Positions 1-64,000 of a stretch of DNA of 64,000 bases are shown here, one piece after another; within the stretch, counting starts at the first letter, position 1, and each line of letters opens with the position of its first letter. Under the pieces are notes generated by a model, which did not search any database, was not told the origin of the DNA, and saw nothing but the letters and a program-made list of their open reading frames with translations. The position numbers and the translations under genes are program-made. The DNA is taken from positions 35,084,033-35,148,032 of the forward strand of contig OY720344.1 in NCBI GenBank assembly GCA_963082975.1. The letters run 5' to 3'. The DNA comes from Labia minor (taxonomy: Eukaryota > Arthropoda > Insecta > Dermaptera > Spongiphoridae).

Positions 1-1795
1 TAATTTCAAAATTATTTGAATCATAACCAGATTGAACCGAGATTGGAGGAAGGATGGACCACTTTACAATGGGGTTAACAGTTTGATAATTAATTCAAAC
101 ATTATCTAATTGATTCGGCTAAAGTGATCGAGAGATAAGGCCTTTGTACTTCCAAGGAATGATTAACTAACTGACTAGCAATGATTTCCTCACGAATTAC
201 AGAAGATGTTCGTTACTATTGATTTCAACCGGGTTAAGGACCCGCTGCTATTGATACCCGATTCCGTTTCCTTTCTAATGAAACATCTCCTTTAATTAAA
301 TGAAATAATAGACCATGTTCCTTTCAACAGAGGGCAATTATATTTTCATTATCCTTATTTCTATAGAAATGTCGAGCAAGTAAACTAATTTGGAAAGAAT
401 ATACTTATTTTATAAATTTTCATAAATATTTATTTCTAATAGGATACGATAAATAAAAATCAACTTAAAATATTTATTAAAAAAAAAAAATTATTTGAAA
501 TAACGATAATAGCTTTTGCCATCCAAATTTGAAGTAGCAAGATATGAAACACATTTACCTCTCGTGGGATATATAAAATGTATAGAACTGTTTTCCGAGG
601 ATGAATGAATTAGTTAGCGTTCATGTCTGTTTACAATAAATATCCTCTGAGGAATAATCTCCCCAGGGAGGTTTTAGGATAGAAAATATTTTCTTCACAC
701 GGAAGGTTTATCTAATGATTGATTATAGTATTTTGTATATATAGAGAAATGATGCAGAGAGAAATGCAGCAACGATGATGGATGAAAATATTATTTGAAT
801 CTAATCTGATAATAGGTGAGAATTTTTCCATTACCAAATGGATTTCATTTTTATTACTTGTATTTTTCACAGATCTTCAATATTTATGTTTAAATAATTT
901 ATAAACATTTAAAAGCATTTGTATGTAAATAAAATTTGAATTAAAAGTTAAAAATATCAATTACAGCAATCAAGTTGTTTTTTAAATATAAAAAAAATAT
1001 TATTTTAGATTTATGTAAAAAGCACATTTTAACTATGGAAATTTAATGTTGTGAGTTGATCTACATAATAAATATTTTTTTTTATATATTAGCTATCGGG
1101 TTCCAAGTCCAGCATTCACATTTATATTTATTTTTAAATCTTAAATCTGAATTGCGAGGATTATTTTCTCAAACTCATGTTCGGTGGAGTAGGACAATAA
1201 CCACTGGTCCAAAATTTTATTTATGGCTAAAAATAAAAATTCAATTTTTTATGACATTAATATTAATATAATATTATAACATAACTCTTTTCTATGTTGA
1301 AATAACCTATGAATTAATTGAATGATTAACTGAATGATATATATATTTAATTCTGAGAGTGGTCAATTTATTGAAATACAGCCTTTTATAAAGGAGAAAA
1401 AAAATGTCTTTGGGTGACTCTTGACAGAAGTGAGTATCCTTATATGCGCTACAGAAATTGGCTGTTTGCCAGTCGTTTGGTCCGAAAAAAAGATCAATGA
1501 TTGCATAGATGATGAGGACTCTCCACTTGACCATTGATTTATTGTCACACCCTTAGGTTCTTCATTCGAATAAATCAGAGAAGAAAAGAACTTCCAAGAC
1601 ACCTGGTTTTTCCTTTTTCCCAGGGCAATTTTATATTTACATGGAAATCCATTCAATTCATTAGAGATCTTTCTACTAAGTGGATAATTATGATTATGTA
1701 GATTAGACTTTTTGTTATGAAATAGACCGATATTACTTGAAAGTAATTTTACATCTTCTTCATTATTACAATATAATTAATTCCGAATAGTCTAT
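1..1795. other. AT-rich stretch, no gene recognised
   Basis: No convincing coding region. The minus-strand frame at 1656-1363 (97 codons starting MNGFPCKYKIALG) lies in a block of slightly more balanced composition, 1360-1660, and overlaps another frame. It has no family resemblance I recognise. It could be part of an untranslated or coding exon but is equally likely chance. Confidence 0.35.
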
Positions 1796-1799
1796 CTAT

Positions 1800-2163
1800 C
1801 TATCTCTGTGGCTCCACGAAACTCGAAAGTTCATGGCAGCAGCAACCACACTTCTCCAAGTGTCCCTATCTAGAGCTATAACCATTCAACCCCTACCCTC
1901 TCCCATTTCTCTCAAGTCTCTTCCTTTATTGTTCAACCACCGCGATCCCCCCATTAATATATTTTTCGACATTCTTTTCTCTCCCATTCTAGCCACGTGT
2001 CCTGCCCATTACAGACTTCTCGATTTTATAACCCTAACTATGTCTGGAGATGCATAAATGTTATGCAATTCCTCGTTATGCAGTCTCCGCCATTCCCCGA
2101 TTACCTCATCTTTCATTGGATCAAAATTGCTGCGAAAAGTCCTATTCTCAAATACTCCAAATA
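1800..2163 (-). pseudogene. LINE reverse transcriptase C-terminal fragment (copy A)
   Basis: Reading the minus strand in pieces gives EWRRLHNEELHNIYASPDIV followed by RVIKSRSL and WAGHVARMGER, the well-known C-terminal signature of a class of arthropod non-LTR retrotransposon polyproteins. Stops and frameshifts break the frame. The LINE 3' side begins at a (TATC)n run at 1794-1806. It is a 5'-truncated copy of the same family as 3519-4110, 18394-19450 and 41949-43010. Confidence 0.75.
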
Positions 2164-2229
2164 ATTACGAATAGTACTAGAAATTATGTTTAGTATTTAT
2201 TAAAGCTTTTGTGGTTATTTTGATAATTA

Positions 2230-2837
2230 TTAAGGGAATTTTTATTAAAAGACCACATTGTTTGTATAAAATTATTTATTAAATTAAAATAACTGTACAA
2301 CGTTTCGACTGTTTATTCTGCAGTTGTTTTCAAGTAGCGTATGCTTGCTCCGATTCAAGCGGACTGACTCATGATGGGTGACGTCAGCTCTTATATAGGC
2401 AGTGATAGATATTAGCGCCAATTTTTGGCTCCAATTTTCTCCTGCCAATTTTTAAATATCGCCATGAAGTAAGCAGTTATTGTCAAAGCATGCGTTTACA
2501 ATTAAGAAGTATGACAGTGCATTATGTCTTTACAATAAAGATAGTAAATTATATCTATAATCAAGATATATACATATATACACCCTAGATTGATTATATA
2601 ACATTCAATCTGACAAATTTTACTCATCCTCCTTTTTTTTAAATAAAATAAATAAATAAAATAAAAATAATATATAGAAATTAATAATCATCCCAACAAT
2701 ATTAATAAAGAGGATGGTTATAGACTTAATAAGATATGGAACATAGTGTTCGTTGAGTAAAATTTGTCAGATTGAATGTTATATAATCAATCTAGGGTGT
2801 ATAGAACAATGTGGTCTTTTAAGAAAAATTCCCTTAA
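2230..2837. mobile_element. Fold-back element with double inverted repeats
   Basis: The outer ends (2230-2262 and 2805-2837) are imperfect inverted repeats beginning TTAAGGGAATTTTTATTAAA. A second, perfect 46-bp inverted repeat lies inside at 2581-2626 and 2754-2799. The left part carries ACAACGTTTCGACTG followed by a short hairpin (CTG...CAG). The first 140 bases recur at 44583-44720. The GAAACGTTG core beside a small stem is often met in Penelope-like elements, so a non-autonomous derivative of that class is possible. No coding region is seen. Confidence 0.55.
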
Positions 2838-3518
2838 AAATTATATTTAGGTTTATAAATTGGATTATTATTATTTAATTAACAAAAAACATGATATATC
2901 AATATAAATAATATGTACTCATTCAAATTTTTATTAACTTTTTTATATGTATAATAAATATATCAAAAGATAACCCGATTGAGCATTTATTCATATTTTT
3001 TTCATAACTTTCTATCTAAAAAAATCTCGATCATTTGATTTTATAACTTTCGTCTTTCATTTATGACATCCGATAATAAAGTAAATAATGAAACTATTAA
3101 ATATATCATATATCATTTTAATAAATAAATAAATAAATAAATAATTTTAAATTTAATTAGAGTATAAAATCGAAAAAAAAACATTTTCTAATTTTCAATT
3201 TTAACGATCTTTATCTTTTAGCTATCAATTATTTATATTTTTATAAGAAGAATCGATCTGTGTATATGTAATTTAAGAGAAAAACGATTTTATTTATCTT
3301 TCTTCTTCATTAATATAATTAATAACGATTGGTCAAATATATAAACTTATACCATATATTTTTCGGAAGTGTACAGATTTTTCCGGGATATGGGCTACTT
3401 TTAATTTTCACAAAATCTCACACTCCTCCTTATATATTCTTTAATATTATAATATAAGTAATAAACATAATAAATATGTATTATGTAATGCACTTATTTT
3501 ATTTTATATATAAGTATA
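2838..3518. other. AT-rich stretch, nothing recognised
   Basis: Low-complexity AT-rich DNA with a short (AAAT)n run near 3122-3143. No gene or known element seen. Confidence 0.4.
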
Positions 3519-4110
3519 TACCAGCTGGTCAGAGCGCCTTCGGCGCTCTTCACAGCTGGACGGGGGCTCCGCCCCCTGTACCCCCGAGTGGTACATCGTA
3601 TTTGGTTAAAAGTAGTAAAAGGTTTTCATCCATTTTGTTTCAATCAGTATATTACATAAAACATTCATTTCTTTTTGTGTTCTTATTTAAAATATATTTT
3701 AATTTAATCAGTAAATTAATTATATATATTATTATTGTATATGTTATATCTATCTATTTATATAGCTCAAAGATAGTCGAAAGTTCTTGGCCACATTTCT
3801 CCAAATGTCCCTATCCTGAGCCCTTGTCCTATCTCTCTTACGTCTCTTCCTATGCGTCCATGGTCTTGATTCCCTTTGATAATAATTTTGATGAGATAAG
3901 CCTCTTTACTGCATGATAACAGGCGTTTCCCGATTGATACCTCGATTTAAATTGTATATTAAGATTTTGTATGTTAATACTGTTCCTCTTTGTCACTAAA
4001 TATTTTATCTTATCACTATTAATTTCAAACCTCCATTAATTTTTCCTCGCAATCTGTAATTGCAATTGCCGAATCTCTTATAATATTTAAGACGTCTGCT
4101 TAGCCTAACT
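3519..4110 (-). pseudogene. LINE fragment (copy B) with 3' UTR hairpins
   Basis: On the minus strand the far end (about 4100-4030) reads as a decayed reverse transcriptase active-site region (the YADD tyrosine codon is now TAA and the last Asp is Val). A large internal deletion follows, then the C-terminal remnant (about 3915-3770), and the 3' UTR runs down to 3519. The UTR holds two GC-rich hairpins, GAGCGCCTTCGGCGCTC (3532-3548) and GGGGGCTCCGCCCCC (3561-3575). The same UTR occurs at 18394 and 41949. The plus-strand frame across it is spurious. Confidence 0.7.
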
Positions 4111-4589
4111 TTTCAATTATTTTGTTTAATTGCATTTCGAGTGATTTTTTCCCAATTTGTGTAATCACATACTCACAACATGCAACATATAATTGGTCAA
4201 AGAATATGTATATATTTATAATTTTTATGTTTTATTTATATTTATAATTTAATTTTGTTTTTGTTTTCTTTTAATAAATAATTCTAATATTAAAAATGCG
4301 TAGAGGACGTCTAAAAAATCATATTTTAATTTTTATATAACCAAGAAATCATTTTTCACTCATTTTCAATTGGCGTTTTGATATACAAAATTAAAGATTA
4401 TATAAATAAGTAATTTTAATTTTGATCTCATAATTGGATTTCCTTTTTCATGTAAGTATATAATTAAGAGTGGAATTACAATATAATCAATAGCTAATAT
4501 ATAATATTAAAAATATATTTACGGATTCGTTCTATAATAAATTGATGTCATTTAATTCTCCTACTATGTATCGAATCGAATATAAAGAT

Positions 4590-4800
4590 AAATCTTCTTT
4601 TAAACGTTGTGTGAAACAATTTCAAATAATTTAAATGTAAAACTATTAATGAAATTAAAAAGCAAATATATGAATATAATATAAATATTTTTAATTTTAT
4701 TTTAAGAATAGATATATATATCTCACAGGCGGTGGTTGTGACGTCATCCATATATTATAAATTTAAATTAAGAAGAACTAATAAAGATGTAGTTTTCCAG
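4590..4800. repeat. Partial copy of the modular CCGTCCGT dispersed repeat
   Basis: The segment carries AACAATTTCAAATAATTTAA, the ATATAAATATTTTTAATTTT block and GTTGTGACGTCATCC. These match the first third of the fuller copy at 50101-50745. The part with CCGTCCGT is missing. Confidence 0.5.
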
Positions 4801-4974
4801 AGATGTGGTCAATAAAACTCAATTTTTCTTTATAAATACTATCTCTGTTGTGAATTTCAAAAAAATCGTTAGAGCGGTTTTTGAGAACAATGAAACAGAG
4901 AAACAATTTTTACTCGTATAAGAAGATAAGATAAGATAGGATATATATATAAAGGCACCATGCAGCGTGGAAAG

Positions 4975-5240
4975 TAACAGCGTTATTCCACATTATCGTG
5001 GTCACGGATTCGTTCCGGGAGTGGCAAGAGAAATTCTATAGATGGGGTCTATAGGTTGGACTCAATCCAACCTCGGGAATCAAAATTAGGAAGTTATTTG
5101 ATAAAAAATCGCGCCTCCGCTTAAGAAAATCATGGTAAAAGTTGATAGGACCTGTTGTACTGATCATAGGACCCCTAATTAATATTACTAACTTGATAGG
5201 CGCTGTCTTTGCGTCGGTTGGTCCTCCCTTAACAACCATC
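4975..5240 (+). repeat. SINE-like repeat, diverged copy
   Basis: It aligns with the copy at 54186-54475. Shared blocks include CGCCTCCG, GTAAAAGTTGATAGGACC versus GTAAAGGTTGAGAGGACC, CTACTGATCATAGGAC versus GTACTGATCATAGGAC, and ACTTGATAGGCG versus GCTTGATAGGCG. The tRNA-like head is degraded here. The minus-strand frame at 5245-5036 is a shadow of the repeat. Confidence 0.6.
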
Positions 5241-5249
5241 TTCATAAGT

Positions 5250-7080
5250 TATGATATTTTATTTATTTATTTATTTAATTTTTAATGGTACTTTCTTTTA
5301 AAAATAACCAGATTTATTAATTGTACTTAATTTATTATATTTATTTTTTTTCATTTATTGAAGGTAGATCATATGGCAACTGACTCCTTATTCATTCATA
5401 TAAACTGTATTCTGAGTGATTTTTTTTCGTTGTTGATATTTATCACAACATATTTGCTTAAATATTCTTTTAAAAAATATAAGATTTTAAGAAAAGGTTG
5501 GATTTTGGAATTTGCGTCTTAACACCTAGAGTCGAGGTGTCCAAACATTTTGCCCCAAGGGGCAGAAGAATATACAAATTAAAAAATTTCATTAATATTT
5601 AGCTTTAAAAGCTTTTATGGAGAAGGTTGCAAATGCGCAAACTCTAAATTGTTCTAAAATTGTATAATGAAAAATTAATCATTTTGAAAAATTATTTTTT
5701 TCATTTTTGATATACATAAAACAATATTTTTAAAAAACTCTTAACGGGCCCGATTTGGACTGCGGAACGGAGTTTGAACATCTCTACGTACAGTTATTTA
5801 TATAAAACTATGAAATAACGTTTTAGAATGGGTTAGCAAATTAGCTATATTATATTTCCTATGAGTCTCATTAAATCCAATTTCATTATTGGATAATTTT
5901 ACGGTTGATAGAGGAAAACAATGTGGAACATTATGGTTGACTAGAGAATATCTCTTTTTAGTAAGAAACAACCTCCTTATATAATTGCACACGGATTCAA
6001 TGGAACGATTGGGAGGCATTAATTGATCTATAAATTGATGCACCCTTAATTAAAAATATTGAATTGAAAATGTTTCTACATTATAATATCCAAACATAAT
6101 AACTATGTATACAGTTTTTACTAATACTTAGCCTTGAGTTGTAAAACCTATTATAATTTTTAAAAAAAATCATCATTTATTTTTTAAATATTATTTTTTA
6201 TAATAATAAAGTAATATATTTGTATAGAAGAAAATGATGGTTTTATTCATTTTATAAAATTTTGTTATTAATTTAATTTACTTTTCAAATCTCAATTCAT
6301 TAAAAAAATTTAATTCATTCTTTTTATTATATTCTTTAATAATATTTCTATTGTATTTTTTAACAAATTTATCTTTGTTGTTTAAACATGATTCTGTTTT
6401 ATGAAAACATCATTTATTCTTTTTTTCTTTTTTTTCATAATATACAGGTATATCACAATAAAAAGACAAGAAAAATAAAAAGAATAAGCTTTGATATATC
6501 TTCATGCTTCTTTTAAGTTTTTTCTTTTAATCTAGAATTTTATTTTATTATTGTCTTATCTTATTGGAACATAAAGTATTAAAAATAAGATTTGATCAGT
6601 TATATTATATATTCTTTAAAACATTATCAAAAGAAATTATTTTTATTATTTCTACACTGGGATTTATATATTTTCTTTCATATTTTCAGACTTTCTCAGA
6701 AGATTCTGCTCATCTGCTAGCGAACTCATAGAATTTAACAAATTAGATGGATCAACTGTCTCCCAGCATCTATGATCCATCTAGCAGTACTGAGGTTAAT
6801 ATCAAAGTCAATTTCTCAATTATTTTTTAATTTCTTATATCTTGAATATATATATTGAGCTTATAATAAAATTATCTTTAAATTTATTTTTTATTCAGTC
6901 ATTTTTTTTTTTATTTTAAAACTATTGGATTGTATTTAAAAATTTAAAATTTAATTGTATAATGTATTTAAAAAAAATTTTCTTGTGCTAAAATATTATG
7001 TATTTAATTATTCTTATATTAATATATATATAAACTGGTAGCTTTATGCAAAACTCCTGAAAAATCGTATTTTATATTAT
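5250..7080. other. AT-rich stretch, nothing recognised
   Basis: No coding region or complete element seen. The small minus-strand frame 6043-5798 has no recognisable product. Confidence 0.4.
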
Positions 7081-7269
7081 TATTTATTAATGTTCGGGTA
7101 AGTTATTCGTTCGTTCATTTTTATAAATCATAGAAATTTCTGTCTCCAAAAAGGTCTAACAATAATTTTCTAATTTATATTTTTATTTTGGACCTAAAAG
7201 AGATTTTAGCAATAATATATAAGTTATATAAGTTATTCGAAAAACTAACATGATGTATCCGATATCGAA

Positions 7270-8100
7270 TCCATTCTTAATTTTTATATAATTAATAAAT
7301 GAATTTTGTATTTAAAATATAGAAGTAATTAATAATTGAGTAATTAATCTAAAAACAAAAACAAAGATAATACATTTTACTCATTTTAATGACGTTTTAA
7401 AGATATTTTTCACTTCATTAAACACTAAAAAAATAATTTAAGATAAATATGATTAAAATATTTTATTAAATTAATTAAAAGGCCAACTTATAGATTAAAT
7501 TATTTAATTAAAATGTTCATTGTATATTATAAATTAAAATAAAAATTACTTAATTTGTATGATAATTGCTAGAATTATTAATTTATTTGTCGGAAATGAA
7601 TCGAAAGCTTCAATGAGGTGAGGCCGGCACTGAATGAACCACACAAAACATAATATAAATTTTTAAAAATTAATTTCTGCCGTTATTGATTAGAAAGAGA
7701 TAAAATTTATAACTTCTGTTCAAATAGAGGAATATAAGAATATTGTGACATAATTTTAGAGCAGTGATTCTCAACCTTTTTTTTACCGCGGCACACTTTT
7801 AACGGTTTAAAAATTTGGCGGCACCCAAAGAAAGAGTTTACCATATTACCGTCCCAAAAACGGTTTACTTTTTGTTTTTTTTTTTGTTTTTTTTAAGAAC
7901 AATATTGAAAAATATTTTAAAAAAAGTCGGAAATGTTTAAGAGCTTCTTTACATTTGTAATAATTTGGCGGCCTACTTTTGAAAATCTCGCGGCACACAA
8001 AAGTGCCGCACAGTGGTTGAGAATCACTGTTTTAGAGTAATCGGTTCCACCAATTTTGAGCCTGTTATTAACTTGACAATTTTTCAAACAAACACGCAAA
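7270..8100. repeat. Dispersed AT-rich repeat interrupted by an hAT insertion
   Basis: The segment 7270-7753 and its continuation after 8037 resemble 43490-43830 and 63660-63840. Shared landmarks are TGTCGGAAATGAATC, GTTATTGATTAGAA and AAGAATATTGTGA. Related fragments occur at 19450-19620 and 21840-21960. No coding capacity is visible. The hAT element at 7762-8029 is inserted inside it, and the 43.8-kb copy gives an approximate empty site. Confidence 0.6.
7762..8029. mobile_element. Non-autonomous hAT element (268 bp) with perfect target duplication
   Basis: Both ends read CAGTGATTCTCAACC inward (7762-7776, and the reverse complement at 8015-8029). The element is flanked by a perfect 8-bp duplication TTTTAGAG at 7754-7761 and 8030-8037. 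Terminal inverted repeats starting CAG plus an 8-bp target duplication define hAT-type elements. Inside are GCGGCAC motifs near both ends and no coding region. Confidence 0.93.
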
Positions 8101-11100
8101 TATGAAAAATTTTAAAAACACTTTTGGATTCTAGAAATCGAATGAATGAATGAATCGAATGAAACGTGAAGAAAACAAAAATTTTTAAATTCTGGGCAAT
8201 GTGCAGAAAAAGCCTTATTACACCATATATATAGACGATAGAAGATGTTAAAATTCATTATTTTCATTACATGTATTTTTTTAAAATTCTTAAATTGATT
8301 TAATAAATTCAAATATATTAAAATGTTATTTACTTATACAACTAATTAGTTATTGACACTGACTAATAAATTTCATTGTTCAATTCTATTGGGAGATAAC
8401 TGAAATTAAACAATGTGACTAAAATAAACATTTGATCTAAGGGATCAATTAAGAAGGTTGCCAATTCAAATTTCAACCGTATTAATACTCAAGTTGCAAA
8501 AGTTTCAAAAAATTCCGATTCAAAATTTTTCAAATAAATAAATATTGTATTGTTTTGAAATTAATTGTAATTCTGATTAGACTGAGTAGATAATTTATAT
8601 AAGGTAATCAACTCACTTAGTATTGTTTTGATAATAAAAAACTTTAACGAAGTTTCATAATTACATTTAATCAGATGAATAGATAAGTGTTTAATCCTTT
8701 GAAATGATCCCAAGCCAATTTCGTAATGGATCCTTGGAAGACGATTTCTGCTTTGTTGCGAATTATCAAAGTCAGAAAGCTGCTTTGTAGAATTCACCAT
8801 AAATGTAATCGTTAAAGGAAAGAGTGAGGGTTCGGTTTTAGAAGGAGTGGCTAATTATGTCAAGCCAAGAGCCTTTTGGCATGGATCAAAGGCTCAGAGA
8901 AAAAAAAGTCGTTTAAAAGCAATGATGTGGGATAATTTAAAAATACATATATTTTGTTTAATGAACATTCAACATAATAATTCAAAACAACTTGAAGATA
9001 AATCTACAAATCTAGCCATTTCAAAAGAATAAATAAAAGAGAAAAACTAAATGATTCAATGTTTGGCATGTTAAAAGATTAATTAAAAAAAAAGGTTTTA
9101 CATTTAATAATTCATAAGAACTGCTTAAATTTTAAAAAATTGTATAATCATTTTTGATTGATAAATTATTAAATTGATACTTTCCTGAAAATTTACTTTT
9201 CTATTTTTCTTGTTTATATTAGAATATACTATTTATATTATTTTTTATATCCTATTATATTTACAAACTATATAAATATTAATATTATAAAATAAAGATG
9301 AAATATAAAAATTGTTTATTTAATTCTAAAATAAATATGCTCATTTGAGAAAGATTTATAATTTATATCAAATGTGTTTCAATGTTACAAAAAAAAAAAA
9401 AAAAAAAAAAAATCAAGTCAAATAGAAATTCACATTAAGTGTGGTAATCATGTTTAGTTAATTCAATGACAGGTTGTATAAGTTACAGGGGCTGACTAAG
9501 AAAACAAATATTATCTAGGTATCTATTTGATAAAGTCTAGAATTTATCTAGTTTACATTTTATTTGCATATTATAAATGTAAATAATTGTAAACCGAAAA
9601 ATAATTTAGAGAAAATAATTAAATAAAATTTATGATAACTCTCTTTTAAATTATTTGATAACAAATTTTGTGGTAAGAATGAAATTATTCAAATTCAAAT
9701 ATTAAATTGAAGTTTTTGATTATTTTTCAAAAAAAAATTAATTATTATTTAAATTAAAATTAATATTAAAATTTTAAATTATGTTGAATATTTAGTAAAT
9801 CTATGTATTACATAATTATAAAATTTATGAAGTTAATAGATCTATCCGTAAGTATTGGTTGAAATATTTTAATAAGTAGTGTAAATTAAAATCAAACTTT
9901 TTAAATATTACGTCATCCTCAAAAGCTTTCTTTTTCTCAACTGGTTTTCATATTGTTGTAAGATTAACAGTAGATATGAGCATAAAGCCAATTGTATTAA
10001 AAAACTTGAAATATTGGCGAATGTTCAAATAATAATTACTTTTTTATTTTTTTATGTATGATTTAAGTTTACCTAAAGTTTACATTTAGTTTTTACATCT
10101 TATGATTTTATTTAATATAAACACATAATCTATTTATTATAAAAAATTTTCTAAAAAGCTTTTTGATTTGGACATTACCTAATATTTTTATTCAATTAAA
10201 TTCAAATTTGATTAAGTAAATAATTAAGAATTAAATACTTTCGCTTTGTTAATTGAACTAGAACAAATTTGTTTGTGAGACAATTTGCTATTAGTTTGTC
10301 CTTAGCATATAAATCCAATGGATCGCATCAAAGGAAGTCAAACAATATGAAGCATAATCTTTCCTTGAGAAGGTGACCTCAAGATATTGCTGAAAACAAT
10401 CATTGAACATCAACGAATGTTTAAATAACCAAAACTAATTGCAAGAAAATAAAAACAATACTAACTAATATAATTTGAATTAAATATATCGTATATATAT
10501 TACAATTTTATTGATTATTATTATCATATAAATAATTAAGTTTTTATTTATTTCTGATAATTATAAACATTATTTGACGATAAGTATGAATATATACATT
10601 TTTATAGATATTTTTATATTGTAATTGAACATGACAGTATTAGTAATTAAGTAAAAAATATAAAAAGTTTTAGCATTGAAAAATTGATTTACCTATGTAT
10701 ATTTAAATTAAACTTATTATATAAAAAATATTTACAATAATTAATTAAATTATAAATTTTCTGAAAACTTTTTTAATTAAAAATCATTCTTATAAAATAA
10801 TATGTACGTATACTATAAATGTTATATAAATATAATCATGTTTACAAAATAAATATTATTTACTTTTCTTTATTTTTAAAGAAAACAATCTCTAATTGGA
10901 TGGAGACAATCTATAATATATATGATGAGTTCTATTCAGGCAAATTATTAAATAAATAAATTAACTCTATAGATAATCAATTTCATCTTAATAGAAGTAT
11001 TTTCGAATTTTGGAATAAAAAAATAAATATTTTTTTTTTTCACTTTTCTCAGTTAAAGAAGATATTTCTATTTGGGTGAAAATAAATTGGAATGCATTTA

Positions 11101-11900
11101 TGAAATCGTACCAGGTGAATGAAGAATTCCTGGTATTTGACTTATAAATAATGTTCTTCCACTCTACCTTCACCAAATTAAAGATGACTTTTATTTTCGA
11201 ATTGGAAAATTTATGCTTTTAATATTAATGGAAACAATGACAACAACATTAATATTCCTATATCGATTTGTTAAACATGAAAAGAAAATGAAAAATTAAC
11301 CAGAATAGCTAGAATATTAAACTTTTTTTTTTTTGAAATTGAATTCGTTTTAGAAAATAAAATTATAAACCCTATCTCCCACTCTCCCACTCCACTCTCT
11401 TTTTTAATACTCAATATCCCTGAGAGTGAAAAAAAAAACTTTTTTTTTTATTTGAATGGGCAAATAAATAAATCAGCCCCATTTCAAATTTAAATTAAAT
11501 GATGAATGGAATTATAACAGATGACTGGTAATTATAGTGAAAAATTTCACACACACACACACACACACATTAATTAAAATGAAGAAAATTTATTTTTATC
11601 AAAACATTCAATTGAGGAATTAAACAATAAAATCAAAGTCCAGTGACATGTCATTAAAGTGAATAAAAATAAAATTGAAAATAAAAGCTTATTTAATTGA
11701 CTTTTTAAAATAACTAAACTAATCAAGAATTAAATCAAAATTTATTTTAACAATATTTGTTGATAAAAGAACTAGATCTAGTTTCTGATATAATGATATT
11801 TAATATAATTTATAATGATATTATAATATGTTGGTGTGATGAAATTTTTCTCGAACAAAAAATTCACCAAAAGAGTAAAGAAGGTTTAATATTTGGCCCC
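8100..11900. other. AT-rich stretch, nothing recognised
   Basis: AT-rich spacer with a 24-base A-tract (9389-9412) and a (CA)n microsatellite (11549-11569). Small open frames here (for example 8847-9032 and 11176-10988) show no recognisable motif. Confidence 0.4.
11549..11569. repeat. (CA)n microsatellite
   Basis: About ten CA units in a row. Confidence 0.95.
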
Positions 11901-11902
11901 TG

Positions 11903-12233
11903 ACTATAGTCGAGGATGTAAGAGTTGGTGCATGAGGGGTGGCGGCCAGGAGAGGCGAGGCTACCCCCTCCTCCTAGAGTGATTTTCCTTCCACCACAGT
12001 CTTCTACTCTCTCAAACGTACCGGGTGATAAAAAAGTAATTTTGACAAAGATTTTTATTTTATTTCTCTTTGGAATTAGACATCTCATTAGTTGAGATTC
12101 ACCCACCTCTTACAATATTTATCGAGGTTAGGTTAAGTTAGGTTTTGTAGGAATGTTAGGGGCAAGCGCGGGAACTGCTTGGCTGAGGGTGGGGGTTGGC
12201 TCATGCACCAACTCTTACCTCCTCGACTATAGA
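11903..12233. mobile_element. Terminal-inverted-repeat MITE
   Basis: About 33 bp at the left (from TATAGTCGAGGATGTAAGAG) is repeated inverted at the right end (…CTTACCTCCTCGACTATA) with one or two differences. The interior of about 270 bp is GC-richer than its surroundings and has no intact gene. The minus-strand frame at 12106-11864 overlaps it but has no known product. A TA target duplication is possible because TA flanks both termini, but the palindromic CTATAG at the edges makes the exact boundary unclear. Confidence 0.7.
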
Positions 12234-14315
12234 TATGGGATAACGGATGGTCTGTGATATGGGGACCGCCAGTAAAGATTCTATTTATTATAGATAAACA
12301 AACAACATCCCTCTCCCCACATAAAATTAACTTTATATAATTTAAAAGAAAACTAATACTATTTACATGTATCAGATGATAATTATTCTTCAGTTTATCT
12401 CTTTAAGCGATTAAAATTGAATGTTCCTGATACCCCACATTTTATATTATGAGTAATCTTATCATACTCAATTAATAGATGTCATGTTAAATATATTTTT
12501 AATCCAGTATTCAAAAAGTAATTGACCCTAAATAGGATTAATTATTGTTGGATTTAAAAAGAGAAATGCTTTAGCATATATCAACCAATGATGTGTAAAT
12601 CCCTTTTACATTTGTTTAATGTACGTTAATTGATGTATGATTCGTTTTTTTTTTGTTTTTTTTTTGTTTTTTCTTTACTTTTGATAAACTGCATTAGATA
12701 GAAAGAGATTTCATTATAAATTTTAAAAAGAAATAAAAAAAAATTATCAAAAGAACTACCATTGGACAAACACCATCAACTAGAAAAATATTAGATAACC
12801 ATGCGACTTTCTAATCGTGTCGATCTCATATTTTTTCTTTTTCACTTAATTAATCCTTTAGCGTAATGCTAGTGGGGATAGCGATTCTTCATATTTCTTA
12901 CTTATGATCGACCGGAAAGAATTTTCTAGAGGCCATGCGTCGCATTTTCTCTGCTTTAATGATCTAGAAAAAGGCCATTCCAAATACAAAAGAAAAAGGC
13001 AATCTTATCGGTTTACATGAAATCTAATTTATAATTAAAAATAAATTAAATTTTGCTTAAGAAAATGTAATGAATTATGACAAAGTATTATTTTAATAAG
13101 GATATTAAAAATCTCTACATATATATATATATATAATTAATCAAAAGATTAATTACTTTCATGATGATACATAATATGTTATTATATTTTATTTTATATG
13201 TCATAATATGTTATTATATAATATAACATATTATGAATATGAAGCAGTTTTTTCGAATAAAATTGTTTAGTAATACTGATGTTAATAGATATTTTCGATA
13301 TAATAATGATTCAGTATTATAATTTTATTTTATTTTTAATGTTAATAATTAATCAATGTTATTAATAATTAGATAATAAATTAATTAATGCTTATAGATT
13401 GGTTTCAATTATTATATAATAAATAAATGGTCGCTTGTACCTAATTATTGAAATTGGCTATTACATAATAAATTAATATTTATTTTAAATATTTCTTTTT
13501 GTTCTTTTATTGTTGAATTCACCTTTTACAGTTTGCTTTTAATATAATAATAAAATCTCATGTCACTGTATCACTGTGTCATCGTAACGCTCGGTAAATT
13601 TCGGTCAGATCCGGTGACACTCGGTTCAGTAGCTATTTCAAAAATAACAAAAATATTCTATAATTTGATTTTTATGTATTTTAAAATTAAAAAAATGTTA
13701 ATTTAATATACATATATATATTTCATTCTTTTAATTCTTTTAAATTTAATTAAATATTAAATTAAATTTTTTAAATATAATATATTAAAATTATTATTTA
13801 AAATTAGTATTTATACATATAATATATAATATGTGTGCGAAGTGAAAGTTTCGGCTGATCTTCGAAGGGCAATGTTTAACATGTGTTGTTAAATATTTTT
13901 CTATCTGCCTGCATTTACCCCTAGACACCCCACCCCCTCCACAGGCTCTACATATTATATTATATAATATAAATATTATAATATCCTTATATTTCATTCT
14001 TTTAATAGAATTTATACTTGGTGTTTGAATTTGTTGACATTGATTAATTATTAACATTAAAGTAAGCAATATTATTTATATTTAAATTTATATTTTGAAA
14101 AATACTGCAATTTGAAAATTTGAGTGAAAACGAAAATCCAAATGAAATAAAAAATTTACTGATTGAATTAAAAAGAATTAAAACCTTTCGCAAACAGTCT
14201 TTCAACAAATTACTATGCATTGGGGCCCTGGGAAACTAGTTGTAATATAATATAGAATTGTATTAGAAGCACCTATATGATAAGCTTCTTCTGACAGACT
14301 AAATATGTCCCTACC
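12234..14315. other. AT-rich stretch, nothing recognised
   Basis: Contains an (AT)n run (13118-13134) and an AT-only hairpin with CATAATATGTTA arms at about 13201-13235. The minus-strand frame 14069-13794 has no recognised domain. Confidence 0.35.
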
Positions 14316-14405
14316 ATGTTGAAGTTATAGATAAACATATAAAATGTAATATCGTAAGTTTGAATATGTTGAAGTTATAGATAAACATATAAAATGTAAT
14401 ATCGT
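14316..14405. repeat. Two-copy direct repeat, 50-bp period
   Basis: A 40-base unit starting ATGTTGAAGTTATAGATAAA at 14316 is repeated exactly at 14366. Confidence 0.9.
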
Positions 14406-14979
14406 GATATATATATATATGAATATGTAATATTCATGAAGGTTTATTGAGATTTTTCTTCGGAAAAATATCAAGGGACAAGTCTCATTTAATGCCTTTA
14501 AAGTTACTTCTTTAATTTGAAATTGTTGAAGCATATATTGGGATCGCTTTAGGTAGAGAAGTAATCGGAAGTTCTACTAAAAGTTTAAAAACGTTGAGTT
14601 TGGAAGATAAAGAATTTTAAGAATTATATATAGAATTATAGGGGAATGCCATAAGTGTATGAAGACAAAAATTTTCAAGAATCTTGAAGATTCGTCTAAA
14701 ATGCAAGAAGAACTTGCACTTACATTTGAATGGTTTCAAAAAACAAAAAATTGTTGCACTCACTATTTTTGTTAGAATATGGAATAAAACCTATTTGTGA
14801 ACTTATATAAATGTTTTAATAACTTTTATTTGGACAGTATTTGATTTGTAAACCTTTTAGGATCAAATTCAAATTAATAAAGACTTTTTGAAACATCTCA
14901 TTAACTGTATACCTACCTAGAAAAGTTGATATCTAGTTGGTAGCTTTGACACCCTAATCTCGTTTGCAAATGTTGATCG

Positions 14980-15375
14980 ATTGCCTCTAATGAAAGTGTC
15001 CGTGTCCAAAGGACATGGAGTCATTAACGCCTCCCTTCTTGATTGGGTTATAATCGATGGAAAGTCGCTGCTCAATGTTCTCACAGCTCGTTACAAACAG
15101 ACTGGATTAGAGAGGATATTAAACCCTTGCAGGCCATGTTGTACTGTTTGACATTGTTGGGCAGGTTGCATTTATCACTTTCTATTATGAAGTCTTTGAT
15201 GTCGAGTATCATTTCTGAACGTGGCTGCCACTTGAAAGGGGGACTCTTGTACTGCATGATTGACTATCGAATTAATCGTACTCCGTTGAATTTCCTAATA
15301 AAATGTCAATGTTATCGACATTTACAGCTAAATATTACCTTTAATACCATTGAAATAAAGATGATAGTTTAAATA
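14980..15375. other. Unexplained block of balanced composition
   Basis: The sequence from about 14980 to 15310 has clearly more G+C than its neighbours. It holds a plus-strand open frame (15043-15372, 109 codons) and other partial frames in both directions. I do not recognise a domain. It could be an old exon or a decayed mobile element. Confidence 0.3.
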
Positions 15376-18300
15376 CATCTGAGATTATAAGGGAAAGAAT
15401 ATCATTTTTAGTACACTATATAATCTAAAATAATTATATTTAATTAGACTCATAAAAATGTTCACTTAGCTTTTATTCTCTTGATTGACATTCTCTTAAA
15501 TATAATAAACTGGCCCCAGGGAACATGATATAATTTTCACTTACTATTAATCGCAAGAACAAAAATAAAAAATGTAGTACATATATTAAAATAATCATTT
15601 TTTAAATTAAATTAGCACTATCTATAATTTTATATTATTTCTTAATTATTAATAAAAAGTATCTAATATCTTTTGATGATTAATCGTATTATTTACTTAA
15701 AGATGTGGAAGTTTCTAAAAAAAGCAAGTTAGATTTTTATCTCAAAATTAATTAAAATTTATTTAATTTTTGGTAGTAAATAGAATTACTTTTTCAAAGT
15801 TTATTATGAATATTTTATGATATAATATACAGATTTAATTTATATTTTTATTTCTTTCGAACATGATAATCTATTTGATTATCTCTTATTCTATTCATAT
15901 ATATCAAATACTATTAACAAAAATGTATATTTACCCCAAATTATTCACTATTTTATTAAAAAAGTTGTAGCTAAAATATTGCTATGATAAGACAAAATTC
16001 AGAAAAGTATGTTTTTATATTCTTTTGTTACTATAATATAACAAGAATATAAAATAAATTTTCAAATGATTGTTGTTCTTTTGTTCATGGGAACTTTGTT
16101 TCTTTCTAAAGGATGGTGTAAATAGCAGATGTAATAAGAAAAAATGGAGTTAAAAAATAAGAGAAATTTTAGAACATAAATCATACTCATAATATAAAAC
16201 ACATTGTATTTTATTATACTATTATATCCTATCTTCATGTATAGATATTAGTTGTAATTTAATTTTTTAAATGATAAATTAAATTTTAAATTATTCCCGA
16301 AATAAATAAATTATCATTTTGGTATTCTATTTATGACATTAATATATTGCGAGTATTATTTATTAGACATATTCAGTAATATTAATGTCTTGAAAATCAT
16401 AAATTAAACGAAAGAATTTTGATCTAAAATGGAATTTAAAATAATAATAATTAGGTATTAACTTAGCTGATGGTCTTTACACTTAGGCTAAGACCCCTTT
16501 CCCAACCACATTGAGGATTTTATTCATTAATTACATTTTATCTTCTTAAATTGATCAGAATTTCTCAATAGAAGATATGTGTCCTTTATTAAATGATAAT
16601 AAAAAATTAAAAAAAAAGGTATCACCTTCACTAATCACTATTAACCCTACTTTTTGCTTAGACCATTTTATTATTAAGATTCCATCTTAAGGCTTCCAAA
16701 TTTCCAAAATATAAGCACTATCTATCAAATCATTTTAAAATTAAAATAAAATTGAAATAATAATTTTAATGAATTTTCAGAATTCACTTGACTTGCTCAC
16801 AACTCCTAATCTTCTATTTTTAAATAAAAATTATTAATCGATCAAACGTAATATATTAAATTCTAATTGTTGTTTTTAAAGTAAATTTACAAATAATATT
16901 CATTTAATTATAGAAAGCTGAAGTATTCTGTATTGTGAATATGAAATACAGAAAACAAATTCTAATATACATCTTCAACTTTTATTATCATGAAACTGAT
17001 TTAAAAAAATTAAACTTTGAAAAAGGGATTTATGAAATTATTTAATAAAAGTTTGAAGTTTATGACAAACTTTTATTGTGCCATTAAATGAGACTTCAAT
17101 TATCCAACCAATATAATTATAAATTGTAGTAGAAATCACAGTTTAAAGTGCTCACAGGTAAAAACAAAATTTTTTTTAGTTTCAAAATTTTTTCCCGATA
17201 AATTAATTATATGATACGAGTAGAAAATGAACTAAAATGAATTAAAACTAGAACATATGCAAAATTATACGAAATAAATCTATAAAATTCATTTTACAGA
17301 AAAAAAAATCAATTAAAAAGTTTCCACGAATGATATTTTTTTATTTATTTTCTTGAACATGGGATTCTAAATAATTTTAGTTATTCTTTATAATTATTTA
17401 TATTATTTTATATTAAATTATTAAATTAATTATATATATATGTAAATTATATATAGTTATTATATTGTAGTTATTTGAACCCAAAATTTCCGATTTCACT
17501 AAAACATAATCATAAGAAAACAAACAGGATAATAAAAATGAACGATACTAAATATCAAGAAATTGTTTTTTATGAAACACTTAAAAATAAAGTAAAATTT
17601 TTTTGGTATATTTGTGAAAAATAATAATATTCATGAAAATAAATCTATAAAATGTTTCCAGATAATAAATAGCATTGAGTACAAATTGCTTGAATGAACT
17701 TATAAATTCCATTTACTTACACAATATTACAATAATCCAAGAATAATAATAATAATAATAATAAAGGGGGACGGCAGAAATAACAAATGTTACTCTTTTA
17801 GTTAAAGTTTAGGAAAGAAATGGAGAAGAGGATTTAAGAGTCCATTTATTTTTTATATTACTTTTGACTCACTTTCCTGAAAATTAGAATCCTTTTGACA
17901 TATTTGAGTAAAATTTATTCTCCGATGATAAAGACAAGATCGAAAAGAAATTTATAATAATACCTAGTCTTGATTAAAATAAAAAGTATTGAATTTTTTT
18001 GACAATAGATGGTTAATTCCTCTTGAATAATAAATATAATTATGAAAATTATCAATTTGATTTCAGAATATTTTATGAGTTAGAAAATTTTTTTTATTAT
18101 CCAAAAATAAGAAAAGAAATGCCGATATAGATAAAGAAGAATTTTGATTAAAGATGAAAGCTTTGGGTTAGTTTTGAAAGTTTTAAGATTATCACACGAC
18201 TTTTGATGAAAGAGAGAGTCTGAAAGAGATTATTCGTTCGAAAGGATTGCTTTTATCTAGGCAAGCGTTAAGACTATTACTTAACTTTTTTCTTTATCTT

Positions 18301-18393
18301 GAACATCTTATAAAAGATAAGAGGAATTTATAATTCTTAATTCCCTTAGAAATCAGAAAAAAATAAGTAAAGTATTTGAAATATTTATTTATT
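15376..18393. other. AT-rich stretch, nothing recognised
   Basis: Low-complexity spacer with an (AAT)n microsatellite at 17742-17764. No gene seen. Confidence 0.4.
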
Positions 18394-19450
18394 AACTAGC
18401 TGCTCGGTGCGCCTTCGGCGCTCTTCACACGTAGACGGGGGTTGAAAGTAGTAAAAGGTTTTCATCCATTTTGTTTCAATCAGTATATAACATAAAACAT
18501 TCTTTCTTTTTGAGTGATTATTTAAAATATATTTTAATTTAATCAGTAAATTAATTATATATATTACTAGTGTATATGTTATATCTATCTATCTATATGT
18601 GGCTCAACGGTACTCGAAATTTTTGGCCGCAACAACCACATTTCTCCAAGTGTCCCTATCCTGAGCCCTTGTGCCATCTCTCTTACTTCCCTTCCTACGC
18701 GTCCTTGGACATCCAAGCGGACGTTTTCCAATCGGTCTCCCCTCCAATATCTTTTTTCTCTCTCATTCTAGCCATGTGCCCCGCCTATCGCAGCCTTCTC
18801 GCTTTAATAGCCCTAACTATTTCTGGAGATGTATTGAGGTCATGCAATTCCTCGTTATGCAGTCTCCGCCATTCCCTGGTGTCCTCATCTTTCTTTGGCC
18901 CGTAAATGCTGGGAAGAATCCTATCGTCAAATACTCTGAATCTACTCTCATCTCCTAAGGTCATAGACCATGCCTCACACCTATATAATACAATAGACAA
19001 AATAATTGTTTTATATGTTTTCATTTTGATTCCCTTTGATAATAATTTTGATGAGATAAGCCCCTTTACAGCAAGATAACAGGCGTTTCCCGATTGCAAC
19101 CTCGATTTAAATTCTTCTCAAATATTATTATCCTTCGTGATTATATTCAATTTTTCTACATATTCAAATTCTACATTTTATATATTAAGATTATGTATGT
19201 TAATACTGTTCTTTGTTACTAAATATTTTTTCTTACCACTATTAATTTCTAACCCCATCTCTTTTCTTACCTCCATTAATTTTTCCTCGCTATCTGTAAT
19301 TGCAATTGCCGAATCTCCTATTATATTTAAGTCGTCTGGGTAACCTAATATTTTACAATTGATTTCCGCATCTTACTCTTTCTTTACTACCTTCAAGACA
19401 AATTTGAAGATCAAAATTTGAAAAAGTTAATCCGGATCTATTGAGTCATA
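18394..19450 (-). pseudogene. Non-LTR retrotransposon 3' half (copy C)
   Basis: Minus-strand translation in pieces gives ILGYPDD and DLNIIGDSAIAITDSEEKL (reverse transcriptase active-site region, with YPDD instead of YADD) at about 19355-19270. Then comes the open frame 19099-18785: LQSGNACYLAV, TYKTIILSIVLYRCEAWSM, SRFRVFDDRILPSIYGPKK, WRRLHNEELHDLNTSPEIV. This is the thumb and C-terminal region of arthropod LINE reverse transcriptases. The stretch then decays toward a (GATA)n run at about 18590. The 3' UTR lies at 18394-18560 and keeps the GCGCC/GGCGC hairpin, but the second GC-rich hairpin is partly deleted. The element is 5'-truncated. Confidence 0.85.
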
Positions 19451-21589
19451 GGTATGTTTTACTAAAATTAAAATTAATTATTTTAATTTTTATATAAAAT
19501 TTAGTAATTAAATTAAAATAAAATACAAGGGTAATATAATTTAGTCATTTTAATTGACGCTTTAAAAATTATTTTGACTTCATAAAATACTAAATAATAT
19601 TTTTTTTATTAGAAATTGATAAAATTTATATCTTATTATATATTATAGAAAAGAAGAAATATTCAAATAAATAAAGAATTTTTCTTTTGAAGGCGAAAGT
19701 AGGTCACTCAAACGACTGTAGCTTGTAAATGAATGTTCGAAATGTCAAGATACTTCATACATAAACTAGTGACAGATGAGTCTCTCGAAATGGGTCATTT
19801 TCATTTTCTGGCGTCATCTATTGAAAAATCCCGAGACTTTTCAGTCCATGTAGTAAAACATAAAACTTTTAATTTTATCTCTCTAATCTGTTCACTAAGG
19901 GTCAGGAGTAAACAGATACAGTTTTAAACATTGACAACATACGTCTCTAAAATTATTAAAATGGACCTGTTTATAAGGTCAATTCAAAAAATATATATAT
20001 ATTTAAGTTTAATTTTATTTTTATGAATTTTATTTTTAAATCTATTTTTTAAAATATATTTCATTAAATATTATAATTTTATTTATATTTTATTATGTTA
20101 ATGAGTTATTTTTAAAATATTTTGTATTTTTTATTTATTTTCAAGAATTCATATTATATGGACAACTAATTGAGCTTACTCTTTCTGATCCATACAAGTC
20201 AAATTCTGACAAAAATTTTGATGCTTTGATAAATCGAAACAAAAAAATTAATTAATATATTATTATTTAAAAAAAACAAGAGTTTTATTATTGGTCGGGT
20301 AGAAGTAATTAGTACGTAAGTTTTTTTTCAATAAGTAATCAAAGGATTTTTAAAAATCATGAATAAAAAACACGAAATATGAGAAGCAACCTTTTTATTA
20401 TATATTCTATCAAATTATGCTAATTTACTGAATCGGTGAGAACTAATCCCTCTTTTACTAAGTTATCCGATTATGTTTATTATGGGAATTAAGTAGGAAT
20501 GGGATTAAAAGTAAATAGTTAATAAATTGGTTACCCTCTTTCGAATATATTTGATTACACTTTGAACACGGATCAAAACCTCATGCAGGTGACTCATTCT
20601 CGGTAATTCATTTTAATAAAACCTTAAATCTCTTTAGGATAATCAATTACTATCCAAATACGAATTTATTCTTTGATCTTCGAGATTCGAAATGGATCTT
20701 CTATTTATTATTTAACTTGACTAATTTAACTTCTCTCTGAATAATTTGTATATAAATGAAGATCATTTATCTTTTAATTACATGTAACTATTTATTGAAT
20801 ATTGAATTCACTATATTGTCATTTGTGGGAGAAGTCAAGAAATGCTAACGAAGATGTAAATAATGAAAATAAGTTGAATGAAGATTAAAAATACTTATTC
20901 TATTATTATAAAATAGAAAATTATTAGATTATAGATAGAAAATTATTTTATTACATGTAGAAATAATATTAATGGACACAAAGTTTTATACTAACATAAA
21001 ACTAAGAAACTTTGCATATTAAAATCGATTTTCTTATCTAAAATTAAATTAAAGAAATAATAAAATACGATAAAACTTTGTATTATGTTAACTAACATTG
21101 CAACAGGTGTTATGGAAACAGGTCTATATCTTTTTTACTATCTCGCTAGAAAATTTTTGATGTTTTTATACGTTTTGAAGGCCCCTGAGTAATTTTCACT
21201 AAGGTTGAGAAAAATCTCTCTCTTTCTCTCCTGCTTGTTCACCGAGTATCTTTAATATAAAAAAAAATTCTTATTAAAGTTTATATTTATAAGTTTAATT
21301 TTAGTAAGTATATATTTTAATTTTTCTTTAAATTTTTGAGATTTTAAATGAAAGAAAGTAATGTGATAAATAATTATAAAATAATATTGAAGATTGGATT
21401 ATGTAAAATAAAGACGTTGCAACAGGTGTTATGTAACAAACTATATATTTACGAATATATACTCTTCAAATAAATTCAACTGGTACGTGAACTTCACATT
21501 ACTTTCATTTACAATACGGCTTCTCAACCTTTTCCCTCGCCCTCTTTTAAACTTTCTTTTCGTTTAATAGACTCCTATTTTAACCCACC
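19451..21589. other. AT-rich stretch, nothing recognised
   Basis: A fragment of the dispersed AT-rich repeat lies at 19450-19620. A slightly GC-richer piece at 19690-19960 has no recognisable product. The rest is spacer. Confidence 0.35.
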
Positions 21590-21594
21590 CACGA

Positions 21595-21850
21595 TAGGAA
21601 GGTATTTTTTTTCACTCCAAATTTCACATGTGGAGATTTTTACATAATATCTCCACGAATCATGCATTTTGTTAACATAAAAAAGTATTTTTAGCATGAT
21701 GTCTGTCCGTCCGTTGTGTGTCCGTATAGACGTGTACAGCTTGAACGGCTCAACGGATTTAGATAAAATTTGGGATATTAACTTAATGCATCAGTAGCAT
21801 GAATTCGTCAACTTTTGGTGTAGGCATATCGGAAAGTAATGAATTAATTT
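21595..21850. repeat. Modular CCGTCCGT dispersed repeat, partial copy
   Basis: It carries GGAGATTTTTACATAATATC, GTATTTTTAGCATGATGTCT, GTCCGTCCGT, GTGTACAGCTTGAACGGCTC and ATGCATCAGTAGCATGAATT in the same order as the plus-strand copy at 27754-27960. It ends in AACTTTTGGTG. No coding frame. Confidence 0.8.
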
Positions 21851-22370
21851 TATATTCATTGTCGGAAATTTTTTACTTAAAATATAGTAGTAATTAATAA
21901 TCGAATAATTAAACTAAAAATAAAAACCAAGATAATATAATTTAGTCATTTTAATTCAAGTTGTAAAAATATATTTTTTTTATACTTTATATATAATATA
22001 TATATATAATTTATTTCAAATCGTCGGTCGAATCTGTGCCTGGCCACATCTCATTTTTTTGATACAGTTCAAGTATATCAATAGAGTTTAACATAGAATT
22101 TTAGGCATTTAATAGAGTAAATTTTAACCAATTTTACAAAAAAGTTAATATTTTTATTACAATCGTAGTAGGAGAAAAAAATTACAATTCAATATTTTTT
22201 TTAAAAATAAATAATCTCATAAATGATTAATAAGAACAAGCTCGAGCCTCACCGCGGCCGCATACCGTATAATCAGCCACCTCTATAATTTAGATTATCA
22301 AAAATAAATAAGTATAATTATACAATCTAAAATTAAATTTATAAAAATATAAACTTTAATAAGAATATTT
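21851..22370. other. AT-rich spacer before the palindrome
   Basis: A fragment of the dispersed AT-rich repeat at 21840-21960, then low-complexity DNA. A short GC-rich patch (CTCACCGCGGCCGCATACCG at 22247-22266) stands out but matches nothing I know. Confidence 0.35.
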
Positions 22371-23829
22371 TTTATATAAAAATATTCAGTGAAATTTCAA
22401 TTGATATATTTGCATTTCAGTTGTTACACCATTATCAGAAGCTGTCTCAGTTGAGAAAGAAAAAAGTTTTCTTAAAATTTTTTATCAATGTGAGTTTCTT
22501 AAATATTAAAAATATTCTTATTAAGGTTTCTATTTCTTAGATTAATTTTAATTTACTTATATATATATAAACAATATAAATTTAAAATTTTACATCGAAT
22601 GCCTGCATTAAATTAATTTCTTTAAAAAGACTACATATAAATAATTTTAATATTAATATTGTTGATGAATAAATAAATAAAAAAAATAAAGCATAAACTA
22701 TATTCTGAAACTAAACCCATAACACCAGACATTCCTTGAAAGGCGATTTGACATTATCCTTAAAATATTTATTTTTAGGATTTATTAAATTATTTATCAT
22801 TATTTATATAATCTCATTCTTTTTTTTTTTACTAATTTAACATTGATTTTTTACTTTGTAAATATTATATAAAGAAAATATTAAACTATATTTTTGTTGT
22901 TCTTTACTATTATATCGTTTTACTATTTTGTCCTTGTGCTATTTTCTAAGAATTAATTCGAATAGCAGATATAATAATACCAGAGTCTTTACTTATTTGT
23001 TCTGTAGATTATTTAGTAAATAACAAGTTAAAATAAATTATCTATGAGAATCAAAATCACCTCTGATCTTTTTTGAACTATAATATCTCCATCTATCCTC
23101 CTCTAAATTAATAAATAATGTATTTTACCTGAACTCCCACGTGTTCCTACTTCGTGTCTCTTATCTTATTCTATTTCAGTGATAACTGAATAAATGAACA
23201 AATTTTTAACTAAATATAAATTAAATGAATTTTGGAATATTTGATTTTAAATAATTTTTTTTTTTTTTGAAATCTATAATTTTGATTGAATTTGAAAATT
23301 CAGAAATTAATTTGCTCAGAGAATACAAAAAAACCTCATTAACTTCAAATAATTGACTTATCATCACTTTTTAGTATTGTGTACTTATTCGATTTGAATT
23401 AAAGAGAGAAAAAGATGATATCATTAATTAGGACTTTACTAAATGAATGTTTAAAGTTGGAAACTTATTCAGGGAATGGTTTCATTAAAACATCAATTTC
23501 CTTTAGAGATTAGAAAAACATGTTAAAAAATATTGGATGGGCTTGGGCTAAAATAAAAATAAATTGTTTTTTCATCACTCCCTTCCAAAAGTTTTAATTA
23601 CATTGGTATTTTAACATTGATATAAAAATCACATGTCAATATATTTCTTTTATATATTTTTAAACTAAAAACCAAACTTAAAAAAAAATCGGGAGTGTCC
23701 TCCCCTAGACTTTCCCGCATATAAATAGGTATACAGAGTTGTGAATGAATATTTAGAATGTGTAAACTTGGTATTGATAAAGAGCCAGTTCGTGTTAGTT
23801 TATTGGTGTCAAATTTGATATTTGGTAAC

Positions 23830-23831
<2 letters not shown>

Positions 23832-23864
<33 letters not shown>
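23832..23864. repeat. (TA)n microsatellite in left arm
   Basis: About 16 TA units, with an equally long mirror copy at 28270-28302. Confidence 0.95.
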
Positions 23865-23868
<4 letters not shown>

Positions 23869-24725
23869 AAAGTGCTACTTCCGGTTAACTGATATTTTAA
23901 ATGTAAAAAAACAGATATGGATATAATATAAATATTTTTAATTTTATTTTATTTATAATATATAAGGGCTGGCTGTGACGTCATGAAGTGCTGGGTGACG
24001 TCATAAAATTTTCAATTAAGAAAAAACTAATGAAGATGATTTTTCTCGAGGATAAAACCAATACAAAGTGCATAACACGTGGAGATATGTCCTCACGTGA
24101 AATTTGATATGAAAATAACCCTTCACTTCCTCTCTCTTCGATCGGCAATACTAGCACTTCCGGTTTCCGGATTTGCACCAAAAGTTGATCAATTCATCAT
24201 ACTGATGCATTAAGTAAATATACCAAATTTCATCAAAATCAGTTTAGCCGTTCAAGCTGTACACATCTATACGGAGGGACGGACGGACGGACAGACATCA
24301 TGCTAAAAATACTTTTTTCTGTTAAGAAAATTCATGATTCGTGGAGATATGTACCTAAAAATATCCACAGGTGAAATTTGGTGTGAAAACAATACCTCCC
24401 TTTCTATCGTCGGTCGGTAAAAATGAAACGCTACTTGTATAGGTAAAATGTCACTTCCGGTAGTCAGATCATGATGAAATTTGGTATCTCAATTTTTTTC
24501 ATATTTTTAAATCTATATACAAAATATGAAGCAAATATCTCGAAGCAAACTGGTATTTTACTTGAAAGGTAAACGCAACCAGTGTAGGTAAAGTACCACT
24601 TCCGGTTAACCGATTTTGACGAAATTTTGATAGAAATCTACAAACTGTGAATAATATCGGTGTACCAAATTTCGAAGTCCTAGCTTGATTAGTTTTCTGA
24701 TTTGACATTTGGCTACTCAACATGT
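23865..24725 (-). repeat. Modular CCGTCCGT dispersed repeat (left arm copy)
   Basis: Contains CTTCCGG modules at 23879, 24148, 24453 and 24599; most are followed by a GAT..GAAATTT phrase, such as GATCATGATGAAATTTGGTA. It also carries a GGACGGACGGACGGACAGAC tract at 24275-24294 and a GTACACATCTATACGG phrase. The minus-strand frames (24181-23981, 24723-24499) are repeat-derived and not credible genes. The mirror copy is at 27409-28269. Confidence 0.8.
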
Positions 24726-24800
24726 TGGCTGCTTATCCAATGCAATTTCACTAAATGCATTGCAATTTTTATTTAATATTAAAATATATATTAAGCTTTA

Positions 24801-25868
24801 GGGTCATTCCACGTCAACTCATCCAGGCCGTTTCACCCAAAATCTCAGATTTTTATGAAAATTGGTAAATATGTTCTATTTATAAACATGAAAAACACCA
24901 CCAAATTTTAATTTTTTATCTCACATAGTTTTTGAGTAATGGCAGTTTAAAGATTGGCGTTTTTAAATTTCCGAGCCTCGGATAAGTCCAAATAAAACAT
25001 GTATTGGAGAAGAAAATAATTTCTCATTCACTTATTTAACCTCCTATCTTGTTGAAATTTTTAAGGCATGTTCTTATAACTATGAGGAATTGTAAAAAAA
25101 ATGTAACGGACCCCAAAATATTTTTAAAAAAATTATATGTTGGATATTATAAAATTTTAAAATTACAAACAAAGTTTAGCGTAAAATGAAATATCACGAC
25201 AAGGGAATGAGATAATCAAGAACTTTTTTTTTCCTAAATTATCTACATGAAATGGGCTTTAATTTAAATAAATAAAAGTTTTGTGTATTTGCCTCCTTCT
25301 ATTTACTAAGACCACTGCAAGTTACAACACATTAATTATGAGCAATATGAGAGTCTCAATGGCTGAATTTTGTTAATAATTAGACATTTTAATATTAAAT
25401 AAAATATTTTTACCTAAAAATGTCCATCGAAGGAAAGTTTAACAGCATTCTTACAACCAAAGTTTGAAAACTATGAGGAAGAAGATAGGATCGAATTCAA
25501 ACAGTGGGTAGCTACAGACAGGACACAGATGATAACTCAAACTTCAACCATTGATGAATTTATTGATGAACTAACAACAAAAATAGAAAAATTGATCCCA
25601 AATTCTTATATTGCAAAAAGTTAGTCGAGCTATTTTAAAAGTCTAAAGGATAACTGCGCGCCAAATCAAGCCATTATATCAATCAATTGACTTCAGCGAG
25701 AATTTCTCTTTTGTGATTCAAGATGAGGTACAGGGTTATCATTGGACCTCAGACTCCTGCACTGTTCACCCAGTAATAATTAACAAGAGTGTTGATGACA
25801 AAAAAATAGTCTCATCACATTGTATAATTTCCGATGACTTAAATCATGATGTTTGTATGGTTTATAAG
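24801..25868 (+). pseudogene. Broken transposase-like element half with terminus AGGGTCATTCC
   Basis: The segment starts with AGGGTCATTCCACGTCAA, which recurs inverted at 27316-27333 and, as TTGACGTGGAATGACCCT, at 31145-31162; it is probably the element end. From 25477 the plus strand reads EEEDRIEFKQWVATDRTQM, then STIDEFIDELTTKIEKLIPN, an in-frame TAG after AKS, then SSYFKSLKDN. After a frameshift comes DFSENFSFVIQDEVQGYHW and CTVHPVIINKS, then ISDDLNHDVCMVYK. This DFxENxSFxxQDExQGxHW / HPxVI / ISDDxxHD series is familiar to me from uncharacterised transposase-like proteins of animals. Stop and frameshift make it non-functional. Confidence 0.6.
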
Positions 25869-26093
25869 ATTCAAGATACCCTGTTAGAATACAATGATAA
25901 CCCTGTACCTCATCTTGAATCACAAAAGAGAAATTCTGGAGTGATTCAAGATACCCTGTTAGAATACAATGATAACCCTGTACCTCATCTTGAATCACAA
26001 AAGAGAAATTCTGGAGTGATTCAAGATACCCTGTTAGAATACAATGATAACCCTGTACCTCATCTTGAATCACAAAAGAGAAATTCTGGAGTG
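25869..26093. repeat. Three tandem 75-bp units
   Basis: Units start at 25869, 25944 and 26019, each beginning ATTCAAGATACCCTGTTAGA and ending GAGAAATTCTGGAGTG. Each unit contains, inverted, the piece of the transposase-like region that encodes FSFVIQDEVQGYH. At 26094 the sequence switches to the opposite orientation (ATTCAAGATGAGGTACAGGG). Confidence 0.93.
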
Positions 26094-26198
26094 ATTCAAG
26101 ATGAGGTACAGGGTTATCATTGTATTCTAACAGGGTATCTTGAATCTTATAAACCATACAAACATCATGATTTAAGTCATCGGAAATTATACAATGTG
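26094..26198 (-). repeat. Inverted return copy of the inner unit up to the gap
   Basis: Reverse complement of about 25834-25938, so the strand turns back on itself before the gap. Confidence 0.85.
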
Positions 26199-26398
26199 NN
26201 NNNNNNNNNNNNNNNNNNNNNNNNNNNNNNNNNNNNNNNNNNNNNNNNNNNNNNNNNNNNNNNNNNNNNNNNNNNNNNNNNNNNNNNNNNNNNNNNNNNN
26301 NNNNNNNNNNNNNNNNNNNNNNNNNNNNNNNNNNNNNNNNNNNNNNNNNNNNNNNNNNNNNNNNNNNNNNNNNNNNNNNNNNNNNNNNNNNNNNNNNN
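26199..26398. other. Assembly gap of 200 N
   Basis: Exactly 200 undetermined bases at the centre of the palindrome. A round number suggests a placeholder of unknown true length. Frames reported across it are meaningless. Confidence 0.97.
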
Positions 26399-27408
26399 CC
26401 CTGTACCTCATCTTGAATCACAAAAGAGAAATTCTCGCTGAAGTCAATTGATTGATATAATGGCTTGATTTGGCGCGCAGTTATCCTTTAGACTTTTAAA
26501 ATAGCTCGACTAACTTTTTGCAATATAAGAATTTGGGATCAATTTTTCTATTTTTGTTGTTAGTTCATCAATAAATTCATCAATGGTTGAAGTTTGAGTT
26601 ATCATCTGTGTCCTGTCTGTAGCTACCCACTGTTTGAATTCGATCCTATCTTCTTCCTCATAGTTTTCAAACTTTGGTTGTAAGAATGCTGTTAAACTTT
26701 CCTTCGATGGACATTTTTAGGTAAAAATATTTTATTTAATATTAAAATGTCTAATTATTAACAAAATTCAGCCATTGAGACTCTCATATTGCTCATAATT
26801 AATGTGTTGTAACTTGCAGTGGTCTTAGTAAATAGAAGGAGGCAAATACACAAAACTTTTATTTATTTAAATTAAAGCCCATTTCATGTAGATAATTTAG
26901 GAAAAAAAAAGTTCTTGATTATCTCATTCCCTTGTCGTGATATTTCATTTTACGCTAAACTTTGTTTGTAATTTTAAAATTTTATAATATCCAACATATA
27001 ATTTTTTTAAAAATATTTTGGGGTCCGTTACATTTTTTTTACAATTCCTCATAGTTATAAGAACATGCCTTAAAAATTTCAACAAGATAGGAGGTTAAAT
27101 AAGTGAATGAGAAATTATTTTCTTCTCCAATACATGTTTTATTTGGACTTATCCGAGGCTCGGAAATTTAAAAACGCCAATCTTTAAACTGCCATTACTC
27201 AAAAACTATGTGAGATAAAAAATTAAAATTTGGTGGTGTTTTTCATGTTTATAAATAGAACATATTTACCAATTTTCATAAAAATCTGAGATTTTGGGTG
27301 AAACGGCCTGGATGAGTTGACGTGGAATGACCCTAAAGCTTAATATATATTTTAATATTAAATAAAAATTGCAATGCATTTAGTGAAATTGCATTGGATA
27401 AGCAGCCA

Positions 27409-28265
27409 ACATGTTGAGTAGCCAAATGTCAAATCAGAAAACTAATCAAGCTAGGACTTCGAAATTTGGTACACCGATATTATTCACAGTTTGTAGATTT
27501 CTATCAAAATTTCGTCAAAATCGGTTAACCGGAAGTGGTACTTTACCTACACTGGTTGCGTTTACCTTTCAAGTAAAATACCAGTTTGCTTCGAGATATT
27601 TGCTTCATATTTTGTATATAGATTTAAAAATATGAAAAAAATTGAGATACCAAATTTCATCATGATCTGACTACCGGAAGTGACATTTTACCTATACAAG
27701 TAGCGTTTCATTTTTACCGACCGACGATAGAAAGGGAGGTATTGTTTTCACACCAAATTTCACCTGTGGATATTTTTAGGTACATATCTCCACGAATCAT
27801 GAATTTTCTTAACAGAAAAAAGTATTTTTAGCATGATGTCTGTCCGTCCGTCCGTCCCTCCGTATAGATGTGTACAGCTTGAACGGCTAAACTGATTTTG
27901 ATGAAATTTGGTATATTTACTTAATGCATCAGTATGATGAATTGATCAACTTTTGGTGCAAATCCGGAAACCGGAAGTGCTAGTATTGCCGATCGAAGAG
28001 AGAGGAAGTGAAGGGTTATTTTCATATCAAATTTCACGTGAGGACATATCTCCACGTGTTATGCACTTTGTATTGGTTTTATCCTCGAGAAAAATCATCT
28101 TCATTAGTTTTTTCTTAATTGAAAATTTTATGACGTCACCCAGCACTTCATGACGTCACAGCCAGCCCTTATATATTATAAATAAAATAAAATTAAAAAT
28201 ATTTATATTATATCCATATCTGTTTTTTTACATTTAAAATATCAGTTAACCGGAAGTAGCACTTT

Positions 28266-28269
<4 letters not shown>
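27409..28269 (+). repeat. Modular CCGTCCGT dispersed repeat (right arm copy)
   Basis: Exact inverted counterpart of 23865-24725, with TGTCCGTCCGTCCGTCC near 27840. Confidence 0.8.

Positions 28270-28302
<33 letters not shown>
28270..28302. repeat. (TA)n microsatellite in right arm
   Basis: Mirror copy of 23832-23864, same length. Confidence 0.95.
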
Positions 28303-28304
<2 letters not shown>

Positions 28305-29763
28305 GTTACCAAATATCAAATTTGACACCAATAAACTAACACGAACTGGCTCTTTATCAATACCAAGTTTACACATTCTAAATATTCATTCACAACTCTG
28401 TATACCTATTTATATGCGGGAAAGTCTAGGGGAGGACACTCCCGATTTTTTTTTAAGTTTGGTTTTTAGTTTAAAAATATATAAAAGAAATATATTGACA
28501 TGTGATTTTTATATCAATGTTAAAATACCAATGTAATTAAAACTTTTGGAAGGGAGTGATGAAAAAACAATTTATTTTTATTTTAGCCCAAGCCCATCCA
28601 ATATTTTTTAACATGTTTTTCTAATCTCTAAAGGAAATTGATGTTTTAATGAAACCATTCCCTGAATAAGTTTCCAACTTTAAACATTCATTTAGTAAAG
28701 TCCTAATTAATGATATCATCTTTTTCTCTCTTTAATTCAAATCGAATAAGTACACAATACTAAAAAGTGATGATAAGTCAATTATTTGAAGTTAATGAGG
28801 TTTTTTTGTATTCTCTGAGCAAATTAATTTCTGAATTTTCAAATTCAATCAAAATTATAGATTTCAAAAAAAAAAAAAATTATTTAAAATCAAATATTCC
28901 AAAATTCATTTAATTTATATTTAGTTAAAAATTTGTTCATTTATTCAGTTATCACTGAAATAGAATAAGATAAGAGACACGAAGTAGGAACACGTGGGAG
29001 TTCAGGTAAAATACATTATTTATTAATTTAGAGGAGGATAGATGGAGATATTATAGTTCAAAAAAGATCAGAGGTGATTTTGATTCTCATAGATAATTTA
29101 TTTTAACTTGTTATTTACTAAATAATCTACAGAACAAATAAGTAAAGACTCTGGTATTATTATATCTGCTATTCGAATTAATTCTTAGAAAATAGCACAA
29201 GGACAAAATAGTAAAACGATATAATAGTAAAGAACAACAAAAATATAGTTTAATATTTTCTTTATATAATATTTACAAAGTAAAAAATCAATGTTAAATT
29301 AGTAAAAAAAAAAAGAATGAGATTATATAAATAATGATAAATAATTTAATAAATCCTAAAAATAAATATTTTAAGGATAATGTCAAATCGCCTTTCAAGG
29401 AATGTCTGGTGTTATGGGTTTAGTTTCAGAATATAGTTTATGCTTTATTTTTTTTATTTATTTATTCATCAACAATATTAATATTAAAATTATTTATATG
29501 TAGTCTTTTTAAAGAAATTAATTTAATGCAGGCATTCGATGTAAAATTTTAAATTTATATTGTTTATATATATATAAGTAAATTAAAATTAATCTAAGAA
29601 ATAGAAACCTTAATAAGAATATTTTTAATATTTAAGAAACTCACATTGATAAAAAATTTTAAGAAAACTTTTTTCTTTCTCAACTGAGACAGCTTCTGAT
29701 AATGGTGTAACAACTGAAATGCAAATATATCAATTGAAATTTCACTGAATATTTTTATATAAA

Positions 29764-30210
29764 CAGGGTATCTTGAATCTTATAAACCATAAAGAAGAGG
29801 GATAGGATCGAATTCAAACAGTGGGTAGCTACAGACAGGACACAGATGATAACTCAAACTTCAACCATTGATGAATTTATTGATGAACTAACAACAAAAA
29901 TAGAAAAATTGATCCCAAATTCTTATATTGCAAAAAGTTAGTCGAGCTATTTTAAAAGTCTAAAGGATAACTGCGCGCCAAATCAAGCCATTATATCAAT
30001 CAATTGACTTCAGCGAGAATTTCTCTTTTGTGATTCAAGATGAGGTACAGGGTTATCATTGGACCTCAGACTCCTGCACTGTTCACCCAGTAATAATTAA
30101 CAAGAGTGTTGATGACAAAAAAATAGTCTCATCACATTGTATAATTTCCGATGACTTAAATCATGATGTTTGTATGGTTTATAAGATTCAAGATACCCTG
30201 TTAGAATACA
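29764..30210 (+). repeat. Third copy of the transposase-like segment (direct)
   Basis: From about 29795 it repeats 25478-25868 at a constant offset of 4317, with small changes at its start (AAAGAAGAGGGATAGG against GAGGAAGAAGATAGG). It retains the TAG after AKS. Before it, 29764-29790 is an out-of-place piece of the inner unit. Confidence 0.85.
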
Positions 30211-31162
30211 ATGATAACCCTGTACCTCATCTTGAATCACAAAAGAGAAATTCTCGCTGAAGTCAATTGATTGATATAATGGCTTGATTTGGCGCGCAGT
30301 TATCCTTTAGACTTTTAAAATAGCTCGACTGACTTTTTGCAATATAAGAATTTGGGATCAATTTTTCTATTTTTGTTGTTAGTTCATCAATAAATTCATC
30401 AATGGTTGAAGTTTGAGTTATCATCTGTGTCCTGTCTGTAGCTACCCACTGTTTGAATTCGATCCTATCTTCTTCCTCATAGTTTTCAAACTTTGGTTGT
30501 AAGAATGCTGTTAAACTTTCCTTCGATGGACATTTTTAGGTAAAAATATTTTATTTAATATTAAAATGTCTAATTATTAACAAAATTCAGCCATTGAGAC
30601 TCTCATATTGCTCATAATTAATGTGTTGTAACTTGCAGTGGTCTTAGTAAATAGAAGGAGGCAAATACACAAAACTTTTATTTATTTAAATTAAAGCCCA
30701 TTTCATGTAGATAATTTAGGAAAAAAAAAGTTCTTGATTATCTCATTCCCTTGTCGTGATATTTCATTTTACGCTAAACTTTGTTTGTAATTTTAAAATT
30801 TTATAATATCCAACATATAATTTTTTTAAAAATATTTTGGGGTCCGTTACATTTTTTTTACAATTCCTCATAGTTATAAGAACATGCCTTAAAAATTTCA
30901 ACAAGATAGGAGGTTAAATAAGTGAATGAGAAATTATTTTCTTCTCCAATACATGTTTTATTTGGACTTATCCGAGGCTCGGAAATTTAAAAACGCCAAT
31001 CTTTAAACTGCCATTACTCAAAAACTATGTGAGATAAAAAATTAAAATTTGGTGGTGTTTTTCATGTTTATAAATAGAACATATTTACCAATTTTCATAA
31101 AAATCTGAGATTTTGGGTGAAAAAATGACTATTTTCTGGTTGAATTGACGTGGAATGACCCT
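30211..31162 (-). repeat. Fourth copy of the element half (inverted), ending at the element terminus
   Basis: From about 30218 to 31116 it repeats 26399-27297 at an offset of 3819. It differs in two telling ways. The codon after AKS is CAG (30330-30332 region on the minus strand), not TAG. Its terminal 46 bases read AAATGACTATTTTCTGG… rather than the CGGCCTGGATGAG version before the shared TTGACGTGGAATGACCCT. Sequence after 31162 is unrelated to the arms. Confidence 0.85.
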
Positions 31163-33600
31163 TTAATCACACCTGCAACATATGTCGCCATTTCTCTTTT
31201 CAATTGTCAATAGAAAAAATATTAAAAATTAATTAAAATTTAATGAAATTTTAATTTTTACAATTTCTAATTGATTAAAAATATATTTTCCGAATAAGTA
31301 TATGTAAAATCTTTAAATCATTGAAAACGTTGAATTATATTGTTCAAGTAGAATTAGAAGAAATTATAGGAATTAAAGTGGGAGGTACTTATAAATAATG
31401 ATCTAAATAAAAATGGCCATGGTTAATTTTAATGTAACGTTTAACATTTGGAGGTAGGTGAGCTAATCAATTAAGATTAAAATAATTGACGATAATGAAG
31501 TTTTAATTTAAATTGAAAACGTTTCTCTTTTTAAAGCAAACAAAATAATTATTATTATGACAAGCGTTATCGTCATTAGCCGTTCATTATTCTTTGAATG
31601 TTGTTTGTTTTTTTACAATTTTTGACTATTTTCAATGAATGAGAGTAAATTCAAAGAAAACATTTGTGTTTCCTGCAATTCATTAATATAATTATTAGTT
31701 AGTTTATTTAATTATTATTGTTGTATGAAAAAGATGAGTATTCGGTTAATTTCTTTGATGTATGAAATTATTTTTAATTATAATGATCGATGTCATTACA
31801 TACAAAGAATGTTCTTATATATCATACATTCTTTTGTTAAAATTCTGGAATTCTTCTTGAGAATTATTTAGTTACATATGTTTACATTTTATTGTGTTAT
31901 TAGACATGGCAGTTAATTCCAATTTTAATTATTTAATGATTATATATATATATATATATATATATAATGCCTTAATATATATTTAATTTTATGTTTATAT
32001 AATATTTTAATAAATTGATGTATGAAATGAAAATATTAAATACTCATTACCATATAGTTTTAATCAAATTGTAGGTGGAAAGCATTAAAAATAGCATCTA
32101 CTAATTGAAAATTCACGAATGTAATTACTAACTGATAGGCAAAACCAAATCGAAAACACGAATGTTCTGGTCGTATCAACTACTCGTACATTCATTCATT
32201 AACCTATCCCATTCTCATGCCAAATGAATCGCAATTCTCTTTCCCTCTATTGCTCTCTCACTCTCACAAATAAATATATAAAATATAATTTTGTATTATT
32301 ATTTGAAAACCTTTAATTAAATAACATATTATACTTACTAAAGAGGAAAATAAAAATAATAATAATTTAAAATATTATTAATTTTCAAATCAAATTACAA
32401 TTAATTAACTTTGGGTAAAATATGAGTTTAACTAAAGTAAAAATATTTGGTTATAAATTTATTCATTATAATAAATGAGAAATTCAAACAAAAACTCTTC
32501 CCTCCCCTCCTGTAACTAGCTATAATTCATAAATTGTTATTTACTCTAAGATTTATTACATAAATGATAGTCAGTGAACAATACATCAATTATATATATT
32601 TAATTGTTCCATTTTGTGTAGGATTTAAAGAGAAATGAACTTTGACTTTCATGAATAAACATCTATCTCGAATGGACCGATTTATTCTGAAAACATCCAC
32701 TGGGATAGAGATTTGGACTACAAATAGAAAATGAAAATTGAGATAAAGAATGACTGACAATAGCCATTAAATTCAGAGCGTATCATGCATAGAAATCTTT
32801 TTCAGTGAACCGGTTGCTTGTGGTTGGATTTAACGTGTCCTTTGCGTTTCCAATGAGACGGGACCATTGACGCTCTTCTACTAACAACTAAATCCCACCG
32901 TCTTATCATAAGAAATTGCTTTTTTAACTATAAAATCCTTGGATTCAATATATACCATTTTTCACAATTAAATGGAATATATTACATAACTAAAAACAAT
33001 GGTAATTATTTTAGTTGATTTTTGAATATAATTCATAAAGTATTTAAATTTTAATTAAATTAATAAATCAATGCTTTTAATTAGTCTTTGTTGTTTGTCT
33101 TTTTGTTTTTACTTGATTTCGGGAAGTAAATCAATTTTAGCCAGTATTTTCATTAATTATATAATTATTAAATCTTTAAACTAAGTGCATTTGGCACTTA
33201 ATTAACCTGAATCAGAAATACTCGGTTATTAAAATATTAACATTAATAATAAACTCTCTCCTAAGTGTTTAAATTTAAATTAATATTATTAATATAAGAA
33301 TTTATTTTTTTCAATTTTATTTTTAGTTTTATATTTTTATTTAGATCTTTTTACTTTTTACAATGTTATCCATTATACTTTGTTCCCAGCAAGCTTTTTT
33401 ATGTGAATGTGTGCTTTCTTTGCACTAAATTATTCATTTTTTTAAATAATAATTTCTTTTGGAAAATCTAGCTGATTAGAATCTAAATTTTCACAATTTT
33501 TCTCTTTGAAATACTTCTAAAATTGATTTATATTTATATTATATATTTGTATTTTGGAATAAGTAAAATTTTCTTAAATAAATTAAAACAAAATAACTAA
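31163..33600. other. AT-rich stretch, nothing recognised
   Basis: A (TA)n microsatellite lies at 31940-31966. A slightly GC-richer unique patch at 32640-32900 shows no coding signature. No gene seen. Confidence 0.4.
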
Positions 33601-33602
33601 AT

Positions 33603-34868
33603 ATTAAAAGAACAAATTATCCTAAAATATTTTTTTTTCATTTCTTTAAATTATGTATTGCAACTATCGGGGACAATAAGAATATTTTTCAAATTTTTAT
33701 TTTTATAAACTATAAAGGTTGGCTTGTTATACATAAATTAGATTGAAATTAATTGTGTCAAAAATCAACATTTCAATTCATTCTTATTTACTCATGGCTA
33801 ACTTAATTATCATATAAAATTAAAATTTATAATAGTAAAAGTAAATATTAAATAAATTAATTAAATAAAAAATTTATACTATAAAATAAACGAGTAATAA
33901 ACGAGTAATAATAATAAATAAATAGTTCAGATAGAAAGAAATTATAAATAAAATAATTATATTAATAAATATAGCATTAAATAACAAATAATATAGATTG
34001 ATAAATAGAAGCCAAGAAATTTAAAAACTAAGTATGTTAAAGGAGAAATTATTAATAAAATAAATATTAAAATCGAGAATATAAGACTAATCCTTTTATT
34101 GTGTGGTACTAACATAATGTGAAATCAAAATTAGAAAAAAACAAAAATTATAGAAAATAAATTAAAATTATAGAGGTTTCTACAATACAATGAATTTCAA
34201 TTAAAAATGAAATAATATTCTTTAATATTGAAGTGAAGCTTTGTATCATTTTCACCTAGAGCAGCAAGATCGACATTACTTGGCGGGGGCCGGAGACAAA
34301 AAAAAACCCCAATAAATTATTAAACATTAAATATATTATGAACACTACGCATGTATTATGCAACATGTCTTTTTTGTGTCCGTATATCAAAAACTCGTTT
34401 CAGTGTTGTAGCGATTAATATATGTATAATATTTATATATTTAACTTAACATTAAACAACTCTTCCATAGAAAATTTGGGATATGAATAAAATGATATTG
34501 TTCTATTGGCGGGCCGCACAAATGTGTTCAGCGGGACGCGGTTTGTTCATCCCTGACCAAAAGGATAAGCAATTACAGCGGTCGGGCTACCAGGGTAAAT
34601 TGCTTTAAATATATCATCAATGAAATGGTTTATTACTTATTTTTAAAATGTTCTTTTCTATAAACAATTATAAAATTTTTACTATAATAACAAAAATATA
34701 ATGATAACATTAATAAAAGCAACAAAATGTGTATGTGCACTTTCCTTCCAGTCAATTAATCTTATTTTTTTTTAAATAATATTTTTCTTTAATATACTCG
34801 CTCCCGTCCCCTTTCTCCAATGAGCTCGAGTCCCCCAGGAACAGCACTCCACAGATTGAGAATCGCTA
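33603..34868. mobile_element. hAT-like non-autonomous element, copy 1 (with nested insertion)
   Basis: It aligns along its length with 59730-60781. Shared phrases include CAACTATCGG, ATAATAGTAAAAGTAAATAT, GGTACTAACATAAT, the GGTAAATTG block and the end GATTGAGAATCGCTAA. The right end resembles hAT termini (CAGNGATTCTCAA type) in reverse. No transposase frame remains. The extreme left end is not found in this copy, and a separate hAT insertion (34262-34555) interrupts it. Confidence 0.65.
34262..34555. mobile_element. Nested hAT insertion (about 294 bp)
   Basis: This segment is absent from the related copy at about 60480-60510. It begins CAGCAAGATCGAC and ends GTTTGTTCATCCCTG, that is CAGGGATGAACAAAC inward, a typical hAT end. 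Flanks ACCTAGAG (34254-34261) and ACCAAAAG (34556-34563) agree at six of eight positions, compatible with an old 8-bp duplication. GCGGG motifs occur near both ends. Confidence 0.55.
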
Positions 34869-35308
34869 AAATATAATATAAAATTAATTTACAGATTAAA
34901 TTGAAAAAAAAAGAAAGAAAATAAAAATATAGAAAAAATATGTAAATTAGAGTAGAGGTAACAATATAAAGGGTTACTAGAGCAGTTCAATAAATTCGTG
35001 ATTTTTTGAAGGAAACACAGGTTTTTGAATAAAAAATTATTATATTTTTCAATGTAGTCTCCTTAGAGCTCTATTCACTTCGTTCAACATTTTTCCAATT
35101 TTTTTATCCTTTCAAAAAAATACGATTTGTCGAGGACATCAAAATAGATATTTCTTTGCGAGTTGATTTAATTGTTGAAGTCAGATCAGCTGCAGCAAGT
35201 GCTCGTCATCGAGCCATGGGAGCGTGGGAGTATTAGGACCACGACACTTCCGTCAGGAAGTTATCGACTAGGAAGAAGAGTCAGATCTTCAGGCTTGGAA
35301 ACAAGAAA
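34869..35308. other. Spacer flanking the mariner insertion
   Basis: The stretch 34975-35308 has AGAGCAGTTCAATAAATTCG, whose mirror (AAAAATCACGGGCTTAATTGACCTGCTCT) occurs at 36436-36464. It may be part of an older terminal-inverted-repeat element into which the mariner inserted. No gene seen. Confidence 0.35.
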
Positions 35309-35507
35309 TACGAGGTAGGGTCAAAAAGTTCGCGGAATGGTCGCTTATAGTCAAGTATTTCTTAGCTGAAAGGGAAATTTTTGTTTGTGAGGTTGGCATA
35401 ACTGGTAGTGAATGTGCTTTTGAGGTTAGCAGGCAGTTGTAGTTGGTTCCGTGCGTTCGGTGTTTAATATTGTAGATCGTAGTTTCTTTCTTTCGTCGGA
35501 TTGTGCA

Positions 35508-35999
35508 ATGTCGTCATTAGAGCAGCGTGGCAATATTAAATTCTGTGTGTTGCTGGAGAAATCACCCTCGGAGACTCTTGAGATGCTAAAAAAAGCATAC
35601 GGAAATTCTGCGATGAAGAAAACAGCAGTTTACGAGTGGCATAAGCGTTTTCGCGACGGTCGCACAACAATTGATGATGACGTTCGGACTGGGCGGCCTT
35701 CCACTACAGACGACAATGTTGAGCGCGTTCGACAAATTGTGCGTGCGGACAGACGAACAACCATCAATAATATTGCCTCTGAAGTTGGTATTTCACATGG
35801 GAGTGTTCACAGCATTCTTCATAATGACTTGAACATGCATCGTGTTTGCTTGCACTTTGTTCCAAAAATGTTATCCCCTGAGCAAAAGGAAATGAGAGTG
35901 ACCCTGTCCAGGGACTTGATTGAAATGGCTGATGCAGATGACAGCTTCCTACCTGTTTCCAAGGTTAAAAATGGCATTGAAGGGACATCGTTTTGCTGA
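35508..35999 (+). pseudogene. Mariner transposase, N-terminal DNA-binding part
   Basis: I chose the ATG at 35508 (MSSLEQRGNIKFCVLLEKSP) because known mariner transposases start near such a sequence; the longer frame from 35451 extends into the untranslated leader. It encodes the first helix-turn-helix (AVYEWHKRFRDGR), the GRP hinge (DVRTGRPSTT), and a second helix-turn-helix (NNIASEVGISHGSVHSILHN). It stops being mariner-like after DADDSFL, just before where the first catalytic Asp block should appear. The three catalytic acidic residues are missing, so the protein could bind DNA but not transpose. Confidence 0.92.
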
Positions 36000-36138
36000 T
36001 TCGTCAGAGGTGATTGAGAATGCGACGGAGCGGCTGAAGGAACTTTCAAAAAACGGCTTTCAAGAGTGTCTCCAACAATTATATGAACGGTGGAATAAAT
36101 GTGTAGATGCAGGAGGAGAGTATTTTGAAGGGAAATAA
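35944..36138 (+). pseudogene. Mariner transposase C-terminal remnant
   Basis: In another frame the sequence reads YLFPRLKMALKGHRF, then a KELSKNGFQECLQQLYERW segment, then KCVDAGGEYFEGK and TAA at 36136-36138. This is the normal C-terminus of SETMAR/mariner-type transposases, after the D34D catalytic core. It is joined to the N-terminal part by an internal deletion with a frameshift at about 35944-35970. Confidence 0.9.
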
Positions 36139-36211
36139 TGTAAGAATGTTATAAATATTTTTAATAAATTTTTAATAACCAATTCCGCGAACTTTTTGAC
36201 CCTACCTCGTA

Positions 36212-38020
36212 GTCATTCGGGGCTAAATTCGGAGAATAGAACCGATGAGGGAGTTATTCGTATCCTAATTCATTAATTTTCATGGAAATTCACTTTTTTC
36301 ATTTTCTTCTCAAATCACGAGGTAGTTGCTATTAATGGATATCAAACAAAAACTAAAAGACCCAGCTAGTTCAAATTTCGACAGGCAGCTGATAGGAGCA
36401 GTGTTGTCATTTCATACAAGAGACAGAAAATTCAAAAAATCACGGGCTTAATTGACCTGCTCTCGTATATATAAATAAATAAATATATATATATTATATT
36501 ACATCTTTTATATATATAACAGATTTTCAAACAACGGGAATACAGGAGGCAAAATTTATTCTCTAGGTGTGAAGAACTCTGAAGGCAATTTGTACAGTTA
36601 TGTGAAAGTAAAAATTAATTAAATCGTTGAATAGAGGAGAGTGGCCAAATGTATTTCATCAAGGATCAATATAAACTACTTAGTATTTGTTATTAATTTA
36701 AACCGTTAGGAACTTTTTCATTACAAATTAATTGTTTGATTTAGTGGATAAAGAGTTTGTTACTGCTTTTTTTAATTATATCGTTTTAAATTTAAACGAT
36801 AAGTTTTAAAATGTATTGAAATTATTGTAATATTTTAACAAGTTAAAATAATATTTTCAATTTCATTCATATATTGAATGAAGAAAATATGAATTGAACT
36901 TTCACACACCTATATAAGATTTAATTTTTACTTGAGTGTTATAGTTTAAATAAAATTTTGCTTACTTCCATTAATGTTTAATTAGTATTTACTGCCTTTG
37001 AACAAAAATCTTGTATATTTATAAATTATCATATAATGAAAGTTTTTTTTTTAAATGGAAATCTCGGGTTAATCAACATAAGAAAGGATATTTTCGGTTT
37101 TTGCCTTTTCAGAGTGGTTTTGTACAACAGTTCCAGTCAACCTTAGCTTTGATTTTCTTTATCAAGTATCATCACCACCTCAATTGTTTTTGATAAAATT
37201 TGTAAATATTTGTAAATATTCCCCTCTCTCTGTCCCAGGGGATTCGTTTTAACAAAAATTATTTTAGTTTTTATTTAGCTTGTATCTTTCAATATATATA
37301 TATATCTAATATAATTCTTACTAGAAAGTCCCCTTCATCTTTGTATTAAGTTTTTTTTTCAATAATTTTGAATATATATTAATAAACTAAATCGTTTGCA
37401 AAGAGAAAAAAAAAACAGAAAAATTACTATCGATAAATGACAGTATCTCATTCAATAAAGAAGAACTTAAATTGATTGATTTGAAAATTTGCATTGAAAT
37501 CACAGTCCCCTCCTCTTCCGTCTGCTACTTGACACTTAAGCTATTGTTCGATTATTTTTGCCAACGAGATTTCCGCAAAGTAAATACAATAACCATCTAT
37601 TTAAGTCAACTGAACCAGAAATGACACCGCGCTATCTATTAGAATGATTAATAATTTACAAACACGCTTAATCATTGTGAATATGCAAAGGAAATATGGA
37701 AATACAATGAGCGAAGAAAATGGCCTATTAGAATATTTACCCCTGCATACACCATTCGATATTCATCTAATTAAAGCTTGTCATCGTTATATAATCATTC
37801 ACATCCCAATGTTTATTACCCATATATTATCACATTTATCTAAACTTATTTTAGAAAATTTGAATTAATTATTTATAAATAGTTTTATAAAAGTTAATTG
37901 AATGAACATTAAAATGAAATAAATGAAAAATTATCTGTCATAATCTTAACTTATTATACTAGCAAAAATTATATATGTAGATATATATATTTGTAATTAT
38001 TTTTGAAATATTAAAGCGCT
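36212..38020. other. AT-rich stretch, no gene recognised
   Basis: The block 37490-37870 is slightly GC-richer and has a 74-codon plus-strand frame (37644-37868, MINNLQTRLIIVNMQRKYGN…) without known motifs. The rest is spacer. Confidence 0.35.
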
Positions 38021-38029
38021 CAAAGGATT

Positions 38030-38450
38030 TTTTTGAAATTCACAGCATGGATATAGAAAAATCGATCTGTATTGGTTTCAGCCTCTGGAAAAATATTATT
38101 TATTAGTTTTTTCTTAATTTAAAATAAAAAATTTAAATGACGTCAGCAACTACGCCAGACAGCGCTTCCCCAAATTCGAAATATTATAAATAAAATATAA
38201 TTTAAAATATTTATGTTATATTCATATCTGTTTTTCCAGTGTATTAATACGTACTTTTAAATTATTTGAAATTGTTTCAGAACGTTTAATAGTTTTTTCT
38301 TAATTTAAAATAGGAAATTTAAATGACGTTAGCAACTACGTCAGACCGAGCGCTTCCTTAAAAAGATAATATTATAAATATTAATAAAATCAAATTACGA
38401 ATATATTATGTTGATGTATATTTACAAGCCATACTTTTCTGTCTTTTATT
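38030..38450. repeat. Two partial tandem-like copies of the modular repeat head
   Basis: The phrase TTAGTTTTTTCTTAATTTAA followed by AATGACGTCAGCAACTACG occurs at about 38104-38155. A very similar block (AATGACGTTAGCAACTACG) lies at about 38290-38345. Both correspond to the GACGTCA-bearing portion of the copy at 50101-50745, on the opposite strand. Confidence 0.5.
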
Positions 38451-38459
38451 GCATTAATA

Positions 38460-39090
38460 CGTACGTTTAAGGGGTGTATATTTTATGACTAATTTTTTTA
38501 ATTTATGTTCTTTCAAATTATTTGAATTGCGGCTCGGTGAAACAAGTACTGTATATTAACATAACAAGACATATTAATTAAATTTCTATTTTAATTTTTG
38601 ATTTTTCAACTCAAAGAAGTAATTAAAATTAAATAAAATGAAAACTTTTAGAATAAATTAAATAATTTAAATATTTTATTATTTGAAATAAAATTAAAAA
38701 TGTATATTATATTTAAATAATTTTGTGAGGTAATTGCTACATATAGAAATAATATTAATATTCATTGTTATTTGGAAAAGTTATTCGAACTGAATTAACT
38801 TAATTCATAAATTTTTATGAAGGGTTGTATACAAAAAAATTGAATGATGATCTAAAGAGTATGTAGACTATGTAGATGTAAGATAAGAAAAATATTCATA
38901 ATAAATCGACTATTTTTTCTATTATTATCCCCAGAAAAACCCAAAATATTCTTAAAATAATATTCTCAAATTGAAAAATATCAATTTTCAACCAGTTAGT
39001 GAAATATTATAAGATAAAATTTTTTATAAAAAAACATATCAATCAATAATATATAAAATAAAATAATGAATATTTTTTAGGTGCTTGCGT
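38460..39090. other. AT-rich spacer, nothing recognised
   Basis: Contains weak similarity to the dispersed AT-rich repeat near 38590-38760. No gene seen. Confidence 0.35.
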
Positions 39091-39164
39091 GTATTCTGAT
39101 CATATTTTCACTTTAACAAGATATTTATTCAGAAAAATTGGTACACTATATATTAATCAAAAAA

Positions 39165-40330
39165 ATATCTCCACCACTACAACTTTTACCCACCATTCTT
39201 GCACCATGGCGATAAAAGTACGATGTTGGTTTGTCAGCGTAATATTCATCAATCCATTTTCTCACTTCTTCAGCATTTCGAAACCATGTGCCAGCCTTGA
39301 CATGTTGTATCGTTGCAATCTTCAGGTTTTACTAGCCTTTCCTGGTGAGTTGACAATCACAACCCTGGTTATAGGTATATAATATGCTTAAGTAAAAAAA
39401 AAAGAAAACAAATGTAAATAAAACATAATATAATTAAGTAAAATTGTAATAGCGTATCAATAAATGATTGCAAAAGAAACAATTTAATCTTGTAAATATT
39501 GTAACTTTCATCTTTTGTATGTTCTGATAATCTCTCTCTCTCAACAATTGTAAAAATTTTATTTTTTTGGCTAATAAACATACTCTTTAAATTGAAATAC
39601 ATATTTTATCGCTCTTAACAAGTGGTAATCACACACACACAGAAGACTATGTCTGGTGAGTACGTTGGGTGCGGTAGAACTTTCCATTTGGCTGTAACGT
39701 TGTCATGGAAGAGAATGACTTTGGTTCTGTTACACGCTATTGCTAGTCTTTTTTGAAACAATACGTCGTTCAATTTGTTCAGTTGACCTAGGTAGACATC
39801 TACAGTTAAAGTTTCATTGGATTTTAGCATCTTGTAATACACTACACCCTTCTGATCACATAGCAAGACTTGATGGCCATGAATATTCCGTTTTGGTGTC
39901 GATATAAATGGCTCTCTTGGACTAACCCATGACTTTCGGGATTGTTGTAGTAGATCCACTTTTAATCGCTAGTCACAATACGCCACAGAAAATTCTTCTT
40001 TTTTACCTGGCAAGCAATGAAACCTCGATATTGAAACGGTTCGAAATGGCATTTCAGTCAATTCATGTGGTAGCCATTTTTCCTATTTCGTATCTTTCCT
40101 ATTGTAAACGTATTAAAACAGTTGATTCATCTAGGCTAGATCTTTTGTGAGTTTGTGCTAGCTTCTCGTCTAATAAGAATTGCAATTCAATGTCTTCAAA
40201 CTTTTTTGGTCCTCTAGACCGTTCTTTGACATTGACATCAAAATCACCACTTTTGAATTGTTGAAACCCAAATTAACTTATTTCTCCAAATCAAACAACA
40301 AAAAGTAATGAATGCCGAAAATGCAATTTT
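39165..40330 (-). pseudogene. Decayed mariner transposase (second family)
   Basis: From right to left on the minus strand: GDFDVNVKERS and KFEDIELQFLLDE (about 40240-40160, N-terminal domain), then HELTEMPFRTVSI and LPGKKEEFSVAYCD with stops, then the open frame 39959-39615 containing KSWVSPREPFISTPKRNIHG, HQVLLCDQKGVVYYKMLKSN, KVILFHDNV and WKVLPHPTYSPD. Finally WFRNAEEVRKWIDEYYADK lies at about 39300-39245. The order and motifs match mariner transposases of a family different from the 35.3-kb element. Several frameshifts and a 280-bp insertion (about 39330-39610) break it. The HDNARPH motif is truncated. No terminal repeats were found. Confidence 0.85.
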
Positions 40331-41945
40331 AAGCTTTCAATGATTAGCGTCTATTTACACTGAATAACTGAATAATACTAAATGGAAAACTGTTATTTTA
40401 TGTAGAGAAATAACAAAACCTTAAAATTTAATAGTTTTTTGAGTTTGTTTGCTTGATTTTTCGCATCTTATCCAAATGATCTAGCAAACATCTATTAATA
40501 TCTGACAAAAGAATGATCTTTGAAAAAATAAACGGTTCTTCCTTAACGACCAACTCTTTCTCAAAGTAAATTAAAGAAAGATTGAAATTATACTTTAATT
40601 TTAATTCAGAATATTATGCGTGAAAGTTAACCAACGGACATTTGCAAAAGCCATTTGGAACCTTGAAACGAGTTGAATAAGATTTTAACTGAGCTTTATG
40701 AAGGACGAATGTTTCCAAAGATTAAGTTAATTCATAATTTGTAATTTTATTTAATAATTAAGAGCATATTATAAAATCAATAAAATCACTATAAAATAAT
40801 GTATCATTGAAAAATATAAATTATAATTTTATGTTATGACTTGAAAAGAAATAAGAATAAATAAAAAAAAACTATGAAAGAAAAACAAAAATGATTACCT
40901 CGTAAAGTCTTTTGAAGTTAAATGGTCGTTGTATATGTAATTAGAAAATATTTTATTCTTTGTTCTAGATTTAATAATTAATTGATATTAATATTTTTTT
41001 ATAATAAAAGGAATACTTATTTTTAATATTACAAATCAATTAAAATTTACAAATATATTTCATGAAAAAGGGTTGAAAGAACAAAAAAGTAAAAACTCAT
41101 CATAATTGCAATTTCTTTCAAGTATTTTCAGTTCCAACAAACTTATAAGTTTTCATATGTTAGAAATGAAATGAATTGACTGTTTAAAAAGGGTTATAAA
41201 AAAGATTATAAAATTTTTACCGACCGACGATAGTAAGGGAGGTATTGTTTTATACAATTCCAAAAATTTCAAAAGCTCATGTTTTTCTCATAAATTCTTC
41301 CTGTTTATATTGATATTTCTAAAATTACTATATAATTTAAATATATTTTTTTTAACAATTACGAATTTTTTATTTTTTATTTCTGATCTTAAATGATCCT
41401 CTCAATTCTTACTTTTAGAGAAAATTTCAATAAAATAACATCCATATCAAAATTCATCATAGTTTGAGTCTTTCATATTGAAGAACCGAGAAACTTAATC
41501 TTTTGATCTATTCAAATCTTAATAAAATATTTTGGCAAAATTTCCATAGTGACATGATAAGAGTTGTGAAAGTGTAGTAGGAAACAAAAAAAACAGATCC
41601 ACTATAATTTACATATATCTCTATCTATCTATCTATCTCTATATACATGTACATATATAAATATAAATATATATATATACGAATATTTGAATATACAATA
41701 ACTTTTGGGAACTTTTTAGTATAAAAAAAAAGAAAGTCTTCAATTCGATAAAAACTTGTTCAAAATAAAAAAAAAAAAATAAGAAAATATAAAAGCTTGA
41801 AAGACAAAAAATAATTAAAATAACTTTCACTGAATTCTTAAATAAAATGATTTTAAATTAAAAAGTTATAAAGAATTTTACGAACAATTCAATTTAGAAC
41901 ACAAGTTACATAAAATACTTAATAAAGGAATATTAAATTGACTTT
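40331..41945. other. AT-rich stretch with a small repeat fragment
   Basis: ACCGACCGACGATAGTAAGG at 41220-41239 is the end of the modular CCGTCCGT repeat. A (CTAT)n run lies at 41616-41640. No gene seen. Confidence 0.4.
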
Positions 41946-41948
41946 TAT

Positions 41949-43010
41949 TTATTAACTAGCTGCTCAGAGCTCCTTCGTCGCTCTTCACATCTAGACGGGG
42001 GCTCCGCCCCCTGTACCCCCCAGTGGTACATAGTATTTGGTTGAAAGTAGTAAAAGGTTTTCATCCATTTTGTTTCAATCAGTGTATAACATAAAACATT
42101 CATTTCTTATTGTGTGATTATTTAAAATATATTTTAATTTATTTAGTAAATTAATTATATATATTATTATTGAATATGTTATATCTATCTACTCGAAAGT
42201 TCTTGGCAGCTACAACCACATTTCTCCAAGTGTCCCCGGTGACCTCATCTTTCTTTGGCCAATAAATGCTGGAAAGAATAATCTGAATCTACTCTCATCT
42301 CCCAGGGTCATAGACCATGCGTGGCTCAACGGTACTCGAAAGTTCTTGGCAGCTACAACCACATTTCTCCAAGTGTCCTTATCCTGAGCCTCTGTTCCAT
42401 CTCTCGTACGTCATTCCCTGATGTATTCATCTTTCTTTGGCCCATAAATGCTGGGGAGAATCATATTCTCAAATACTCTGAATCCACTCTCATCTCCTAA
42501 GATCATAGGCCATGTCTCACACTCATATAATACAACAGACAAAATAATTGTTTTATATATTTTAATTTTCATTCCCTTTTATAATAATTTTGATGAGATA
42601 AGCCTCTATACTGCATGATAACAGGCGTTTCCCGATTGCAACTTCGATTTAAATTCTTCTCAAATATTATTATCCTTCGTGATTACATTCAATTTTTCTA
42701 CATATTCAAATTCTACATTTTGTTTGTTAATACTGCTCCTGTTTGTTTCTAAATATATTTATTTATCATTATTAATTTCAAACCTCATCTCTTTTCCTAC
42801 CTCGATTAATTTTTCCTCACTATCTGTAATTGCAATTGCCGAATCTCCTATTATATTTAAGTCGTCTGGGTAACCTAATATTTTACAATTGATTTCCACA
42901 TCTTACTCTTTCTTTACTACCTTCAAGATAAATTTTAAGATCAAAATTTGAAAAAGTTTACCCGGATCTATTGAGTCATGCGTAGGTTTTACTAAAGTCT
43001 ACAAATAATT
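41949..43010 (-). pseudogene. Compound LINE copy (copy D): two 3' ends in tandem
   Basis: On the minus strand, 42960-42780 gives ILGYPDDLNIIGDSAIAITD (YPDD instead of YADD) and EKLIEVGKEMRFEINNDK, followed by remnants of YGPKKDEY and related C-terminal motifs. The C-terminal/3' portion is present twice: 42331-42470 and again, deleted, at 42191-42320, as shown by repetition of TCTTGGCAGCTACAACCACA. The 3' UTR (41949-42130) contains GGGGGCTCCGCCCCC. The second hairpin is mutated here (AGAGCTCCTTCGTCGCTCT). Confidence 0.8.
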
Positions 43011-43480
43011 ACTGAACAGAATTATTGAATTCGCGGGTTTTTTTAATATCTGTCATAATGAAAATATCTTAATTAATGTTGATCGATTTGGCATGAACCC
43101 GCAATGATATCGTCTAATATTTCCTCCGCCTATAGTTTATAAGTATTGTATATGTTATAATAGAGTATAATATTTCTTGATCATTTCATTTTGATATTTT
43201 AATTTCATTGCTTGATTTTTATTGAATATTTTTAATTATAATAAAATTTGAGAAAATGCAAAGTTAGAGACTTGAGACAATTTATAAAAATTAACGGTAT
43301 AAAAGTATTGATAAAACTAAAGATAAATTAACAATATATACATTCATTAATAGTATTAATTTAAATTAATGGATTTATTTGATTTTTTATTATTAAGTTC
43401 ATTTATTAATTTTTTTAGATCATAGTTAATTCCCTCCCTTAAAATAAAAGAAGTATTCAAATATAGAAAGAATAAATACA
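43011..43480. other. AT-rich spacer, nothing recognised
   Basis: No gene or element seen. Confidence 0.4.
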
Positions 43481-43489
43481 AAGTAATTT

Positions 43490-43985
43490 AAGTTAAATAT
43501 GATTTAAATATTTTATTATATTAATTAAAATGAGAACTTTTAGAATAAATTATTTAATTGAAATGATATTTGAATATTAGAATTTAAAATAAAAAGTTAA
43601 ATATTATAATAATTCTTTGATTGCTAGTTATATACATTGTGTAAAATGAGTCCGCCAGTCAGTGGACCACGCCTGGCTCTTGAATGAACAACACGGAGAA
43701 CTATATAAACTTTAAAAAATTAAATTCTGCGGTTATTGATTAGAATTAGATATTAATAAAATCTATAGCCTATGTTACCATAGAGATAAATAAGAATATT
43801 GTGATGTAATTTCATAGAAATCGTTTCTTATTTTTTGATGTTCATAATTCTAAATTACCGGTAAAGTGTCGGTTAAGTAGGAAATTTCTTTTTTGTTTGT
43901 TTCTATGACAGCAAAAAAATAAACAAATTACATACATATATACATACATACATACAAACACTCTCCTTTATATATATAGATTATT
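43490..43985. repeat. Dispersed AT-rich repeat, second copy
   Basis: Matches 7470-7760: TTAATTAAAA…, GAATGAACAACAC versus GAATGAACCACAC, GTTATTGATTAGAA, and AAGAATATTGTGA. It continues past 43808, where the 7.7-kb copy has its hAT insertion, and ends in a (CATA)n run and TTTATATATATAGATTA. Confidence 0.6.
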
Positions 43986-44582
43986 TGAGCAGACCACTTT
44001 TGTAATTTAGACGAATGGAAGGGAATGAACTGGAAAAGACGAGGTAAACGGGGAAAGAGGTGAAGGATATTTGATAACAATTAAAATTTAAGAAATTAAT
44101 TTTTATCTGTATTATTATTATATATTTTGAGCTATAGGTTGATATTACTCACACATTTGGACTCATTTCTATATTTACTTCAACGTTAAGTATTCGAAGC
44201 TCACATAAATGATCTTAAAAATTAATTTTAAAATGGATTAACATATTTTGTAAATAATAGTTTGAGGTTGGTTTGCTATTCGACAAGAATTTAAATTAAG
44301 ATTATGAATCAATGGTGCCTACTTTTATGCTGAAGAAAATAATGAAAAAACAAACACAATTATTATTTAAAAATATTAGAATTAAAATATATATTATGAT
44401 TTTTCCGAACGAATTATTAAAATGTATCACTTGGAGAATGATGCAGATTGTATATGAGGAATTGCATGACTACTAATGGCCTCAATAATAATTAAAATAA
44501 TAAAATTAAGGGCGATGAAGAAAGACTAACGAAGAATTTATATATAGGGAAACTATTTGGAAAACAACCAGGGGGTAATTAT

Positions 44583-44720
44583 TAAGAGAATTTTTATTAA
44601 AAGACCACATTGTTTGTATAAAATTATTTATTAAATTAAAATAACTGTACAACGTTTCGACTGCTTATTCTGCAGTCGTTTTCAAGTAACCGTACGCATG
44701 CTCCGATTCAACCAGTGGGT
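44583..44720. repeat. Partial copy of the 2.2-kb fold-back element
   Basis: Nearly identical to 2230-2370: AGAGAATTTTTATTAAAAGA, GACCACATTGTTTGTATAAA and ACAACGTTTCGACTGCTTAT, with the small stem CTGCTTATTCTGCAG and then TTTTCAAGTA. The right half and inverted end are absent. Confidence 0.8.
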
Positions 44721-44880
44721 AATCTAAAGAAACGCTGGGTTGATAATATAAAAGTAAATATAAGAGAATTTGGACAAGATATGAATTGGAAGGAGGTGGT
44801 TTGAGAAAGCGATGGTGGAGTATTTTAGAACTTTTGAGTTCACTACGCCGTAGAGATAGATATTTAGATTATTGTTCAAA
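44712..44880 (+). pseudogene. LINE polyprotein C-terminal fragment, plus strand
   Basis: Plus-strand reading gives PVGNLKKRWVDNIKVNIREF and GQDMNWKEVV, then after a frameshift RWWSILELLSSLRRRDR. This is the usual extreme C-terminus of non-LTR reverse transcriptase proteins (RPxxRWxDxI…, then W…LRR). It directly abuts the fold-back fragment at 44583-44720, so both may derive from one composite element. It is a different family from copies A-D or a distant part of it. Confidence 0.6.
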
Positions 44881-45332
44881 ACTTGTCAAACGTTTCTTGA
44901 TAATAATAAAAATTATGACACCATATTAGAGATTGTAATATTGAAATATTAAAATTATTTCTTAATCTAGAAATTGTATAAAAAAATAAATTGAACAGAT
45001 ACATATGGATTACAATAAATTTGGATAAAAAATTTAGAGAGGACAGGTGGAAAATCCTTTTGGTAGTTTAAACGAATGTATTCTAAGGGGGAATAATATC
45101 TCTGACGCACCCTTAGGACATAGATCCCTTGTCTCATCAGATATAAATGTGTATAAAACAAAATCAGTTATAAAAAAAAACACACAAACAAACAAGGTTT
45201 ATACAATTTACTTTTTGTCGAAACTGACTTGACAATTACTGAAGGGATGACATTGCTTAAGGCTTAATTTTGAAATGGGGTATGTAGAAGCTTTTTTATT
45301 CTCTAACTCTATATTCCTTTATTTTATATTTT

Positions 45333-45375
<43 letters not shown>

Positions 45376-46690
45376 TCTTGATTTATTTTATTTTGTCATG
45401 AAACAAATGAATATCTCAAAAATGAAATTTTTGGTAAATACAATTTACATTTCAACAACAATCAACAAAACTGGTTAAAATAAATTTTCAAAAGAATGTA
45501 TTCAAATAACTTAATAATTGTCATATTATATCAATTTCAAAAATTTAATTTTAGAATAGGAACTTTCAAGTGAATTATTTAAGAAATAAGAAATTGGGAA
45601 ATAAGCTAAAATTAGGTTTTTATGTAGATATCTTATTCATCATTATAATTTGTATCCTATACTCATTCATAAATAAAATAAAATTATTTTATCAAAAATT
45701 TCTTAGATACAAATTGTCTGATTAAGATAATAAAAATTTAAATTACTACATTAGTATTAAAAATTTAATAATGTTAAATTAAATATTCCATTTATAAAAT
45801 TCATGAATAATACATTGACTTTTCTTTTCAATTTTATTTGAAAAAAAAACCTGTTGAAGCCTGCCTCTTGAGAAAAAAAACACATCTTTGGTAGATTCTC
45901 TGAATATGAATGATTGATTATAAGATAACAAAAAGATTTTCATAATAAATGGAGTCGAAACTTTGCACATTAATTTAGACGACTTTAGAATTTAGTTAAA
46001 TGTTTTTTATAATACATAAAGATATGTACTACTTTATTATTGTTGATTCGTTAATGAAGACAAATTGCAATTAAACGTATAAATTAATAAATTTTAACAC
46101 TAAAGAGAATATGATATTCAATTAAAAAAAACTGGGGAAGAAATGATTTTATATGTATAATAAATTTTAATAAATATTAATTAATATATTAATATATTCT
46201 TGAACAAAATAAATAAATGAAAAAATAATAGAATGTTAATAATTCTCTGAAATCATTAATTAAAAAGGTAGAAATTATAAAATAAAAACAAAAAAATATT
46301 TTTTTTTATTTACAATTCTTTATTATTGATTTTTAGGAATAAAAAAATAATACAATAAATAAATAAAATTAAAAAATAAATATATATAGATTCAAAATAA
46401 GATAATTTTGTAAGAATATTAAGAATCACACAGGTCGTGACATCTATGTGATTTGATACATTTACTCTTCAATATTTTAAAGAAATATTAATAAGATTTT
46501 TCAATCGAAATATAAATTTAAAAAAAAATAATTAATATATTTTTACAAGTACAACAAAATAATATTAATAAGTAAGTCTTATGACTAGTGGAGAAAACGA
46601 ATCATGAGATTTTTAATATGAATATATTGAACACTATTCTATACCTCACAGCATGAGCTATAAGAGTATTAGATTTCAAGATCCAATATC
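44881..46690. other. AT-rich stretch, nothing recognised
   Basis: A (TA)n microsatellite lies at 45335-45372. Small frames (for example 45047-45232 and 45970-45779) have no recognisable motif. Confidence 0.4.
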
Positions 46691-46698
46691 TATAACTA

Positions 46699-47353
46699 CG
46701 GAATGTCTCTAAATGAATATAATATTTAGTACATTAAACTTATAATGATAAATGATATGTCAAATGAAAGAGCAACTAAAACAGTTTTACTAAGATCCTT
46801 ATAAGTGTTCAATATGAGAACCATTTGTCACACGGCACACATCAAGTCTATAATCGAGTACTTCCCAAACTTTGATCAGTATATTTTCAGTAATTGTTGC
46901 AACAGCTGCTACAATCCTGTTTCTTAATTCATGCAGGTCAAACAGCAGATCCTTGAAGAAGCTACAAAGGTAGAAATACATGACGTCAGGTCGGGTGAAG
47001 GTGGAGGCCATGTATAGCAAACTTTATCGTTAGGCCCCATGCGGCCAATCTAGCGTTCGGATACAGTGGCGTTTAACCTGTATAACCTGTTTAAACTGAG
47101 TTATGCCAGTGAGGTGTGGCACCATCTTGCTGGAAAATGAAGTTCTCTGGTTCATGTTCTTCCAACTTAGGAAAGAGCCATTGCTCTATTGTATCAAGTA
47201 AGATGTACCAGTAACAGTAGCTTCCGTATAAAAGAGAGGCCCATGAACTTTCCGCCGGGACAACGGCACAAAAAACTCCGAATCTGTCTGAGTTGCTCTT
47301 TCATTTGATATATCATTTATCACTGTAAGTTTAATATATTTAGTAACACCCCG
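46699..47353 (-). mobile_element. Mariner-type deletion derivative with long terminal inverted repeats
   Basis: The left end (46699-46776) and right end (47291-47353) are inverted repeats of about 60 bp. Shared phrases are GATAAATGATAT, CAAATGAAAGAGCAACT and CATTAAACTTA versus TATTAAACTTA. TA flanks both ends (46697-46698 and 47354-47355). The left repeat has about 15 extra bases (GAATATAATATTTAG region). The interior carries a transposase remnant. Confidence 0.85.
46799..47240 (-). pseudogene. Mariner-like transposase, C-terminal half
   Basis: Minus-strand pieces read VHGPLFYTEATVTGTSYL, then EQWLFPKLEEHEPENFIFQQ, then DGATPHWHNSV (second catalytic Asp region), then after frameshifts the open frame 47020-46799: ASTFTRPDVMYFYLCSFFKD, LLFDLHELRNRIVAAVATIT and LDYRLDVCRVTNGSHIEHL. 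The ending CRVTxGxHIEHL is a hallmark of a widespread arthropod group of mariner-like transposases. The N-terminal DNA-binding half is absent and the frame is broken, so it is inactive. Confidence 0.88.
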
Positions 47354-47355
47354 TA

Positions 47356-47981
47356 TATTATAATAATTGGCTGAAAAGAAATTTATAGTGAACTGGAAAT
47401 CGCGGTGGCCAATAGGAAGTGAAGGAATAAATATAAATCCTTGTTCGTTTTCACAATAAAATTGAATGTTTCGATCTCTGAACAGGAATTTATTCAGGAC
47501 TCTTCTCCGCCTCCTAATGACTGTTTGAAGATTTCCATTCCACTAACTAATTGTAAGTTTGATAAAATAATAAAAAATTTTTTATTACATTAATCAAGTA
47601 CATCAAGTGATCTTAAAAATTCCTCCAACCTTAAGTAACTTTGAGATATTCTCTTATCTTTTAAAAATAATTTAAAATCCTAATTTATCTTAACAAAAAT
47701 CAAATGCATACTAACAAATTATAATAATTATAAATCACTATAAGTAATCGTTTCTAATATTATACAATTTGGAATGCAACTAAACGATTTATCACATTTT
47801 CTCTATATCGTTGTTCACTGGGAGTAGAGTGTTCTAGATGGGCTAAAAAGACAAATCATTCCGTGTTGAATAAATTATTCTATCCAATTATTATTGTATA
47901 TGTTATTGATTTCAATATATACGTTATTTATCATTTTCCATGACATTACATTTCTAACTGAACATTACCGATTTTAAATTA
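47356..47981. other. Spacer downstream of the SLC22-like gene
   Basis: AT-rich, no gene seen. It separates the mariner derivative from the 3' end of the transporter gene. Confidence 0.4.
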
Positions 47982-47987
47982 TTTATT
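47982..47987 (-). promoter_or_regulatory. Candidate polyadenylation signal of the SLC22-like gene
   Basis: AATAAA on the minus strand, about 45 bases after the TAA stop. The position suits a polyadenylation signal, but AATAAA is frequent by chance in sequence this AT-rich. Confidence 0.3.
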
Positions 47988-48031
47988 ATTTATTAAAAAT
48001 ATAAATAAACAGAAGGGAGAAAAAAAAACAA

Positions 48032-48157
48032 TTAAGTTTTATTTTTTATTTTAGGAGAACATTTCGTTGTTGTTAAAAGTAATAATCCAGTATTTAGGGA
48101 TGCTAAAATTAGCAGACTTCCTAGAATATTCATCGGGATGAATTTACTAAATTTAGC
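48032..48157 (-). CDS. SLC22-like gene, last exon
   Basis: This terminal exon is 126 bp (41 codons and TAA), with acceptor TTCTGTTTCAG|. It encodes AKFSKFIPMNILGSLLILAS plus LNTGLLLL, which fits the twelfth membrane helix, and a short basic tail (KCSPKIKNKT). SLC22 proteins normally end with a longer acidic/basic tail containing PET-like residues after TM12. That motif is replaced here by TTTKCSP, so the tail is short and diverged. Confidence 0.75.
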   Translation of the reverse strand, partial: AKFSKFIPMNILGSLLILASLNTGLLLLTTTKCSPKIKNKT

Positions 48158-51100
48158 CTGAAACAGAATAAAACAAAAGACATCAAAATACAAACCTAAT
48201 AACTATAAGGATTATAATATATATATTCAGATATTATTCAAAAATTATTTCACTAATAATACTAATTTAATATACTTGCATGGTATATTATTATAATTAC
48301 AATATAAAAATAAATATAGATATAGATGTAGAATATTTAAAACAAGATATGCTGTGTGTGAACATATATTTTACTGTTCTAATTTTTAAAAATAATCCAT
48401 TTTCAGAACTGATATAACCTAATATATATTCATGTCAAGTTCGCTCGTGAGATTTGGTTTGGGGATGAGGATGGATTGGGAGCTTGATTTGAATTTAAAA
48501 TATATATCCTCCCTCTTCTTTCGGAATTTTGATAGCTGAAATTTTGTTATATTAATGGAAAATTAATTAAAATACAGTAATTATATGTGTTTTTTTAATT
48601 TTTGCTTTGGTCTGTGTATAGTACATTTCCCATTCCTTTCTTATTAATATATTCGCGATGGAATAAACTGTGAGGTAATTCAGTAACATTTTAAAATATA
48701 AAGTATGATATTTATTTTATGTTATTATATGAAATTGCAATAAAAAATAAAATTTCTGTATAAGGTTCTTTCTGTTTATAAAGCGAATGAAGGTCAAGAT
48801 TACTTACTAGATAATTAATGAAAGGCGCTGAGAGTAAAAGTAACCGTCCGAAACAGGTGGCTGAGAAAAGAGTCCATTTTTTCATTGTATTGTTGGGAAA
48901 AAATTCTCCGGCCTGTACCGAAATTTGTGTTAAAGCACAGGCAGCGGCAACTCGACCGACTGACCCAAATACGAGCATGTCTGGATGATATGGATCCGGA
49001 AGATAACTGCAAAAGGCCATTGGCAGACCTCCGATTAAAAGGAGTATTGTCAATGCCAGCCATTTAAAGTCCTGCAGAAACATAATGACCACGCCCAAAA
49101 GCACACCAAGGATTTCACAAACACCTGAAATGGAAAAAGAACTTTGCATTTAAGGTGAAATTTGAAAAAATACATAATACAATAAATAAACTAATTTGGT
49201 AAATCTGTTAAAAATACTGTTATATTTTTTTAAACTTAAAATCATAAATTATATTAATTAAATATATTTATAAAATTCTAAGGTTTGGAGGAAAAATTAC
49301 CATTAAAAAAAATTAAATGATTTTCTTTTTAAAATTGATAAATTATTGATATATGAATGTTTAATAATTAAAATAAATAATTATTTAAAGACATTTTTTT
49401 ATAATGATCTTAAAAAAAGATGATAGAAAAAGAAAAATGACAAGAATTTCAGTTTCTCGTGATTTTGATTAACTTCAAAAGAGACTCTTAACAGTCAAAG
49501 GTTAAATGAACAGAACTAAATGATTTAAATTGATCTTCTGTAATATATTATACTTTATTTTGAATCTTATGACATAGAATAGTAAATTAATTGATAAGTA
49601 ACTATATATATCTTAAGAAGTATTTATTTATATGATTGATTAAAGGCTTGGGATTAATTGTTTTTGAAATTATTAAATATGAATTTAATTATTTCTTTGT
49701 AAAAAAATTTATTCAATTAAGATACATATATTCAAGTTATGGAAAATGTGGAATGAATAAAGTGAAAATTACACAAAAGATTTTTTTGATCAATTAATTA
49801 TTAATTAAGTTCAGTTCAAATAATCTTGTGATGATGACATTTGATTAAATAATTTTTTTATCAATATGCCTGCATATTTTTAAATTTTACGAAAATTCAA
49901 AAATGTTATACATTGAAAAGAATCTCGATTATTCTGTCAAAATAACGAGAAGTAAAATAATCATAAAACATGGAAAATTAATTTTTTTTTATAATAGACC
50001 TTTAATAACATTGTTGAATTTTTCAAAACTACATTATCGTTTAACTAGAACATTAAATACAAGTAATTCCTTTACCAAAAAATATACATTAAAAAAATAA
50101 GTTGACCTGTGGCCAGGTCCGAACCGACCGACGGTTTGAAATAAATTAATTTCCAGCTACAGAAACAATTTCAAATAATTTTAATATATCTATTAATGTA
50201 ATAAAAAACAGATATGGATATAACATAAATATTTTTAATTTTATTTTATTTATAATATATAGTTGAAGTAGCCGGCGTTGCCGGCGTTACCCGAGGCTGT
50301 GACTTCATGAAGGGCTGGGTGACGTCATATAATTATAAATTAAGAAAAACATAATGAAGATGATTTTTCCCGAGGATAAAACCAATACATTCGTGGTGAT
50401 ATGTAAAAAAATCTCCTTATGTGAAATTTGGTGCGAAAATAACCCTTCCCTTCTTATCGTTGATCGCTAATACTACCACTTCCGGTTTCCGGATTTGCAC
50501 CAAAAGTTGATCAATTCATCCCACTGATGCATTAAGTAAATATACCAAATTTCATCAAAATCCGTTAAGCCGTTCAGGCTGTACACATCTATACGGACGG
50601 AGAGACGGACGGACAGACATCATGCTAGAAATACTTTTTTCTGTTAAGAAAATGCATGATTCGTGGAGATATGTAAAAATCTCCACATGTGAAATTTGGT
50701 GTGAAAACAATACCTCCCTTACTATCGTCGGTCGGTAATAAGAATGTACATAAGATGCATTTGAAAACACATATTTATGAGTAATCACAATTTTATTAAC
50801 ACACAATAACTTACATCCTTATTCAAATTTAGAAACAAAAGCCATTGGAGTTTTCGTTTTCTTATTAGAAGCTATTTTTGAGGGGTAAATAAATCAGAAT
50901 TTTTTTCTTATTAGAAGCTATTTTTGAGGGGTAAATAAATCAGAATTTTTTTTCATTCAATCACAAAATCTCAAAATCAAAATCAAAGTTCTACTGAATT
51001 AGTATAATGAAAAAAAAATTACCTAAATAATAAATTTAACCTCTTAAAAACATATGTATTTTATTGTTTTACTGTTGTTCAAAAGACGCTATCTCTTCTT

Positions 51101-54100
51101 ACATACATTCTTTAATTTTTAATTTACTACGGTTCTGTGTGACATAATTTTCATTAAAATATCTTTAATATAACTTTAGAAATCATTATTTAAAAATGTA
51201 GAATTGTAGAAAAAAATGAGAAGGTTCACTTATCTCATATCTTAAATTCAGAAATAAAATATTTTTAATATTAATAACAGTTACTACCATGAATTATTTA
51301 TCCGAGCGTTAAAAACATTTCTAATATACAATAAATAAATAAATATATTCTCATCTTTTTTGTCATATAACGATGATTAATTTTAATTGCTGAGGCGATA
51401 TGGAATAGAGAATATATGTTAGCATATATGACTTAATTATAAAGACATAACTGATATTTTTCATTAGTAACTTTAAATAATTAATTACTAAAATTTTATA
51501 AGTATTATTATTTTAATGTAGTTTTCGGGTAAATGGATTAACAGATATAAAAATGAATTTTCTACGTTATAATATCTTTAATTTAAATCATTTTATATGT
51601 TTTAAGGTTCAATTAAATCGATTGATTCAATTTGTTATTCATAATTAAATATTTTTATAATTTTAAGAGTTTTTCAATTTTAAAATATTATGTTACATTA
51701 TCCTATTATATAAGTTTATAAGTTTTTTTACTTTGAAACAAACCAAATATTCATTTTTTAGATTAATATATATATATTTATATACAGAAAAATCTCCTTA
51801 TTCGCGCTTCCTTCATTCGCGTTTTCTCTATTCGCGGGTTAAAAAAATGAGACCCAATTCCTATATTCGCGTCTAAAAATGTCTTTATTCGTGGATCTAA
51901 TAAGTACATACATAATAATAGAAGGATTCCAATAGGCATTCAACCCAATATCCTTTGTAAATGCTTCAAATAGGCGCCTTCCCCGCGATAGGTGTTTTTG
52001 AGAATGTAAACAAACTGAATCCACACACCTTGAAGTCATACTGGAAAAAACTGTCATCTTCTCTGACTGCGGAAAATGACAAATAATCTGTGCAAGTTCA
52101 AACTTTGACTGCAAACATATCCGAAATCGCGAATGGAATAGGACGAGATGGGTTATACAGGAATCGCAAGATTTGCCTGAAAGTAGTAAATGTAAAATTC
52201 ACAGAAGAAGAAGCTTCAACAAGCAGTGGAAATCTGACAGTTATTTTGAAAAATTTTAGTGAAAGCTTAAGAATGGTAAATCAGCTTTGCGATTTCTTTA
52301 TGAACATTGATCCGTCTATAAAAACGAAGTCTTATTTTTAAGAGGCAAATTGCTAATGCTACTGCTGCGTATCAGGCTGAATTGAAGGAGCTTTTAAAAA
52401 CTGCCAAGAAAGAGAAAATTACAAAATTCTTCAAACCATTGCCTAAGCCTAAAGTTGATTAATCAAAATGTTCCTAAACTTCAATTAAATTGATTTTATT
52501 ATTTTTTTGTCACTTAGGAATGTATCCCCTATAATCCCATATAAATTACCATTCCCTATTCACGGTTTCTGTATTCGCGTCATATTTATGAAACATATAC
52601 CCCGCGAATAAGGAGTTTTTACTGTATATATATTAATATTATATCTAACAAAAATGTATATGCTGTTCTTATTTTGAGAATTATCCGCGTGATTTTTATG
52701 AATACTTCATTTATTTTGAAGTTTTTCCAGAGAGATAAATCATTATTTCATTATTAGTTTTTAATTTATTAAAGTAATTAATAATAAATGTAAATTTCAC
52801 CTCAAAAAACCCTAATACGTGAATTTCATAAAAATTCTACTGATTATTTTCAAATTCATAAAAGTATATAAGAGATCATAATTATATAATTTTTCTCAGC
52901 CCTACCCAAGTTTAAATTATACATTTTATTTTTATTTTCATAATTTGTAATATGTATTTAAAAACAATTTTATTGGTTTTTTTTATTATAATCCATCTCG
53001 CTGTCCTTTCTCTTAAAATTATCTTTCATAGAATGAATAATATTATTAATTTAAGTTTATATTTCATGAGAAAAATTAATTGATTTATCTAAGTATTATT
53101 TATATAATTATTTCAAATAAAATTTATTTTTACTTAATTTGAAAAAAAAAATTATAAAAAAATGTATTGTGTTATATTTATGTTATTTTAATCCTTTTAT
53201 CCAATTCATTATTGAATTGATGTGTTAATTTTGAGCGATTGATACGAAACTTACCTGCTATTGAGATATTGAAATATAAATGAGGTCCCCAGTTGTTGGA
53301 ATTAAGTAAACCTCCATAGTAATTAACAATAATACAAGCGAACACAATATGTATCGCAATGATTCGTGTAATTGATACTGGCAATGAAAGGGATGGAGGA
53401 GGCTTTTCATTCTTTTGCTCCACTTCGGTTGGTGGAGGGTCCATGGAGATGTCCGGAATAGTCCAAGACAAGGACAGTAGCACTATCGCTGGAACTGAGA
53501 TACAGAGTTGAAGTAATCGCCAGGAGGGAATGAAATAACCCAACAGACTTAGAGTGAGCGTGCCTAACGACCTACAAAATAATAATACTTTATCACATAT
53601 GCGGTTATTTTTAGCACTTGGATTAATTAAACTTATTCATGTAATAATTAATATTTTCATTTAAACAATTAAGTAGTGTTTAATTTTTTTTATATAAAAA
53701 TATTATAAATGAAATGTCCTTAGAGTAGAAGTTATAGGAGAAAAAAAAAAGAAATAAATAAATAGAAAAATTATCTAGAAATCTGACTAAAATAAGATTA
53801 TTATTTTGAAAAACAAATGGTCTTCGTCAACTGATTAGATATTGAAAATTATTTTATTTAATATTGTAAAATCTTTAATCATATTTAATGATTGGTATTC
53901 ATGAAAATTTGTTATTATTTAATAATTTAATTATTTCTTTATTTGCAATTTAATTTTCAATTTAAAGAGTACGTTTATTAGCCAAAATTTACAATATATC
54001 AGAACAAACAAAAGATGAAAGTTACAATATATGATGGATTTTCTATATTTTCGAAATATGAATATATTAATAATTTTTTCCTTTTTCAATTTTGGAATGT

Positions 54101-57100
54101 TTTACTTTAAATCAAATAAGTATAATTATTATTTTTTTAATTAAAGAGAAAGAAATTGAAAAATAAATTAACTACTGAATATATATAAAATATTTAAATA
54201 TAATCTGATTGAAGGCGCCATTGGGTGTGTGTGTAGTGAACCTGCCTCACATTCACATGGTCCCGGGCTCAAGTCCCGGGTCCGGCAAGGGAATTTCCCT
54301 AGCTGGAGTCAACCCAGCCTCCGAGAACAACATTGTGGAAAAGCTTCTTGATAGCGCCTCCGATCAAAATCAAGGTAAAGGTTGAGAGGACCCGTTCTAC
54401 TGATCATAGGACACCTCATTGATATAACCGGCTTGATAGGCGTTGATAGAACGTACAAAGTCAGAGGTTTTTTTTTTATATAATCTGAGAGATAATCTAG
54501 TTAATAATCGAATGTGTGATTTTAGATATTTTTTTTAAAAAATACTTTTTTATATATAACTGCTACTCATTTTTGTAATTTTTAATATTCATAAGTCTTA
54601 TTTTTTATTATTAGAAAATTATATTATTAAACTTCAAATTAATAAAACATATCACATATAAAACGTATACATGTATTAGTGAAATTAGTTAGGAGATAAA
54701 TTTTCATTATTTATTTGAAATTGGTTTTATATTTATTTTAGTTAAAAGGGTAATAGAGATTAGGTAATTAGATTTGAAATAGAAAAATAGTACAGATGGT
54801 TTTGAAAAAACCACTTTAATTATTGTATTAAATTGAAAAATAAAAACTAATTTTATTACTATTTATTTTCCTTTATAAAATATTAACGGGAGTATTTTCG
54901 ATTTCTGATATCATAATCGAGATTAATTAATATTAAAAAAAGCTTTTATACTTGGATAAGTTAGTTTAGGTTAAGTTAGTAGATATATTCTACATTTAAT
55001 ATATAAAATATTTATTTAGATGAATTTGCATAATGTTTAATCAATTTATAAATGAAATTATTGATTGAACATGTTTAATCAACGGAAGTAAAATAAAGGT
55101 TTGGTTTTACGCTTTAATATTTTTATGTTCAATACTATTTCTTGCGTTGATTATAGGTCCGTTGTATTTACATTTACATCAAATTATAAAAAAAAAACAT
55201 AAAATGGTATCGAATTTTTTTTTTTTTTTTTTTTTGTTCATTTAAACTAAAATTGATATTAACATTTCCTAAAGATATTTATATCTAAAAACTTTTTATT
55301 ATTTATTTGTTTATTAATATTATTTTTTTTTGTTATATTTTTATTGTTTAAAATAATTATTGTATATAATGTGCAATATAATAAGATTCTAATAACTAAA
55401 TTCTTCCTGTGATATATGAACTGTGAGCTGATTTCTTTATATACTTTATGAAAAAATTAAAACCTTCAAAATTCACAATATTATTTCATTTCCTATACCT
55501 ATTATTACTACATGTTATGTATACTTAGACTTGCCATAAGTCCCGGTTTCGCCGGGACAGTCCCGGATATACTGGGTTGTCCCGGCGTCCCGCCCGGTTG
55601 TTGAAATTGTCCCGGTTTAGATTCAGGGCACAGTTTCTTGGAAATAATTGAGCAAAGTTATTAGATCAGAAAATGATTAATCTGCTCTTGTGTAATTAGT
55701 AACGTTTTGGCAAGTAACACAGTAATACAAATTTTTTGAACCAAAATTTTCTTGGGAAAAACCAAATGTGAGGCTATAATATTAAATGTAACAGCGCTGG
55801 AAGAATTAAAGAATGATTTAATAAATGCAAATTTTGTTGCACTAAGTATGGATGCTTATTATCTATTCTATATTTTAAGTGTTTTTTACATTGAGGTTTT
55901 CATATAACCCCCTCCCCCCCCCCGAAACCGACATCCCTAAACCTAAAGTAAAATAGACAGAACTGTCCCGGTTGGTCCGTGAAAAAATATGGCAACCCTA
56001 TGTATACTCAATCGTGTGATACTACAAAATTAATGAATGTCAAATAAAATAAAAAGAAAGTGATTATGAAAAAAGTAATTTACTACCTATAATGAAGAAA
56101 TATGAAAAATTTTTGCAATTTTCTAATTTGTAAGTAAGATATGTAGAGGTAATTATAATAACAACGGGATATAAGCTAAATTCATTAAAACTCAAGTAAT
56201 TATAGAGAACATAATGTAATAATAAGTAAAGTTTGTAAGTTGTTATACGAATTTCGCTCTTTTGTTTTTCAATGACTTTGAGTGGGAGGCTAAGTCACTC
56301 AACCACGAAAGTATCCGTTACAATTTCATTCATATCTCACCATTAACTGCAATCTATTATACATCTTCTATAAAGAGTAGCCATTACTAAATGAATTATT
56401 TTCTGCATCAGTAAATCATCAACCAAATCCATTTATTTAATTTTGCATGCATTAATATACAATATTAATAATAAATTGGTTGCATAGGATTAATGCCTTG
56501 TTTTATATTTATATTTTTTTTTAATTAAAACCACCGGTAGAGAGTATTTTTATACCATCAAATAAAATAGAAAACATATATATTTTATTCATTCATGGAT
56601 AAGATACACCTGGGTCTCTTTTTACATAGAGTATGTTATGTAAAAAAAAATGTTTAAAAATGCATTAGAAGGAAAATACAATATTTTTGTTAATCGGCTA
56701 TGAATTTTATTTTATTCATTTTAAAGAGGAAAATTAATGTTAAATTCAGAAAGATTCTTTTTTCTTTGTTTTGTATGTATATACATGATATTAATCCAAC
56801 TTTATTTTATTTTATAAAAAAAAAAATACTTTTATAGAAATACTGTATCTTTTGTTATTTCAATAAAATTATTAGATGACGTTTATTTAATATTTAAGTG
56901 TTAATAAAATTTTAATGTTTAATTTCCCTCTCATATATAGGATTTTATGTGTTTACCACAGATGTATAGGTCACCTTGGATTATTATTTTGATTTTATAA
57001 TCCTTTGATATTTATTAATTAATTAAATTTAAGAAAAAAACAGAAAATAGAGATTAAATCTTTATCACCAAAAAATTTAATAAAAATCATTTGGATTGTT

Positions 57101-57771
57101 TTCAAGATCAGAAGGTATAAAAATATAAATAGAAAAATACATTTTTTTGCAAAATCGTTCAGAAATGTTCCATTTGATGTTATATATATTAAGATTTAAT
57201 AGGATTATTTATTATTAAAATAATCAATTTAAATGTATGGATTTTTCATAAAGATCATACTATTGAAAAATAATATATTTCTATATATATTTATAATATT
57301 AAATAAACGATATAAAAATTAATTATTTCAAAATAAATGGTGAAATCTTGTTTATGATAAACTTTAGAAAATAAGAAATCAAAACAAAAAAAAAAGAAAC
57401 AGAAAAATAAAAAAAAAGACAATTTATAAAATATAGATTTCAGAAAAGTTTTAGGAAAATATAGGAAAAAAAATATATTAATTTTAATAAATTAAAAAAG
57501 TTATTTTTCTCAGGTTAGCATATACATATTGAAATTGAATATTTACCAAAAATGTTCATAACAGGCAGGAACTGCTATTTTCCAATAAGGTCCTCTGTCT
57601 CCCAACACTTTGCTACATAATTGCATACCGCAAGTAAACATATTAGTACAAGCAATGGCTATCAATAAGCGCAACAAGCAAGACATGATGAAGGTACGCA
57701 CAAACGAAGTGAGAACACCAAAAAAGATTTGAACAACAATCGCAATTAGGAAAATCGGCTTAGGACCATAT
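48032..57771 (-). CDS. SLC22/organic-cation-transporter-like gene, C-terminal part (4 exons, 5' end missing)
   Basis: Joining 57771-57547, 53571-53255, 49124-48808 and 48157-48032 on the minus strand gives one open frame of about 327 codons ending in TAA. All three introns are GT-AG with clean phases (2, 1, 0), so the model is internally consistent. The product is very hydrophobic. It starts at YGPKP, which matches the loop 2-3 (D)RxGRKP signature of major facilitator transporters. It continues with GYFIPSWRLLQLCISVPA, the region typical of SLC22 proteins (YFIRDWRxLQL-like), then an intracellular loop rich in K, E and P. It ends with the last helices, including AGEFFPNNTMKKW where family members have the AE-PT-R motif. 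Family members are usually 500-600 residues, so TM1, the large extracellular loop and about the first 150-200 residues are missing. They probably lie beyond position 64000. Known relatives move organic cations, carnitine or carcinine at the plasma membrane; the substrate here cannot be told. Absence of stops over four exons argues for a living gene. Confidence 0.85.
48808..49124 (-). CDS. SLC22-like gene, internal exon 3
   Basis: This exon is 317 bp, with acceptor TTTCCATTTCAG| and donor CTA|GTAAGT. Its first two bases complete a Gly codon from the previous exon. It encodes VCEILGVLLGVVIMFLQDF (TM8), a short loop DFKW where most family members carry the longer GRR-type motif, TM9 (LALTILLLIGGLPMAF), TM10 with GRVAAACALTQISVQ, the AGEFFPNNTMKKW element, and TM11. 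An open frame of the same region without splicing runs on to 48712, but the good donor at 48807-48806 and the in-phase downstream exon favour splicing. Confidence 0.88.
50101..50745. repeat. Modular CCGTCCGT dispersed repeat, fullest separate copy
   Basis: Successive blocks match the palindrome-arm copy: AACAATTTCAAATAATTT, ACAGATATGGATATAACATA, GGGTGACGTCATATAA, CACTTCCGGTTTCCGGATTT, TGATGCATTAAGTAAATATA, CATCTATACGGACGGAGAGA, AGACATCATGCTAGAAATAC and TATCGTCGGTCGG at the end. The first end has GACCGACGG-type sequence inverted (GAACCGACCGACGGTTTG at 50121-50138), so GTCGG-rich motifs mark both ends. A GC-rich insert, GCCGGCGTTGCCGGCGTTAC, occurs at 50272-50291. It lies inside an SLC22-like intron. 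Confidence 0.8.
50861..50952. repeat. Tandem duplication, 46-bp unit, two copies
   Basis: CTTATTAGAAGCTATTTTTG starts at 50861 and again at 50907, with the intervening sequence repeated exactly. Confidence 0.9.
51785..52624 (+). mobile_element. Tigger/pogo-type element, internally deleted
   Basis: The ends are CAGAAAAATCTCCTTATTCG (51785) and, inverted, CAGTAAAAACTCCTTATTCG (52605-52624), flanked by TA on both sides. CAG…TTATTCGCG termini with TA duplications are typical of Tigger/pogo elements. Further ATTCGCG motifs lie near both ends. The 840-bp length is far below an autonomous copy. Confidence 0.88.
52060..52462 (+). pseudogene. Tigger/pogo transposase C-terminal remnant
   Basis: Plus-strand frames give NPHTLKSYWKKLSSSL (about 52020-52066), ISEIANGIGRDGLYRNRK, VNVKFTEEEASTSSGN, then LRMVNQLCDFFMNIDPSIK. 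After a one-base frameshift come RQIANATAAYQAELKELLKT and EKITKFFKPLPKPKVD with TAA at 52460-52462. Tigger-family proteins end in this way. The ITKFFKP segment resembles the PCNA-interacting motif described for pogo transposase. The catalytic core is deleted. Confidence 0.75.
53255..53571 (-). CDS. SLC22-like gene, internal exon 2
   Basis: This exon is 317 bp, with acceptor ATTTTGTAG| and donor GCAG|GTAAGT. It completes the Trp codon split by the 3,975-bp intron upstream. It encodes SLGTLTLSLLGYFIPSWR (TM5-6 region), LLQLCISVPAIVLLSLSWTI (TM6), a hydrophilic loop with PPPTEVEQKNEKPPP that matches the long cytoplasmic loop between TM6 and TM7, and TM7 (IIAIHIVFACIIVNYYGGLL). In family members the loop start usually has ESPRWL; here it reads IPDISMDPPP, an unusual divergence. 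Confidence 0.85.
54186..54475 (+). repeat. tRNA-like SINE
   Basis: The head has GTCCCGGGCTCAAGTCCCGG, a stem-loop that matches a tRNA T arm and B box (GGYTCAANYCC-like), preceded by a possible A-box region. The body contains GCGCCTCCG and GTAAAGGTTGAGAGGACC, and the tail GCTTGATAGGCGTTGATAGA. It ends in a T-run at 54466-54477. The diverged relative at 4975-5240 shows it is a dispersed family. Confidence 0.7.
55526..56000. mobile_element. hAT element with 8-bp target duplication
   Basis: The ends are TAGACTTGCCATAAG and, inverted, TAGGGTTGCCATATT, flanked by a perfect 8-bp duplication TGTATACT (55518-55525 and 56001-56008). Just inside both ends is the GTCCCGG/CCGGGAC motif repeated several times. 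The 475-bp interior has no intact transposase. It lies inside an intron of the SLC22-like gene. Confidence 0.9.
57547..57771 (-). CDS. SLC22-like gene, internal exon 1 of those visible
   Basis: This exon is 225 bp: one base carried over, 74 codons, then two bases of a split Trp codon. The acceptor reads TTCTCGTTACAG before the exon and the donor is G|GTAAAT. It encodes the loop after TM2 (YGPKP; the usual second Gly-Arg is Gly-Pro-Lys here), a helix PIFLIAIVVQIFFGVLTSF, a second hydrophobic stretch LLRLLIAIACTNMF, and the PYWKIAVPACYEHF segment entering the next helix. No start codon was sought because the frame is open at the acceptor. Confidence 0.8.
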
Positions 57772-58110
57772 CTGTAACGAGAAAAAAATAATTTAATTTA
57801 ATCAATAAATAAAATTATAAAAATCTTATAGACAAGAGGATTTTGATCTACTAAGGATGTGGTGTAAATTGGTGAAGAAAGGCTAGGAAAGTTTGTTTTG
57901 GGAAACTAATTAGCAAACGATCGATGGCTTGACTAAGGACGGGGGGGGGGGGGTGGCAGTTGATATAAATTAACACAAAGTAGGAATTAAATGGAGGTAG
58001 CACATTATAGGGAAGATTGGAGGATTATAGTTAGTGTAGCAAAGAATTCTGAGTTGCTATTCTCATGTTGTTTTTTTGATAGCCATCTTTTTATTATATT
58101 ATATCTCATA
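57772..58110. other. Upstream intron sequence, nothing recognised
   Basis: Contains a 13-base G tract (57941-57953), unusual in such AT-rich DNA. No exon seen. Confidence 0.4.
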
Positions 58111-58112
58111 TA

Positions 58113-58339
58113 CATTGAGGTGCAAAAAAAGTGGAACACTTAGAAAAATTTGATTTTTTCAAATAATTTTCAGGAAAAACATATATAGTTTTATTTAAAC
58201 TTTTAATTAATTGTTACAAATATTTTAATACATTTTTAGAGTGAAACAATTTTCAAAATTCTGATAGTCCAAACACTTATCAAAAATTATTTGAAAAAAT
58301 CAAATTTTTCTAAGCGTTCCACTTTTTTGCACCTCAGTG
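58113..58339. mobile_element. Mariner-type MITE (227 bp)
   Basis: Inverted repeats of roughly 55-60 bp start CATTGAGGTGCAAAAAAAGT on the left and CACTGAGGTGCAAAAAAGTG on the right (inverted), with the second half AGAAAAATTTGATTTTTTCA shared. TA flanks both ends (58111-58112 and 58340-58341). No coding capacity. Confidence 0.92.
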
Positions 58340-58341
58340 TA

Positions 58342-59091
58342 TTTTATTCAATAATAAAAGCATAAAAAATTTAGGAATCTTTCGAAAAATGAATTACATA
58401 AATATTTTAACACATTGATAGATTTTATGAGAAATAAAAACATTAATTACTTAAATAAATTTAAAAAAATAATTTTGTATTCCATTTATATACTACATAT
58501 GTGCCAATATATATAATTATTTTATAATAAAATTAAATCATTTCTCTAATTTCAATTGAGTTCTATTGAATATTAGAGAATTAATAATATTTAAATTCTC
58601 AGAATATTTAAAGGAGATAAACCATTTAAAACAATAGATCTCTTCAGAGATACATTTAATTCATAATTGAATTTGTAAAGAGTTTTATCTCTTGTTTTTT
58701 GAATTTTTACATATTCCTTATAATTTTATTAAGGGAAAAGGAAATGGATTATATTCATACTCCTAGAATTAGACAACCTGTCATGAATAATATATTATAA
58801 TTGAATTAGTTTTATAATTCGAAATTGAATAATTAGACAATTACTTTTAAGAAATTGGTATGGAATTTTTTGAAAGATAAATATATTATTAATTATTAAG
58901 AATAAATTTAAAGTGGAATAAAAGATTTTGTCAAGATTATAAGAAATTACTTTCTTATTAATTCCAACCGTTGATATCGCACGATATGTAAGTATAGACT
59001 TCTTTTAACAAATAAAATTTTAATCTAATAATAGATTTTAGAGAATATTTCAAACTTTTTACAGTTGACAATTATATATATATATTACTTA
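58342..59091. other. AT-rich spacer, nothing recognised
   Basis: No gene or element seen. Confidence 0.4.
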
Positions 59092-59273
59092 TTATAAGGG
59101 AATTTTGTAAATAAAACCACATATTGATATTTTATTGTAAATTTATTCAAAAACACAAAAAATACACAACGTTTCGAGAAGGAGCAATCAAAACGTTGTG
59201 TATTTGTTGTGTTTTTGAATAAATTTACAATAAAATATCAATATGTGGTTTTATTTATAAAATTCTCTTATAA
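59092..59273. repeat. Palindrome with about 80-bp arms and ACAACGTTTCGAG loop
   Basis: Left arm 59092-59171 (TTATAAGGGAATTTTG…TACACAACGTTT) is mirrored by the right arm 59187-59273 with a few small differences. The loop is CGAGAAGGAGCAATCA. The arm ends (AAGGGAATTTT…, CCACAT) and the ACAACGTTTCG core resemble the fold-back element at 2230-2837, so it may be a related family reduced to a hairpin. Confidence 0.8.
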
Positions 59274-59729
59274 ATAAAAACAACCACTAAAGCTTTAACA
59301 ATTTAATATTACTTATTATATTTCTAAATATTATAAATTTTAATTTTATTATCCAAGGATGTATATTTTATTCTAAGAACTGATAACTCTCTTTATGTTT
59401 ATTTGGTTGTAATTCAAAGTAAGAATGAAGCCAATGATAACTACATTCATTTTTATTAAAGGGCTATACTGTAGTTGCGACCCAACACAAAACCAAATTT
59501 AATTTAATTTTGTCAGAGGTACCAAACAAATGGATGATAATATATTTAATTTAATCGTATTTAAACAACACTAGCCCTTCTGAAGAGATGAAATTTGGCT
59601 ACAAATTGAATGGAAAAGTTTGAAGGAGGCTTTAATGAAAATAAAGACAACTTTAGAAATAATGATAGTAAACAAAAGATATTTCCATTCTCTTAGATTG
59701 CACTTTATTTCTAATCAATGAATGTAAGT
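59274..59729. other. AT-rich spacer, nothing recognised
   Basis: No gene or element seen. Confidence 0.35.
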
Positions 59730-60781
59730 CAGCATTTCTCAACCTTGCAGTATTTGCGGCCCAGTTTTCAATCATAAATTTCACCGGGTTCACTTACAAT
59801 AAAATGCACAAAAGAATAAATAAACCTAAAATGTTTTTTTTACATTATTTAATGGAGTAACAATGCAACTATCGGTGGCAATAAGAATAATTTTCAAATT
59901 TTCTATTTTATAAACTATTTTAGGTTGACTGGTATATAATAATAAAAATAAATAAGATTGAAATTAAATATGTCAAGATACAACACTTCAATTTATTCCT
60001 GTTTACTCAAAGCGAGAGCAAACAAACTTGAAAATCATATAAAATCGAAAATTATAATAGTAAAAGTAAATATTATTAAATTAATAAAAACACTATAAAA
60101 TACTATAAAATAAACATTTAACAAATAAATAATTCAGAGAGATAAAATAAAATAACTATATTAATATATATATATATATACTTATACACTATCAGTCTTT
60201 AATATCAGAAGTATGTTATTAATCAAATAATATTGTATTTTCGAACTAGCCAGGAAAATTTAAACTATATTATAGGAAACATTATTAATAAAATAAATAT
60301 TAAAATCGCGAATATATATATATATATAAAACTAAATCTAGTTTGTGTATCCATTCATGGTACTAACATAATAATAAACACAAAAATTAGAATAATCAAT
60401 AAACAATTGAAAATTATAGAGGTTACTTTATTAAAATTAATTTCAAATAAAAATGAATTAATTTCATTTTGAAGAGAAGCTATTAATAACTTTCTTATGG
60501 ATGATGGTCAATAACATCGGTTGGGGAACCGGGGTAAATTGACAGCAAATATGAAAGGGTTTAAAACCCTTTTTTCAAATATTATTTTCTATATTTTTAT
60601 TATAATTAAGTTCACTTGATAGCTTTTCCAAGGATTTTCAAAATCTTCAAATAAAAAAAAAATATAAAAATATTAATAAAATTTCCTTTCAGTTTCTGTC
60701 AAATTTTTAAATAATATTTTCTCATGGATATTTTCGAACCCTTCTCTAATGGAGCGCCACCCAAAAGATTGAGAATCGCTA
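59730..60781. mobile_element. hAT-like non-autonomous element, copy 2
   Basis: The left end CAGCATTTCTCAACC and the right end, inverted, TAGCGATTCTCAATC agree at 11 of 15 positions. The interior aligns with 33603-34868 apart from the nested insertion there. The small plus-strand frame 60233-60472 is chance. Target duplication is not clear. Confidence 0.7.
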
Positions 60782-60789
60782 ATATGTAG

Positions 60790-61920
60790 ATTAACTATGA
60801 ATAAGGAACAAATAAACAGTCGCAGACTGAAACGACGATATCAACAGACCGTGAAGTAGTTGGTAGCTCAGTTATATTTATTAAATACACTCATGTCCTA
60901 AGGCGATGTCAATTATATTAGTAGTATAGACAGAGTATCGTGTAAAGAAATTACCATCTAAACATCATTCTGCTGATTTGTACTTCAAATATCAAGTTAA
61001 CATACAGATAAACGGATAGATTCATAGTATTTTAAAACTGGTCAAGTAATAAGTGAAATGTTAGAAGTTAAAATTGTCAATGTACCCTACAAGAGAACTC
61101 TAGTAGTGTGGTGGTCCACAGAAGGTATGATCGACTGTCTTCTACGAGTGTTATAGTTGATATGAGGTTAACTATCTTCTAAGAGTGGAATTTGCAATCC
61201 ATGAGCGTCTACTTCCCGCCGTTATTGACTTTGGATTTATCGGGGATGTTTTGCTCGGTATTTGCGGGAGATGCTTCAATATTAGTCTTGTAAACATTAG
61301 GAATGTAAATCCCGAGTAATGGTTACAGCAGAAGATATGAATGTTTAAATAGTGGACGCTTGAGGGTGTTAACTACCGACCACAGGTGGATGAGTGACTT
61401 AAATCCCTTTTGATGAAAGATCACATAAATAATATATGGTGTAGAATCCAGGATTCGGTTTGGACTACTGCAAATTGTATCGGTCTGAGATAGCTACCTA
61501 GGAAAAGTTGTGATTTTATGAGAGCGAGAAATTTACAATATCAAGATATGTTAAAAGTAAATTTGAATACATCTGCGGATAACTCGAAAACTGATGGAAA
61601 AGAAAAAGTGAGAACATTTGAATGTATGATAAAGAGCAACAACAAAAGTATTGCCCCAGATTTCTTCGAACAACTGAGAACGACAAAAAAGTAATTCAAA
61701 CCCAGAGCTAGTTTTATTCGAGGTAAGAAGACTTAATTGTTGGCTGATAGATCTAGCATGTTGGTTTTATGGACTTTATGTGAAAACCACCACCACAGAT
61801 ACTGCAATTCATAAAGTAGGAAATTGACGGAATTTAGTGTTAGATTGAGCTGTAAAGAGAAGTATTGTTGAGGAGGTAATAAAGTTTTGTAAAAACTGGT
61901 ATAAAGTATACAATAATTAT
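60790..61920. other. Unexplained block of balanced composition
   Basis: From about 60820 to 61910 the sequence has much more even base use than its surroundings and few homopolymers. Short open stretches occur on the plus strand, for example VIDFGFIGDVLLGICGRC (about 61221-61274) and RARNLQYQDMLKVNLNTSAD (about 61521 on, ending in a stop near 61694). None is a family I recognise. It may be a decayed LTR-type retrotransposon or a non-coding transcript. Confidence 0.35.
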
Positions 61921-63650
61921 AGAAAGTTTACCCCCAAAAAAATATATACACTATTTTAATAGATCAATTATATAATATATAATATACATGATATCAAAAT
62001 TTTTAAATAAGCCATGAATAATTTTTCTTTAAATTTACTTGTTAAGTTTTAATCCTTTAAATAGTATACAATATAACAATCATAAATATAAACTTTCTCT
62101 AGTTTTACTTTAGATATTATAAATGTTATAATTTCAAAAGATAATTTTAATTCGATGAAAATGTTGACATAATATAAGTACTTCGAAAAAGATATCGTGT
62201 TTTAAATAATAAAAACAAACTGAGAATAAATTATTCATGTCCTCGACGTCGTCGCTTAAGAGTTAAAATTAACGTTGTTAAAAGTTTTTAGACATAAATT
62301 TGTGATGGAATCCTTAAAATCTCTTCAATTTATCGATTTTAAAACGAAATTTACACTTATTTTACTTTATTAATAAGAAAAATTATTATTCAATCATTTA
62401 CAAATTATTTTTTCTTTATTATATTATATACAAGTATAATATACACTTGGATAAATAATAAATAATTTAGTCATCTAAAACACTAACATGTCATTTTTTT
62501 GACCCCTCCAGCTCCTTTTTTTGCTTAAAACTTTTCGGCTCAAAACAAGAAAATGAGGTAGTTAGAACGTGAATGAAAAATATTCTTTCCCGCCAAGTAT
62601 TACGGTTCCTTGACCTCACAAGGACAGGCGCCGAATGTTTCATTGATCACCGGCACCAAAAATACTAGACGCGAAATATTTACTCTCATTACAGTTTATT
62701 GCCTACATCTAACAAAATGTATTTTAATGTAATTACACACATATATTATAAATCATTTATTATCATTATTATGATTTTTTACTATTATTTAATATCTTTT
62801 TATTGTGTTTGAAAACAATTATTATATATAATATAATAATAATTGTTTTAGATATAATTATATATACATAATTATATAATTTTAGATATAATTTATTTCT
62901 AACTAGCTTTCATTTTAGTTTTATAATTTTTTTAACTTATTTAGTCTCCCCACAATCATATAAAATTTAAATAATTTTATTTTTTTAATTTAAATACGAT
63001 TTAATTTAAACTTGTAAATCATAATAATTGTTGTACATAAATATTGAATGTTTTTATGGAGATTAAATTCGATTTAATGTTATCCGATATGACCTTAATT
63101 CGCATTGATATTCTCCTAAGATTAGAAGAAACTTATAAATTGCCTCGTCTTCCAACCTAATTCATTTACCGATCCATGTTGCATGAGGTATCTAAATTAG
63201 CTTAATTTGGCTAAAACACTTTTCAAAATAGAGGGAGAGAGAAAGAGAGAGGTTCTAATTATATTCGAATAGTGGATATATTATTAATATAACTTAATTA
63301 ATATATTAATTAATATAACATACATTTATTTTAAATATTCTCAAATAATACGCCTATTTTAAAATTATAATTAAATATACAAATTTTAAGTTTTATAATT
63401 ATTAATTAGTATTAAAATTTTTACAAATTCAAATATTCTAATTTTTAAATTTATATACAATTTAATATTATTTTTTAATTATATCACATCACACAAGAGA
63501 ATTTATTAAAAATAATAATCCTAAAAAGAAACCTACATATTTATAAATTATAATAGAATATTATCATTTGGATTAAAAATAAATTTAAAAAAATTACCCA
63601 ATTTTAAAAAACAAAATTTTAAAACAACTCCCTTATCTCATTTGTCTAAA
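61921..63650. other. AT-rich stretch, nothing recognised
   Basis: A short GC-richer patch at 62500-62690 has no coding signature. No 5' exon of the SLC22-like gene was found. Confidence 0.35.
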
Positions 63651-63659
63651 AGATCATAT

Positions 63660-63845
63660 TATAATCTTTATATAATGAATAAATCAAACTTTTAGAATAA
63701 GTTAAATAATTGAAATGATATTTTAATATTAGACATAAAAATTTAAATATTATAAACATTCTTTGTAAGGAAATTTCTAGAATTATTAATTTTATATTCA
63801 GTGTCGGAAATGAATCAGCTTCTAAAATAAGCCACCAGAGGCGCC
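63660..63845. repeat. Dispersed AT-rich repeat, partial copy
   Basis: Matches 7480-7620 and 43530-43640: ACTTTTAGAATAAGTTAAAT, TCTAGAATTATTAATTT and TGTCGGAAATGAATC. The minus-strand frame across it is a shadow. Confidence 0.55.
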
Positions 63846-64000
63846 ACATGGAGCGTTTATTATACATACATACTTACATCTTTATTTTATTCATTTATTC
63901 AAGAAATATATATACAATTATTCTGTATGTTATTTCGGTCCACCTCAGTTTGGGTGGTGACAAAAAAAAAATAGCAAAAACATCCAAAATGTAAACAAAA

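Follow-up and report, generated by a model that had tools for sequence, protein, structure and literature searches.

An inverted copy of host flank inside a foldback transposon at a palindromic scaffold gap in Labia minor, probably made by fold-back copying

The window, a stretch of 64,000 nucleotides from the genome of the earwig Labia minor, contains a long palindrome interrupted by a run of Ns. Over 3365 bp, the reverse complement of 22371-25735 matches 26399-29763 exactly, with 0 mismatches and 0 gaps. No other self-match in the window is as long (the next reaches 954), and a match of this size lies far above chance level. The original prediction had described 3.4-kb arms without divergence whose positions sum to 52134, and both statements were borne out, the pairing being exact from 22371/29763 to 25735/26399. 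The (TA)n tracts are also equal in the two arms, as (TA)16 at 23833-23864 and 28270-28301, inside the exact run. Three frames reported to translate alike in both arms are indeed identical, but this merely restates the identity of the DNA. The arm frames of at least 70 amino acids (frames crossing the N run excluded) encode 77, 70, and 77 amino acids, and their sequences provide no evidence that they are genes. Given frames of only this length and the lack of any Pfam match above the cut-off in two fragments of the element, a gene palindrome was rejected. Scans of the window for tRNAs and Rfam families returned 0 matches each.

The run of 200 Ns occupies positions 26199-26398, as described. The palindrome had been thought to be centered on it, but the symmetry point of the numbering, 26067, sits to the left of the gap, and the gap is located within the right arm. 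The segment that ends the left contig (26091-26198, minus strand) carries the flipped axis and the first right-arm bases, so that the final 76 bases before the gap are already right arm (25891 to 25816, inverted). The register of these bases is 52014, versus 52134 past the gap, and owing to this difference of 120, both parts align at a gap length of 80 bp, which would be inverted 25815-25736. With the gap set to 80 bp, positions 22371 to 25923 pair without a mismatch and the arms measure 3553 bp, the 80 gap bases being taken from the opposite arm and matching there by construction. The two contig ends are compatible with a single structure lacking 80 bp.

To the sides of the palindrome's axis lie the parts of a mobile element. 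A search of the genome (604 Mb in 71 sequences) with positions 24600-25923 as the query returned 283 candidates, 40 of which were scored. The family is a nonautonomous foldback DNA transposon of ~2,044 bp with two inverted arms of ~950 bp and a loop of ~148 bp; long inverted arms form most of this dispersed element, as in other foldback (long-TIR) transposons. Among the other copies with two ends, 23 of 27 measure 2,023 to 2,060 bp and 11 exactly 2,044 bp. One left-type and one right-type end are found in 27 of 31 other copies, and four have one end only. Identical 4-bp flanks border 26 of the 28 copies having both ends, this locus included (40 of 283 candidates scored). More than 4 equal flanking bases were found in 0 of the 28 copies and exactly 4 in 26, which differs from the 8- to 10-bp target duplication given for Tetris, a Mutator-type foldback (PMC4079207).

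The sequence shows a single insertion of this ~2,044-bp transposon at 24801-31161, with the target TTTA duplicated on both sides. Its outermost parts, 24801-25892 and 30210-31161, total exactly 2,044 bp. The first (plus strand) is the left half of the element with its central loop, comprising the left-type end, the arm at 24801-25744, and the loop at 25745-25892. The second (minus strand) is the true right arm with the right-type end; outside a subterminal block, it differs from the left arm by one base (30331). It is followed by the right target site duplication (31162-31165, plus strand). Between these parts, this copy carries ~4.3 kb of extra sequence. An inverted copy of the element's left half, including a left-type end, lies at 26399-27334 (minus strand), and from 27335 to 29763 (minus strand) runs the inverted host left flank, adjoining the complement of the TTTA duplication and extending to the counterpart of 22371. 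The source of this flank is 22371-24800 (plus strand), 2,430 bp including the TTTA at 24797-24800. After a short junction, the element is re-entered at 25484-25892 (29801-30209, plus strand); the third, partial copy of which this is the beginning (29801-31161) had previously been overlooked. Where the inverted host flank meets the element stands an extra inverted left-type end, so that the inner arm is a copy of the left half rather than of the right arm. Because the reverse copy includes the border between element and TTTA, copying would have taken place after insertion. Two insertions in opposite orientations were rejected, since the end inside is of the left type and adjoins TAAA, with no matching TTTA.

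The outer flanks bear on whether scaffolding fused a contig with its own reverse complement, as exact inverted arms flanking an N run might suggest. The arms run into different outer DNA, and each outer flank has a single full-length match in the genome, the right one being 31166-32300. Within the copied host flank, 22371-22900 has full-length matches only here and in the inverted copy. Furthermore, the two outer ends belong to one element, as its left and right termini, and the flanking TTTA copies match; the chance of such a match between two 4-mers is ~1% in this base composition. Flanks that hold both TTTA copies and the two ends of one insertion indicate a join between true neighbors, and the self-joining raised in the original prediction is therefore hardly credible.

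We then considered the point at which the sequence turns. At the element axis, a 75-bp unit, also missed before, is repeated 3.1 times (25868-26102, plus strand), with a 5-nt filler, GGAGT, at the junction; no second instance of this junction turned up in the genome at ≤1 mismatch. The 10-bp stem GATTCAAGAT (25868-25877, plus strand) is the proposed fold-back primer, and the complementary ATCTTGAATC occurs at 25912-25921, 25987, 26062, and 26137-26146. Against a turn at precisely this stem, GATTCAAGAT is also found at 25715, so that at least two pairings are available. The pair, 34 nt apart, is present in 27 of 31 other copies. The switch points sit at this 10-bp repeat, and when 25868-25877 is paired with 26137-26146 (the inferred 80 bp included), mismatches occur only from 25924 inward, as expected of a fold-back that leaves a spacer uncopied. 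The reverse copy contains the loop, which long-arm pairing alone would not yield. At the other end, the return junction (29764-29800) consists of a 28-bp patch of inverted 25883-25856, which holds ATCTTGAATC, and 9 bases that have no exact match and that gapped alignment reads as altered 25468-25483. Although AA is common to both sides at 29762-29763, this is not a clean microhomology switch, which counts against the fold-back reading.

From the order of the pieces and their junctions, we propose that a transposon insertion was followed by fold-back copying of the flank, giving a palindrome with 3.55-kb arms, and we assign this reading a probability of roughly 0.64. The ~2,044-bp transposon would have inserted and duplicated TTTA, and a later break or stalled fork would have arisen at its hairpin axis. 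Synthesis from the left flank would have reached the axis, folded back at GATTCAAGAT/ATCTTGAATC, and produced a reverse copy of the loop, the left half, and 2,430 bp of host flank. A second switch, through the 28-bp patch and the 9 bases lacking an exact match, may then have led back into the element at 25484, with synthesis running on to the right flank. The product would be an element with intact ends bearing an inverted copy of its own flank, the extra ~4.3 kb being the fold-back. A captured inverted flank was found in 0 of the 27 other testable copies (flanks of 0.3 to 1.5 kb; four one-ended copies outside the test), which makes this a single case. Most likely, the palindrome has no function and arose by mutation as a by-product of a transposon that forms hairpins, and the event was recent enough for the arms to show no differences. 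The recent inverted duplication suggested in the original prediction fits these data; what it missed was the cause, the foldback transposon at the center.

Recency could be mimicked by an older palindrome held identical by arm-to-arm gene conversion, a process known in long palindromes (PMC6790999). The two are inseparable from one genome. However, in a tree of the family, the ordinary-copy parts of this locus have the shortest end branch (0.00065, with a path of 0.0045 to the nearest copy), so that a long history is unnecessary. The true arms are also not unusually alike, with 5 mismatches and 2 gaps versus 4 to 5 mismatches in the closest other copies, and we regard conversion as very unlikely. 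The tree used 24 of 32 rows, 8 incomplete or rearranged copies being excluded; it retained the terminal columns that define both forms, its bootstrap is not settled, and the row for this locus was joined from two stretches and is one base short at the join. On this tree, the two loop orientations are one change, and repeated loop flipping was rejected.

What counts against a fold-back origin in the chromosome is that the assembly breaks within the structure. The palindrome encloses both the N gap and the start of the right contig, and its arms are identical; 0 differences over 3,365 bp of AT-rich, microsatellite-bearing DNA are equally expected of a duplicated read or chimeric molecule. A polymerase may have folded back in vitro at the hairpin element during amplification or sequencing, and the assembler may have kept such folded molecules as the terminal parts of two contigs whose proper junction is an ordinary 2,044-bp element. 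Foldback reads make up ~0.55 to 0.6% of nanopore genomic DNA reads (PMC12870357), and ~26 to 38% of mitochondrial reads in the tardigrade samples considered were palindromic after whole-genome amplification, often with multiple inversions (PMC13265396). In contrast, PacBio HiFi data were virtually without foldback reads in the three PacBio samples described in PMC12870357, from which the platform of this assembly may differ. Random chimeras should disagree between reads, whereas the junctions here form one consistent structure in both contig ends. Elsewhere in the genome the element is assembled gap-free, and no N bases were found in 28 other copies (L011-L038), which indicates that the element alone does not as a rule break assembly. 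Given these observations, chimeric contig ends are a possible but less likely source of the palindrome.

We compared the proposed fold-back copying with known systems. TIR transposons can capture nearby DNA through gap filling, as reported for Pack-TIRs (PMC8277862). The single-copy animal Pack-TIRs described there likewise have intact TIR ends, a target duplication, and internal break points, and they captured DNA from very near, after insertion, with small homologies at the switch points. Here, 2.43 kb of non-TE flank DNA lies between the ends 24801 and 31161 with TTTA on both sides, its source is the adjacent left flank, and short homologies (the 10-bp axis repeat and the shared AA) mark the switch points, except that the 9 return bases lack an exact match and the switch end at 22371 is in the flank instead of the element. 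This locus differs in that the adjacent flank and half of the element were captured in reverse, giving a palindrome; neither "inverted duplication" nor "palindrom" occurs in PMC8277862. Fold-back inverted duplications, which use 2 to 8 bp of inverted microhomology (PMC3907307), similarly reverse direction close to a break, at a short inverted repeat, and copy adjacent DNA inverted in humans (PMC3907307) and yeast (PMC10622511). The human cases extend up to megabases, with terminal deletions, translocations, or rings (PMC3907307), whereas here the chromosome would be intact because synthesis returned after 3.5 kb. Tetris of Drosophila virilis is also nonautonomous with long inverted arms and a short middle, but its target duplications are 8 to 10 bp (PMC4079207), versus 4 bp in this family. 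A literature search on foldback transposons with template switching and palindromic inverted duplication returned no match.

By analogy, the locus may combine gap filling of the kind known from animal Pack-TIRs with fold-back inversion. Confirmation by reads would make this a base-resolved example of reverse capture by a transposon of its own flank, in which foldback elements, Pack-TIR gap filling, and the birth of a palindrome come together at one site. More speculatively, the dispersed copies of this family could generate inverted duplications of host DNA, as well as new long-hairpin RNA loci against neighboring genes, an improbable idea that arises because 27 of 31 other copies carry the ready-made 10-bp turning point at the hairpin tip. 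Target duplications together with element ends provide a test for true neighbors at a palindromic scaffold gap. Because the ~950-bp arms are already inverted repeats, the potential to form double-stranded RNA would apply to any intact copy of the family and not to this locus alone.

We paired each base i of the window with base 52134-i in a script and found no mismatch over 3,365 bp, from 22371/29763 to 25735/26399, as expected from the original prediction of an exact palindrome with 3.4-kb arms at 22371..29763; beyond 22371, most paired positions differ. Self-BLAST of the window (positions 35084033-35148032 of sequence C1, in a 604-Mb genome of 71 sequences) recovered the same 3,365-bp inverted match. 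It also returned an inverted match of 30209-31162 to 24800-25744 (98.5%) and a forward repeat of 25468-25937 at 29784-30254 (98.9%). Neither had been part of the prediction, nor had the stretch 25868-26102, which holds 3.1 copies of a 75-bp unit. The composition of the window is strongly AT-biased (GC, 22.7-31.7% per 4-kb block). Just left of the palindrome border, 21577-22060 belongs to a repeat of very high copy number (5,153 candidates at first look).

A genome search with 24600-25923 yielded dispersed copies (283 candidates, of which 40 were scored, giving 122 matches). At the 28 loci listed outside the window, the match starts within about 45 bases of 24800, and most of these loci run forward up to about 25892 and then directly reverse from about 25744. 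With three loci from a further search, 31 copies outside the window were examined. Both ends are present in 28 copies, the window copy included. Of these, 26 have the same 4 bases beside each end, and the equality never exceeds four bases. Lengths of the other two-ended copies are 2,023 to 2,060 bp in 23 of 27, exactly 2,044 in eleven; the remaining four measure 1,283, 1,837, 2,234, and 2,319 bp. This layout, together with the lengths and the equal 4-bp flanks, indicates that the family is a nonautonomous foldback transposon, with termini GGGTCATTCC, that duplicates 4 bp of its target. Subterminal sequence differs between the element's two ends, and 27 of the 31 copies combine a left-type with a right-type end; one end is absent in L012, L025, L040, and L041.

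The 31 copies also include two forms, in which the central loop faces opposite ways with respect to the left-type and right-type ends. Loop orientation maps as one change on a 24-row tree, so the forms are two subfamilies (13 and 11 rows) and not the product of repeated flipping. The 2,234-bp copy (L039:1216-3449) is a near-perfect palindrome throughout, loop included (98.2% over 2,252 columns); it is assembled without a gap, has the 4-bp duplication, lacks the 10-bp stem pair, and perhaps represents an internal fold-back confined to the element. In the 2,319-bp copy (L029:1503-3821), about 264 bp of other sequence lie within the right arm, flanked by element positions 592 and 601, and 356 bp of this arm are 100% identical to the left arm.

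The window copy starts at 24801, preceded by TTTA, and ends at 31161, followed by TTTA. Its first 1,092 bases and its final 952 (30210-31161) together make 2,044 bp, the commonest family length. Therefore, the outer flanks were adjacent before insertion, and the scaffold order at this locus is correct. The target duplications and end types at this locus argue against the proposal that a contig had been joined to its own reverse complement. The right flank, 31166-32300, has one full genome match and four short ones; for 21300-22370, there is a single full match, with a dispersed repeat midway. The segment 22371-22900 has two full matches, both at the window locus, and only short partial ones elsewhere; within the copied host flank, the genome search covered this segment. 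The stretch 22901-24599 contains a dispersed repeat. Copies 85 to 87% alike lie at 23900-24423 (within the duplicated host flank), 50195-50741, and 21577-21820.

Exact matches and BLAST resolved the insert inside the element, about 4.3 kb, and the element, its duplications, the order of pieces, and the junction sequences are read directly from the assembly. From left to right, the element runs forward to its axis at 25892 and is followed by 46 arm bases on the minus strand, the filler GGAGT with a return to 25868, repeated, and a flipped axis continuing from 25891 to 25816 (minus strand) up to the N gap. Past the gap, the minus strand runs from 25735, crosses the element's left end with its TTTA duplication, and continues in host DNA as far as 22371. 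A 28-bp minus-strand patch of 25883-25856, nine bases without an exact match, and the element forward from 25484 through the axis into the true right arm complete the series. The nine bases could also be element sequence in altered form, since a gapped alignment of the last piece reaches back to 29784 with a few mismatches. At up to one mismatch, the junction of the 75-bp repeat has two genome hits, both at the window locus, and none was found elsewhere. The inverted arm beyond the gap terminates in a left-type end (27300-27334 region) and the true right arm in a right-type end. At 25622/30331, the true right arm's only difference outside the end block, the inverted arm carries the left-arm base. 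These features show that the inverted arm is a copy of the element's left half and not of the right arm. Because the inverted copy spans the border of element and host, including the target duplication, it was made after insertion.

The register of the right arm is 52014 on the left contig and 52134 past the gap. This difference of 120 implies that the 200 N stand for 80 bases, provided that nothing else is hidden; the 200-N length is presumably the scaffolder's default. When the complementary arm supplies these 80 bases, no mismatch interrupts the symmetry between 22371 and 25923 (in the filled part, by construction), so the two contig ends are readable as parts of a single structure. Such coherence across two contigs, and the assembly of sister copies without gaps, argue against a chimeric contig end built from fold-back reads. 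That origin is favored by the gap's position inside the structure, the identity of the arms, and the known frequency of fold-back reads in nanopore data or following whole-genome amplification; we consider it less likely than a real rearrangement. We put the probability of a real rearrangement at roughly 0.64, and slightly higher if a variant with gene conversion is included. No N occurs in L011-L038, 28 other family copies; within L001-L038, the only N lies in L009 and L010, the window locus. Among the 27 other two-ended copies, none had a minus-strand flank match reaching 100 bp and 95% (0.3 to 1.5 kb compared per side), and five had weaker inverted matches (67 to 86%) inside one flank. The copies tested were the best scorers for one element half and thus a non-random sample; four one-ended copies lay outside the test.

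We infer the process that produced this arrangement from its junctions. A 10-bp stem surrounds the axis, GATTCAAGAT (25868) with ATCTTGAATC (25912); the right arm resumes outward exactly after another ATCTTGAATC copy (26137-26146). The patch at the return junction (29764) includes it again (29770). Of the 31 other copies, 27 also carry the pair with its 34-nt separation. Synthesis may have been primed by fold-back at this short inverted repeat near the axis, which predicts such stem placement and resumption; if only the long arms had paired, no reversed copy of the loop would be expected. Human inverted duplications have 2 to 8 bp of inverted microhomology at 13 junctions (PMC3907307), and in yeast deficient in Sae2 or in the nuclease activity of Mre11, inverted duplications arise at high frequency when a break lies near an imperfect repeat of 11 bp (PMC10622511). 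The flipped axis resembles the spacer flip that template switching between inverted repeats can produce (PMC8604942). In a survey of 100 animal genomes, TIR transposons reportedly captured nearby DNA by gap filling: of 281 unique Pack-TIRs, 160 had a source less than 15 kb away and 190 had microhomology at one or both break points, and break points were skewed towards the element interior (PMC8277862). That survey, the sole Pack-TIR paper among the literature matches listed, contains neither "inverted duplication" nor "palindrom."

The window locus most likely has no function. If transcribed across, it could form a long hairpin RNA, as could any intact family copy. Elsewhere in the window, 35430-35999 and 39615-39968 match HTH_48 and Transposase_1 and are pieces of Mariner-type transposase, and 50857-50952 is a perfect tandem repeat (46 bp, 2.1 units).
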